Part shown: in pieces, positions 1 to 64,000 of the stretch
Layout of the letters: every line of letters starts with the position of its first letter
Numbering within the stretch: the first letter of the stretch is position 1
From: Corylus avellana
Lineage: Eukaryota; Streptophyta; Magnoliopsida; Fagales; Betulaceae
Assembly (NCBI RefSeq): GCF_901000735.1
Contig: NC_081548.1
Location: 12,720,354-12,784,353 of the forward strand
Length of the DNA: 64,000 nt
Reading direction: 5' to 3'
Translations under genes and position numbers: made by a program
The notes under the pieces: generated by a model
Told to the model about the DNA's origin: nothing
The model's database searches: none
Seen by the model: the letters and a program-made list of their open reading frames with translations, nothing else

Positions 1-288
1 GCTATGCTAAGTCTCCCATCTTGTACGGAGGCTTGCTTACAGATAAGTTTAAGATGGACATTAGTAATTCTATAATAAAATTGAACAATTAGCGCTATAG
101 AGGTAACTATACAGCTCATGCTCCCACACGGGACTAAACCCATGATCTCACCCTCTACCCCTCACTTGTGGGAAGAGGTAATGCCATGGAAGAAGGGGAT
201 GATGCCATTTGGTTTTCGGACCATTGGCCAGTGAACATATATCTTTATCCTCTGTCCTTGACCTAACCTTGTTCATTATGATATTTAG

Positions 289-1503
289 GTGTGGAATCCA
301 CAGGGAAACCAAGAAGGATATGCTCCATCTGCTGTTGAAGTTTTGCGAACTCTAGATGAAACTTTGGATGCATTCTTTCAGTTGCCAATACCAATGCATC
401 CTGCACTGCTTCCTGACTTGATGGCTGGTCTTGACAGATGTCTTCAACATTACGTAACCAAGGCAAAATCTGGCTGTGGTAAGTGCTTTCAGAAATTGCA
501 AATTAGGCTTACATGGTTTCAGGTTTGTCATATATTTGGTAATTATTATTCTTTATTTGGAAATGCAGGATCACGGAATACATTTATTCCCACCTTGCCA
601 GCATTGACGAGATGTACTATAGGATCAAAGTTCCAAGGCTTCGGAAAGAAGAAAGAAAAATCTCCAAATTCTCAGAAGAGGAATCCTCAGGTTGCTACAA
701 TGAATGGGGATAACACCTTTGGAATATTACAGCTGTGTGTTCGTATAAACACCCTGCAAAGAGTCTGGAGTGAGTTGGATGTTATGGAGAAGAGGATCAT
801 CACTCGTCTCAGAAACTCTGAGTCTGCTCATGCAGAGGACTTTTCAAATGGTTTGGTTAAGAAATTTGAGCTTTCTCCGGCTGCTTGTATTGAAGGAATT
901 CAGCAACTCTGTGAGGCAGTGGCTTATAGAATAATCTTCCATGATCTAAGTCATGTTCTATGGGATGGTTTATATGTTGGAGAGCCATCATCTTCTAGGA
1001 TCGATCCTTTTATTCAGGAGCTTGAGAAGAACCTGGTGATCATTTCAGACGCTGTGCATGAAAGGGTTCGTACACGGCTTATTACTGACATAATGAGGGC
1101 TTCCTTTGATGGGTTCTTGCTGGTATTGCTTGCTGGAGGCCCTTCCCGTGCTTTCTCTCGGCAAGACTCTCAGATAATAGAAGATGATTTTAAATCCCTT
1201 AAAGATCTATTCTGGGTGAATGGGGATGGCTTGCCTTCTGAATTGATAGATAAGTTTTGTACTACAGTGAGAGGAGTCCTTCCACTCTTCCGAACTGATA
1301 CCGAGAGCCTCATTGAGCGGTTCAGACGTGTGACCTTGGAGACATACGGCTCTTCTGCCAGGTCCAAACTTCCACTACCTCCATCTTCTGGGCAGTGGAA
1401 CCCAACAGACCCAAACACACTTCTACGTGTTCTATGCTACCGGAACGATGAAGCAGCTTCAAAGTTTCTAAAGAAGACTTACAATATGCCCAAAAAACTG
1501 TAA
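289..1503 (+). CDS. PATROL1: PATROL1-like MUN-domain (DUF810) protein, 3' part
   Basis: This is the C-terminal part of a plant Munc13-like protein; in Arabidopsis, PATROL1 controls traffic of the plasma-membrane proton pump to the cell surface in guard cells. Exons are 289-478 and 569-1503; the start is an acceptor (TTTAG) and the gene continues to the left of the window. Seen: the segment LDETLDAFFQLPIPMHPALL, then CLQHYVTKAKSGCG spliced to SRNTFIPTLPALTRC, then a Lys-rich stretch and the terminal segment LCYRNDEAASKFLKKTYNMP ending in KKL. The 90-base intron is a multiple of three with no stop, so it can be read through. The call to the DUF810/MUN family is firm. Which paralogue it is rests on memory of the family and is less certain. 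Confidence 0.85.
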   Translation: MWNPQGNQEGYAPSAVEVLRTLDETLDAFFQLPIPMHPALLPDLMAGLDRCLQHYVTKAKSGCGKCFQKLQIRLTWFQVCHIFGNYYSLFGNAGSRNTFIPTLPALTRCTIGSKFQGFGKKKEKSPNSQKRNPQVATMNGDNTFGILQLCVRINTLQRVWSELDVMEKRIITRLRNSESAHAEDFSNGLVKKFELSPAACIEGIQQLCEAVAYRIIFHDLSHVLWDGLYVGEPSSSRIDPFIQELEKNLVIISDAVHERVRTRLITDIMRASFDGFLLVLLAGGPSRAFSRQDSQIIEDDFKSLKDLFWVNGDGLPSELIDKFCTTVRGVLPLFRTDTESLIERFRRVTLETYGSSARSKLPLPPSSGQWNPTDPNTLLRVLCYRNDEAASKFLKKTYNMPKKL

Positions 1504-4500
1504 GAAACTTGAGCCTGGTGCATGGACAGGGCAACCAAGGCAAGCTATTCTTGCACTGATGCTGCATTTGCAGAACATCTCGTAGTTCTGCTTGTATTTA
1601 GTAAAGATGGGCCAAGAAGTTCCTCCTCATTTCATGTGCGGGTGAGCATCAGGTGCCTTAAAGAAGTAGCAATGATCCTGTATATTAGCATTGGCCACTG
1701 TTTGTGACCATCTAGAGTCCGAGCGGAGGCGAAAGGGGTGCGGAGGACTTCCAGAGGCATGCTTGTGATGGAAGGTGGACCGATATTCTTTGAAATTCAT
1801 TGTCATATAAAGTCATATGAGATTCCTTCGATGTCCGTTATATACTGTATTTTGTTTGTTTTCCTCCCAAGCTTCCTTAGCTCTCAGCTAAATCTTTTCC
1901 CATTCTTTGTTTCCTTTTTTTCCCACTTTTTGGTTGAATTACTCTGTAGTGGTGGGTATTATTTTTTGTTTATTCTAGTACTGATATTATTTGTTATTAG
2001 CATGTATTATAAGGGTGGGGGCTACTTCTTGTTAATTGCAGTCAGATTTATGTTCACTGTGTATACTGTAAGCCTATTTCTATGCGAGTCTTGATTATTC
2101 TTAATTCTTTTGGTGCATCTCAAGGATTGACTCTTGATTACAGTCTCTGTCGCCTCTTCTTCTTCCTCTGCCTCCTAAACATGCTCCCAGAAATGGCCCA
2201 AAACCTGTTGGATCAATTTTTATTAAAAAAAAAAAAAAAAAAAAAGGTACATAAATTCAATAGTTTATGGGCACTCTACATCAATTCAGTTGTATATGTA
2301 TTGTATAAGAGAGTTTTTAGATTTATTATTTCAATAAAATAAAAATATTGAAAGAAAAAAAAAGGAAGAAAAAAAAATTGGTTGACAAAGTTTATAATAA
2401 TTCCATAAATGAATTAATGGGTTTTATCTACCTAATAATTCCATAAATGAACGACAGATGTGTGCCGAAGATTGTTAGGGAGCAGCCCTTTCCACCAGAG
2501 AATGCTAAGTAGCAGGTTATGGAGTCTACTAAAGAAAGGAGCCAAGGGGTTGGATTAAGGCTATTGTTTTTAACAAATTTTTATTTACCTTGTGAGTTGT
2601 GATGGCACTAAATGCCTCAACACTTAAGTCGTATGTGATTGCAGTTTTAATAAGTGCGATTTTAATAAATATATTTTTTTAAATTGCTACTTTTAAAAAT
2701 CACACATGCGTTTAGTAAAACATGGTAAAAAGTATTTTTTTTTCTATCAATTGAATGCTTGGATAACATTAACATATAATTATGGTTTGATGGACAAAAT
2801 TGCCAATAAGGACATTTGTTTATAATTGTAAAAATAACTAACATTGTCTATAAGCCTCCATTGTGATTTTTTTTTTAAAAAAAGACTCAGATTATTCTTG
2901 CAAAATTGCAATTCTAAATACACCTCTAGTCTCCGCACACAAATATTGAGGAAAAAACTCCCAACCTTTAAACACAAAACTAATCCATACAAAGGATAGA
3001 ATGAGACCGTTAGAATTGCTCACAAAATTTATAATACAACAGAAGTTCTTGGACTATCCCTAGATTCCCTACACAGCCCTTATTAATTTGTAAAGCTTGT
3101 TGGAAATAATTGATGACCAATGTGGGGATCAGTGATTTGAACCCTAAGGTTTGTGGGGATCAAGTATGAATTAAGGGATGAAGAATCGGATTCAAAACGA
3201 CTCTCAAGCCAGTTTTGGGCCCAGAGACCCCAAGATGGATCCCAGGGTCTCAGAAACCTTAGGTTTCGATCCCAGCCCGACTTGATGCGATTTGGCCCGA
3301 CATATAGCAACAATTCCCAAAAGTTTGGCTGAACAAACTGGCAACAGCTGCACTTGTCCCACAATGTACAACCAACAAATAATTTCCAAAAGTAAAGCAA
3401 TTCCCAAAAAGTTAAACAAAAAGGGTTTGATAACAATCTGGCATTTTTGTTGCCTCTTTGCTTCTATCGGCTGGATTCCCTTCTTCACTGATGATACAAT
3501 CACTCTTTTTAATAATCTTGTTACTAGAGCTTGGAAGCTGGACTAAACAGTACCCCACCACCAGCAAGATCATTAGCTTTTGTGGACTTTTTGTTAGATG
3601 TCCCTGCATGACCTTATTATTTACACACCCGACAACCTATTAGACCTTCTGGCAATCGTTCCAATTTCAGGTTTTTAGTCCTATTGTCTTCTTTCTTGCA
3701 CCAGCAGGAGAAGATGGATTTACTTTTACATTTACTTAAAGTTTATACATGCAATCAGATATACACTATTTTAACAGACATCTTCAAATTATCAGTGGCC
3801 AGTTACTTTCACTCCGACAAGAAAAAGAAGGGTTTTTTTTTTTTTTTTGAGAAAAAGAAATGATTATTACTGTAGACGATGCAAAAGCGCAGATCTTGAT
3901 AGTGAAGCTTCGAATTTAAAGCTCGGGTCTCTCTTAGCAGGAGACGGATCCTAATTAGTTAAAAAAAGAGGGGCAAAATTGTAAAAATAATAATATCTCT
4001 CACAAAGTCCTTCAAGCGTGGGTCTCTCACTCAAAACTACAGTGCCGTTCTAGGGTTAGAGTTCTAGAAGATAACAAACTATGACTACTAGATAGTTTGA
4101 AATATTACAAGTGTGAAACTAAAGGGTATAAGCGTCATTTTGCCCCTTTAATGCAAGGGAAAAATTGGAATAAAAATTCAAAAATATGATAAAAATTCCA
4201 ATTGGCTTAACGAGGTTCTCTAACAGCAGGTTTTTTTTTTGGTAACAAAATAGTAATTTAGTGTGACTGATATCAATTCATGAGAACAACTTATAAATTA
4301 GTAATTTATATGGATGACTTGGCACTTATTGACATGGTATTGAGATTGGAATGTTAACATGGACACTATGTGTCAAATGAATCATATGTAGCGGATAACA
4401 AACTGATAACTTGACCTTAAAGTGACGAAGGAACCTATTTAAAATTCGGGTAAAACTTTGGAACCTTATTCTTGAAATGAGAAACTTAATGACTAAATCT

Positions 4501-4920
4501 AAATAACATGAAAACCTAAGGGTTAAATATGATTTTTCTTAAAATAATAATAATAATAATAATAAAGAAAGAATGAAAGAAAAAATGAACTGTTTAGAAA
4601 GTGATCGATGAATGTAGATTTTTCCTGAGCAGTACACAGAAGGGATACAAACAAACATAAAGGCAGAAGGACCTAATATCCTCTCTTTCTTTATCTCAAC
4701 AAATTTGATAAGTGAATAACTCAGGTGAATATCATATAAATTTACAACAGCTACAGCTATTGAAACCCCTTTTCGCAACAAAGAACAAACCTTTTGTTAG
4801 ACTGCTATGTAACTAAGAGTAGCAGGATACAATACCTATTGAAACAGCCCTTTACAGTTCACATGCTGTCCGACAGCCCCAGCGAGCAGATGGCAAACTA
4901 GTCATTCAAAGAGTAGGCCC
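1504..4920. other. 3' UTR and intergenic DNA between convergent genes
   Basis: The MUN gene's 3' UTR starts here. T-rich sequence follows, with a run of about 21 A at 2225-2245 and an AATAAA near 2333. The rest holds no gene I can support. 3830-4540 contains AT-rich repeat sequence related to 15440-15960 (shared phrases around GGCACTTRTTGACATG and AACCTAARRGYTAAATATGA). The two flanking genes converge on this interval. Confidence 0.6.
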
Positions 4921-7900
4921 TCATTTTTCTTCCAGGATAGCACGTCCAAGATTTGTAGCAAGAGCTAGCCTAACACCACCTAAGGCTTGCGGTGGCAACT
5001 CAGCTTCAATGAAGTCCGGTCGCAGCCTTGCCATTGACAACTCTTGCACTTTATTCAACAAGAGGTTGGTCTGAGAGACGTTTAGCAGAGGACGCTCCTG
5101 CCAGCTGAGCAGCTTCAACTGCACAACATAATTTTATAAAATGCCAGATTGGGGGAAATAAATTTGTTTGCCAAATTATTTAGAATATATATCTATAGCA
5201 GAGAATACAAACTTGCAGAATCATAACATTAGAAAGCCTACCGAGTCATACAGAAGAGGCAGCCAAAAACGCTGAGGTGTAGATGGGTTTTTCATAAGCT
5301 GCATAATCATATAATATAAAATTTATTAAAAATCAAGCCCTAGCAAGAAATTACCCAAGATAACTAAAAACCTAGCTTGGTAGGGAACAATAATAAATCA
5401 TAATTCAAAACAAAATTCTCAAATTTAAATTTTGAGAACTATTATGTTAAGAACAGCAGCTGCGTCAATCTGACAAACAATGTTCAAGTAACACGTACCG
5501 ATATGAGGGACTCTACAGCTTGCTGAGCAACATCAGTAGTTTTTCCATCATTAACCTGTTTCAGGGATTTTTTAAAATCCCTATACCTGTAATGCATCTA
5601 AGGATTAGAAGTGAGAAAATATTGAACAAAAATTGATGAAAATCATTACTCAAAGAATGCAGATATGAGAAAATTCCTACTTGCGTAAAAACTCAAGACC
5701 GCCAGCAGTCTTGGAATCAGAACCCAACAATTCAATCAATCCCTCCCATTGCTGTACAAACAAATTACATACAATATTAGTTTTGTGAAATAAAATTAAT
5801 TGAGGAAGGCTAGGTTTACAAACAAATTTTACAAAAAACTTTTACAACATGATTGAAAATGAGATAAATTCAACTTTTGAGAAACTCAATCATATTGTGC
5901 CATTTACATGCATTAATACTTCGCAAAACCATAAATCCTTGATTCTAATTAAATTGAAAAATGTTAGGCTTACAAACAAAATTATGATAGAAATCTCCTG
6001 GTTGCTTAACTTTTATGGAATTTTAAGATTAATTACCTTGAAACTTTCATCAGAGATCGATTGTCCAACAGAATCAAACAACTGCAGGGCAATCCTATTA
6101 AGACGAACTTCATCCCGGGCTTGCTGAAGCCAAAATACTCCAGAACCTTTCCTACCATGCTTCCAATGGTATACTCCAGCAATCTAAACATAGAAATTTT
6201 TTTAACAAGAATGCCACAAAGAGAAATTCCAGCAACTCTTTCAGAAACATAACTTTGATAGAACACACAGATAATTGCTACCAACATCCATGCCAAGTCA
6301 TTCCGCAGAGAATTCCCTAAAGTCATATCAAGTACAAGCAAGTTTACAACAAATTACATATACCTTCATAATGTTTGAACTAATACTGTCAAGTTCATAT
6401 ATACGGCATATCTCTATAATCTGCATAAAGAATGCAACAACTTAAGTCAGTCACAAAGATATCCATCAAAATATTGGACACTGAAATCAAAGAAACATGA
6501 CACTGAAAGATGAACAGATAACCTTAAGCAATATTTGAGTATGTTGAACAGGTTGCTTGCTCAATAAAATCTCTAACAAACCCATTCCCTGCTTCATGCA
6601 TGACGTCAAATAAATTGGAGCTAGCTGTAGACATAAGAGCATCTGTTTAAGGATACTTGAGATGGTGTACAAACATACAAACACATACATATATATACAT
6701 TTTTTAATAAGAGTGTGCATATATATATGTGTGTGTGTGTGTGTGTGCATGTATTGATTGATAGCCAGCCACAAAAACTGAACTTGGTATTTTTTTTTCA
6801 AGTGTTTGAGCTAGAAATCATATATATAATTTACTTTCTGAGATGGCATTAAAAATCCATTGAAACTACTGAACACTCCTAGCACAAACACCATTATGAA
6901 TGGAAGAGTATGCCATCCACATGCACAAGATAGAATAGAAGTTCATAGAATTGAAGATAGTGCATATGATATATTTCTTTTTGATTATTGATCATTTCAA
7001 TTTGCCACATAATGTAGGTGAAACTATATCAGGTTAATTAATTTAAAACAATAATAATTATAGAGTAATAGTCCAGTTGTCACTATTAAGTCATTCTTTT
7101 ATAATAGTTATCAAAAGAAAAAAGTCATTCTTTTCATAATCTCTATATGTCAACCTGAATAACAAAACATGAACAAGTGAAATTATGAATCAAAATATGT
7201 TATTGGCATCCTAACTCTTTGAAAATTATCTACAATTTAGAAATGTAATATCAATATATCAAAGTCATTTGCACTCACTTGCCACGTCAATGCATCTAAA
7301 GATAGAACTTGAGCATAGACAAGTCGATGGAGTTCCTCTATGCTGATTCCACCCAAGTTATAACGCTCTTCTTGTAGAAGAGTTTCCGCTTCATCACTCC
7401 CAGCAGTCAACAACTCCAGGGCATGGGCAACCATCCTGTTGATACGTGACATGCAAAGATACACAAAATTTTAGAAACAGATAGCAATCTGCGATTTTCA
7501 ACTTTTCAAATTACATGGAAGGGAAGAAAACTAATAGCACCTCCAATGCATGGCTTCATACAAAATAATTAAAAACAGAAAACTTAGTAGCTCACCAAGG
7601 GCCAAATGATCTGGAGCATTCAGCTAAGACAACCTGAATTATTTCAAAAATTCCAACAGAGTTTAAGAGGGCAGGAGTGAAAAAAAAAAAAGAAAAAGAA
7701 AAAAGAAATAACAGAGAATGTACACTAACCAGTATCTGATTAACATTACTCACCTCAGTATTATCTCCTAGAATTCCAATCACAAGTCCTATCAACGTAT
7801 GGGAACTGGTCATTGGTTTTAACTGCATGCATTTCTTGGCTAGGCTATACATACTTTCTAAACCCTTCAAGAAAAAGAAATTAATTGCTTACTTCAGACT

Positions 7901-10900
7901 ACACAACCAGGCATAAATAATTATAACAAAGAGACGAGAGAAAAAGAATAGAATTCTGCAACTATTTGGATAACTCATTGGAATATTATTAGGCTTTACC
8001 ACCGTGAATGGCCTTATGTAAAGAAAGTGAGAAATGTACAGCTCTATCCAATGACATGTTGCAGTGCAGAGACTGTTAATATTTCCCAGCATGATTTGTA
8101 GCATATTTCTCAAGCCCTCCCTGGTCCGGTGGTGATCACAGTGAACCCAGAATGCACTGCTCTCCAGCTTAGTAATTTGTGCCCGCCATTTCTCCCAAGC
8201 CTATTTCATGAAAAAGATATAAACAGAAATAACTATGGAAGAAAAAAAAATTGATAAGAACTATGGAAGAAAAAATTCAAGAAGGAAAAACGTTCGTCTT
8301 TAGCATACTCAAATATACCTTGATAAAATCTGGCTTGGCTTTATAGCATTCACCCAATTTTCCAGATTCCAGCGCAGGACGCATGCGTGGCATTTTGGAA
8401 ATAAGAACAGCAACTGCCTCTACCAGTCCATTCTCTGTCTGTTTAATTATGCAGGACAGAAATGATATAAGTCACAAGACAAATATTTCTATTGTTGAAG
8501 CTTCATCACTAACTTCTGGAGCTAGAAAATTGACATGGTTACAAGGAGCATCACTAATTAACTTGGAAAATGAAACGCATTTACCTCGGGTTTGGCTAAG
8601 AAATATACAATTGGAGAAACAATACAAACTATACATAAACCAAAGTTTTTTTTGTTTTTTTTGATAAATAATTGGAATATCATTAAAAGCGAAAGGAGCA
8701 GCTAGGGTACATACAAGTATACAAAAAAACCACCTAACTAGAAAAAAGAAAAGGGAACAAGAGAATCATAAAAGCTAACCACAAAGGGAGCTAAAAACGC
8801 AGTTGTCTAAGTATACAAAGTATTTTCAAGACATAAGCTCCACCAATGTCCTCTCGCGATTCTCGAATCATCTATCATTGCGTTCCCTCTAAAGACCACA
8901 AAAGACAAGAAGACACCATCTTCCACACAACAACCCTCTGAGTGCAACCACCAATTCACCAACAAGCATACAAATAAGCTACTTTTCTATGCATAACCTA
9001 AGAAAGCCCAAAACGACTGAAAATCGCATTCCATAATGCACAACCTACCTCACAATGGAGAAGAAGATGGTCAATGGACTCCATATCTCTCTTGCACATA
9101 CAACACCAATCAACCACAATGTCATGCTTATTCCTAAGGTTGTCTGAGATAAAGATCTTTCCTAGGGCCGCTGATCAAGAAAAAAAAAAACCCACTCTCA
9201 ATGGAACCTTAGTCCGCCAAATACTCTTCCAATGAAAAAGAATGCCAACAGTGCAATCAAGGGCATTATAGAAGGAGCTAACAACGAACAACCCTTTTTT
9301 AGAGGGGGTCCGCCATAGCTTGTCTTTACCTTCCCGTCTTACTCTAACTGAGTACAAAAGATTGAAAAATAAGGTAAAGACATCCACGTCCCAATCATGA
9401 GCCTTTCTTGCGTTCCATTGATTGGAACCACCAGAAAAGCTCCAAGCGAGTCGCTATGGCAGCATCCTTATCACAAGCAATACCAAATAAATTTGAAAAA
9501 GCTTCTTTAAGGGCCTTGTCCCCACACCACGGGCCATGCTAGAAACTAACATTGGCGCCATCTCTCACCTCAAATCTGATGTGGCTTGCAAATAACCCAT
9601 AATCTCTCTTAATATTCTTCCATAACCCCACCCCATATGACCCAAGGGGTTCATTGAAAGACCACCCACCCCACAAACAGCCAATTTTAGAGTCAATCAC
9701 AACTCTCCACCACGCTTCTCTCTCATGCACAACACCAAAGCCATTTTTCAAGAGGACATGATTAAAGATCAGCAAGTTTCGAACACCAAACCATCCCTCA
9801 ACGATCGGAGAACAACCCTTGGATCAGTTTACCAAGTGGAATTTGAACTCTTCTCCTATCCTGCCCCATAAGAAATCTCGATGAAGCTTCTCTATGCAAT
9901 TAGCAACACCCACATGGAGAGGAAAGAGGGATAAGAAATACATTGGCATATTGGAAAGTGTGCTCTTAATAAGGGTAACCCTACCACCTTTAGACAAGTA
10001 CATCATTTTCCAATTAGCCAACCGGCGCTCTATCTTTTCGATAACTCCATGCCAAATATACTTGGCCTTCTAAGATGCCCCCAACGGAAGACCAATATAC
10101 TTCAAAGGCAAAGAAGAAACATCGCAGCCCAGAATGCCCACCAACCCATCCACATTCTCCACATTACCCACTGCAACGAAATCCAACTTAGCCAGACATA
10201 TTCAAACCAAAGACAGCCTCAAAGCCTAAAAATATAGCACGTAGAAAGTGTAGATGATCAGGCTTAACCCCACAAAAAACCAAAGTGTCACCTACAAATA
10301 ATAGATGTGAGACGTCAACCACACCAAAGTGCCTAGATCACACATAAAATCCTAAGAGAAGGTCCCATTAACAGTGGCAGAAAGCATTCTACTTAAAGCC
10401 TCTATCATAATAACAAAGAGAAATTGAGACAAAAGATCACCCTGTCTCAAACCATGGGGAGCTACTAAAGAAACCGGATGGACTGCCATTCACTAAAATG
10501 GAAAAACGCACTGAAGAAATACAATGCTCTATCCAAGAGTGCCATTTCTCCCCGAAACCACACCCTCTTCAACAAGTAAAGTAAGAAATCTCAATTGACG
10601 TGATCATATGAATTCTCAATGTCTAGTTTGCAAAGAACCCTTGGCACAATAGATCTAATTCCACTATCCGAACATTCGTTTGCAATGAGAACAGAATCAA
10701 GGATGTGCCAACCTTGAGCAAAAAAGCATTATGAGATTTCGAAATAATCTTCTCCACAACCCTTCTCAACCTATTGGCAAGAACTTTGGCAATAATCTTT
10801 AGACTCAACTCACAAGACTCATAGGCCGAAAGTCTTTAAGATCAATAGCCACAAATTTCTTCGAAATGAGAGCAATAAATGTGGCATTAAGACTTTTTTC

Positions 10901-13900
10901 AAACTTCCGGCATGAAAATCATGAACTATTGTTCCAAAGTTTTAATAAGCCATCTAATAGCATCTCTAGCAGTCAATTATTTTAGCTATTAAAAAAGCCA
11001 TATTTTCTATTTTACCTACTCATTTTTCAATAAAAACTCCATCAGAGTATCTATATTATCCTCTATTTTCTTTAAAACACTATTTTTCAATGTTTTTTAT
11101 TGTCCTTTAATCCAACCAATTTCTTTCTCTCTCATCTCTCTCTCTCTCTCTCCAAACTAGTAGAGAAATTGGAACATCACCAAATCTGGGTTGCTCTCAT
11201 CTTCTACTTAGACACACCTATGAAGAACCCAAAGCATCACCACAAACACAAATTAGACACCCAAAGAATCTCCACAAATACAACCCAACAAATTAGAGCA
11301 TCCACCTCAAAGCATTTCCATACCAAATGAACAAATAAAAAACCATATGAAATCACAGAGCATCCAACCCATATGAAAAAATATACCCCTATGAAATCAC
11401 AAAGCATCTCCACAAATACAACCCAACAAATCAGGCATCCAAACTAGAGCATCTCCACACCAGACGAACAAAAAACCCATATAAAATCACAAAGCATCCA
11501 ACCATTGGTAGATCTCGTATCACTCCAATGGCCGCCCCTTAGCACGTCGATTACGAGGGAGACGAATCCTGACCTTACGATCTGGACCTTGTTGGGCTTA
11601 TCCAAAGAGGAGAACACCAACAACGTGATGGCATTGGTATGTACGGTAGCATATTTGGTTGAGATTAAGGATCAGACGGCAAAAAGTAGCCGAGGGGTAC
11701 AGATACCCTAAGGTCCTTAGGTCCTCGTGAGCTTTCTCAACGAGACCACGTTGTCTTCTTGCTCGAACACCTCCAAGCTCTTCAACGAGTGCCGAGTGAA
11801 CAAAGCGGCCAAAAGGCGAAGAATGAAAGAGAAAGAAAGGGAGAGAGAGGGAGACGAGCGACCAAAGAGAGAGAATGAAAGACCAGAGGGAGACGAGCGA
11901 GTGAAAGTAAAAATAATAAAAAAAATTATCTAGTATGAACAATGAATAGGCTTTGCAGCCTATTCACTATTCATTCTAGAAGAAAAAGAGCTATTTTCTA
12001 GAGATAAAAAATTAGAATTTGACTACTATGAGCCATTTGCCTATTCTCTTGGAGACGCTCTAACGATGAAACTGTTGTTTACATTCTTTTGTAGCAGATA
12101 ACCACCAAAATAAAATATTCAATTTGCATATGCATTGCCCTTATCTTGTATGAAGGATTTTCCCACATACATATACCGACATATACATATACATAACTCA
12201 AAAGGCTATCTCTCTTTATGAGTAAATTTAGGTACCTCTTATTCAGATTTGGTTGTTTTCTCTCTTTTTTTTTTCTTTTTCTTTTTTTTTTTTCTTTTTG
12301 TTGTTGTAAATAATCGAGATATTATTGAAAGTGTAAGGTGCCCCCATGTGCATAGGAAGTATACAAGAAAAGCAACCTAGGTAGTAGGGACAAAAAGAAC
12401 AAGGAAATCATGAAAACTAATCACTGGTTGTTTTCTTTATTAAGGAGCGCATCTCCTTCTTGCTTCTTAATCAAGTCCAACACTTACAATTAAAAAGCAA
12501 CTTTTCTTTTAAGGAGGAAATTTATTTTCTTTAATAGAGATGAAAAGTACTTCGGGGTGAAAAAACCATGCATAGTGAGTTGGGCAGTCACACATATTCA
12601 AACATACTATTGTACTCAATAAGTCACAAAAAATTTATCAAACCTCACGATTGCCAATCTGATCTAGCAGATAAGATCCATGCAAGCGCAACATTTTCAC
12701 CTGCAAGAGAACAAACAGCATATATCTAGTCCATTATCACTGTAAAATGTAAGACAAACAAAATTAATTGGAACAATGACAAGACCATCGAACTAAAGAA
12801 AAGGAAATAAATAATTTTTTTTTTTTAAAAAAAAAAAAAAACTACTAACCACAACATCTAGCCAGCCAACAGCTAATGCTGATGATATTACTTCCCAATA
12901 TTTAGTATTATCCTCGATAACCTGCATAGAACAATTTCATAAAAGATATGACCATCTTAGATAACCTTGATACATATCACCGGTCAAAGACAAGTTAAAA
13001 CATCAGACACTAAGTAAACAACAAAAACAGTAAGCCAAAGCGATTTCATAAATAAGAACCTTAACCCAACAAAATTTTGTGCTCAATTTGTGATGCAAGA
13101 AAAGCCACTCTGAGAACTAGTAACATTAATTTTCTTTAACAGACATTTCATCCACACCCATACAATCAGCTAGATTAGTTCACAACAACAGCCAACCTAT
13201 TTACATGAGAGGGAAGAAATCAACTATGCACAAGTTAGGATGCCATAACAACATAGAACCATAATGAAGTTACCCCAGAATCCCATATACAAAAATTGTT
13301 GAGGATTTTAAGTTGAGTTTTGATAGCAATCCTGCTATAAACTTCAGTGAGAAGCCGCAGAACATTATGAAAATCAGTTAAATTGTCTGAACCGTCATGA
13401 AGTATCACGTTTCTTAAAAAAAAGATGAAGAGAAAGAACAGCATACAGCCAAACCTGTAAAGTGACAAGCTCTTTCTGAAAATCCACAACTTTCAAATGG
13501 ATTGTTGCTTGTGTAGAGGAGAGAAGGCTATCATAATCCTGCCACAAGATACAACAATTAGATGGACAGGGTAACAAATTACAAAATGTAATTAAGAAGC
13601 AGCTCAAGAGCACAGAAGAAAGATCATTACAGTTAACCAATCAACAAGACGTTCAGGTAGCCATGCTTGAGATAGCTTGTCTGCATAAAATACTTCCATC
13701 AGCTCCCATGCAGCTTTCAAACAGGTTGGCTCCTCAACTTTCTACATGTTTTGAGGTTTTTGATGAATAATAATTTATTAAATGAAAAAGGCCATGCCCT
13801 CATACACAAAAGTATACAAGAGAGACAACCACCCAAAAGGAGTCAGAAATCTAAAAAGTTAAGATCTATAATATTCGAAGAGGATAAATAGGAACATAGA

Positions 13901-15280
13901 CTACAGCCCAATCTAAGAAATATCTCAAAAAAGAGGATTTTAAGAAAAACATATTGGACTCGCAGTCCTCAAAAAGGCGCTGATTCCTCTGTCCAAATGC
14001 TTCATATTAAGAATGCAAGAATAGCTTTCCAGATAGCTTTATGTTTTGAACTTAAAAACAAGAGAAATTAAATTGGAAAAAGAAGCCTTATGTGACTAAG
14101 TGAGGTTCAAAGTTAAACATACATTACCTAATGTTGTCCGCAGGCCCATCAATACTTAATCAAAGAGCAACTAGAAAACCAAAAAACCAACATAACAACA
14201 GATTCACCTGTAAAACTGCCTGTGGGTCTTCAATCGCTGGACTAGGAAGTGACTTCGGATTACCGAGAAGTGAATTTATGTCCTTGCTGTAGTCCATCAC
14301 ATACTCCCACCTGATTTTTTTCAGAAAGAGTCAAATAATATATAATAAACGTTGAATTCTATGAAGTAACAATTTATGCGATAATAGATGTATTAAGTAA
14401 AACTTATGATCAGACAACAAGCAGAACCCCTCAAATGAAACAGACATACACTTCTCTACAGAAAACCAGTACAGGTTTAAAAACACATTCAACTTTCCCC
14501 AGCAAAATATTTTCATAATGAACTAAGCTCCCAAATAAATAATCTTTCTTATCTTTTTCTTTTTTATATAAAGTTCATGTCTTTTGCGATTCTAATTGAA
14601 AAGATTCAAATTCAACAGCCAAAACATCATATTTCAGTCCTCTTAATATAATGAATGTTATTATTATAAGCTTCACATAATAACAAAATATAAGTACCCT
14701 GTCCAAAAGGGGAAAAGAAGTAAAATTGTAATTGCACAAAACAAAACGACTAAAATTTCAAAATGCTCAATTCATTTATCTGAACTCTTCATTTCTGAAC
14801 AATCAAAAAAACATTAAATTTAATTTTTAACTTTTCTTTTCCTCTTCTCAGCTTTCTCAGCAACCAAACAGAACTTCTCAATAGTCCTTACCACTCAACG
14901 TGATACGGCGACGAGATCTTCGACAAGCTCGCGACCGAGTTCCTCCGGCTCTGAAGAACCGCGAATGGCGAGACGGAACCGTAAGCGACCCTCCGTAACT
15001 GCGCGTCGCTGATATCTCCATCTCCATTATTAAGCCTCACCTCCAACACCTTCCCGCCGACTTCGTCTCCGTCGGAGCCGTCACCGGATGCTCGACGGAA
15101 GAACGAGACGCGGAGGGAGTTGCCTCGGGCCCACGAGATGGCGACGCGAGCGATCGGCGGCTTGAGGCCGTGGTGGAGGGGATAGACCACCGGGCCTCGG
15201 GCCTCCGGCAAGAAAGGAACGAGAGCTCCGGCGCCGGACACGGAGGCGCCGTCTCCGGGGTCTGAAGCAACGCCGAGCAT
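4921..15280 (-). CDS. NUP85: Nuclear pore complex protein NUP85, complete, 18 exons
   Basis: Scaffold nucleoporin of the Y-shaped (Nup107-160) outer-ring complex, an alpha-solenoid protein of the nuclear envelope. Exons, 5' to 3': 15280-14892, 14310-14208, 13741-13631, 13538-13455, 12921-12850, 12700-12644, 8438-8319, 8200-8000, 7864-7754, 7633-7596, 7435-7279, 6624-6523, 6420-6364, 6183-6037, 5751-5681, 5586-5499, 5298-5242, 5118-4921. All junctions are GT-AG and in phase, giving 2163 bases and 720 aa, close to the size I recall for plant NUP85. Diagnostic stretches include [49 protein letters not shown] and [19 protein letters not shown]. The start is [11 protein letters not shown]; an upstream in-frame ATG (15400) adds a low-complexity leader I consider untranslated. 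The first exon is GC-rich, unlike the AT-rich surroundings. Intron 6 (8439-12643) is swollen by transposon insertions. Confidence 0.93.
8646..10935 (-). mobile_element. Degraded L1-type LINE in NUP85 intron 6
   Basis: Minus-strand LINE remnant in the same orientation as the host gene. The poly(A) end shows as T-runs at 8646-8662. Reverse-transcriptase and zf-RVT pieces are recognisable in several frames, for example [18 protein letters not shown] near 10.75 kb (RT core), [20 protein letters not shown] near 10.0 kb and [15 protein letters not shown] near 9.3 kb. Stops and frameshifts are frequent, so it is dead. A 10-base phrase CCAAAGTTTT at the left edge and again near 10940 may be the target-site duplication, but this is weak. 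Confidence 0.75.
10950..12065. mobile_element. Non-autonomous TIR element with gene-like interior, NUP85 intron 6
   Basis: The ends are imperfect inverted repeats: AGCATCTCTAGCAGTCAATT near 10960 and, reverse-complemented, a matching GAGCGTCTCCAAGAGAAT at 12045-12062, each next to an AGCTATTTT or TAGCTATT phrase. The same end type recurs at 54770-55752. The interior from 11500 to 11830 is markedly more GC-rich than the flanks and has gene-like coding character on the plus strand (for example [20 protein letters not shown]). That suggests a captured host fragment, source not recognised. Confidence 0.45.
12262..12424 (-). mobile_element. Short 5'-truncated LINE 3' end with 12-bp target duplication
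   Basis: A 163-base insertion starting with a long T-rich tract (the poly(A) tail seen from the other strand). It contains the LINE 3'-end signature also seen near 8665, 13757 and 52060 (ATTATTGAAAG, then AGTATACAAGAAA). It is flanked by TGGTTGTTTTCT at 12250-12261 and 12425-12436. Confidence 0.75.
13754..14039 (-). mobile_element. LINE 3'-end fragment next to a NUP85 splice acceptor
   Basis: It shares the LINE 3'-end phrases (ATTTATTAAATGA, CACAAAAGTATACAAGAG). It is flanked by a 9-base repeat ATGTTTTGA at 13745-13753 and near 14040. It lies about 12 bases upstream, in transcript sense, of the acceptor of the exon ending at 13741. Confidence 0.55.
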
Positions 15281-15439
15281 TGTGGCCGGAAATGCCGAGG
15301 GTTGGACTGTGTTATACTGTGAGTGTGTTTGGAGGGGTGGGGGTTTGGGGAGGTTTTGCCAAGAGGAATTGACGTGCGCACGGGTGGAGAGTCTAGCCAC
15401 TTCGCAAATAATGGATTAAATTATAAAATTAAATAAAAA

Positions 15440-15965
15440 GGGAAAATAACGTTTAGGGTCTAGGTTTTCATCTTATTTAAATTTAGTAATTGAGTTTTCT
15501 TTTTTAAGAATATATCCTTCTATCACTTTATAATTAAAGTTAATAGTTTGTCATTTGTTACGTGTATCTCATTTAACATGCTAGTGTTCATGATATAATG
15601 CCACATTCACAACCGTCAAGTCATTCATAAAACAATAAAATATAATATAATAAATGGTACAAAATTCATAGGTTTTGTGTTCCTTTAACTATCCCTCGTC
15701 ATATCAACTAGTTTTTGTAGGACTTTGCTTTTTTTTATTGAATGATTTGGCACTTGTTGACATGTCATTGTATTGGGATGTTATGACAAATTAAATGATA
15801 CACACGTGACATATGACAAGTAGTTAACTTTTATAATAGAGTGATAAATTGACATATTTTAATTTTTGGCAAATCCTAAGGATGGTATTCTTAAAATTAA
15901 AAACTCAAAAAATCCAAATCAGATGAAAACCTAAAAGCTAAATATGATTTTTTTTAAAAAAAAAG
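15440..15965. repeat. Palindromic MITE-like repeat upstream of NUP85
   Basis: The left side reads GGTCTAGGTTTTCATCTTAT and the right side contains its approximate reverse complement (CAGATGAAAACCTAAAAGC), with AT-rich interior. It begins about 160 bases upstream of the NUP85 ATG. A related half copy lies at about 4200-4540, at the 3' side of the same gene. Confidence 0.5.
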
Positions 15966-16650
15966 AAAAAAAAAATTTAAAATTTATGGTGATTAATGAG
16001 GAACTAGCCAATAAAAAAAAAAAAAGACATGTGTTCACCCCATAAAGTTGAGTAATTTTAGAAGTCACAATTGTATTCTTTTTGTATCACTTCATGAATG
16101 ATGTAACTTTTAAAATTATCATTTGATCAAAATTCAATTATGATCACAAGCCCAACAACACTTACATGACCCTCAAGTACGACCACACCCCTCTACTATT
16201 ATGGGGGCTAGCGTCACCCCAATTCTAAAACAATTTAAGGCAATTTGAGCCTGCAAATGTTTTCGGTTAAAAAAGCAAAACAATACAGTATCTGTTAGAG
16301 TCAGTTCTAGTGAGGCACAAAAGGATGTAAATTAAAGTCGATTTCCTAGTCAAAATATAAGCTAAATGTCCTTTATTTAACATGGCCACAACTACAAATG
16401 ACATGCTTTCTAGAGAAATCAACTCCAGATTATTACAACATGGGCTAGCCAATCCACCTGCCAAGCCTTCCTCCTTTTCACATATATTTTCCAAGTCTCT
16501 CTCTATATAAAGATTACCATCTAGAACTTGCGACAGAACTGCTGAAATCTCTTGATCTCATGTAATGACATGACAAACACATAATATAACAAGCACACTT
16601 GACTGAAAGGTTTAAATTGGTGATCTTTTTTCACAGCGAAATGCATATCA

Positions 16651-19583
16651 TTATTCCCCTCTAGTTTTATCACTGATGTCCATTGAAGAAGAATGGAGAG
16701 ACTCTTTTACAATCTCCTGAATCCTTTTCTTCATTAGCTTATCTTTAACACCTGCAAGTATATTTCGGTAGAACATTTCCAACCCGATGAGCTTCCGACG
16801 ATCTGCAGCCTCCAACATGTTCTCCCATTCCTTTGCAACGTTAAAAGTACCGAAGTTCTGCAATGAGGCTGGAATATCTTGCTGTTCAAAAGGTTTTCCA
16901 AAAATTGAGCCATGAAGTATGCTAGCATACCGTTCCATCAAAGAAAGTTTTGATTGAAGAAGCTTCATCTCCTCCATTGCCAAAGACAATTTTTTGTCTA
17001 TTTCTGTGACTCTTTCAGAATCCTTTGCTCCAAAATTATCTTCCTCCCCAGAAGTCTTCAACTCCTCTTGTTTGAAATCTTCCGTAAGTGGAGGCCATAA
17101 TACCATAGTGGGAGAAAAACAATCAACTGTCTTACCATTGCCAAGAGCCCCACTCCTTCCCCGACCCCAAGACCAAAGCTTATATCCATCATGTGCAACA
17201 AGAAGAGTATGTGCAGCCCCACAAGCAACTTGTACTGGATCCTGAAATTTAGACCATTGTGGCCCGTTAAATGAAATTAGCAGAGGAGAAGCGGCATCCC
17301 CTGAATCAGAAATAGCAGCATCTGGGCATAGGCCAAGACCCTTCACCATTCCCCACGACCACACTTCTCCTGCTGACGAAACAACACTAGTATGAAACAA
17401 GCCACAGTCAACAGAGATCAGATAAACAGACTGCTGCAATTCTTTCACAGGTTCAGGAAATAATGCACTCTGTGTAGTTCCATGCCCAAGCTGCCCCTTG
17501 TCACCAAGGCCAAATGTCCAGCACACACTTTCTAGTGTGTCACTTACTCTCTTTTTACGAGTGAGCAAAGCCGTGTGAAAGGCCCCACATTCTACCTCAT
17601 AAACTGCCCAAGGAGAGTCTTCATTAAATGTCTTAATGATTTCAGGATGCAGCCTGCTCTCTCTATCCCCCAAACCTAACTGGCCATGTTTGTTGTTACC
17701 CCAAGAGTAGCATACTAGGTCATTACCTTTATATGTTTCTCCAGCACTAACCAAGGCCACAACATGCTCATTTCCACATGCCACCTTGACAACATTGTGG
17801 CCATAGAAATCCCAGACAGGTGTTGGAGTGAAAGTGCTTACAAGAAAGAATTCAGCTTCATCGCTGCTACTTTGCTGTGGGCAATTGCCCCAAATCCAGA
17901 GGGCCCCAAGATTATCAATTGCTAGAGACATCATTCCTCCAGCTTTGATAGAACAAACCTAAAGTAGACAAAGTAATAACAACCACACCAGATAAGACTC
18001 TAGGCCAGATTCTTTCCCGCACAACAGTAATATGATTATTTCATACCTTCAGTGACACCTTACTCTTTGTTTCCGACTCATCTGTCTGAGAATCAGGAGA
18101 TGCCAACCCAACAAATTGCTCCAGCAAGCAGGGCACTGCAGAATTTTCTCCACTAACACCAAGTTGGCCATCCATATAATAGTCAAGGATGTAGAAAAAT
18201 ATTCGAAAGTGTTAAAAAACATGGAGAAGAAAAATTATCCATGCAATTTCCATAACTACAATCTGTTAGGGAACTGAATGCGGTGAAAGAAGATATTACA
18301 CCCTCAGTGTGAAGGATACAGATGTTGTAACCCCAGCCCCAAATAGATCCATCATCTGCAGTACACAGAGAGCAAGAAATCAGAGCTAGGGAATCACTTC
18401 CAAGTCCCAATTATTTCATTGTTTTGCTAGTTAAAATTCACTGAGCTGGATCCACACATCTGACAGTTGATTAGTCTAAGCACAACTTACTAAGATAGGA
18501 GTACAATGCTTACAAATTCTGTAGATTTCTAGGAAGAAGAGGTCTGTCTCTTCAAATCCAGACCACGCAGCAAAATTGTGGGAGAGAGAGAGAGAGAGAG
18601 AGAGAGACTTAATAGCCTTTTACGTGACCCCTTTTCACTACATTACGCATAACTAATTCCCTAATCAAAGATGACATCTTTCAGTGCACGAGATTCTATG
18701 CAGCCTTGGTTATTCATATAAAACAATTTTATAGTTTTCAGGGACCTCACTAGAGCTGGCAAGACTTCAATGCCATTAGGCCAGCCTGAATCCAAAGAAC
18801 TTGTAAAGCCCAAAACATATCTGCTTGTTGTTATTGAAGAGAAATGATGCAAAGAATCAAACTTCAACCATCTCTCATTGGTAAATGGTAAGTCAAGAGG
18901 AAAGAACAAAAAGGACGCATCTTCCCAATAACCAAAAGTAGCCCAAGAACATAAAAATGGGTAAATCTACAATATGACATCGGTAAGTAAAGGTAAAGAT
19001 AAAGAAAAGCATGCAAAAAGCTTTATATGTTGTGTGCAGTAGGCCATATTAATTCTAATGCCTGCCTCATGAACTTTCCAAAAAGTGTAAGAATCAAACA
19101 GTGAAGCGGACTTTGCAGCTTGTTAACAATTGCAAACTGGGCTACATTTATGAGCTTTTGGAATAGTAATTGTGATATCCAAAGAAACGAAAACGAAAAG
19201 AGGAAAATATAATGGATAAATCCATAACCTGCAAGAGCAAGACTATGATAAGCGCCAGCAGCTACACCCACAAACTTGAGCCGCTCTTCTTTCGATCTAC
19301 CGGGAGAATCAAAATTGACACGGACCGGTAAAAGCTCGTCCGCCTCTGAACCGGTCCCGAGTCGCCCAAACATCCCTCTTCCCCACGAGTACACGCACCC
19401 ATCCCCTGCAATCGCCAACCACAAAACAACCCATGTATGTAAAGCTCTGTTTGATTGCAGAGAAAATGTAAATAAATAGCAAACAAAATGCAAATGGTTC
19501 AGAGCACCTGTGAGAGCGAGAGTGTGAGCTTCACCGGCAGCTACCGCGACCACTTTGCGGGACAAGTTAACTGCGTCGTTCAT
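16651..19583 (-). CDS. RCC1-repeat protein, complete, 5 exons, with a U12-like intron
   Basis: A beta-propeller protein of the RCC1/UVR8 superfamily; such proteins act as exchange-factor-like or scaffold proteins, and the exact role here is unknown. Exons: 19583-19508, 19405-19229, 18355-18320, 18171-18047, 17958-16651 (1722 bases, 573 aa). RCC1 repeats are recognised by GEAHTLALT, VYSWGRGMFGRLGTG, SIWGWGYN, CYSWGNNKHGQLGLGD, CGAFHTALL, CWTFGLGDKGQLGHGT, CGLFHTSVV and CGAAHTLLVAHDGYKLWSWG. After the propeller a charged C-terminal helix, probably a coiled coil (EIDKKLSLAMEEMKLLQSKL), runs to the stop. Three junctions are GT-AG. The fourth (18172-18319) has the donor GTATCCTTC, a CCTTGAC branch-like site and no usable AG, which fits a minor-spliceosome intron ending in GG. 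It is transcribed away from NUP85's 5' end. Confidence 0.9.
18172..18319 (-). other. Putative U12-type intron with GT-GG termini
   Basis: The donor GTATCCTTC matches the minor-spliceosome consensus RTATCCTTT at 8 of 9 bases. ATCCTTGAC at 18190-18182 matches the branch consensus TTCCTTRAC at 8 of 9. Eleven bases past the branch adenosine, cleavage after ATATGG restores the RCC1 phrase YNIYGQLGVSG in frame. The first downstream AG (GTTAG) would shift the frame. Confidence 0.65.
18583..18607. repeat. GA/AG microsatellite
   Basis: A run of about 12 AG dinucleotides in the 3rd-exon-side intron of the RCC1 gene. Confidence 0.9.
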
Positions 19584-20717
19584 TGTTGCTGAATAACACG
19601 GAACGACAGAGTAGTGAGGGTGTTAATCATCGGGACGGACAGTGGATAATTTATCGTTGTGCGGTTGTGGGACCGACGGAACGACACGATTACACGGTAA
19701 TTATCCCGGAAATGCAATGGCAAATCTGAAGTAGGAGGAATTGAGGAAATAAACTGTGAAGATGACAACGGGTTTATCGTCAACGTCACGTCGTTCTAGG
19801 AGAGTCGTTTTTTTATGCCAATGTCGTTTAATTCACATGTAGAGTCGTAGAGAGTGATTAAAAATAATGAAGGGAAAAATGTAAAATTAGTCCCTATGGT
19901 TTACCTGATTTACAATTAACTTCATATTTGTATCAAAATGAACTTTGAGATCCCTAGAGGACCCGTGGTTGCCAAAGCCTAGGGCCCACCCAGCAAGATC
20001 GCCGGTACACATCTTGCATAGACAAGCCAGAGTTTCTGAGCTCCTAGACACTGAGACAAACTGGTGGAAGACGACTCTAGTGCAGGAAATATTCACCGAT
20101 GAGGAAGCAAAAATGATTCTTAATCTAGGGGTAAGCCCTTGCCGAGGACAGGATATACTAGCATGGGAATATACCAAAAATGGAATTTTCAGTGTAAGGA
20201 GTGCGTATCATCTGGCCTTAGAAAAAATGGAGGAAGGGGAGGCAAGTAGTTCGGGCTCTAGCTCCTCAGGCACGTATTGGAGGCAAGTCTGGAATTTTAA
20301 AGTGCCACGGGTGGTGAAATTTTTCTTATGGAAAGCCAGCAATAACATTTTAGCAACCAAGGAGAAGTTCTTCCAGAAAAAGGTGGTTCCAGACCCTTTG
20401 TGCCCCATTTGTCTGATGGAGACGAAAACCATTAGCCACTGTCTTTGGTCATGTCCAGCCGCACAAGACGTATGGGCAGAGTGCAAAGGGAAACTACAAA
20501 AAAGAAACTGTTTGGCAGGAGACTTCACTGAAATTTTATTCCACGTTGGTCAGGGGCTGGAAGAGGAGGAACGGCATCTGCTAGCAACTGTCGCTAGAGG
20601 AATATGGCTGCGTAGGAACAAGTTTGTTTTCGAGGGCATTTTCCAAGCTCCCTCCGAGATCCTGCGAGCCGCGAGAGAACAGATGACAGCTTTCGTGGAG
20701 GCTTCACGTAGGCATAC

Positions 20718-22684
20718 TGTAACATCCCCAGCTTGTTAAGGCCGAGTTTGCTACTTTTCTTCTTTCACAACAAAAGTTCTTGCAAAGATCTATAAGGTCT
20801 ATCAGAGTACTTGATTTTGAAAGATACGAAAAATGCATAAAACATTTTTCAAGAGATTTTATTACAAGCGAAATTAGAAAACATTAAACTTTAGTTGCGG
20901 AATATCATATCATTACAATAACTTATATGAAAAGACTTTGAAAATTAATAATTATTCCCACCCCATTCCGGCCTCCTATTCCAGCATCCTTTCTACCTGA
21001 AAACAAGAAATAAAACTGAATGAGCCCAAAGGGGGCCCAGCAAGTAACATCCACGACCATAAATGGTTTTACTCCTTGTTCTCAGTTTTGAAAATCATTT
21101 TCGCAAATAAATATAATTCTAGCCATAATAATATCTGTATGTACGGTTGCATCTCCCGTAACATATACATACTATTACATCTAGTAATAGATCATCGTTG
21201 TAAATCATCTTTATAAATCATCATCATAATGCATCAATATAAATAATCTTTGTAAATCATCTTAGCATATCTTCGTTGAAAATATAGTATCATTTTCTCA
21301 TAATAAGGCCCATGTACACTATTACCCCTGTGCACGAGGGTTGCGGGTCCTTGTGACCATGGCACTGAACTGGGGCCACAGCCATGCCCGACCGTCAATT
21401 AACTCTTTCTTGGTGCACTCAACGGTCTAGTTGATGGAATACCACCTTCTGGCATAGCCTCCTTCAGTGGTTTCGCCTCCATCCGAGTATCGGTACCGAA
21501 CTCTCATCTTATCTTATCTTGGGACCAAAAATACTCTCCTCCATACATGTGCCCTCATTTCATAAACATTTATCTCATCTCTTGTACTTTTCTTTGTACT
21601 TCTTTTGATGCATCTTAGGGCAACATGTAGGAGGGTTTATCATCATTTTTTTCTTTCTTATAATCATCATCATTTCTCAACTTTCTTTTCTTAAAATGGA
21701 AACTTTTCCAAATATAAACTTGTTGTGCTTAAAAAGCCTTTAAAGAAATATAAACTTTCTAAATAATTCTTTTAGAAATCCTTCATGCATGCAACATAAC
21801 TTCATAATACGTAAATAAAATAATTATTTACAATTTGATACAAGAATATATAAATAGCATGACATGAAGTAATTTTAGAAGGGGTAGTGAATTTACTTAC
21901 CTCTAGACTGAAGCTAAAAGTGGTATGAAGGAATCCAGTTGCTCCAATATGACTAACACCACTAGTATATTTTTTGAAACTAATTTCTAAAGTCCGCTAT
22001 CTCTTGTGTTCTTTCTTTCTTGTAGCGCTTGGTCTCGCCCTTTCTCTCTCTGTTCTCAGTAAACACTCTTAGAAAGAAGAAAGACCGAGTAAAAAGCGGA
22101 AGAAGGAAGAATATATGCAAGAGATGGGAGAGGAGATGAGTGGTGAAAATTCTGAAGGAGAAGAGCTCTATTTATAGGAGAAAATCAAACACTATTCTAC
22201 CGTCAATTTACAATTATACCCTCATTTTACTATTTCACCAACCCTATACTATTTCACCAACCCTATACTATTCTACCTTCAATTTACAATTATACCCTCA
22301 TTCTATCTTCAATTTACAATTATACCCTCATTCTATCTTCAATTTACAATTATACCCTCATTTTACTATTTCACCAACCCTATACTATTTCACCAACCCT
22401 ATACTATTCTACCTTCAATTTACAATTATACCCTCATTCTATCTTCAATTTACAATTATACCCTCATTTTACTATTTCACCAACCCTATACTATTTCACC
22501 AACCCTATACTATTTCACCAACCCTATACTATTCTACCTTCAATTTACAATTATACCCTCATTCTCTAATTACCACTCTCATAAATTTCCCAAGAATTAA
22601 GATCCTTAGCTACAATGGATATTAAAATAACATCATTATCAAAATAATCTATTTAAATAGCTTTGAAAATTCTGGGACACTACA
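20718..22684 (-). mobile_element. Solo LTR (probably gypsy type) inside the LINE
   Basis: A 1967-base element with TG...CA ends (TGTAACATCCCC ... GGGACACTACA) flanked by the 5-base duplication CATAC at 20713-20717 and 22685-22689. There is no internal gag-pol region, so it is a solo LTR left by LTR-LTR recombination. Minus orientation is suggested by a good TATA box (CCTATAAATAG on the minus strand, about 22179-22169) with a leader-like sequence after it. The ends resemble those of plant Tekay/Del chromovirus LTRs (from general knowledge, not verified). Confidence 0.85.
22200..22575. repeat. Composite minisatellite in the LTR upstream region
   Basis: Two interleaved units: a block containing ACAATTATACCCTCATT seen seven times, and a block containing TATTTCACCAACCCTATAC seen about seven times. 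Both lie just upstream of the LTR's minus-strand TATA box, in the U3 region. A long plus-strand open frame across it (22140-22625) is only a by-product of the repetition. Confidence 0.85.
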
Positions 22685-23553
22685 CATACAGCACCCAGTA
22701 GTAGTCCTTCTGCTCGGGGAGACGGGTCATGGCAGAAACCTCCAACAGGGATGATGAAGATTAATTGGGATGCGGCGGTTGACAAAGAGAGAGGTCTAAT
22801 CGGCATGGGAACTATTATTAGGGACCATTCCAGTGAGGCCATAGCAATGTATAGTGCGCCCAAATCTTTCATAACTAATCCTTTTTTGGCTGAAGCGATA
22901 GCTGCTCGCACAGCGATTGAATTTAGTCGATCTGTCGGGTGCCGGAATTGTATTTTAGAGGGAGATGCACAGGGGGTGATCAATGCTATCAACCAATCCG
23001 AAGCTTTCATGGGGGAACACGGTCAGGTGATAAATGATATTAAGCTAGCTCTGGAGCAAGGAGGACACTGGTAGGTGAGGTTTATAGGCCGGGACAACAA
23101 CGGAGCTGCTCATATGTTAGCCAAGCTGGCGTTGCAATTTCCAAGCCCCCTTAGTTGGAGCAGAGATTTTCCAGCTAGCCTGGAAGAGATTGTAAGGAAC
23201 GAACAATTCGGATGATTTTTTTGGAATGAAATACTACTTCAAAAAAAAAAAAACTTTGAGATCCCTAGATATGCCAAAAAAATAATTTAGTTTCTACAAT
23301 CAAATTCCGCCCACTAATTTAACAGATTTCATTAAGGTGAGATTGACTTAAATGCAACAAGTGTCACAATTTTGTGGGTTCTGATGTTTCATGTCATCAA
23401 AATCTGATAACTCAGTAAACAAAATTTGACTGTAGGAAATAAATTATTTTTTTGGCATACCTCAAGGACCTTTAAGTTCATTTTGCTATCACAATAAGCT
23501 AATTGCAAATCAAGTAAATAACAAGGACTGATTTTTCATTTTTTCCAATAATG

Positions 23554-23827
23554 AAAAATGCTGCACACACTTCCGAGTTATGATAGAGAGAACACGGGCG
23601 TGATGCACGCCCGTGTTTTTTAATATTTTTTAATATTAAAATAAAAAATAATAAAAAACACGGGCGTGGTTCTCTGTATCATCACTCCACACTTCCAAAT
23701 GCTCACTCTGACATGTCAGTAAAAATTATTACTAAATCTAAAATTTAATAGTGATTAATTCAAAATCTAATGATAATTTTTAATGAACATCAGAGAGTGT
23801 GCATTTGAGAGTGTGTGCAGTATTTTT
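23554..23827. mobile_element. MITE with 18-bp terminal inverted repeats
   Basis: The left end AAAAATGCTGCACACACTT is the reverse complement of AGTGTGTGCAGTATTTTT at the right end, with one mismatch. Inside, at 23577-23692, lies a smaller hairpin with three copies of the motif CACGGGCGTG (or its complement). Confidence 0.6.
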
Positions 23828-24540
23828 CCAATATAATTAGAGTGCTACACAACTCTAAAGTGTTCATTTTCTGATGTAGCAATAAAAATCACAATTAAAT
23901 AAAATAACAAATAAAAATATATTTAGCATTTAATGATGATTTTCATTGTCAAGAGATAAAAATAGTATTTTTCTATAATAATTATCATTCCATGGCGGTG
24001 TGGCATGTTGATCAATATGGTGTTTATGTATTAATTCATGGACGATGACAAATGTTTAGTGATTTGGAGAAAGATAAACTTGAAAAATATGATTATCTTT
24101 TTGTTGTCAGGAAGTGATTAGTTGATGCAATAATAATTGAAGGGAGTGGACAAATCTAATGCGACATCATCCATAATCAATGATCTCATTCCAAGTGTCC
24201 TTATCTGCCCTTCCTTCTCTTGTTTGTTTTCAATACGGGTCATTGGTATCGTGACGGCTCTTCACAACTATGATAAGGTATATATATTTTTTTGATATGA
24301 TGAATCGATGATAAGGTATATTTGGAAGTAGTAATATGGACTTTTATTATACCTAACTTTCAATATATATAACTGTTAGGAATAAATGTGTCCTATTTGG
24401 CCTCGGTAACCCGAAGGACTACAGCCCATCCATGAGAGTGAACCGGGAGGTGTTGAAGGTTGTACATGAGGAGGGTAGCGCTGGTGAAGGTTGATATTAG
24501 TTGGTAGAAGAAAGGGTGGTGTCGGTATTAGAAAATATAA
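23828..24540. other. AT-rich intergenic DNA, nothing recognised
   Basis: No coding character or clear repeat ends seen on either strand. Confidence 0.5.
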
Positions 24541-25016
24541 ATTTTTAGGGAAAACTTCACAAAGCATCTTTGAATTACAGTGCGTTTTAAAAAGACCTCC
24601 TTAAATTTAAAAAATTTTCAATTTCACTATTCGAACTTTCAATTTGATGCAATTTACCTCATTCGTCAATTTTCGCCGTTAAACCCTAACGGAAACCCCT
24701 AAAAAGATAAAATTACCTTTCGATTTTCATTTAAACAAAAAAAAATGAAAAAAAAGGCCACAAGGTGGCTCAACCGTGGGTCACCCTGTGATTTTTTTTT
24801 TTTTTTTAATTTGAAATTAAGAGTAAATTTAGAATTTTATAAAAAAGTTAGGGGTATAATAGTCATTTTATCACTTTTAATGTTTAAAATTTGACGGACG
24901 GGATAAATTGCATCAAATTAAAAGTTGATTGAGTAAAATTGAAAGTTTTTAAAATTTAGAAGGTCTTCTCAAAATGTATGGTAGTTCAAAAATGTAAAGT
25001 GAAGTTTTCTCGAAAT
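24541..25016. repeat. Long palindromic MITE-like element
   Basis: The left arm (GGGAAAACTTCACAAAGCAT ... ATTTCACTATTCGAACTTTC) is mirrored by the right arm (GAAAGTTTTTAAAATTTAGA ... GTGAAGTTTTCTCG). A related palindrome with the same end type (AGACTTCACAA ... TTATGAAGTTTTTCC) lies at about 26165-26610. Confidence 0.6.
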
Positions 25017-25439
25017 TTTATGTAAACTGGCCTGCATAGATCATATGATTATATTGTATATTGCAAAATACAATATGGATAATATTAGTAAGGCCCATTA
25101 AGTCTGATCAATGCAGTAATACGACCGACGACATTGATTCGTCTCAACAAGCACGTTTTGGTTATGTCACATGCGTTAAAGTGGTGTGTGCCAATTCTTA
25201 TGTGTAGAGACCAATTTAAAGGCCCATATAATTCTATTTGATTATGATGGGCCATGATGGAATTAATTAGGGCTTCAATCAACATATGCAACTAAATCAA
25301 AGAAATGGAGAAATAATTCCCTAAGAATCTCACTTAAAAAAAAAAAAAAAAAATTCCCTAAGAATCTCTTTCCCACCCCTATGAGCAAATATATTATGCA
25401 ATATGCACTACCAGCCATAAGGAACCTACATATAGGCCG

Positions 25440-25540
25440 GTCAAGTCCTAGACAAGTCCCATGAGGTCCCAGCGGGACTCGGTTAGGAAACCTCCAAGAC
25501 TTGGTCAGAGACATTTTTATAGGTAAGAGTTTAATATGGT

Positions 25541-25579
<39 letters not shown>

Positions 25580-25740
25580 AAAGTACAATGCCAAACACCG
25601 GTTGGGTTTTGGTCAAGTCTCGGCAGGGTCTTGACGAGGTCCCGGTTGGGTCCCAACGGGGTCCCAGTCGAGTCCCAACAAGGTCCTGACGGGGTCTTAA
25701 CAGGGTATCAATGGGTCCCCACGATGTATTAGCTGGGTTT
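25440..25740. repeat. Degenerate GGTCCC-type repeats split by a TA microsatellite
   Basis: 25600-25735 consists of degenerate units of about 12-16 bases such as GGTCCCAACGGG, GTCCCAGTCGA and GGTCCTGACGGG. A similar but inverted-looking patch lies at 25430-25500. Between them is a TA run at 25543-25577. Confidence 0.6.
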
Positions 25741-26164
25741 GCCAATTTGAAAATGAGATGTTCAAATTTAGAAAATGGTTTACGGTTTTTAAAAATAGAA
25801 ATCATTTTTTGAAAATTAAAGAAGAATTTTTTATCAAACGAAAAATATTTTTCGTTGACTATTATTTTATATCATACAAAACACTCAAAAATATATAAAA
25901 TATTTTTTGAAAACCATTTTTCGTGGAAACAAAGGAAAAAGTATTTTTTAAATCTCTAATGCAATCTTAAACAAATGTTGTAATTATCCTCGCAATGTTG
26001 TATAAACGATCAATCTAGAAACCATTTTTTTTTTTTTTTCAATTTTTTCATCAAAAGTCAAAACACTAATTTCCATCTAATTTCTCATTATGAAGCTCCC
26101 AGTACTTCTTCTCCTTTAGTCAAACTTTTAACACGATAAATGTTTCATTTAGTAATTTTTTTTT

Positions 26165-26610
26165 TAAGACTTCACAATTTTTTTTTGAATTTCTACGCAT
26201 TTTGAAAGTATCTTTTTAAAGTTAAAAAACTTTCAATTTAAGGTATCGAACTTTCAATTTCTTTCAATTACATTATTTCGTTAGAATTTTATATTAAATC
26301 TTGTCAAAATTTTCAAAATATCTCTTTTTTTTATTATAAAAAAAATGTAAAGATTCAGGCATTTATTTTTTTATAATTAAAAAAATCTTTGCAATATTTT
26401 TGCAACATCTTTGCAATTTTTCATTTTTTTATATAAAAACAAAAAAGGGATATTTTGGACATTTTGACAAAAATTAATTGAAAATCCTGACATAATTGGG
26501 TAATTGAAAGAAAATGAAAATTTGATACCCTTAATTAAGAGTTTTTAAACTTTGGAAAGGTAATGTCAAAACGAATGAAAATTCATAGAGATTTTATGAA
26601 GTTTTTCCTA
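26165..26610. repeat. Second palindromic element of the 24.5-kb family
   Basis: The arms share phrases with 24541-25016 (AAACTTTCAATTTAAGG..ATCGAACTTTC on the left; AAAATTTGATACCCTTAATT..GAGTTTTTAAACTTTGG on the right). The interior is A/T homopolymer-rich. Confidence 0.5.
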
Positions 26611-27080
26611 ATTTATTTATTCATTTTTAATACTAAAATTGCACCATGATAAAATCTTTTAATTGCTGTCATTGTTTGGTCAGACTTACTTGTCTTGTTT
26701 GTAATAACTATCATTCTTTTGAATTTGTTGCTTCATTTTGACATATGATTTCTTTATTCTTAACTTGGTGCTTGTCTGCCACAAGAATGTAGGAAAGAGT
26801 AATTTTTGTGTCCGTGATTTTTAAAATTATCAATAGATTAAAATTTAATAATAATCATATTAAATTCATGTTATATTTGGGAAGACTGTATTATGCGGGA
26901 AATGATACAATTTTTTGGTTGCCACAAGAATCCAATAGAAATACAGTTAAAACTTTCTAACGAAGACTAACTCTATACACTTATTTTATCCTTCGAATTT
27001 TACATTGTTATGTACATGTATTTTATAAAGAGGAATATCATTTTTCCTTCAATTCCAAGTGAACCAATGATCAAGTAAAC

Positions 27081-27852
27081 TTAGCCACCACAGAGACCAC
27101 CTTCCTCCCCTACGTTGTTGTCCTCGCTAACATAAGCAGCCAGGTTCAGGTACCTTTCCTGATCCGCCCTATCCCGCCACCTCGCCCTACATATCACACA
27201 ACTAGTCGCCCTTCTTCCCGTACTCCTCTTCCACCTCTGTAAGCATTCTTCATGAATCGGATTTCGACATGTTCCACAGCTTACCACTCTCTCCCACTTT
27301 CTCATCTCATCTAGGCAAATTGGGCAGGTAGTACCTATTAAAAAATTAATTAAATGATTAAATAAATTATTTTTTAAAACTTAAGGATAAATAGTGACAT
27401 GAATAAATAATACCGTCTTCTATCTCAATATTGGGTCTCGAAGCGCCTGGCCTTGCTTGAAAGAATAATTGATGGAATCTCTCGCGAACACCGGCCCCCG
27501 CAAGTGTTTCACGCACAGTAGGCGTCCCAAGTAGGCGGTTGAGGTGGCATGGCCGGAGATTCCTCCTCCGAAGGCAAGTGTCGTTGAGAGAAACACCCAA
27601 TACTCGTATCAAGACGAACAAAATGTGTTTGCATGGTGTTGTGCGGTCAGGGCAGGTGCACGAAGGGGTCGCAGATAAGGTGACGGTGTAGACGTTACTG
27701 GTGGCACCCAAGACAAAGAACTTGGATTCGGAGCGATGGAGGAGGCGGAGATCGTGGCGGAGGGCTCGGAGTATGCGGTCCACTATGGGCTGGATGGGTC
27801 TGAACCGCCGGTTGTTGTCCAATGATGGTGAATTGGAGGCAACGGACTCCAT
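27081..27852 (-). CDS. SWIM zinc finger plus RING-finger protein, 2 exons
   Basis: Probable E3 ubiquitin ligase of 230 aa with exons 27852-27414 and 27334-27081; the join GAC-G/GT keeps phase (146 codons plus one base, then 254 bases). Exon 1 contains a SWIM motif around residues 50-75 (CTCPDRTTPCKH: CxC then CxH), the type found in ZSWIM2-like proteins. Exon 2 holds a RING-like array (CPIC ... SCGTC ... IHEEC ... CVICRARW). SWIM + RING proteins are usually ubiquitin ligases; substrate and pathway are unknown here. The start ATG at 27852 gives a short hydrophilic leader before the SWIM region. Coding GC is well above the AT-rich surroundings, and no neighbour shares its strand closely. The architecture is clear; the function is inferred. 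Confidence 0.88.
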
Positions 27853-28264
27853 TAATGGGAATTGGAACCGTGGTTATATGGCAGTTATAAGGTGGTAGTT
27901 GAAATGTTGTTCTAGGAGATTATTGTGGATTTTGTAGAGGAATGTGGTTAAGATTCTTTGCGTCGTTTTGAGGGACACGTGAGGCATGGCGGGTGGGTAT
28001 GGGAAACAGTAATACAAATCTTGACTTGGTCTATGGACTATGGTAATGGTGGACCATAAGGCACGTTTACTTCGCCACTGGTATAAGCTGTTGGATTCAA
28101 TAAACGGACGAGATGTCAAAATCAATTTGATCATGATGAAGAGCAAATATAAAAGAAATATTGGTGTGAGTTTAGCACAATTTTGATTAGATATCCTTCG
28201 ATAATTATAAATTTAAATTTCTAATTAACTGCATTTCACTCGTGAAAGTCATCCAACACTTTTT

Positions 28265-28383
28265 TTTTCTTTTTTGGGAAAATATATTTTACCCCTTTGA
28301 ACTATTCACCAATTTGTACTTTTAACTCCAATGTTTAAAAAGTGACACTTTACCCCTCCAAACTTTCAAATTGTTGCAATTCG
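28265..28383. repeat. Half of a palindromic repeat ending at an assembly gap
   Basis: TTTTACCCCTTTGAACT and similar phrases match the arm of the 29068-29441 repeat family. The sequence stops at the run of N, so the other arm is probably missing from the assembly. Confidence 0.4.
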
Positions 28384-28403
28384 NNNNNNNNNNNNNNNNN
28401 NNN
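28384..28403. other. Assembly gap (20 N)
   Basis: Twenty unknown bases; the true length is not known from the sequence. Confidence 0.99.
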
Positions 28404-28419
28404 CAATATTTTCTGTATA

Positions 28420-28855
28420 TTTTGCCTATCTGATTTTACATATCAACCACTAGATTTGTGGACTTATGTGAACCATACATAAGTCAATGGTAGACTCCAT
28501 AAATCTAATAGTTGATCTATTGAATTTATAAGAGAATATAGGTCAAATATGATAAACTTATTGACCCTTAGAATTTCTTCACATTATTTAGAATTTTTTT
28601 TTTTTTAAAAAAAAAAGAAGAAGAAAAGAAAACAAAATTAAAGATGGTATAAAAAAGAGAAATAGTAGGGGTCAATAAGTTTATCATATTTGGTCCATAT
28701 TCTCTTACAAATTCAATAAATCAATCATTAGGTTTGTGAAGTCTACCATTGACTTATATGAGATCCACATAAATTCATAAATCTAATAGTTAATTTGTAA
28801 AATGAGATAGGCCAAATATGAAAAAAATATTAACCCCTAACATTTCTCAATGAAC
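28420..28855. repeat. Long inverted repeat
   Basis: The left arm (TATCAACCACTAGATTTGTG ... GGTCAAATATGATAAACTTA) is mirrored by the right arm (GTTTATCATATTTGGTCCAT ... AATCTAATAGTTAATTTG). The loop is an A/T homopolymer tract near 28590-28640. It resembles a palindromic MITE. Confidence 0.6.
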
Positions 28856-29067
28856 CTTATTAGCTTTTAATAAGGAAAACATATATAGCACATTTCATAT
28901 TTTTTTCTTATCTGAAGATCCAACTCGTTAATTTTTAATTTTAAAACCTGAATATTGACCTTGTTCTAATCAATGACCTTTATATACTTTTCTTTCAAAT
29001 TAATAACAAAAATAACGTTAAATTATAATTTCCTAAATGAAAAAAGAAATAGAAAAGAATAGAAAAA

Positions 29068-29441
29068 AGTTGAATAAAGTCCACTTAACTCCCTTAAACT
29101 ATAACCCTAATGACAATCTACCCCCAAAACTATCAATTGCGACAATTTACCCCACAAATTACCAAAACAATGACAATGTACCCCCCAATGCAAGCAAAAT
29201 AACGAAATTACCTCTATAGAAATTTCAATAAGACAAAAATACCCTTAAAATTTTGAAAAAAAAAAAAAAAATTCTAGTATTTTTGTTTTTATTTTAGTAA
29301 GGATAATTTTGTCATTTTGTTAAAATTTGAGGTACATTGTCCTTTCTTGGTAGTTTGGAGGGGTAAATTGTCGTAATTGATAGTTTGAGGGGTAGATTGT
29401 CATTGAAGTGGTAGTTTAAAGGGGTTAAATAAACTTAATCT
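29068..29441. repeat. Palindromic MITE-like repeat
   Basis: The arms are GACAATCTACCCCCAAAACT on the left and its near reverse complement around GTTTGAGGGGTAGATTGTC on the right. Copies or fragments of this family occur at 28265, 49720-50760 and about 57085-57190. Confidence 0.6.
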
Positions 29442-31699
29442 AAAAAATTTGTTTATGAGGGGCAAAACTACCCTTTGCTTTGCAAACCTTTAAAATTTTT
29501 TAAAACCAAGTGGCACGTTCCAATGAAGTAGACACCCAACTGCTAATGTGTTGCCCCCTCTTTTCATAAAGCCTTTAAATGGCATTTTTTTTTTTTTTTT
29601 TAAACGAGTAATTCTAAAAGTTACTCTTATATTATTCTTGTATCACTCTATGCATGAGGTAGACAACAGTAATTTTAAAAGTCACATCATTTTCAGAATA
29701 ATACAAAAGCAACACAAAAATTACTTCTAGCATTATTCTTTTAAAACCGAGGCCTCACAAAATTGTTTGAAAAAAATAGAATTGGCAATTGAAAAGCGTA
29801 ATATTTTAAAAAGTGACAACTGCAAAAGCTTAGAATAACCCTGCTTCTTTTTTATATATATTTTTTTCTAACTTCGCTTCTTCCATACTCATTCAGGATC
29901 CGTTTGAGATTACGGTTTTAATAAGTACAATTTTAAAAATTGTATTTTTAATAACACATGAAATGTACATGAGTTTTATAAAAACACATGATATGAGATG
30001 CACATGAGTTTTTAATAAAATTTATTTCAACTTTGTTCATGCTATTAAAAAAACATTCTCACATGTTCATGGGATACATGTTACATTTATAGATTAAGCT
30101 GAAAGAAATTCCTTCAACTCAGTTTAAAGGAAAACTTTGTCCATTTAGAATTACCATCTTCCAGAAGTTTGCAATGTCAATCATTTCGTCCAAATTTAGA
30201 GTTAAATCTTAATGGAAGAAATCAAATCTCCAAAATACTCCCAAATCCAAGGTATTTTTGTAATTTTATAAACATCTTATGGGTATTTTGGAGATTTCAC
30301 TCATTAACCGTTTGATTTAACACTAAGTTTTGACGGGAATATTGATATTACAAATTTCTGAAAGCTGATAGCCATAAATTGACACTTTTAAAATTTTAAT
30401 GGTATGATTAAAAAAATAATGAAAGGTGAAGGACACCCATTTACCAGTCTCCCTTCTCTACTTTATATATAACTTTTGAAAGATATGCTCTCTACGTTCG
30501 AAGAGCTAAAAAGTTAAAGTTATATAATTTTTTAAGTTTATTTCTTACTCTCATATCTTTTGATTGGTTTAAAACTAATAAAATATATATATATATATAT
30601 ATCTAACTAAAGTAAATAATTGTATAGTGAGTTTAATGTTTGATTCATTTTAAAAACAGTTCTCTAAATTTGATAAAGTGAATTTTTCTTCTCCAATTTA
30701 GCTTTTATTTGACGAGTTCATTGTGAATGCTTTTAACATACTGCTACATGAATGTAATTCCTCCAAAATTAAATAATAAAATTTACTTAACTTTGAGTGT
30801 TTCTTGTAGTGTATTCAAGCTATATTATAGCGGAAAGTGAATAAATGATCTAAGACATCAAATAATACATTCTTAAACAACTTCATGTATCTTCGATCAT
30901 AGATGCAGAACTTCCAAACAAACACCAATGCAGCACTAATAATTAATTACTAGCTAAGCAAATGTGACAACATGAGGCATTGAGGCATTCACTTGGCATC
31001 TTCGTCCTAACGAATTTTTCACTCTACATCATGGCAACTTGCTAAATTGCAAAACACCCAATTAGAGGAAAGTAACTACATAAGTACACGACTTAGTAAA
31101 TAAATTGTTATGAAACTGGTTTATGAAAGACAGTGGTGGAGACACGTTAGGGCGTGAAGGGGCTATGGCCCTCCCAAGGTTACAAATTTTGTTTTGTTTT
31201 TTTTTTTTTTTTGATTTCCCGAGAGAAAGAATGAATGAAAGAGGGAAGAATCCGTTTTAATGGCCTTCACAATTTTTTGTCTTTGTAAACTCTTTCTTTT
31301 CTTTCTTAATTTTTATTTTTTTTCCTTCTATAGTGTGAACGAGGTGTAGAGGTCTTTTTATAAGTCAATATACATAGCTTTTCACCATTTTGTGATATAT
31401 TTTGAAATATTAAGAAAGAAAGCAACTACTTGACACTCAAAAATCAAAACCCCATTGTTAGAAATTAGACATGTAAATATTTTAGTTTAACAAACATCGA
31501 GAAAATTAAAAGGTAGTATTAAGTGACAGAGACCCAAAAAAGGCAGTGACGGGCTTGCTTAAGTTTGGATTTTTTTTTTCTTTATAAATTTAATCTCTCT
31601 TTTTTTTAGCCGCATAGCAATGAACAGCTATAAACAAAATTGAGAGTTCAAAATTTTAGAACACACCATTTTCTTGTTAGTCTCCACACGTCACAAAAC

Positions 31700-31700
<1 letters not shown>
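29442..31700. other. AT-rich intergenic DNA
   Basis: No gene supported. It includes a short TA run near 30584-30602 and, near 31131, an end-like sequence CAGTGGTGGAGACACGTTAG of a common plant transposon type whose partner end I could not find. Confidence 0.5.

Positions 31701-31706
<6 letters not shown>

Positions 31707-31769
<63 letters not shown>
31707..31769. repeat. TA microsatellite at the left edge of the viral locus
   Basis: About 31 uninterrupted TA units immediately before the pararetroviral sequence. A second TA tract (43496-43528) lies at the other edge. Confidence 0.95.
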
Positions 31770-31772
<3 letters not shown>

Positions 31773-32018
31773 GATGAGGTCAGTGAGTTGAGCACTAACG
31801 CTGAATATATCCGATCTCTTTGCTGCCTTGATTATACACCTTCTCTCTTGTTCTCCCCCTGAGTATAGTCTTGCTCTTCTCCTCTTTGCTTATCCCCTGT
31901 TACCCTTTCTCTGTGTCGAGAGTCTAGTTGCTTGATTGTAGTTCACCACCCCGTCAGTACAGTTTCAAGTTACCACTTCGTCACCTCAGTTTGCGAACCT
32001 GTAAGTCCCGTTGAAAGC

Positions 32019-32232
32019 CTGGGTTTGGCGTGTTAGGGCATTAAGTAGGTGCTGAGGCTAGGCCAAGGGTCTGCGTAACCTGTATGTTAGGCCAAGGGTC
32101 TGCGTGTGCTAGTTGAGTACTAGAAAGGACATGCTTAGGAAGTTTACCAGTGAGTGAGTACCTAGGAATCTAGGATGAGATCCTTTAAGACTTCACCCAG
32201 TGTGTGATTTTGAGTTTAGTTTGTGTGTCAAC
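32019..32232 (+). other. Viral leader of unit 1 with 18-base direct repeat
   Basis: The shared leader starts at CTGGGTTTGGCG and carries TAGGCCAAGGGTCTGCGT twice (32059-32076 and 32088-32105). The same leader begins at 37328 in unit 2 and differs only by one base and an 8-base duplication (AATCTAGG) near 32167. Confidence 0.75.
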
Positions 32233-35200
32233 ATGTGGAGATCTAATTCTTCTGTTAGCTCTAATTCCAGTTTGCCACCGGACGTGGTTAACTATGAAAA
32301 TATTTTGGTTGATGGTGATAATGATTTCAGTAAGTGGAACATTCCCAAGCTGGACGCTAGGGATGTCTACAATACTACTTGGTTTCAGTCTTCTTTTAAA
32401 ATTCAATATTCTGTCAAAACTGTTGAACAAACCTTTCCGGTTTCGGGTAATAATCAGACTATTACCTTGTTCAACAAGAGATTTGTTAATGATGCTCTTG
32501 CAAAAAAATACAGATTTTTGCATATTGGTTCTGTCCAAGTTGCAGTCAAGCCATTGACTCGACTCGGTATAAATGCTTATGTTTTGCTTTGTTTGCGTGA
32601 TGCTCGTTTTCTTGATTTTAAAATCAGCATTATTGGCATGATTCAGTCATCATTGTTTGGTGGTCCTGTCCACTTTGATGTTTTTCCAAATATGTCTCTG
32701 AGTTTAACCGATGTTCATATTCTGAAAGCACTGACGCTGAATATACTCACATCAGGTTATAATATGGAAGAAGGTAGCCAATCTATTGCTATCATCTACC
32801 GTATTTATTATAAATTGATGAAAACAAATCTTGATCCAAGAGCTGTGATTAAGAATACAGGCGAATCGACTCTGTTGATTCAAAGTTCTACTCAGAATGC
32901 TCATATTAAAACTCCAAAAATGATTCGATGGGCTGAGATTGAGTTGCCCAACGAATGGCTTTTGGAAGGTGTTGCAAAACCTTCTCGAGTAGTTAACGAC
33001 GCCTCTAATCTTGATTACATCCAGCAATATATGGATGGATCTGTTAAAATCAATTTTGCTGATTTGGGATATTCGAACAGAATTGAACGTCCCCTGTTGA
33101 TTAACGAACGAAGGAATTCTTTTGCGGGTTCAACAACCTCAGAAGGACTCCGTCGTAGAGATAAAGATGTCGATGAATCTCTTAACGATTCTCCTCATCT
33201 TCATCCCACAGTTAATCCTGGTTTGAAACTCAAAGGAATTTCTACCGATTCCCAAGTTTCGTCTGCTTTTTATTCCACTAAAAATCATCCTCTAACGGAT
33301 GACGATCGTGGATCTCTCTCTCCTTCTGCTTCTGATTTTGTTGCTCCTAATTTTCCTCATCAGTGTAATGTTATCACTGCTCATATCAGAGATTTCTTCT
33401 CTGTCATTGATTGGTCTGCTTTAAACAAAGATTTTTCTTCAAAAGAAAATCGTGAGTTGCGGCATGCTTACCGTGCCAAATATTCTCAAAAGGAACGAGA
33501 TCGTATCAAGGTCAAATGGGCCGAGACTATGATCGAGTCCCAAACTCACATTTTGTTTTTTGATTTTCTCCAAAAACACTTTCCTGGCGAAAATGATTTG
33601 AATGTTGTCAAAAAGAAGTTTGTCAAAGATGATAAATCTGTCATCAGAGCTTCCAATCCTCCTGTTGAAAACACTCTTCTTGATGTCAACAATATGGTTG
33701 TTAAGTGTTCCCCTGTCAAAACTCATGATAAGGACCCTATCACTAACGATAGGAGAATCATTGAGCAAAACAATTTTATTTCCGAATCCATTCATATCAT
33801 AGGTCAACAGTTAGATCGAATTGAAGAAAAACTTCCTTCTTCTTCCTCTGATTTAAAGTTTTCCTCTGTTCCCCCAAAAATTGAAAAACCACTGATTTCT
33901 CTCCCTGATTTAAAGAAATCTCCTGGTTTAAAAACCACTTCTCAGAAGAACACTGAGAAAGTGAACAAATTGCTTGCAGAACTGACTGAGTTAAAGACGA
34001 CTCAGGCCAGTACCTCTGGTCAGAATTTTGCCATGGAAAAAGCTTTTTCATCTGATTCCGACTCCTCTGCTGATTCCACTGATTCTGACATCAGGGTTCT
34101 TGAACAAAACTTTGGCAAGATTGAAATGGAGCCAAAACTCCAAAGGATCTTTGACGGATCTAGAACTTTCAATCAGACAAAGAATTTTTATCCAAAACCA
34201 ACCCCTCCTGATTTACAATTTGAGGAAAGGTTTTTGCATACTCAATTTTCTGTTTCTGCTGATAAGTTGTATGAATGGAACATTGATGGTTTGTCTGAGC
34301 AAGAACTGCTCAACAAGATGAATCACATGGCCATGGTTGCTAATGCCTACATCTCAAACCACAGTAAAAGTCAAACTGATATTGTGGATTTACTTGCTAC
34401 TGGTTTTTCTGGTACCCTTCGGAATTGGTGGGATAATTATCTCACTGAAGATAGAAGAAACCAGATCAGGAAAGCAGTAAAATGTGATGAAGAAGGTATA
34501 CCCATTTTCAATGAGGACGTTGGCATGGGTGAACCTGATGGTGTTAACACTTTGATTTATACAATTATCAAGAATTTTGTTGGAACTCCCTCCAACATTA
34601 CTTCTCGTATTTCTGATTATTTGAACAATCTTCGATGCCCTACTATGTCTGATTATAGATGGTATCAAGATGTTTTTCTTTCCCGTGTTATGATGAGGTC
34701 TGATAGCCAAAAACCTTATTGGAAAGAAAAGTTTATTGATGGATTGCCTTCATTATTTGCTCACAAAGTGAAAGATGAATTGATCAGTACTGCCACTGGT
34801 CTTATTGATTTTGAAAGATTAACCTACGGAGATTTATTCTCCACAGTGAAAAAACTTGGCATTAAGATGTGCATCGATCAAAAAATGATCCTACAGCAGC
34901 TTAAGAACGCCAAGAAAGCTAAATATGAAATGGGAAATTTCTGTGAACAATTCGGGTTGCCTCCTATTGCTCCTTCAAAGAAGCATAAGAAGAAAACCAG
35001 AAAAGAGTTCGTGAAATCTTCCCCTCCATATTACAACAGAGCCAAGATAAGAAAATTTAACAAACCTAAATTTTCTAAGTCTCCCAAACGGAGTAAAAGC
35101 TCTAAAGTTGAAAAATATTTTTCAAAAGATAAGTGTTTCAATTGCGGAGAAACAGGTCACTATGCGGACAAGTGCCCTAAACCTCCCAAAAAGATTAAAC

Positions 35201-37311
35201 AAGAGATCAATGCTTTAAACATCAAGGACGATGAAAAGCAAAAAATCTTTCGAATTTTCCAAAACAATGGTTTTTCTGATTACTCTTCTAATGATGATCT
35301 TCCATCCTCATCGGATTCTGATTCCTCTGTTTATGAAAACTGTTATAAATTTGAGAACTGTGCCGGTTCTTGCTGCAACACAAAAACTTGTTCAATGATG
35401 ACTAAATCAGAAGAACAAGAAGATTTGCTTTTAACTTTGATTTCAAAGGTTGATAATCCTGAGTTAAGAGAAGAGTATCTTAAAAAACTTAAGAAACTCA
35501 TGTTAAAAGATTTTGAAAAACCAGCTACTTCCAAAATCTCTCTTGAAGACACTTTGAAACGTTTTTCAAATCCGAAAAACAAAGTGCTTACTGTCTCAGA
35601 TTTGCAGCATGAGATTAGTAATATCAAGAAAGATATTGTGAATTTGCAAACTAACTTGCAAACTGTTAAAGCTGAGAACAAAGAATTACAACAGCAGCTC
35701 CTGCTGTTAAATCTTAACAAATGTTTTCCAGAAAGTGCTTCCAGTAACGAAGACACTAAAAAATCTGAGCATGATGATGAGGCTAAATCCACCCATAAAC
35801 CTCTCTCTGATGAGGTTAAGGTTGTCAGTATGATTAGTAAATTTGTTTCCCCCAAATGGTATTCAAAAGTTCATATCCGTATTTCTGATGAATATACTTT
35901 TGATGTTATTGCTTTAATTGATTCAGGTTCTGATTTGAATTGCATTCAAGAAGATTTTATTCCTGAAAAATATTTTGAAGCTTCCACTCAAAAATTGAAT
36001 TCTGCCAGTGGAAACAAGTTGCATATCAAATATGAACTCAGTAACGTTCATGTTTGTCAGAATGATGTTCATTTTCATACTTCTGCTGTTCTTGTTAAAA
36101 ACATGAAAGAAAAAGTGATTCTTGGCATGCCTTTTCTTTCTTTGCTCTATCCATTTTCTGTTAATGAAATTGGTGTTTCAACTGTTAAGTTTGGGTCTGA
36201 TGTTCAATTCCAATTTGCCTCTAAATTTGAAGTTGATATTAACAGGTTGATTAATAGGTTTCCAGGATTAGAGTCTGAAGAGTTCATTGCTCCCATTAGG
36301 ACTTTATCTTGTTTAAACACTCCCCCTAACGGTCGTGTTTTACCTACTGTTCATACCTACCCCAAGCACATGGCGCATATTATTATTACTGTTTTACTTT
36401 GCATCAAAATAATTTTAAAATTATTTTGCACTGTTCTAAAGATTTTCACATCTTTATTCCTGATTTCTTTCCTTTTGAAATTTTGCAGTGCCACCATGGC
36501 AGGCAAAAAAGATAAAGAGAAAGTTGTTTCCAAGGCTTTGACCATAAAGTCAGAGTCTTCCATTGCTCCTCCTTTACCATTTTCATCTGTTGCCTTAACC
36601 AACAGATTTACTCCTTTCAATCCTGGTTCCCAGGTTTCCTACTCCAGTACTCTTGCTGCCCCCTATGATCCCTTTGCGGATCCTTCCCAGAAACCTTCCA
36701 TTAAGTACGATAAGACGTCGGAATACATGGCCCTCCCCTATTCCCAAAATTTATTTTTTGTTGAGTTGAATCGGGTTTCCTCTTCCCTTTCCCCCGGAGA
36801 TATTGCCGTCTCCTATTTTCCTCCAAACTTTCATTGGATCCCTGAACATCCTTTGAAAAATTTAGCCTATTATTCTGCTATCCTGAAACAAACAGGTTCT
36901 GTTTTCTTCAAGGCTATTCCTGACAAGATTAACCCCCAGAAAACAATTTACCATAGTGTTTATTTCAAGAAAGTTATTTCGGAAAAAGATCTGCTTCCAG
37001 GTCCCTTAACGGGTTTAACATTCCTTGTAATTATTATGATTACATTGATGCTCATTTTAAATTTCTTCTTTATCAAACCTCGAAATTTGAACATTCTTGG
37101 TTTGTCAGTTTTGATAAAGACTTCTATGGTATCCTCCCCCTCTGGTTTGTTAGGTGGTGGAACCAATTTGGTCTTCTCCCTGATATTCTCCCCCTTCAAC
37201 TTGTTGATGCTTTTCAATTGTTTAAAAGCCATTTCAAGGTTGATTCATATGGAGCCAAGTTTCCCACTATGCTCCATTTTGTTAAAAAATTCAAAATTCC
37301 TTGGATTCTGA
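32233..37311 (+). pseudogene. Unit 1 ORF1: movement protein, coat protein, protease, fused to broken ORF2
   Basis: An open frame of about 1690 codons from the first ATG. Seen in order: 30K-type movement protein (about residues 15-260); a charged linker; a caulimovirid coat-protein region (about 650-930, with GTLRNWWDNYL and RCPTMSDYRWYQDVF); a CCHC knuckle CFNCGETGHYADKC at 35134-35175; and an aspartic protease with ALIDSGSDLNC (35911 on). RT and RNase H are absent. After the protease comes about 250 bases coding a hydrophobic, Leu/Ile-rich stretch, then an ORF2 start (ATG 36496, CCACCATGG context) in the same frame. ORF2 is frameshifted near 37010-37030 and cut off at 37327 by the start of unit 2. 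The ATG is preceded by an open GTG-start extension that I ignore. Confidence 0.85.
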
Positions 37312-37327
37312 GATGGCAATACCACCT

Positions 37328-37534
37328 CTGGGTTTGGCGTGTTAGGGCATTAAGTAGGTGCTGAGGGCTAGGCCAAGGGTCTGCGTAACCTGTATGTTAG
37401 GCCAAGGGTCTGCGTGTGCTAGTTGAGTACTAGAAAGGACATGCTTAGGAAGTTTACCAGTGAGTGAGTACCTAGGATGAGATCCTTTAAGACTTCACCC
37501 AGTGTGTGATTTTGAGTTTAGTTTGTGTGTCAAC
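37328..37534 (+). other. Viral leader of unit 2
   Basis: Same leader as at 32019, joined directly to the truncated ORF2 of unit 1 with no intervening host DNA. It again carries the 18-base direct repeat. Confidence 0.75.
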
Positions 37535-40500
37535 ATGTGGAGATCTAATTCTTCTGTTAGCTCTAATTCCAGTTTGCCACCGGACGTGGTTAACTATGAA
37601 AATATTTTGGTTGATGGTGATAATGATTTCAGTAAGTGGAACATTCCCAAGCTGGACGCTAGGGATGTCTACAATACTACTTGGTTTCAGTCTTCTTTTA
37701 AAATTCAATATTCTGTCAAAACTGTTGAACAAACCTTTCCGGTTTCGGGTAATAATCAGACTATTACCTTGTTCAACAAGAGATTTGTTAATGATGCTCT
37801 TGCAAAAAAATACAGATTTTTGCATATTGGTTCTGTCCAAGTTGCAGTCAAGCCATTGACTCGACTCGGTATAAATGCTTATGTTTTGCTTTGTTTGCGT
37901 GATGCTCGTTTTCTTGATTTTAAAATCAGCATTATTGGCATGATTCAGTCATCATTGTTTGGTGGTCCTGTCCACTTTGATGTTTTTCCAAATATGTCTC
38001 TGAGTTTAACCGATGTTCATATTCTGAAAGCACTGACGCTGAATATACTCACATCAGGTTATAATATGGAAGAAGGTAGCCAATCTATTGCTATCATCTA
38101 CCGTATTTATTATAAATTGATGAAAACAAATCTTGATCCAAGAGCTGTGATTAAGAATACAGGCGAATCGACTCTGTTGATTCAAAGTTCTACTCAGAAT
38201 GCTCATATTAAAACTCCAAAAATGATTCGATGGGCTGAGATTGAGTTGCCCAACGAATGGCTTTTGGAAGGTGTTGCAAAACCTTCTCGAGTAGTTAACG
38301 ACGCCTCTAATCTTGATTACATCCAGCAATATATGGATGGATCTGTTAAAATCAATTTTGCTGATTTGGGATATTCGAACAGAATTGAACGTCCCCTGTT
38401 GATTAACGAACGAAGGAATTCTTTTGCGGGTTCAACAACCTCAGAAGGACTCCGTCGTAGAGATAAAGATGTCGATGAATCTCTTAACGATTCTCCTCAT
38501 CTTCATCCCACAGTTAATCCTGGTTTGAAACTCAAAGGAATTTCTACCGATTCCCAAGTTTCGTCTGCTTTTTATTCCACTAAAAATCATCCTCTAACGG
38601 ATGACGATCGTGGATCTCTCTCTCCTTCTGCTTCTGATTTTGTTGCTCCTAATTTTCCTCATCAGTGTAATGTTATCACTGCTCATATCAGAGATTTCTT
38701 CTCTGTCATTGATTGGTCTGCTTTAAACAAAGATTTTTCTTCAAAAGAAAATCGTGAGTTGCGGCATGCTTACCGTGCCAAATATTCTCAAAAGGAACGA
38801 GATCGTATCAAGGTCAAATGGGCCGAGACTATGATCGAGTCCCAAACTCACATTTTGTTTTTTGATTTTCTCCAAAAACATTTTCCTGACGAAAATGATT
38901 TGAATGTTGTCAAAAAGAAGTTTGTCAAAGAGGATAAATCTGTCATCAGATCTTCCCATCCTCCTACTGAAAACACTCTTCTTGATGTCAACAATATGGT
39001 TGTCAAATATTCTCATTTCAAAACTCGTGATAAGGACCCTATCACTAACGATAGGAGAATCATTAAGCAAAACAATTTTATTTCCGAATCCATTAATATC
39101 ATAGGTCAACAGTTAGATCGGATTGAAGAAGAACTCCCTTCTTCTTCCTCTGATTTAAAGTTTTCCTCTGTTCTCCCAAAAATTGAAAAACCTCTGATTT
39201 CTCTCCCTGATTTGTCAAAACTTTCATACCAAAAGTCTTCTCAAACAAACCTTGAGAAAATTGACAAATTTCTTTCTGAGTTTTCTTTGAACAAAATCTT
39301 GGTAAGATTGGAATGGAACCTGACGAATCATCCAATCCTACAAAAGATTTTGAGTCTGCTCTTCCTAATGAAATTAACTATAATTGTATTAGTACTTGTT
39401 TTGTTCTAACCAAGCCCGAAGGACAAAGCAATACTAAAACATCTCCTGAAAACACTTTGGAAAAATTTTCAAAACAAAAATCCAAAGAAGTTACAGTTTC
39501 AGATCTAAAATATGAGATTCATAACATCAGGAAAGATATAGTTGATTTAAAAAGGAATCAGCATGTTCCTATCCCTATTTCTGGAAAAACCCATTTTGTC
39601 AATTTAATCAACAAAGTGGTTCCTCCCAAATGGCATTCTAACGTGCATATCATTGTTTCTCCTGATTTTACACTTGATGTTATTGCTTTAATTGATTCTG
39701 GTGCTGATTTGAATTGTATCCAAGAAGGATTAATTCCCAGCAAATATTTTGAAAAATCCACAGAACGGCTGCATTCAGCCAGTGGAGAAAAGTTAAATAT
39801 CAAGTATGAATTAAACAATGTTCATGTTTGTCAAAACAATGTTTGTTTTCATATCCCTGCTGTTTTGGTCAAAAATATGACTGATAAAGTCATTCTTGGT
39901 TTGCCCTTCATTGCTATGCTTTACCCTATAACAATTGATGACACTGGTGCATCAACTGTTAAGATGGGATTCGAAGTAAAATTTCCTTTTGCTACTAAGT
40001 CTGAAATTGATAACGGTTGTTTAAATTTGGTCTCCGCCAAACATAAACAGCTCAATTTCCTCAAACAAGAATTAAGGTATAAGAAGATTGTTGAACAGCT
40101 CTCTGACGAGCTTTTGCAATCAAAAATTTCTGCTTTCAATACCTTGATTATTGATTCTGTTTGTTCCGACCTTCCTAATACTTTTTGGCATAGGAAAAAG
40201 CATATTGTTTCTTTACCTTATGTTAAAGATTTTTCTGAAAGCAAAATTCCAACTAAAGCTAGGCCTATTCAAATGAATGCCGAAACTTTAGAATTTTGTC
40301 AAAAAGAAATTGCTGATTTGCTTGCTAAGGGTATTATTCGTAAGAGTAAGTCCCCTTGGTCTTGTGCTGCTTTCTATGTCATGAAAAATGCTGAGTTAGA
40401 ACGAGGTGCCCCAAGGTTAGTCATTAACTACAAGCCCCTCAATGACGTGTTAGAATGGATTAGGTATCCTATCCCCAATAGGAAGGATCTAGTCAGTCGT

Positions 40501-41583
40501 CTTAACGACGCTGTTGTCTTCTCTAAGTTTGATTTAAAGTCTGGGTTTTGGCAAGTTCAGATTAAGGATAGTGATAGGTACAAAACGGCCTTTACTACCC
40601 CTTTTGGTCACTATGAGTGGAATGTCATGCCTTTTGGTTTGAAAAATGCCCCGAGTGAGTTTCAGAATATCATGAACGATATTTTCAACCCATTCAGCCA
40701 TTTCACCATTGTTTATATTGATGATGTTCTTGTTTTCTCAAAGTCCATCGATGAACATTGGAAACATTTGAAATCGTTTCTAGAAACCATTCGATATAAC
40801 GGGCTTGTTGTTTCTGCCAAAAAGATCAAACTCTTCCAAGATAAAATCAGATTTCTTGGGTTTGATATTTCTAAAGGCCAGATTCGTCCTATTGACAGGG
40901 CGATTCAATTTGCGGATAAATTTCCTGATGTCATTACTGAGAAATCCCAGCTCCAACGATTTCTTGGTTCTCTGAATTATATTGCTGATTTCTACAAGGA
41001 TTTGCGAAAACACTTTAAACCTTTATTCGAAAGGTTGCAAGGCAATCCTCCTCCTTGGTCTGATGTCCACACTTCTCTTGTCAGAGAAATCAAACTCCAT
41101 GTCAAGACTCTCCCTTGTCTAGGCATCCCTTCTGATAATTCTTTCAAAATTGTTGATACTGACGCCTCTGAAATTGGCTTTGGAGGTATTCTAAAACAGG
41201 TTGTTTCATCAGAATCCAACCCAGAATTTTCTGAACAAATTGTTCGTTTCCATTCTGGATCCTGGAATTCTGCGTAGATTAATTATAGTACTATTAAGAA
41301 AAAAATATTTTCTGTTGTTTTATGCATTACTAAATTTCAATCTGATTTGCTCAATCAAAAATTTCTTTTGAGAATTGATTGTAAATCAGCCAAGTATGTT
41401 TTGAAAAAAGATGTTGAAAATATTGCATCAAAACAGATTTTTGCCAGATGGCAAGCTATTTTGAGTGTTTTTGATTTTGATATTGAATACATCAAAGGCT
41501 CAAACAATTCAATACCTGATTTTCTTACCCGTGAATTCTTGCAGTGCCACAATGGCCAGCAACAAGGGAAAAGAAAAGGTTAA
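37535..41583 (+). pseudogene. Unit 2 ORF1: movement protein, protease, RT, RNase H; no coat protein
   Basis: The frame starts at the same ATG as unit 1 and matches it exactly through the movement protein. It then shortens: the coat protein and CCHC region are missing, and the frame changes near 39280-39300. The following frame carries the protease (ALIDSGADLNC, GAT at 39694), RT (PRLVINYKPLNDVLEWIRYP, SKFDLKSGFWQVQI, GHYEWNVMPFGLKNAPSEFQ, YIDDVLVFS at 40714 on) and RNase H (VDTDASEIGFGGIL). A TAG at 41275-41277 interrupts RNase H, which then continues in frame to 41583. It overlaps the ORF2 start by about 30 bases in another frame. Two lesions make it non-functional as it stands. Confidence 0.87.
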
Positions 41584-42658
41584 CCCTGTTTTAAAGCCTC
41601 GTCCCTCCATCCCACTTGACCAGATTCCCCTTGATTTCCTTGGTGAACCTGTAACTCATACTTCATGTGTTTTTGGGAAATCCCCACTTATTGTCCAGTC
41701 AGATTCTTCTGCATTTCATGGTTATATCCCTCCTGCTTCAGATTCCCAAACGGAATCCCACTATGGTTCTCAAACGGAACCAAGTTCCAATCCTATTGTC
41801 TTATCTTTCCCATGGATTACTCTTCCATTTTCTCAATATTTGTTTTCTTCTCAGGATCTCTCTAGAACCCCTGAGCAGTTAGCTTTTAATTATTTTCCTG
41901 CTCATTTTCATTGGATTCCTGAGCATCCTCTGAAAAATTTGTCATTTTTCACTGATATACTGATCAAAACCAAATCTATCAAGTTTAGGTCTATTCCCAA
42001 GAAAGACAACCCTCTAACGGCTGTTGGGACTATTGCCTATATTGTAAAATTCATTTCTGTTGAAGAATGGGGTTCTCACCCATCTCAACTTCTTCCCTCT
42101 TCTAATTCCCTAGTTTGCTTTTCATATTATGATTATGTCAATGCCTGGTTTCGCTTTATGCTTTACCAGAACCCTGAGTCCAAACACTTCTGGTTCATTA
42201 CTTTCATTGAAGATTTCAATTGCCTGCTTCCCCCTTGGTTCAAACATTGGTGGGATTATTTTGGCCTAACAATTGATGTCCTTCCTGATCCTCTTGTTTA
42301 TGCTTTTCACCTATTCTCTTCTCATGTTCCTTGTAAAGGCTTTATTGCCCATTACAACCCTATTTTTTCTCCCATGCTTTATTTTGCCAGAGAATTTAGA
42401 ATCCCTTGGTTTCTCAAATGGAAATATGTCAGAAATCAAGAAAAGATTGAAAGACGCTGGTTTCAGTGCAAAACTTGGACAATGTCTCCAAAAATTGGTC
42501 CCATTGTTAAAAAAGTTGAGCTTATGACTCGCAGATATGATGCCATAGTGCCATATTCTGCACCTACTCTTCCTCCTGCCCCCAAATATTGTTCTAAAAA
42601 GAAGCAATGGATCCAGACCTATCTTGATTCCATTAGTCCTCTTGATAATGAAGAATAA
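41552..42658 (+). CDS. Unit 2 ORF2: conserved viral protein of unknown function
   Basis: An intact frame of 368 codons starting MASNKGKEKV. No domain recognised. It is Pro- and Ser-rich at the N-terminus and aromatic-rich in the middle (FHWIPEHPLKNLSF, FWFITFIEDFNCLLPPWFKH, WWDYFG), with a basic C-terminal third. A homologous but broken copy in unit 1 (36496 on) shares FHWIPEHPLKNLAYYSAIL, showing that the protein is conserved between the two units. The ORF1/ORF2 overlap suggests reinitiation or leaky scanning; there is no proof. Florendoviruses are known to carry such an ORF2 of unknown function. Confidence 0.75.
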   Translation: MASNKGKEKVNPVLKPRPSIPLDQIPLDFLGEPVTHTSCVFGKSPLIVQSDSSAFHGYIPPASDSQTESHYGSQTEPSSNPIVLSFPWITLPFSQYLFSSQDLSRTPEQLAFNYFPAHFHWIPEHPLKNLSFFTDILIKTKSIKFRSIPKKDNPLTAVGTIAYIVKFISVEEWGSHPSQLLPSSNSLVCFSYYDYVNAWFRFMLYQNPESKHFWFITFIEDFNCLLPPWFKHWWDYFGLTIDVLPDPLVYAFHLFSSHVPCKGFIAHYNPIFSPMLYFAREFRIPWFLKWKYVRNQEKIERRWFQCKTWTMSPKIGPIVKKVELMTRRYDAIVPYSAPTLPPAPKYCSKKKQWIQTYLDSISPLDNEE

Positions 42659-42889
42659 TTCGGGAATTCGATTGTTTGGGTCCCTAACGGTCCTCAAATT
42701 TCAGTTTATCTAGCCTCTCAAATGGCTAGTTTTCTCAGGTTTCCCAAGACTGGCTCCATGACGGCCAGAAATGTTCAGTTCAACAAAAACCAACTCATAA
42801 CAGCTAGTTTTCAAGTTTTGGTTCTCCTTGATCTTAGACGGATCACTATTCATCACTATTTGGAGTTACTGTGCAAAATCACAGTTCAC

Positions 42890-43160
42890 TTTTACTGTTC
42901 ATGTCCGGACGACAAGCGCAGGATTACTGTTCAGATGCACTGTTCACTCACTGTTCAAGTTTTGTCTGCCGACACTACAGTGCCGACAACTACTGTTTCA
43001 AATTGATGCTTTCACTGTTCAGACAGGCGCCAGACGTGCCCTTACTGTTTACTTTTACTGTTCTCTTTTGACCGCATGAACGCGGCTCATGATTGTAATT
43101 TACTGTTCTTGCTTTTGTTAAGCCTATATAACGGGCTCCCCTCCCCCATTGTAAGGCAGA
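42890..43160 (+). promoter_or_regulatory. Viral promoter: TATA box with upstream ACTGTTC cluster
   Basis: A TATA box CTATATAA lies at 43124-43131. Upstream are seven exact ACTGTTC motifs (42894, 42926, 42939, 42950, 43014, 43057, 43102) and two ACTGTTT variants. Position after ORF2 and before the leader matches the intergenic promoter of caulimovirids, whose terminally redundant RNA starts about 30 bases downstream. Confidence 0.7.
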
Positions 43161-43493
43161 GGTTTTTTGAGAGGTTCTTTGAGACACTCTATCCTCCAGC
43201 CATTTCCCCTTCAAATTCTTCTTCTTCTTCCCTGTCCCTTACTTCAGTAAGTCCTAACGCTTACTCCTGTAAAGGTTTTATCATATAATCTATAACGATT
43301 ATCTGTCTTCTTTGATTCCAACTTATCAACTGTTTTTAATTTCAGTTGTTTATTTTGATTATACAATTGTCATACCGCCACTTTGGACGGTTCTACTGCT
43401 TTGATTTACAACTGCTTATTTTCTGCATTCTATTATCACCTCCCCTCATCCCCTGCATATATATGCATACTGCGCTTCCACCCCTCATCCCTT

Positions 43494-43495
<2 letters not shown>
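43161..43495 (+). other. Viral leader downstream of the promoter
   Basis: A pyrimidine-rich untranslated sequence (CTTCTTCTTCTTCCCTG near 43220) with a possible splice donor CAGTAAGT at 43246. It ends at the TA microsatellite. It is not similar to the 31770-32018 leader segment of unit 1, so the two ends are different parts of a genome. Confidence 0.5.

Positions 43496-43528
<33 letters not shown>
43496..43528. repeat. TA microsatellite at the right edge of the viral locus
   Basis: About 16 TA units directly after the viral leader. Confidence 0.95.
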
Positions 43529-43531
<3 letters not shown>

Positions 43532-43626
43532 CTTTTAGAGTTTTTTTTTTTAGGATTAAATACCTTATTGCCTCTAGGGTTTAAACTTTTTATTTTTCCC
43601 TCCTAGGGTTTTATTTTTATCACATG

Positions 43627-44720
43627 AGCGGGACGGATCTAGGGGGGTTGAGAGATATTCCCCCTCTCGACTCCTAAAAATTCTCCTGATCCCTTGGTAA
43701 AAAATTTTCTTATGCCCCTCAACCGTTAGTATGCCCCCTATCAACCATAAGTATGCCCCTTGGGCCATGACTATGCCCCAGTTATCAGACATTCGGGGAA
43801 AACGATTCATGCAGTGTTGGGACATGTGGAAATTTTTTTGCTACAGTTTTCAGTGTTACACAATGTTTTAAGTTTATGTTAGATGAAATGAGGAAGAAGA
43901 CAATGGCAAATTGACAATCATATCCTTTAATTAAATACACCATTTAAATAACTCTTGCTATTTGGATTGTTTGTGGATAATAACAAAATTTGAGCTTCTT
44001 TCTTGCTATTGGACTGTTTGTGGGCCAGAACAAAGTTTGGACCAGACCAAACTCTAAAGACTGTAAAAATTCAAGCTACTAAATACTTCAAACATCACAG
44101 CATAACATGATTAAAAACAAAAGACTTTTCTCCAAAAAAAACAAAAACAAACAAACAAAAGCATAAATTTACACTTAAAAAAAAAAAGCCTAAAGTTTAG
44201 TTCTCAATCAATAAGGTTTAGATTTAAATTGTTCTTTAATTCCCCAAATTGAGGTATGTAAAGATGTAATTAAATTTTTAGATTTAGATTTAAATTGTTC
44301 TTTTCAATTGATTGTTTTAATATTTATATTACTATTAATTCAGATTATTCTTGATAATTGTTTTTATATTTAATTATTTATGAATTTATATAGTTTTTGT
44401 TTCATATTTTAATTGTATAAATATATAATTGTAGTTATCTGAGATTATGGAGAAAAAGAACGATTCTATTGAGCCCCAATCAAATTCTAAATGACCTCGT
44501 GTTGAAGTAGATTTAGCAAATCTGTCCGGAGATCCTTGCTTAAGAAAAAAAAGTATGATTATCATCCTATTGATAGAGACCAAATCCGAAGAGCATATCT
44601 ACAAATAAGAGCTTGTCATTTTTTATATTTAATTATTATTTTTATATTTTTTAATTAATTTTATTTTTTTATTCATAAAAAAAATGCCCCCCATGAGTGA
44701 AGATCCTAGGTTCGCTATTG
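43627..44720. mobile_element. Possible non-autonomous DNA transposon
   Basis: The left end GGACGGATCTAGGGGG and right end CCTAGGTTCGCTATTG are imperfectly complementary and resemble the CAGTGGCGGA-type ends common in plants. A related right end, TGGGTTCGCCACTG, lies near 46430-46444, so the true right boundary is unclear. The interior is AT-rich and non-coding. Confidence 0.35.
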
Positions 44721-44891
44721 ACAAGAAGTACATGTGGTTTTCATAAAGATGGAGATAGTAAATCCGTTAAAATTCTGTCCAAAATTTAACGAAACGTCAT
44801 ATCAGCACCAATAAAAAATCAACGAGTGTCATATAATAATAATAATATTTTTTTTAAAAAAGGAAAAAAATTTGGGGGTGGCCGTAGCCAG

Positions 44892-45478
44892 TTTAGGGCT
44901 AACAAAACGGGTCGGCGGGAAGACTCATTTACAACCCGTAATGACCCGCCACCCGTTTAGAGTAAACCCAAGTACGACCCCTTTAGCTAACGGGTTGGCC
45001 CCACCAAACCCAGACACGACACGACTATTTCACGGGTTACCCGACACGATCTGCTTAACCCGTTTAAAATAATGGGTCGTGTTGGGTTGACACGACCCGT
45101 TTAACCCGTATAAAGTAATGGGTCGTGTTAACCCGACACGACTCGTTTAACCCATGGCCCGTTTAGCTTAGAAAGTGATGTGATAATATCACTGACATTC
45201 ATAAATCATAATAGTTTTAGGTTTAAAATAATGGGTCGAGTTGGGTTGACCCGACCAAGCTCGACCCGTTTAACTCGTATAAAGTAATAGGTCTTGTCAG
45301 GTTTACATGACCCATTTTAGATACACTTTTTTCTTTTTCAAAAAAACTTATAAAAGTGTCTAGCGGGTCATCCGCCGGTTGACCCTCTAGACATAAGATA
45401 AACGGGTCAACCCGTTTATGACTCAAACCCAATAATTTCGTGTCATGTTCACGGGTCGTGTCAAAATTGCCAGCCCTA
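44892..45478. mobile_element. hAT-like element with ACCCGTTTAA arrays, nested
   Basis: The ends TTTAGGGCTAACAA and TTGCCAGCCCTA are inverted repeats, flanked by an 8-base duplication GTAGCCAG/GTAGCCAC (44884-44891 and 45479-45486, 7 of 8). The interior is filled with ACCCGTTTAACCCG and GGGTCGTGT motifs in both orientations, as subterminal transposase-binding repeats often are in hAT elements. Confidence 0.6.
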
Positions 45479-45825
45479 GTAGCCACCCCCTTAGCTATTT
45501 GGGGGGTGGCTGGCCACCCCTTTTGGCCATCGTGACCGAAATCATCCCTGATGGGTTTTGGGGTGGTTTCGGGCACCCCCTTTGGTCATCCTGCCACCCC
45601 CACGGCTGGATGGGGGTGGCTAGAGGAGCCAAAGGGGTAGCCGAAACCAGCCTAGTGGGTTTGGGGGTGGTTTCGGCCACCCCCTTTGGCCATGGGGGTG
45701 GCCAAGTCATCACCCCCAAGGAGCCAAAGGGGGTGGCCGAACTACCCCCAAACCCACTGGGGGTGGTTTTGGCCACCCCTTTGGCTCCTTGAGCCACCCC
45801 CAAATTGGCTAGCCACCCCAATATT
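45479..45825. repeat. GGGGGTGGCC-rich palindromic cluster
   Basis: More than a dozen GGTGGCC/GGCCACC motifs in both orientations, interleaved with AGCCAAAGGGG and its complement. This creates overlapping spurious open frames on both strands. Confidence 0.7.
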
Positions 45826-46536
45826 TTTTTTTGAAAAAATATAATTTTTTAATCTTTTTAATTTTTTTAAAAAATGTTTTTTTTTTCAAAAAAAAATAAT
45901 TATATGACACGTAACAATTTTTGATTGGTGTAGACGTTTCCGTTAAATTTTGGATGAGATTTTAACAGAGGTATTATCTCTGTCTTTATGAAAATTAGAG
46001 GTACCTCTTATGATAAAAATGAAACTCTAAGGAAAAAAAATAAAGAGTTTAAACCCCATGGGACAATATTTTTTTTTGGAATGTCTTTCTCTACAATTAC
46101 TTTATTTTATTTTATTTGTTTGTAAAGACTATTTGAATCATTTTTGCACAGGCATTGTAAGCATTGAGCTTTGGACTTATTTTACCAATCTCTTTCCCTA
46201 AAGACATGAACTGCAACCTTCTTTTTGTCAGTCTTTCTCTATGTTTTTTTTTAAAGGTTGTTTTTGCACCTTCTACCATTCAAATCACTTTTTAAAATCA
46301 ATTTTGATACATATTTATGAATTTTGGTAGATATAATTTTCGAGATATAATATTGTGCTTAAAATTAATTAATTTCAATTTCAAATTGCATTTATCATGT
46401 TTTTAATATGGCCTCTACAATAACGAATATCTGGGTTCGCCACTGATGAAAGGAGCATTGGGTATTGGTAAAATTGTATATATTAATCATAACTTTTTTC
46501 CGTAGGCTTATAATCTCATTCTCAAATTAGCTTAGA

Positions 46537-47112
46537 GCCTGTTTGAAATTGTGTTTGAAAAATAGAGTTTTTAAGTAAAAAAAAAAAAACTTTTTGGCAA
46601 AAGCTTTAAAATTAAGTTTTTGCCAAAACATATGCATTTTATCATAATTTTTGAAACTATTGCTGAAAATGCGTTTTTGTCATTTTTTGAGTAAAAAAGT
46701 CAAAAAAACATTTTAAATTTTTTTTACCAAACATGTCAGCTTTTCTTTGGCATGACTTTTTAAGTACTAAAAAGTAATTTTTAAACTCTCTAATGCAATT
46801 CCAACCATCTCCTTAAGAGCATGTTTGGAATATGAGAGCTAGGTTTAAGCGAAAATGCTCTTGTTGGACGGCTAAGTTTAAGAGCATGTTTGAGAGTGCA
46901 TTTGAGACGTGTAAAAGTGCGTTTAACACTCAAAAAGTCTGTTTAAAAAAAAAAAAATATTTGTTTGGTAAAAAAATTAAAAACGCTTTTAAGTATCCAA
47001 AAAGTTTAAAAATGACCAAAATGTATTTTTAACAAAAATATAAAAATAAAACTTTTGCCAAAAAATACTTTTTAACTTAAATATCCTATTTTTCAAACGC
47101 TATGTCAAACCT
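46537..47112. repeat. Palindromic AT-rich repeat
   Basis: The left arm (GCCTGTTTGAAATTGTGTTT, GAAAAATAGAG) is mirrored by the right arm (CCTATTTTTCAAACGCTATG, TCAAACCTAATC). The centre lies near 46820. Confidence 0.5.
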
Positions 47113-47170
47113 AATCTAAGGTGATATCCATCGGCCAATGGGCAACATGAAGTCATGAACTACATACACA

Positions 47171-49091
47171 TAGGGGTGCAAAGGCGGGCGGTTTTTAACC
47201 GCCCGCTAACCGCTAACCGCTATAACCGCCAACCGCCTAACCGCCTAACCGTTTAACCGCATTAACCGCTAACCGCCTAACCGCCATAACCGCCTAGCGG
47301 TTAGCGTTAGCGGTTATTGGGTCTACTAACCGTAACCGCTAACCGCTAACCGCCTTTTTATATAATATATTTTTATAATTATACATATAACATAATCACT
47401 TGATCATTAAATCACAATTTTTTTTAAAAATAATTAAATCACAATTTGAGTATTAATATATTATCACTATAATTTATATGATTATATCATATAATCACTT
47501 GATCATTAAATCACAATTTTTTTAAAAAAATAATTAAATCACAATTTGAGTATTAATATATTATCACTATAATTTATATGATTATATCACATGAGATTGA
47601 TTATTAAATCATTTGATTATATAATAACAAATTATACATATATAATATGACATAACTCATAAGTATACTAATTCATACTAATTCATACTAATACAACAAT
47701 TAAATATCTAGAGACTTATTTCCAATGTATGTTATAAACCTATAAGTCTATATAAGTCTACATATGTATATGAATAATATAAATGTATAATATCAATAGT
47801 TAATCATATGATTCAATGACAATTCAAATACTTTATTCAAGACTTCAAGTGAATCATATTATTAATGTACAATGATGATATGATTCGTATAATATCAAAT
47901 TAAGTAATTGACATTGGATTAAACAATGACCAATGTGTTACTTATAAACATAATTTAAGTATTAATGTATTATCATTATAATTTTAGTAATTTATATATT
48001 ATCACTATAATTGATATGATTATATCACATGATGACTTGATCATTAAATCATATGATTATATAATAATAAATAATACATATATAATATGACATAAGTCAT
48101 AAGTCATAAGTCTACAAGTTAATCATATGATTCATGTACAATGATAATCACAATTGATTCAATTGAATTAAACAATATGTTACTTATAACTACAAGTCTA
48201 CAATTTAATTAAAGCATTATTAGATACTTTAGGAATTTAGGATTTAGAGTTTGAACATTGCCATTTACCATTAGATATTAAGTTCAATTCAAAGAAAAAA
48301 GATTATAAGTAAATATGATAAGAATTTAAATAATTAATCATATGAATCATATGATATAATTTAATGAGACTATATGATTATATAATATCAAATTAAGTAA
48401 TTGACATTAGATTCAACAATGTGGTACTTATAATCACAATTGAAGTATTAATGTATTTTTTGAACATTTTTTAGAAAAAGAAATTTAACCATTTTTTGAA
48501 AGAAAAAAAAAAGAAAATTAACAATTTTGAACAATTTTGAATTATATATATATATATATAATTGCTTATAGTTATATTATATGCATATTGAATAATATAA
48601 ATGTATAAGATAAATATTTAACTATATGATCCAATTACAATTCCAATACTTAATCAATTATTCATGTACAATGACAATGACAATGTGATTCATATAATAT
48701 CAAATTAAATAATTGACATTGGATTAAACAATGTGTTACTTATAACTACAATTGAAGTATTTTTGTTTGTTTGTAAGTTTATAAGATCAACACTTAATCA
48801 TATGATCCAATGACAATTCAAATATTTATAGCAATTGGGCCCAAGAAGATATTAAAAATACAAGAAAAAAAAATGAGGGTAAAAAAAAGCCAAAAAAAAA
48901 AAAGCCCAATTTTAAAAAAGCGGTTAGCGGGCGGTTATCTATTTCACTAACCGCTAACCGGCCACTAACCGCTAACCGTTAACCGCTAGGCGGTTAGCGG
49001 TTGCGGTTAGTGAAATTTACTAACCGCTAGGGCGGTTACGGTTAGCGGTTATTGCCACTAACCGCTAACCGTAACCGCCTTTGCACCCCTA
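47171..49091. mobile_element. Non-autonomous hAT-like transposon with GGCGGTTAGC arrays
   Basis: A 1921-base element with perfect 17-base terminal inverted repeats TAGGGGTGCAAAGGCGG and a perfect 8-base duplication CATACACA (47163-47170 and 49092-49099). Both subterminal regions (about 47190-47350 and 48910-49080) consist of CGGTTAGCGGTTA motifs in both orientations. The 1.5-kb interior is extremely AT-rich, non-coding, and holds a tandem duplication of about 97 bases at about 47396-47580. There is no transposase, so it depends on one elsewhere. Confidence 0.88.
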
Positions 49092-49290
49092 CATACACAT
49101 GCTTCGTTTTAGAGGCAAAGTAGGCTCGTGAGTTGTGTATTTCCTTTTTAGACGACGTTTTTTTCTCCACATAAAAAAAGAAAAGAAAAAAGAAAGTAAA
49201 CACTGTACGAGGCTACCCACTCTCTCTACTCTTTCTGCCCCCTGCAGTTAGCCTATCTCTTCTCTCTTCGCTCTAAAAGCTACCAGAAAC

Positions 49291-52200
49291 ATGTTGGGGT
49301 CGTTTCGGAAACCTTCCCAGTCTGCAAACAAGGTATTTAATTCCCCTTATCTCTTATTTTATTTTATTTTATTTTTGCTTGTTTGGTTTCCGAGAAAAAT
49401 GTGGAAAAGGATAGAATATTCAGAATATTCTCCTCCTTCTCAGTAGAGAGGAGCTTTTTGGTTTATCGGCGCACTATTGAAATATGTAATTATCTAGAAA
49501 TTCAGTTCATAAGCTTTTGATGTAATTTTTAACCAGCCAAATATAAACTATTTAAATTTACTCAAATGGGTCTATCAAGAACCTCCGTTAGTCCGTTTGG
49601 TTGAGGAACCTAAAGGACTACTCAATTCTGAAGCTTTCGTCTTTGTTGCTTTGGTTTCTGACACAGAAATTTGCATTTCAATAAGCCATGATTATTTTTA
49701 GGAGCTACACTTATTTTGTAATCCCCACCAAACTTTGAAAAATGACAATGGTTTCTTCAAAATGACAAGATTATTTATGTTAATTTAGACATAAAATATA
49801 TGACTTAACCTACACTCAGACTTAAATATCCATTATACCTGTGTCAAATAAAAAATAAAAAACAAAAAACACTGTAAAAGGAGACCCTCAGCACTTTCAG
49901 TTTGGCCGTGGGTCTCCAAGGCTCCATGGCCAAACCCACAGCCAGGCCAAAAACCCATGGCATGGTTGTGAGTCTGTGGCTGAGGTTTTTATTTTATTTT
50001 TTATTTTTTAATTATTTTGTTTTTTATTATTTTAATCTAAAGCTCCGGTTGTTTCGACGTAAAAGGTTTTCCATTCAAAAATATTTTCAATGAAATCATT
50101 TACTAGAAAAAGATGATTTTTTTTTTTTTTTTTTCCTGAAAATGCTTTTTAATGTTTGGCTCGCATGTAAAATCAACGACTACGGAAAATGGTCGGTGAC
50201 TTCTGGTGAACAATGTGACGGATTCCGGCAACCTTTGGTGGTGTCAACTGGCGGCCGGTGGCGAATTCCGTCAAACTCCAGCGGTCGGCAACATATTTAG
50301 ACGATCAATGGCAAATTCTAGCGGCAACAGAGAATGAACTGAGAGAGAGTGCTTACAAGAAACAAAAGTTCAAACTCGGAAAATAGTTTATGGTTTTTAA
50401 AAAGAAAAACCATTTTACGAAAGTTAATGAAGGTTTTTCTGGTCAACCGAAAATGTTTCTAGTTTGACTATAATTTTTGGTTGTACCAAACACCGAAAAA
50501 TAGAAAAAACGTTTTCCAAAAAACATTTACGTCGAAATAAACGTAGCCTAAGAGTATATTTGTATTTTCACACGTGATAAGGGTATAATAGACAATTTTA
50601 GTAACATGTGGGTCACATGATACATTTTCCATCCCAGTGAACATAAAATGTTGCCGGAAGGGGCAAATTGATTGTGTTGGGTAGTTTGAAAGGTCAATCG
50701 TCACTTTTCAAAATTTGGTGGGCAATTACGAATTGGGTGTTAGTTAAAGAGATAAGTGTAGTTTTCCCTTATTTTTATTACAAACTCCCTTTCACTTATT
50801 GATTTTTGCTAATTCTAGTTTACTTTTTCTTCCTACAATTTCTCAGCAGTCAAACAAAGCTTACATTCTCATATGGGTTTATCAATAATGCAGATGTTTT
50901 TGTTTTTGTTCTTGCTTAACCAATTGTTTTCATAACCATTTGAAGCAGCAACAGAAGCAAGAAAGAGAATGGTTAGCATTAAGCTTCAGGCCAGAGAACT
51001 TCATTCCAGGCCTTGTCATCGGTTTTATTTTTGGGTTGTTATTGGATCTTTCAAAGCCCTCCAAGAATCATGTGAGGAAGCAAAATTTCTCACCAGGCAA
51101 GCCCCAACAAGAATATCTGGGCTCAAATATTGATGACCAAGAGCTCAAAATGGTATGTCCTTAGGTGCCTTGGTTCTTGTTGCTGTTGTTTTTATTTTAT
51201 TGGTAACTTCACTTGCATATGAATATATAATGCTTGTGACTTTGTTATTGCAGATTTTTTATTTTTAAATGTGGTAATGTTTGTTAAGATGTTTTGCTCA
51301 ATGGGTCTTACTTGGAAGACAAAAGTGGCAGGTGCTGCTGTTTCTGGTTATTAAGAATGTGGAACTTGATGAAAGACGTTGTTAGTTATATGAGTTTCTG
51401 CTGGATGTATTTGGATTGACATATTAATTGAAGTGCCCAGTCATGTTTGGTTATCATTTTTTGTGAAATTTATATCATGAGCAGCACTTTCAAATAAACC
51501 TGCAATACTCACGAATGATTCTAGAAAGTTTTGCCTTTGATGTTTCTGGCACTTGAAGAATTCTCTGATTTCAAGTGGTGAACTCCAGGTTTTGGTAGTT
51601 AGACAAGACCTGAAGATGAAATCAGGAAAGATTGCATCTCAATGTGCTCGTAAGATACCAATATTCCTATTTGAAAGTTTCTCAATTTTTAATTTGTTTC
51701 TGCTGCAGTACTTGCAACTCGTGATTTCTTCTCTTAGTTAGATGACTAAATATTTATTTTACTAATGTGTAGATGCTGCCACTGGCATGTATGCAGAGCT
51801 GATGCAAAGGTATCATTGTACTGATTTCTCCTCTTCCTTGTGCAGAGGAACCTGCATTCTCGTTCCTCAGAGTATTTGTTAATGTGGATGAAACTTTGTA
51901 CACTTCATGCTTTCATCTTTGTTCTACTATGCACCATTTTTGAGGTCTTGAATACTAATTTCTACAGACAAGAAGTATATAAATTTTATCCTTCACATAT
52001 ATGGCTATATGGCTGAAATAAAATTTAGTTACATAGCAGAATTGTTTTTATTAGTAATTGAAATATATTAAGAGTACGCAACCCAAATAAATAAGAAGTA
52101 TACAAAAGATGAAGAAAATCAGAAAAATTATAAATGTGTAAACAATTATATGTGATTGTCCATTGGTAAAGAGTTTTGAAGAAGAAGGCCTTTAGTTTCA

Positions 52201-55200
52201 CCATTGTTCTCTAGCAATCTTCAAAACTTTGTTCGTTTCTTTATCTCCAGATACACCACATTAAGCATGGCGGAATCATCTTCCACACTGCTGCACTCTG
52301 AAAATTGCCAAATTGCCCTCTCTAATTTGCATAGAGATCTACCATCCATTGAGGGATGACCCATTCTAACCCATAAAGACGAAAGACAAAATTCCATAAA
52401 GCCCTAGCAACCACATAGTAAAGTTTTCCCACTCTTCTTACGCATGCAACGCCAATCTACCACTATGAGATCCTGACTTCTTAAACTATCCAAAGTGAGA
52501 ATCTTCTCTAAAGCGGCTGACTAGGCGAAGAAAGCCACTCTTATAGGAACCTTACTCTGCTAAATAATCCTCTAGGGGAAAAGGGATCTTGTGGGAGATA
52601 AGGGCATAATAGAATGATCTGACCTCAAACAACTGATGTAGGACGGAGATCCCTTCCTTTGTTGGTGATCGAGAACTTTCTTTGATTTATCACAATTCCA
52701 ACCGATTTTATTTCCTTATTTTTGCATTAATAGTAGGAATAATCGTTTCCATAATAGAATAAGCATTGTCTTTTTTTTTGTTGAATTGCCTTCTTTATTT
52801 GAGTAGGTTCCATATTAGTTTATCATTACTTATCCCCCCCCCCCCAAAAAAAAGGGTTCCATATTAGTCTATCAATTACCATGTAGGTTGAATGTTTCCT
52901 TCTTAAAAGGATTCATTTGTCTTTTTAGTTTTCCATCTTTAGGGGTTGTAGGTTGATGTTACATGAAGACCAATGGATGTATTGCAAATTGAACTTTGAG
53001 AATGAAATATTGAGTGATAGACAGTTTTCTGGTTTCTTTTCTTTTCTAAGCTATTTGATAGCTATCATAGTTTGTTAATTTTATAGAATTAAAGTCGTCG
53101 AACTTCTTTTCTTTTATCAATCGCGTCCGCTACGTCTAGTGTTATCGGCTAGCCTATGAAGAGGATGTCAGTGACAATGAGGTAGGGGCTGTTAATTTGA
53201 CTGTGAAAGTTGAACTGCCCTTAGGGAAACAACCTGAGCAGTCATAACCTTTTGAGCCATTGACCGAGCCAGTGGGAGATCGCCCTCTCCAACCAATTAG
53301 GCTTAACCTCACCAATGGAGTCAAAAGAAGGGCCGTCAAATTTGAGTTGCCAACTCATAGAACTGGACGATGTGTTCTCTGATCTCGACATGATCTGTAG
53401 AAACTAAGCCATTAACCAACAGAGATTTGATAGAATTATTTCTTCTTTTCGAGTTGGTCTCGGTGAAAAACTCCGTGCACTTATCCCCCTATGAGCCACA
53501 AAAATTGGTGATGTAAAAAATTGGTCTTGTTCACATGCAAGAAAATTAGTTCCTTTCAACTCAAGAAGATCTCACAAATATAATTTTCAGTTTTCAGTGA
53601 TGAATACTGAAACAGCAAACATTCGGTGATAATATAATTTCTTACCAGCCATGGTGATACATTAATAGAAGAAGTGCATCTAGACAAAGCCCTCATTTTT
53701 TAGATATTTGATTTTTTAGATATTTGATTTTTTTTTTTTTTAATTTTTAAATTTTTTTATGTCACAATTTGAAGTTACATCATCAAGTTTCAACTGCAGC
53801 CACCGATCTCTTTTGAGACAATGGGAGCAATGTGGGCAACCTAAAATAGTTGTTACGTGCAAGAATCAACAAGAAATGTAAGCAGGTGATTCATTGTAAA
53901 TAATAGTCTTGTTTGAATCATTTTTCCTTTTTTTTTTTTTCTTATTTATTTATTTTTCTTATTATTTTTTTTTGGAGGGGGGGGGGGGGGTTGGTGACGA
54001 ATCTCTTGGTTTGCTGATTTTTGGAGCTAAGCTTTCACTTTTTTATCAGGAACAAGCTGAAGGATGCAGCTGAGACAGTTGGCCTTCCAACTTTTAATGT
54101 CGCAGATGCTGGAAGAACACAGGTATTGTTATTTTATGGCATAATGATAGACTTGATAACATCACCTTGAAGTTACTTGACTGCAAAAAAAAATAATTAG
54201 TCATGAGATCATGTGATAAATTCTAAGAGTATCAGACCTTGTGAGGAGCTGTAGCTTCATTAATACTCCATATCCCTAAAGAAGTATGATATATGCATGT
54301 AGAGACATTTATCTGTGTATTCTCATGGTTGTGAAATTTCTTTAGAAAACAGGATATGTACTGAAACTTGGAATGAGCCTCCATTTTTTTTTTTTGTGTC
54401 CCTTCAGAGAGTGATATTGATAGGGAGCCTTCGATTGGTTAGTTGTTGTGCAGTTGTCTATCCCTGATGCTCATTTGGGTCTGTTCTTTTTTTTTTTTTT
54501 TTTTTTGGGTTGATGCTGTTGGTGGTGGATTAGCATGCTGTAGAACTTTTGTTTCTGTTATGTGCTCATGTATTAATATAAACCAGTTTATCGCTTTGTC
54601 AAAGTAAGCCTATTTTGGGATTTCTTGTAATGAAATTTGTTCTTTCACCATTTTGGTGATCAGTTCAAACAACAAACTTTTGCATCAGAATGCTACAATT
54701 TTTTTATTTATTAATTGGAGTTCATAATTTTCAAATGCCTTATTCAATACTCAGGTCTCAAGCACTTAAGAGCATCCCCAATGGCTTAACCAATTTAGAT
54801 TTTTAGCGTAAATAGCTAATCAAAAGTCCAAAAAACACCTCCATCAGCTTATGTAAAAGCAAATGCATAATTCATTGAGCTGCAATGTCATGTGGCTTGA
54901 ACTGTAGCTTAATGCATAACTTTTTAAATTATTTCTCGCTTCATTCATTCTCTCTTTTTAATTTTTTTTTTGTCTCACCCTCTCTTTCCTTGCACCTTTA
55001 CCCATGAACAAATGGTGATTTCTCTCACCTTTCACCATGAGCTTCTTTTGCAACGCATGGTGATTTTTCACTGTTACCATGTGGATCTACTACTAATTCA
55101 GATGAAAGATTTGCGATTTGTTGCACGGCGGGGTTGATGGGTTCTATTCTTGAGATGGGGATTTTCTGACCACTCTTAGATGGGTTCTATTCTTGAAATG

Positions 55201-56373
55201 GGGATGTTCTCTATAATTTCCTGATCATTGTTGCACGGCAGGGTTGATGTTATTTGAGTACTTGCATCAGAAGCAAAAAGTGAAAATGTGCAATCTGAAA
55301 CAGAGGTTCCTCAAGAAGTTGCACCGTCAAGGAGACACAGGAAGTTGCACCTGTATCTGGAAGGAAGAAGGATTCTGAACCAAAGCAAGAGCAGGGGGAG
55401 CATGATTGTGAAAGTAGTCTAACATTCAGTTATGAAACTGAAGGCAAAATCTGATAATGCAGTGACTGGCATTAATTTTAGATGGAGGGAGGTTGCTTCT
55501 CTTATGAATGCTCTCATTTTAGTAAAGGAAATCTTTACTAGGTGGAAGGAAGGGAAAGGGAACGAGGAAGAGAGGTCAGAGGAGGGAAGTGATTAGAAGA
55601 AAAGTTAAAAAAATATTATTTTAATAAAATAGAGAAGAAACTTAAATCAGTTGTTGGATGCAAATTTTGAAAAGTGGTTATCTAGGGAAGAAAAAATAGG
55701 TTTTAATTAGCTATTTTAGATAGAAATTTAAACGAACCACTGTGGATGCTCTAATAGTTGGGGTCTGACTCGCAACCCTTCAACTTACAGACTGCAGGGA
55801 GCAGATATGAGCTCCCTAAGAACTGCAATAAATGCTGTAGCTTTACTTTGTGAATATGTTCTCCACGTATTTTGTAAATGCTAATGGAATATGTTCTGCA
55901 CGTATTTTGTAAATGCTAATGGTAAAAGTTGAAGCTAGATTCTTAGTCAAATTTATGCCCATTATGGAATTCTTGTTATTTAAACATTTGTTGTACTTTT
56001 ATTATATTGTTGTCGCTAAGTATCTTGAATGGATTAAGTATGGATTCTGGGTCTCAACTAAAAATGATTTACATATTTTTCTCAGGTTTTGGCTGGATCC
56101 AAGACAGTTCTTGCCATTGGTCCTGGTATGCTACTCTTCTGCTAAAATGCCTTTTTGTTGCTTGCTTATTGTGTAAATTTTTAGAAAGACCATTGAACTG
56201 CTCTTCTGCTTAATCAATCAGGTGTTACTTCCTCTTGTGGTAATTGTTGTTCACTGTTCAGAAATTCACTGACCAAAAAATGCCTTCTTACTGTGTATCT
56301 ATTAATTCCTGTTTTTTGAACAGGACCAAAAGCATCAGTAGATTCAGTGACAGGAAGACTGTGCCTTCTCTGA
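49291..56373 (+). CDS. PTH2: Peptidyl-tRNA hydrolase 2 (PTH2/Bit1 type), 8 exons
   Basis: Hydrolyses the ester bond of peptidyl-tRNA released from stalled ribosomes, recycling tRNA. Exons: 49291-49332, 50946-51152, 51589-51649, 51773-51809, 53800-53877, 54050-54122, 56086-56125, 56324-56373 (588 bases, 195 aa; all junctions GT-AG and in phase). The N-terminus has a hydrophobic anchor, FIPGLVIGFIFGLLLDL (about residues 33-49), as in membrane-anchored eukaryotic PTH2. The catalytic domain follows: VLVVRQDLKMKSGKIASQCA, HAATGMYAELMQ, PKIVVTCKNQQEM, then GLPTFNVADAGRTQVLAGSK, TVLAIGP and DSVTGRL near the end. The Lys of SGKIA and the Asp of VADAGRTQ are expected catalytic residues. Exon 2 has a tandem NAGNAG acceptor, so one Gln may be optional. 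Introns carry several transposon remnants. Confidence 0.94.
49700..50770. mobile_element. Palindromic element with a nested second element, PTH2 intron 1
   Basis: The outer arms are AGCTACACTTATTTTGTAAT ... CCACCAAACTTTGAAAAATG on the left, mirrored by CATTTTTCAAA-type sequence around 50705 and GATAAGTGTAGTTTTC at 50753 on the right. Inside, 50043-50549 has its own inverted ends (GTTTCGACGTAAAAGGTTTTCC left, GTTTTCCAAAAAACATTTACGTCG right). Its right-end phrases are also seen near 25800-25940. Confidence 0.55.
52040..53480 (-). mobile_element. Degraded antisense LINE in PTH2 intron 4
   Basis: 52040-52640 carries the LINE 3'-end and zf-RVT-region phrases also seen at 8.65-9.3 kb (for example AGTATACAAAAGATG and a GCGGCTGA..AGAAAGCCACTC segment). 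53130-53450, read on the minus strand, resembles the region just before the RT domain (IREHIVQFYE). The two parts look like one element with an internal deletion. It is opposite in orientation to the host gene. Confidence 0.6.
54770..55752. mobile_element. TIR element with gene-like interior, PTH2 intron 6
   Basis: The left end AGAGCATCCCCAATGGCTTA and right end CCACTGTGGATGCTCT are inverted repeats, each next to a TAGCTA(A/T)TT phrase, the same type as 10950-12065. Part of the interior (55250-55430) has coding character, for example SEAKSENVQSETEVPQEVAP, again suggesting a captured host exon of unknown source. Confidence 0.5.
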
Positions 56374-57500
56374 CATTGTTGAAGAGCCAAGGGCATCTGA
56401 CCAAATCTTCTAAGTTAAATTCTAGGTTGATTTGCTTCAGAGCAATTGTTTCTGCATCTCTGATGGGAGAACATTTTCTTCATTATTGGTCTATAGAGTC
56501 AAGGTGGTGCAGACCAAGCTTCATGCAATGGCCGGTTGAGAAATTATTTTCCTCAGGGTAAATGTTGTTTGATGTCTAATATAGAATTCGAGGAAAGAGA
56601 AAGGTAGATTAGTATATCTCGTTGGGGATGACCCTTTAGAACTAGCAAATTAAGGATTCTCAGATGTAATAGTACTAGCAAGTGCTTCCTATATGTTCTG
56701 ATCCCAATTTTAGGAGCCAAGTAGTGTTTTTAGTCCAAAACTAGACCAAAAAATCTGGCCTCATTTTCTCAGAGCCAAGCCTCTCTCTGTCTCCTAATGA
56801 TCCTATTTCCAGAAGAAAAATCCTCCGAATTGGCTGCTAAGAAATATCTTGAATAGAAGGAAATTATCGCCATTTTTTATGTTCATGTGAGTTGCAATCC
56901 GGCTTATGGGAGTCAATATCAAAATTCTAAGAGGGTAGAAGAATAAATGCTTTATAGAAAACATCTTGAATACAAGGGGGAAAAAAAAGAAATAAAGAAA
57001 AATAACAGACTTTACAAACTTCGATCAGCACTTGCTTTTCTCTCGGTGGAACTCACCGATTCAAACCAATTTCGAACAGAAAATCAAACCCAAACTCTCA
57101 AAATTTCATTGTTTGTCAATCTTTTGGTAGTTTGGGGGATATTGTCATAATTAAAAGTTTGGGAAGACATTGTCAATTGGATAGTAATTTGAGGAGGGTA
57201 TGTGGACTTTTCCCAATAGTTTTCATTCATACTTTGTCTCCCTGTTGGTATTGTTGCATACCAAACTGCAGGTATTGCTGCAGACCAAACTGCATTTAAT
57301 GAAGAAATTTGATGGAGATGTGCATGTTCCAATTAATAAGTTTTATCAATGTTATATTTCCTTATGCGGCTTTCAAGTTCCTTGGCAGACTTGTAGTTGC
57401 AGCAGGTCTCTCCAGGCAATCCATCCACCAGATTACCTGTGATTCATCTTTATACGTCTAAACCACAGAAAAGCCTGCTGCCGCTGGAGTTACGGTTTTT
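56374..57500. other. PTH2 3' UTR and intergenic DNA
   Basis: No further gene supported. 57085-57190 resembles an arm of the palindromic family at 29068-29441. A short direct repeat, CATACCAAACTGCAGGTATTGC-like, occurs near 57258-57295. Confidence 0.5.
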
Positions 57501-60500
57501 AAAGCGGATGATTTTTATTTTTTATTTTTTATTTTGATTTTTTAGGGTTTTTCCCACTACCCATAGGAATTGAGGGAAGGAGAGGAAGAGAAATGAGAAT
57601 GCGGCCTGAGTAAGATCTGGCTGCGGCACGTTAAAGAAGTTTGCACTTTTATTGACTTGCATTTCAAGACTAGAAATGAGGAATGGCATCAAGAGTGTCC
57701 GGGATGACAATAGAGATGCGCCAATCTTGAGGGATGATGGGATGTTGCAGAGTTGGGAGTCACCTTCCCGGATGAATTTTCGAAGGTTGAGAGAGAGAGC
57801 GCCACTGCGAGTTGGGCAACAAGGGCTTCACCATAATTTGGTTGACAAGGGGGGCTAATAATGGATATCATTATGATGATGTGCCCATTATTGTTTCGAC
57901 AGGCAGCTGCTTGTGCTGAGAGTGAATAATGATAGTGTCGAAGTTGATTTTGAACCAAGATGGTGGGGGAGGTAGCCAATGTTTCAATGGTGGGGAAGAG
58001 ATTCGGTGCCAAGCTTTGAAGTGTTCGATTGAGACCTTGAGAATAGTTCATGCAACTTGTAAGGCATAAAAAGTAAGATTGTTATGGAAAGCTTTATTAC
58101 GGTAGAACCATAGAAGATCGCATGTCACAGCTGCAAATATTTGAAACTTGTGGTGGTCTTTTTTGGGAATACCAAGGGAATTGCTTGGAGAAATGATAAT
58201 TTTAATCAAATCCACCATATTAGGGAAGCTAAGAGCTGCTGAATTCAGAGGCCAGAAGGAGTTGCGCCAAACTAGCAAAGACACAGTTAAAGACAGTTAA
58301 AGAACAAATGTTGAAGAGAGTCTACCTCAGATTTGCATAGAGGGCAAATAGCCAATTGTGCAGATTGGAAGATGAAGTTTAGACGATATTTGGTGGGAAG
58401 TATATTCCAAGCAATTTTCCAGAGGAATAGTCTAAGACTGTCATTGAGATTTAATTTGTAGATAGATTTCCAAAAATTCAGGGGGGGTAGAGGGAATTGG
58501 TGCTGAAAAGTTAGATTGGATAATGGATAGGTAAGCTGAGATAGTGGAAAATTTGCTAGATAGATGAATTGAGCTTTAGGATCATTGAAAATTCGAATTT
58601 TTAAAATTTTTATGACAGAAGACTCCTCAAAAACAGAGTTAATGCAGGGTATTTCAGGTCAAGGGATCGGGTTTTATACGTTCGGTAACAAGGAGAGAAG
58701 GTAAGTTTTAATTGTTTGGGTACTTTGGAAAAGGCTTAAAAGAATGGATCATGGGAATCCAAGGTGTGATCCAGATTGGGAGATTTGAGGCCGAAGAAAC
58801 TTGGAAACATGTGCCAGATGACAAAAGTGGTTACTCTTTTGTATTCCTTTCCAAAGCAAAGAGGCATTTGGGGAAGATGGAGAAAAGAGGAAATTACCAT
58901 AGCTGATGTATTTTCCCTAAAGTTGTTTCACCCAGACATTATCAAAATTTGAGAGAACTTTCCAACCTAGTTTAGCTATGAGAGTTAGGTTGAAAGCTTT
59001 CATACTTCCAAAACCCAACCCTTCTTGGCTGTGGGGAGTACACATAGAGAGCTCCAAGATTTAAGAGTGAGATTTTTGGTCTTTCCTTTGGGGAATCCCC
59101 ACCAGAAATTCTTGAAGAGTTTGTCCAGAGCATTGCAGATTAAATCTGGGAATAGAAGGGTACTCATAGTGTAAGATGGAATAGAGGATGCAATGGCTTT
59201 GATAAGAATTGTCCTGCCTGCTTGAGAGAGAGTTTTTGACTGTCAGCCATCTATGTTCCCCATAACTTTGTCCAATATAGGTTGAAATGCTTCTTTTTTC
59301 GACCTACCAAAAAAGAGAGGAAGACCCAAATAATAAGGAGCCGAGGATGTAGGTCTAAACGGAATAAATTAATGCCTTTGATGTTGTTGATAGTTGATGC
59401 ATTTGTATTATTGCTAAAGAGAATGGGATATTTGGATTTGTTGATTGCTTGCCTTGACCATTTGCAGTATGAATTCATACAGGTTTTAATTGCATTTGCT
59501 TTTGAAGTAGTAGCTTTTGCAAAAATAAAGAGATCATTTGCAAAAAGAAGACGAGTGATTGCAGAGCGTTGCAAGAAATTTTTATACCTTTCAGAATTTC
59601 AAGAGATTCTTGCTTGTGCAATAGTCTGGATAGCACCTCCAAACCTAGGATGAATAGGAATGGGGACAAAGGATCTCCTTGGCGAAGATGGGCTGGATTG
59701 AAGAATCTGAACGGGCTACCATTAATTAATATGGAAAAAGAGGTAGAGGTAATACATGTACGAATTCAGTGGATCCATTTAGAATGAAATCCCAGTTTGC
59801 TCAAGGTAGAAAAGAGGAAATTCCATTCCCTACAATTAAAAGCATTTTCCATATCAATTTTGATAGCCATCTTTCCACCCCTACCTTTCTTATTTTTGAG
59901 AGTATGGAGCAGCTCTTGTGCTAGAATGGAATTGTCTAAAATGCTTCTGGTAGGAACAAAGGCCGATTGATATGGAGAAATGAAGTGATGGAGGCAACTT
60001 TTGAGCCTATTAGCCAACATTTTGGAGATAATCTTGTAGATTATATTGCAGAGGCTAATAGGTCAAAATTGATTGACAGAGAACAGTCCAAATTGTTTAG
60101 GGACAAGGGCAATGAATGTGTGATTTTGCTCCTTCAGAAGATGGTTTTTCTTAAAAAAATCCCAGACACTTTTTTAGACCACCTCCTTGACTACATTCCA
60201 GTATTTTTTTGTAAAAGAGGGCAGTGAACCCATCTGGTCCTGGGGTTTTGGTAGAACCAATGCTAGATAAGGCATTAAAGATTTCCAGCTTCGTAGGAAT
60301 AGCACAAATAGAGAGAGAGTTTCTTCTTTTGAAATGGTATGATCAAATAATTCCAACATATCTTCATTAATAGTAGGAGTTGAGGAAGATAATAGAGATG
60401 TAAAGTGGGTGGTGAAGTAGTTTCCTATATCATCTCTGTTAGAGGTCCATGATCTTGTTGGTAATTTGAGAAAATCAATAGCATTCCTCCTTCGTTTAAC

Positions 60501-61124
60501 CAGTGTGGAGGTGTGGAAGAATTTGATGTTTATATCTTTGCAAGTCAACTAAGTTTCTTTGGATTTATTTTTCCAAAGGATTTCTTCTTGTAGAAGGAGC
60601 TCATCTAGTTTAGCTGTAATGGAAATTTCTGCTTTGAAGGATTGAGTTGAGTAATTTGCTTGCTGGATGATGTCTAGTTGCCGAGATAATGAATCAATTC
60701 GCTTTTGGATATTGCCAAAATGTAATTTGTTCCAAGACTTGAAAGCTTTTTTAGTGGCTTTAAGCTTCTTAGTAAGGGCAGCAAAGGCTGGTGATCCTTC
60801 ACAATAAAAATTCCAAGCATTGGCAATAACATTCTTACAAGATGGGTCTTTTGACCAAAATTCTTCAAAATGAAATGGACGGGGGAGGGAGATGTTGGGG
60901 GTGGAAGTGTTGAGGATGATGAGATTATGGTCAGAAGAATAGGCAGGGAGATGTCGAAGTGAGAAAGTGGGGAAGAGATGAATCCATTGAGTGGAGGCTA
61001 AACCTCGATCCAATCTTTCCCTTAATGAGATGATTACCTTCCCTTTTGTTGGACTAAGTAAAAGGATTGCTAGAGAATCCTAGATCATCCCATTATTGTT
61101 AAGAAATGAACGTAAGGGATCTAG
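57500..61124 (-). mobile_element. Degraded L1-type LINE, interrupted at its 5' side
   Basis: A minus-strand LINE with its A/T-rich tail at about 57505-57550. From right to left: the end of the endonuclease domain (LRERLDRGLASTQWI, AYSSDHNLIIL) near 60.9-61.05 kb; the linker and RT start (IKFFHTSTLVKRRRNAI); the RT core (SAFVPTRSILDNSILAQELL, KIDMENAFNCREW); the catalytic region LLFANDLFIFAKA near 59.53 kb; a zf-RVT region (DLLWFYRNKAFHN) near 58.1 kb; and a decayed RNase H near 57.7-58.0 kb. Frames change several times, and the RT box reads FAND where FADD is expected, so it is inactive. The endonuclease N-terminus is missing because the gypsy LTR begins at 61125. Confidence 0.82.
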
Positions 61125-61618
61125 TGCAGCACAGTAAAAAAAACAAACAAAATAGAGCTATAGGACTATAGGAATGCTAGCAAAACAGCAATGGAGTCTC
61201 ACCAAAGCTTTAAGAGAAGTCTCATCTTTTGAGAAATATATTTGTGGAAGGAGATTGATTATTCTATATTATTCATAATACCCATACATCTTCTTATAGT
61301 ATGGAATAGACAGAAACGTTTACATGAGGAGTAAAGATAATTGATAACATCATACGTTACTATACACTATCTCATAGTAACGTATGGAAATTGAAAAGAA
61401 ACAGTTACATGGTAATTAAAGATAAGAAATAACAAAAAACCAAAAGTTTGCAACAAGTTTAATGCTACTTGGAGTCCATTACGTGAATGAGTCCAAATAG
61501 ATAAACTAATCTCCTTCAAGACCGAGTAACAGAGCAAGAGTCCAAGATGCCTTCATCCATCAACAACCACAAAGAAATAGGACTTCCAAGTACCAAGTAG
61601 TTGTTGCTCCTTGCATCA
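61125..61618 (-). mobile_element. Probable 3' LTR of the gypsy element
   Basis: On the minus strand, a purine tract AGGGGGTGGGAAT follows the pol stop and runs into TGATGCAAGG, a likely LTR start. A plausible end, CTGTGCTGCA, lies at 61125, where LINE sequence resumes. The 5' LTR is outside the window, so neither the LTR pair nor a target duplication can be checked. Confidence 0.55.
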
Positions 61619-61629
61619 ATTCCCACCCC

Positions 61630-63999
61630 CTAAAAAAAGCTCACCTCCGGCGAGTGTCGGGCTTGGTAAAACTCATATAGATCGGGATTTAGACGTTGTA
61701 CCTCCTCTGTTTGTAGCCAACAACAATCGGATAGAGGTCTACCCTTCCATTTGACTAAGAATTTCTTGTAACCTCCCCTGTGTGTGGAAACAATTTGATC
61801 ATCAAGTATAGCTTCAATTTCCTCACGCGGTTTGATAGTAGAGGGGATGTTTATTGCAGGTGGCTCTTCCTTAGGCTCAGTAGGAGGTTCATGGTAGGCA
61901 GTGAGGTCGGCAACATTAAAAATAGGACTCAATCCTATATCAGCAGGAAGTTCCAACAAGTAGGCGTTGGGACCTAGCCTTTTTAGAATTTTGAAAGGAC
62001 CAGCTTTCCGTGACTGGAGTTTTTGAAAACTTCTACGAGGCAGACTTTCATGACTCAAACAAATGAGGACGCGATCTCCCGGCTGAAATTCCACAAAATG
62101 CCGATGGACATCAACATGTTGTTTGTATTTCTCATTTTGAAGGTTGATTCTGCGTTTGATGTCAGTGTGAAGTGACTGTATGTGGTGTAGAAAATCATCA
62201 GCAGCTGCACTACTTCGGGTTGGGCTTGGGAGAGAGATGAGATCAACAGGTGTGCGGGGTTTACTCCCTATGACGGCTTCGAAAAGGGAACAACTTGTTG
62301 TCCTATTAATAGAATTGTTGTAAGCAAATTCGGCATCCGGTAAGAGTAAGTCCCATGAAGCACTGTGATAAGCAATATGATAGCGGAGTAAATTTCCCAA
62401 ACTCCGGTTGACAACCTCAGTTTGCCCATCAGTTTGAGGATGGAAAGCACTTGAAAATTTCAGTTTGGTACCAAGCTTAGCCCATAATGTCTTCCAGAAA
62501 GAGCTTACAAATTTTATGTCCCGATCGGAGATGATAGTCTTTGGCAATCCATGTAAGCGAACCACTTCACAGAAAAATAAAGTGGCAACACGAGAAGCGT
62601 CATACGTCTTAGCACAAGCAAGGAAGTGTGCCATTTTAGAGAATCTGTCAACGACGACAAAAATGGAGTCATGGCCACGCACTGTGCGGGGGAGACCAAG
62701 GATGAAATCCATACTAAGATCTTCCTAAGGTTTGTGAGGGACTGGCAGAGGGCTATAGAGGCCAGTGTTTTGTTTATGGCTTTTGGAAAATTGGCAAACT
62801 CTACACCACTTGATGATTGTGGAGACATCTTTCTTCATCCTGGGCCAATAAAAACGATCCTCAACCAAAACAATTGTCTTATCTCGACCAAAATGGCCTG
62901 AAAGACCACCTGCGTGGAGCTCAAGTACCACATATGCTCTGATGGAGGTATGTGGTAGGCAGAGACGTGTGTTAAAAAAAAGGAACCCATCAGGAAGGTG
63001 ATACTCCTTGAATGCAGCAGAGTTGCCTTGAGAAAGGGCCCGATAAATATGGCCAAAATCAGGATCATCTTGATAACAATGTTTTAGTTCTTCAAAACCT
63101 GTTAAAGTTACAGTCAGATTAGATAGTAGATAATTCCTTCTGCTAAGGGCATCCGCAACTCGATTTTCCACACCCGACTTATGTTTAAGAACAAAAGAGA
63201 ATTGTTGCAAAAAATCAACCCATCGTGCATGTCGGGCATTTAAGTGTTTTTGTGAGTTGATATGGCGAAGGGAATCATGATCCGTAAAAAGGACGAACTC
63301 ATTGTGAATAAGATAATGCCTCCAATACTTGAGGGACCGAATGATGGAATAAAATTCGAGATCATAGGTGGAGTAACGTCGTCGCGTCTCGTTGAGTTTT
63401 TTGCTAAAAAAAGCAATAGGAAGGCCATCTTGGCTAAGCACTCCACCAATGCCCACATGAGAAGCATCACATGCCACCTCGAATGGCCTCTCAAAATTTG
63501 GCTGTTGTAGAACCGGAGCTGCAGTGAGGAGTTTTTTAATCTGCTGGAATGCTCGTTGTGTTGCCGGTGTCCAGTTGAAGGGTCCATTCTTCGTGCACTC
63601 TGTAATGGGAGCCATTATAGAGCTGAAACCCTTGATGAATCTTCGGTAGAAAGACGCAAGGCCATGGAAACTGCGGGTCTCATGGACAGTAGTTGGAGTA
63701 GGCCATTCAACTATGGCTTGAACTTTTGTGGGATCAACTGAAATTCCCTGTGTAGATACAACAAAACCCAAAAATATGACTGATGATTGAGCAAAAGAAC
63801 ACTTTTTAAGATGAATGAAAAAACTTTCAAAGCGAAGCACTTGTAGAACTTGTCGTAAATGTTCTACATGTTTGGAAGTGTTTTTGCTAAAAATAAGGAT
63901 ATCGTCAAAGTAGACGACCAAAAACTTCTCGATGAATGGCCGAAGAATTTGGTTCATAACGCGCATAAAGGTGCTAGGCGCGTTAGTGAGACCAAAAGG
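61630..63999 (-). pseudogene. Ty3/gypsy chromovirus pol, 3' part (RT, RNase H, integrase, chromodomain)
   Basis: Polyprotein entering from the right edge in the RT (PFGLTNAPSTF, then VVYFDDILIFS). RNase H (VACDASHVGIGGVL, FVLFTDHDSL) and a zinc-binding region (LHAGGLSGHFGRDKT ... CRVCQ) follow. A TAG at 62725-62727 stands where the family has Trp, just before the integrase core. The core (MDFILGLPRT, ISDRDIKFVSSFW, FHPQTDGQTEVVNRSL) keeps its D, D and E. The C-terminus is a chromodomain (EAILDDQIVSTHRGGYKKFL, VKWKGRPLSDCCW). Apart from the one stop the frame is open for 2.3 kb, so the copy is young. Confidence 0.9.
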
Positions 64000-64000
64000 C

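Follow-up and report, generated by a model that had tools for sequence, protein, structure and literature searches.

Bipartite florendoviruses (Caulimoviridae) have been described from grapevine, rice and sorghum, together with compound insertions of their components, in the sections of Geering et al. that deal with genome organisation (Geering et al., 2014, PMC4241990). The same sections give nucleotide identities between components of more than 90% in the intergenic region (IGR) and more than 87% in the movement protein (MP) gene, a size of 45-58 kDa for the product of the florendovirus second open reading frame, and no living caulimovirid with a divided genome. For grasses, complementary non-autonomous pararetroviruses that are kept alike by recombination in noncoding regions have been proposed in the relevant part of a later study (PLoS Pathog 2017, PMC5491270), and multipartite genomes are given as not known among Ortervirales in the corresponding passage of a review (PMC10377300). 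Evidence for such a division therefore comes from fossils only.

We analysed a window of 64,000 nt from Corylus avellana (NC_081548.1), and all coordinates below are positions in this window. It holds two endogenous pararetrovirus units, hereafter also called component B (unit 1) and component A (unit 2), arranged head to tail on the + strand between two (TA)n tracts:

31707..31769, no strand assigned: (TA)n microsatellite at the left edge (sequence)
31810-37328, + strand: unit 1, with MP, coat protein with CCHC, protease and truncated ORF2, without reverse transcriptase (RT)
37328..37332, + strand: B-A joint, with an overlap of about 2 nt between the parts
37329-43495, + strand: unit 2, with MP, protease, RT-RNase H and ORF2, without coat protein
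43496..43529, no strand assigned: (TA)n microsatellite at the right edge (sequence)

An earlier note on this DNA had set the start of the insertion at 31770; viral homology begins at about 31810 instead, and 31770-31809 is filler beside the (TA)n tract. This start lies about 22 nt past the start of the tRNA-Met site known from other copies, and a leader alignment of 11 rows shows that the primer site has been lost at the window's left edge. In several other copies in that alignment TGGTATCAGAGC, which we take to be the tRNA-Met primer-site motif, is found between the intergenic region and the leader, and at the right edge of the window's insertion the last bases, TGG, are the first bases of the tRNA-Met site. 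The (TA)n insertion-site bias is present at both ends of the window locus, and at other loci (TA)6+ was observed near 11 of 27 viral ends, compared to 3 of 154 tiles of the window.

Unit 1 encodes its proteins in one ORF that runs from stop to stop over 32179-37311 (1710 aa):

31810..32232, + strand: 5' leader (leader alignment, 11 rows)
32233..37311, + strand: single ORF, MP - coat protein - protease - (no RT) - ORF2-like tail (ORF list)
32455..32829, + strand: movement protein domain (PF01107, 1.8e-17)
34615..34911, + strand: caulimovirus coat protein domain (PF22909, 1.3e-08)
35131-35181, + strand: CCHC knuckle (PF00098, 3.5e-06)
35869..36138, + strand: aspartic protease (retropepsin), B type (PF00077, 1.1e-06; protease trees)
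36250..36495, + strand: RT-less join, a linker and hydrophobic stretch replacing RT and most of RNase H
36496..37328, + strand: ORF2-homologous part of component B, cut off by the joint (sequence comparison)

GTAAGT at 32001-32006 in the leader is a donor-like motif, and an acceptor-like TTGCAG is located at 36483-36488, inside the RT-less join. Pfam searches on pieces of unit 1 returned no RT domain, and the earlier description of this unit as MP, coat protein with CCHC and protease without RT is thus confirmed by both ORFs and Pfam. The ORF2 part stops at 37328, leaving the unit without the 3' end of ORF2 and the intergenic region; the claim that each unit carries ORF2 stands for both, with the correction that the copy in unit 1 is truncated.

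Unit 2 is divided over several frames:

37329..37534, + strand: partial leader (sequence comparison)
37535..39409, + strand: MP frame, B-type MP (ORF list, MP comparison and tree)
39213..39595, + strand: coat-less join of component A, shorter than in most A copies by a further deletion of about 107 nt
39280..41583, + strand: protease - RT - RNase H frame (ORF list)
39664-39903, + strand: retropepsin (RVP; Pfam 9.9e-07)
40402-40869, + strand: RVT_1 (Pfam 6.9e-37)
41552..42658, + strand: ORF2 of component A, 368 aa (ORF list)
42659..43495, + strand: intergenic region, with a TATA-like sequence at 43125-43131 and TGG at its end

At its start, this unit lacks ~245 nt of the leader. Its RNase H was detected just under the curated cut-off (Pfam 1.2e-06) and no coat domain was found in Pfam searches on pieces, so that ORFs and Pfam agree with the earlier reading of unit 2 as MP, protease, RT and RNase H without coat protein. 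The MP and protease-RT regions are in different frames and the RNase H carries an in-frame stop at 41275-41277; by this frame break and stop, unit 2 is broken. Near 39290, where a deletion junction had been proposed, the coat-less join does recur in other copies, but the step seen in the window includes the extra loss of ~107 nt and the frame change, and this deletion is also present in at least one other copy (C3:17819717). The losses of the two units, described in the earlier note as exactly complementary, are complementary, with the correction that A copies keep some coat sequence: in the seven that were mapped, the coat region persists as 62-154 nt from its start and 50-132 nt from its end.

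With the two units taken together, the florendovirus domain set MP-CP-AP-RT-RH1 is present in order, divided over both (Pfam on pieces). The 368-aa ORF2 matched no Pfam family at E<=1, which parallels the florendovirus feature of a second ORF without known homologue; its mass of ~42 kDa, by rule of thumb, is slightly below the published 45-58 kDa, and an acceptor-like TTGCAG at 41539-41544 lies 5' of it. Based on layout, ORF2 and primer site, we assign both units to a putative florendovirus.

To examine the occurrence of the two layouts, the hazelnut genome was searched and the best 40 of 155-342 candidates were scored for each query, which reaches close relatives and could therefore miss a distant monopartite one. 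The unit 1 protease-to-ORF2 query yielded at least 41 matches, of which 29 besides the window were 89-93% identical over nearly the full query length. After six partial matches were set aside, the RT-less structure was found in all 20 other full-length joins aligned. This join, which leads into the ORF2-homologous C-terminal extension of the B polyprotein, is free of stops in 17 of 21 rows, the window among them (although two of these, L021 and L022, change frame in ORF2 directly after it begins), and contains stops in the other four. Join lengths to the ORF2 start differ by multiples of three, except in L015_648 and in L019_9380, which leaves viral sequence in its last bases. With the coat gene as query, the RT-less join was present in 30 of the 30 copies examined among the best 40, comprising 22 from the protease-to-ORF2 match list and eight from a divergent B lineage (15 coat matches, 86-88%), in which all eight sampled copies have it. 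The RT query likewise recovered the coat-less join in 32 of 36 copies examined among the best 40, the remaining four being rearranged or uninformative: an A-join match lies upstream of 26 of the 40 (in a few, its protease-adjacent part alone), and ten of the other 14 were fetched, six of them with the coat-less join.

None of the best 40 coat matches has an RT match 0.5-5 kb downstream, and only one of the best 40 RT matches, the window tandem itself, has a coat match within 6 kb upstream. Both layouts are found again across many chromosomes, at dozens of loci, as the earlier note had anticipated for independent loci, and the opposite pattern, with most copies carrying coat protein and RT in one ORF, is not what the best 40 coat and 40 RT matches contain. 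Some B copies are broken, as is the window's A unit. By this recurrence, we regard the two layouts as real components.

The claim that each unit retains its own diverged protease was also upheld, as the window's A and B proteases are ~74-76% identical in DNA. RT-bearing units had been expected to group apart from coat-bearing units in a protease tree; indeed, A and B separate fully (8 A and 23 B rows, support 100/100), and a second tree places eight RT-linked rows apart from 31 coat-linked rows with the same support (100/100). Component B splits further into B1, which includes unit 1, and B2, with proteases ~75-80% alike. In B1, ORF2 is fused to ORF1, while in seven of eight sampled B2 copies the protease frame ends at a stop before ORF2, which is mostly in a separate frame; one copy put in B1 by script (L015_319) falls with the divergent B lineage in the protease tree. 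Between the window's A and B proteases, dN/dS is ~0.25 over 140 codons, which suggests constraint after the split.

The movement protein is shared between components. In the window, the two MPs show no difference along 1,409 nt (32170-33578 = 37472-38880), diverge by ~6% over the next 333 nt (to 33911) and are unrelated thereafter; the MP identity of the two units is 98.8%. Classified by MP, seven of 20 A copies are A-type (~81% identical to the window's) and 13 are B-type. In an MP tree of 20 A and 12 B rows, the two components do not sort apart: well-supported branches force at least six label changes, and placing all A copies in one MP clade was rejected (AU p = 5.5e-37). A labels in this tree were set by hand from A-join positions, and the coat-start remnants of A copies match the coat marker; copies of unknown linkage (such as L028, L029 and L023_1088), short pieces and one L042 duplicate were omitted, and L060 and L061 were fetched after the tree was made. 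None of the 12 B copies in the tree has an A-type MP, with B2 MPs falling outside this sample. The A copies in the hazelnut genome show four kinds of crossover join. The switch from B to A sequence occurs near MP position 1500 in L042, L043 and L046 (in the first two, the last ~80 nt of MP are B-like again), at ~1599 with a gap in copies such as L009, L050, L051 and L053, at ~1619 with a gap in L024 and L054, and beyond 1731 in the window and L041. The differing breakpoints and the MP tree suggest several separate exchanges, and some of the gaps could be later deletions. Of the 13 A copies with a B-type MP, seven either lie over 360 kb away from the nearest listed B or coat match or are on a contig that has no such match; post-insertion exchange inside a compound locus is therefore not an easy explanation for them, and the exchange probably took place in the virus.

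For the identity of the window's two MPs taken by itself, the complete match along 1,409 nt suggests that the event was recent, and host gene conversion or tandem duplication after insertion, rather than viral recombination, is a possible source, if a somewhat doubtful one. Such an origin would agree with an identical tract that starts and ends inside a homologous region (32170 to 33578), with ~6% difference beyond it. It would also agree with part of what is seen at the five compound loci whose MPs can be compared: A and B MPs are mutually closest at two (the window and C3:20.80M) and, at C2:26.71M, 98.3% identical over 464 nt, on par with the best other match (97.7-97.9%), while at C6:11.52M and C2:37.24M they are clearly not closest. 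Against it stand the B-type MPs in 13 of 20 A copies, including the seven distant or solitary ones, and the variation in breakpoints among A copies. In the intergenic region, separate descent was not rejected (p = 0.09) in a tree that, with unlabelled and short rows removed, retained two A rows, and the window's A intergenic region is ~83-92% identical to B-linked ones. Whether the unique halves would be separate lineages, with a leader and MP module that passed repeatedly from B to A and a shared end in the role that the common region has in multipartite DNA viruses, is in our judgement evenly balanced.

The two components also tend to lie together. Among the best 40 B copies, 14, at 11 places, are within 10 kb of an A copy, compared to a mean of 0.104 (maximum three in 1000) when A positions are shuffled within chromosomes. 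Orientation varies among these compound insertions; two of them, C2:26.71M and C5:19.79M, have a head-to-tail order of B and then A, with spacings of 4732 and 4733, while the same points in the window are ~3250 apart, and ~1.5 kb is therefore missing there. By comparison with the order at C5:19.79M, the missing part begins with ~0.4 kb of the B end after 37328, continues through the intergenic region and takes in the beginning of the leader. The B-A joint is spanned by one of the best 40 matches, the window locus itself, and on this count we reject the window's tandem joint as a standard component junction. By its sequence the joint is non-homologous, and the missing ~1.5 kb together with the window-only joint leaves either a direct illegitimate junction or a dimer minus ~1.5 kb. 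The proposal that both components of a bipartite virus are captured here in tandem is therefore sustained by recurrence, the protease split and co-location (14 of 40 against 0.10), but not as a clean junction, given the window-only joint with its ~2-nt overlap and loss of ~1.5 kb.

Taken together, comparison of the copies demonstrates recurrent complementary layouts, separate protease descent, a component-independent MP end and frequent co-location, and the locus very probably combines, in one compound insertion, the two components of a bipartite hazelnut pararetrovirus of florendovirus type that is extinct or has so far escaped sampling. Component B would have supplied the coat protein and component A the RT-RNase H, with leader, MP, protease, ORF2 and intergenic region carried by both. 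A single cell would have produced both pregenomic RNAs, and A's RT would have copied them within the coat supplied by B; as the two share the same type of tRNA-Met site as well as leader and MP, A's enzyme could copy both RNAs and switch between them. Such switching, or recombination of nuclear minichromosomes, may have swapped the homologous leader-MP end, and the products, linear or concatemeric and open at the tRNA-primer site, may then have been captured at (TA)n breaks. In the window, unit 2 would have received a B-type leader-MP end, and B and A would have been joined with the loss of ~1.5 kb.

A and B could instead have been two separate defective derivatives dependent on a complete helper virus, rather than a self-sufficient pair, an alternative that the pertinent section of Geering et al. 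keeps open (Geering et al., 2014, PMC4241990). MP, protease and ORF2 are present in both components, an overlap that a strict division of labour would not need. We nevertheless consider a helper unlikely, since no complete copy is present among the best 40 coat and 40 RT matches, 30 and 32 of which have the incomplete layout, the missing parts are complementary, and the protease differences between A and B are mostly synonymous. That a monopartite provirus at the window locus acquired the two layouts through independent deletions after insertion has almost nothing to recommend it beyond the local damage in unit 2 (its stop, and the small additional deletion that goes with the frame break), as that deletion is shared with at least one other copy and the recurrence of the same joins at dozens of loci on many chromosomes, in two B lineages ~75-80% alike in the protease, refutes local decay.

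In the open literature, we found no report linking Corylus or hazelnut with florendoviruses, caulimovirids or pararetroviruses. The main text of a survey paper on recent insertions contains no mention of Corylus, hazel, Betula, Carpinus or Fagales, and a search for coat-protein homologues returned 255 proteins from plants and metagenomes with no useful virus names. As the division has already been described in other hosts, the organisation is known; within the literature searched, neither the host nor the repeated passage of a coding module, with its intermediates preserved, appears to have been reported before. Hazelnut adds a host, and apparently a new plant family, to the grapevine, rice, sorghum and beet named for the bipartite organisation in the source sections consulted. 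Its copy set is large enough to test the divided-genome organisation, and shows how two segments stay compatible: the unique genes diverge and the shared end is exchanged.

The features of bipartite florendoviruses present in hazelnut are a recurrent A without coat protein, a recurrent B without RT and N-terminal RNase H, a B polyprotein extended at its C-terminus by ORF2-homologous sequence, and compound A+B insertions; in these respects, the two units match components A and B. The closest described systems, VvinBV, VvinDV, OsatBV and SbicV, are alike in having an A without coat protein, a B composed of MP-CP-AP that lacks RT and N-terminal RNase H and ends in an ORF2-homologous tail, high MP identity (as between the window's two units), compound A+B insertions, (TA)n bias and a genome start at the tRNA-Met sequence, as far as the descriptive sections of their report extend (PMC4241990). 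Relative to those same descriptions, the hazelnut set differs in its host, Corylus, in the mixture of A-type and B-type MPs among A copies, in its several breakpoints, in a divergent B lineage with a mostly separate ORF2 frame, and in a truncated B-A joint found only in the window among the best 40 matches. The bipartite florendovirus insertions of sugar beet, known by their mention in a review (PMC10377300), are alike in coming from another eudicot host. ePVCVL and ePVCVL2, in the portion of their report that treats them, also form complementary pairs under repeated recombination and concerted evolution; there, the noncoding intergenic region and its neighbours are homogenised, whereas in hazelnut the clear signal lies in the coding MP gene (PMC5491270).

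Signals resembling splice sites are found in the leader and directly upstream of ORF2 in both component B, which lacks RT, and component A, which lacks the coat protein. By the general splice consensus, GTAAGT resembles a donor and CAG an acceptor.

Features in the window
32001-32006, + strand: donor-like GTAAGT in the leader (motif in sequence, leader alignment)
36483-36498, + strand: acceptor-like CAG and ORF2 start, component B (join alignment)
41539-41554, + strand: acceptor-like CAG and ORF2 start, component A
36373-36486, + strand: strongly hydrophobic stretch, ~37 residues, in B1, the B lineage with ORF2 fused to ORF1 (translated join rows)

GTAAGT is kept in 10/11 aligned leaders, and the acceptor-like CAG lies 7 bases 5' of the ORF2 start codon in both components, with its AG retained in 19 of 21 aligned rows for B and the site present in all three A copies compared. 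In B1, the conserved hydrophobic stretch is encoded where the protease is joined to ORF2 in place of RT; it could represent a membrane segment, or else simply result from the U-rich, intron-like character of the sequence.

Elsewhere in the hazelnut genome (G000), at least five B copies cluster within ~35 kb (C5:10227332-10261772), an A copy among them. Two small recurrent deletions at the MP end (positions ~72-180 and ~92-200 of a query spanning window 39000-39700) are each common to several A copies, possibly representing replicating recombinant variants. The window also contains an inverted repeat at 45611-45802, possibly a MITE, whose two arms of 80 nt each are 80% complementary and flank a 32-nt spacer; an open frame at 61630-62724 (- strand), read by eye as a putative Ty3-type integrase with a chromodomain-like end; and, at 22140-22625, a stretch open in all three + frames that reads as tandem repeats.

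Judged from these motifs, spliced RNA may be a source of ORF2; leaky scanning was suggested by Geering et al. (PMC4241990).
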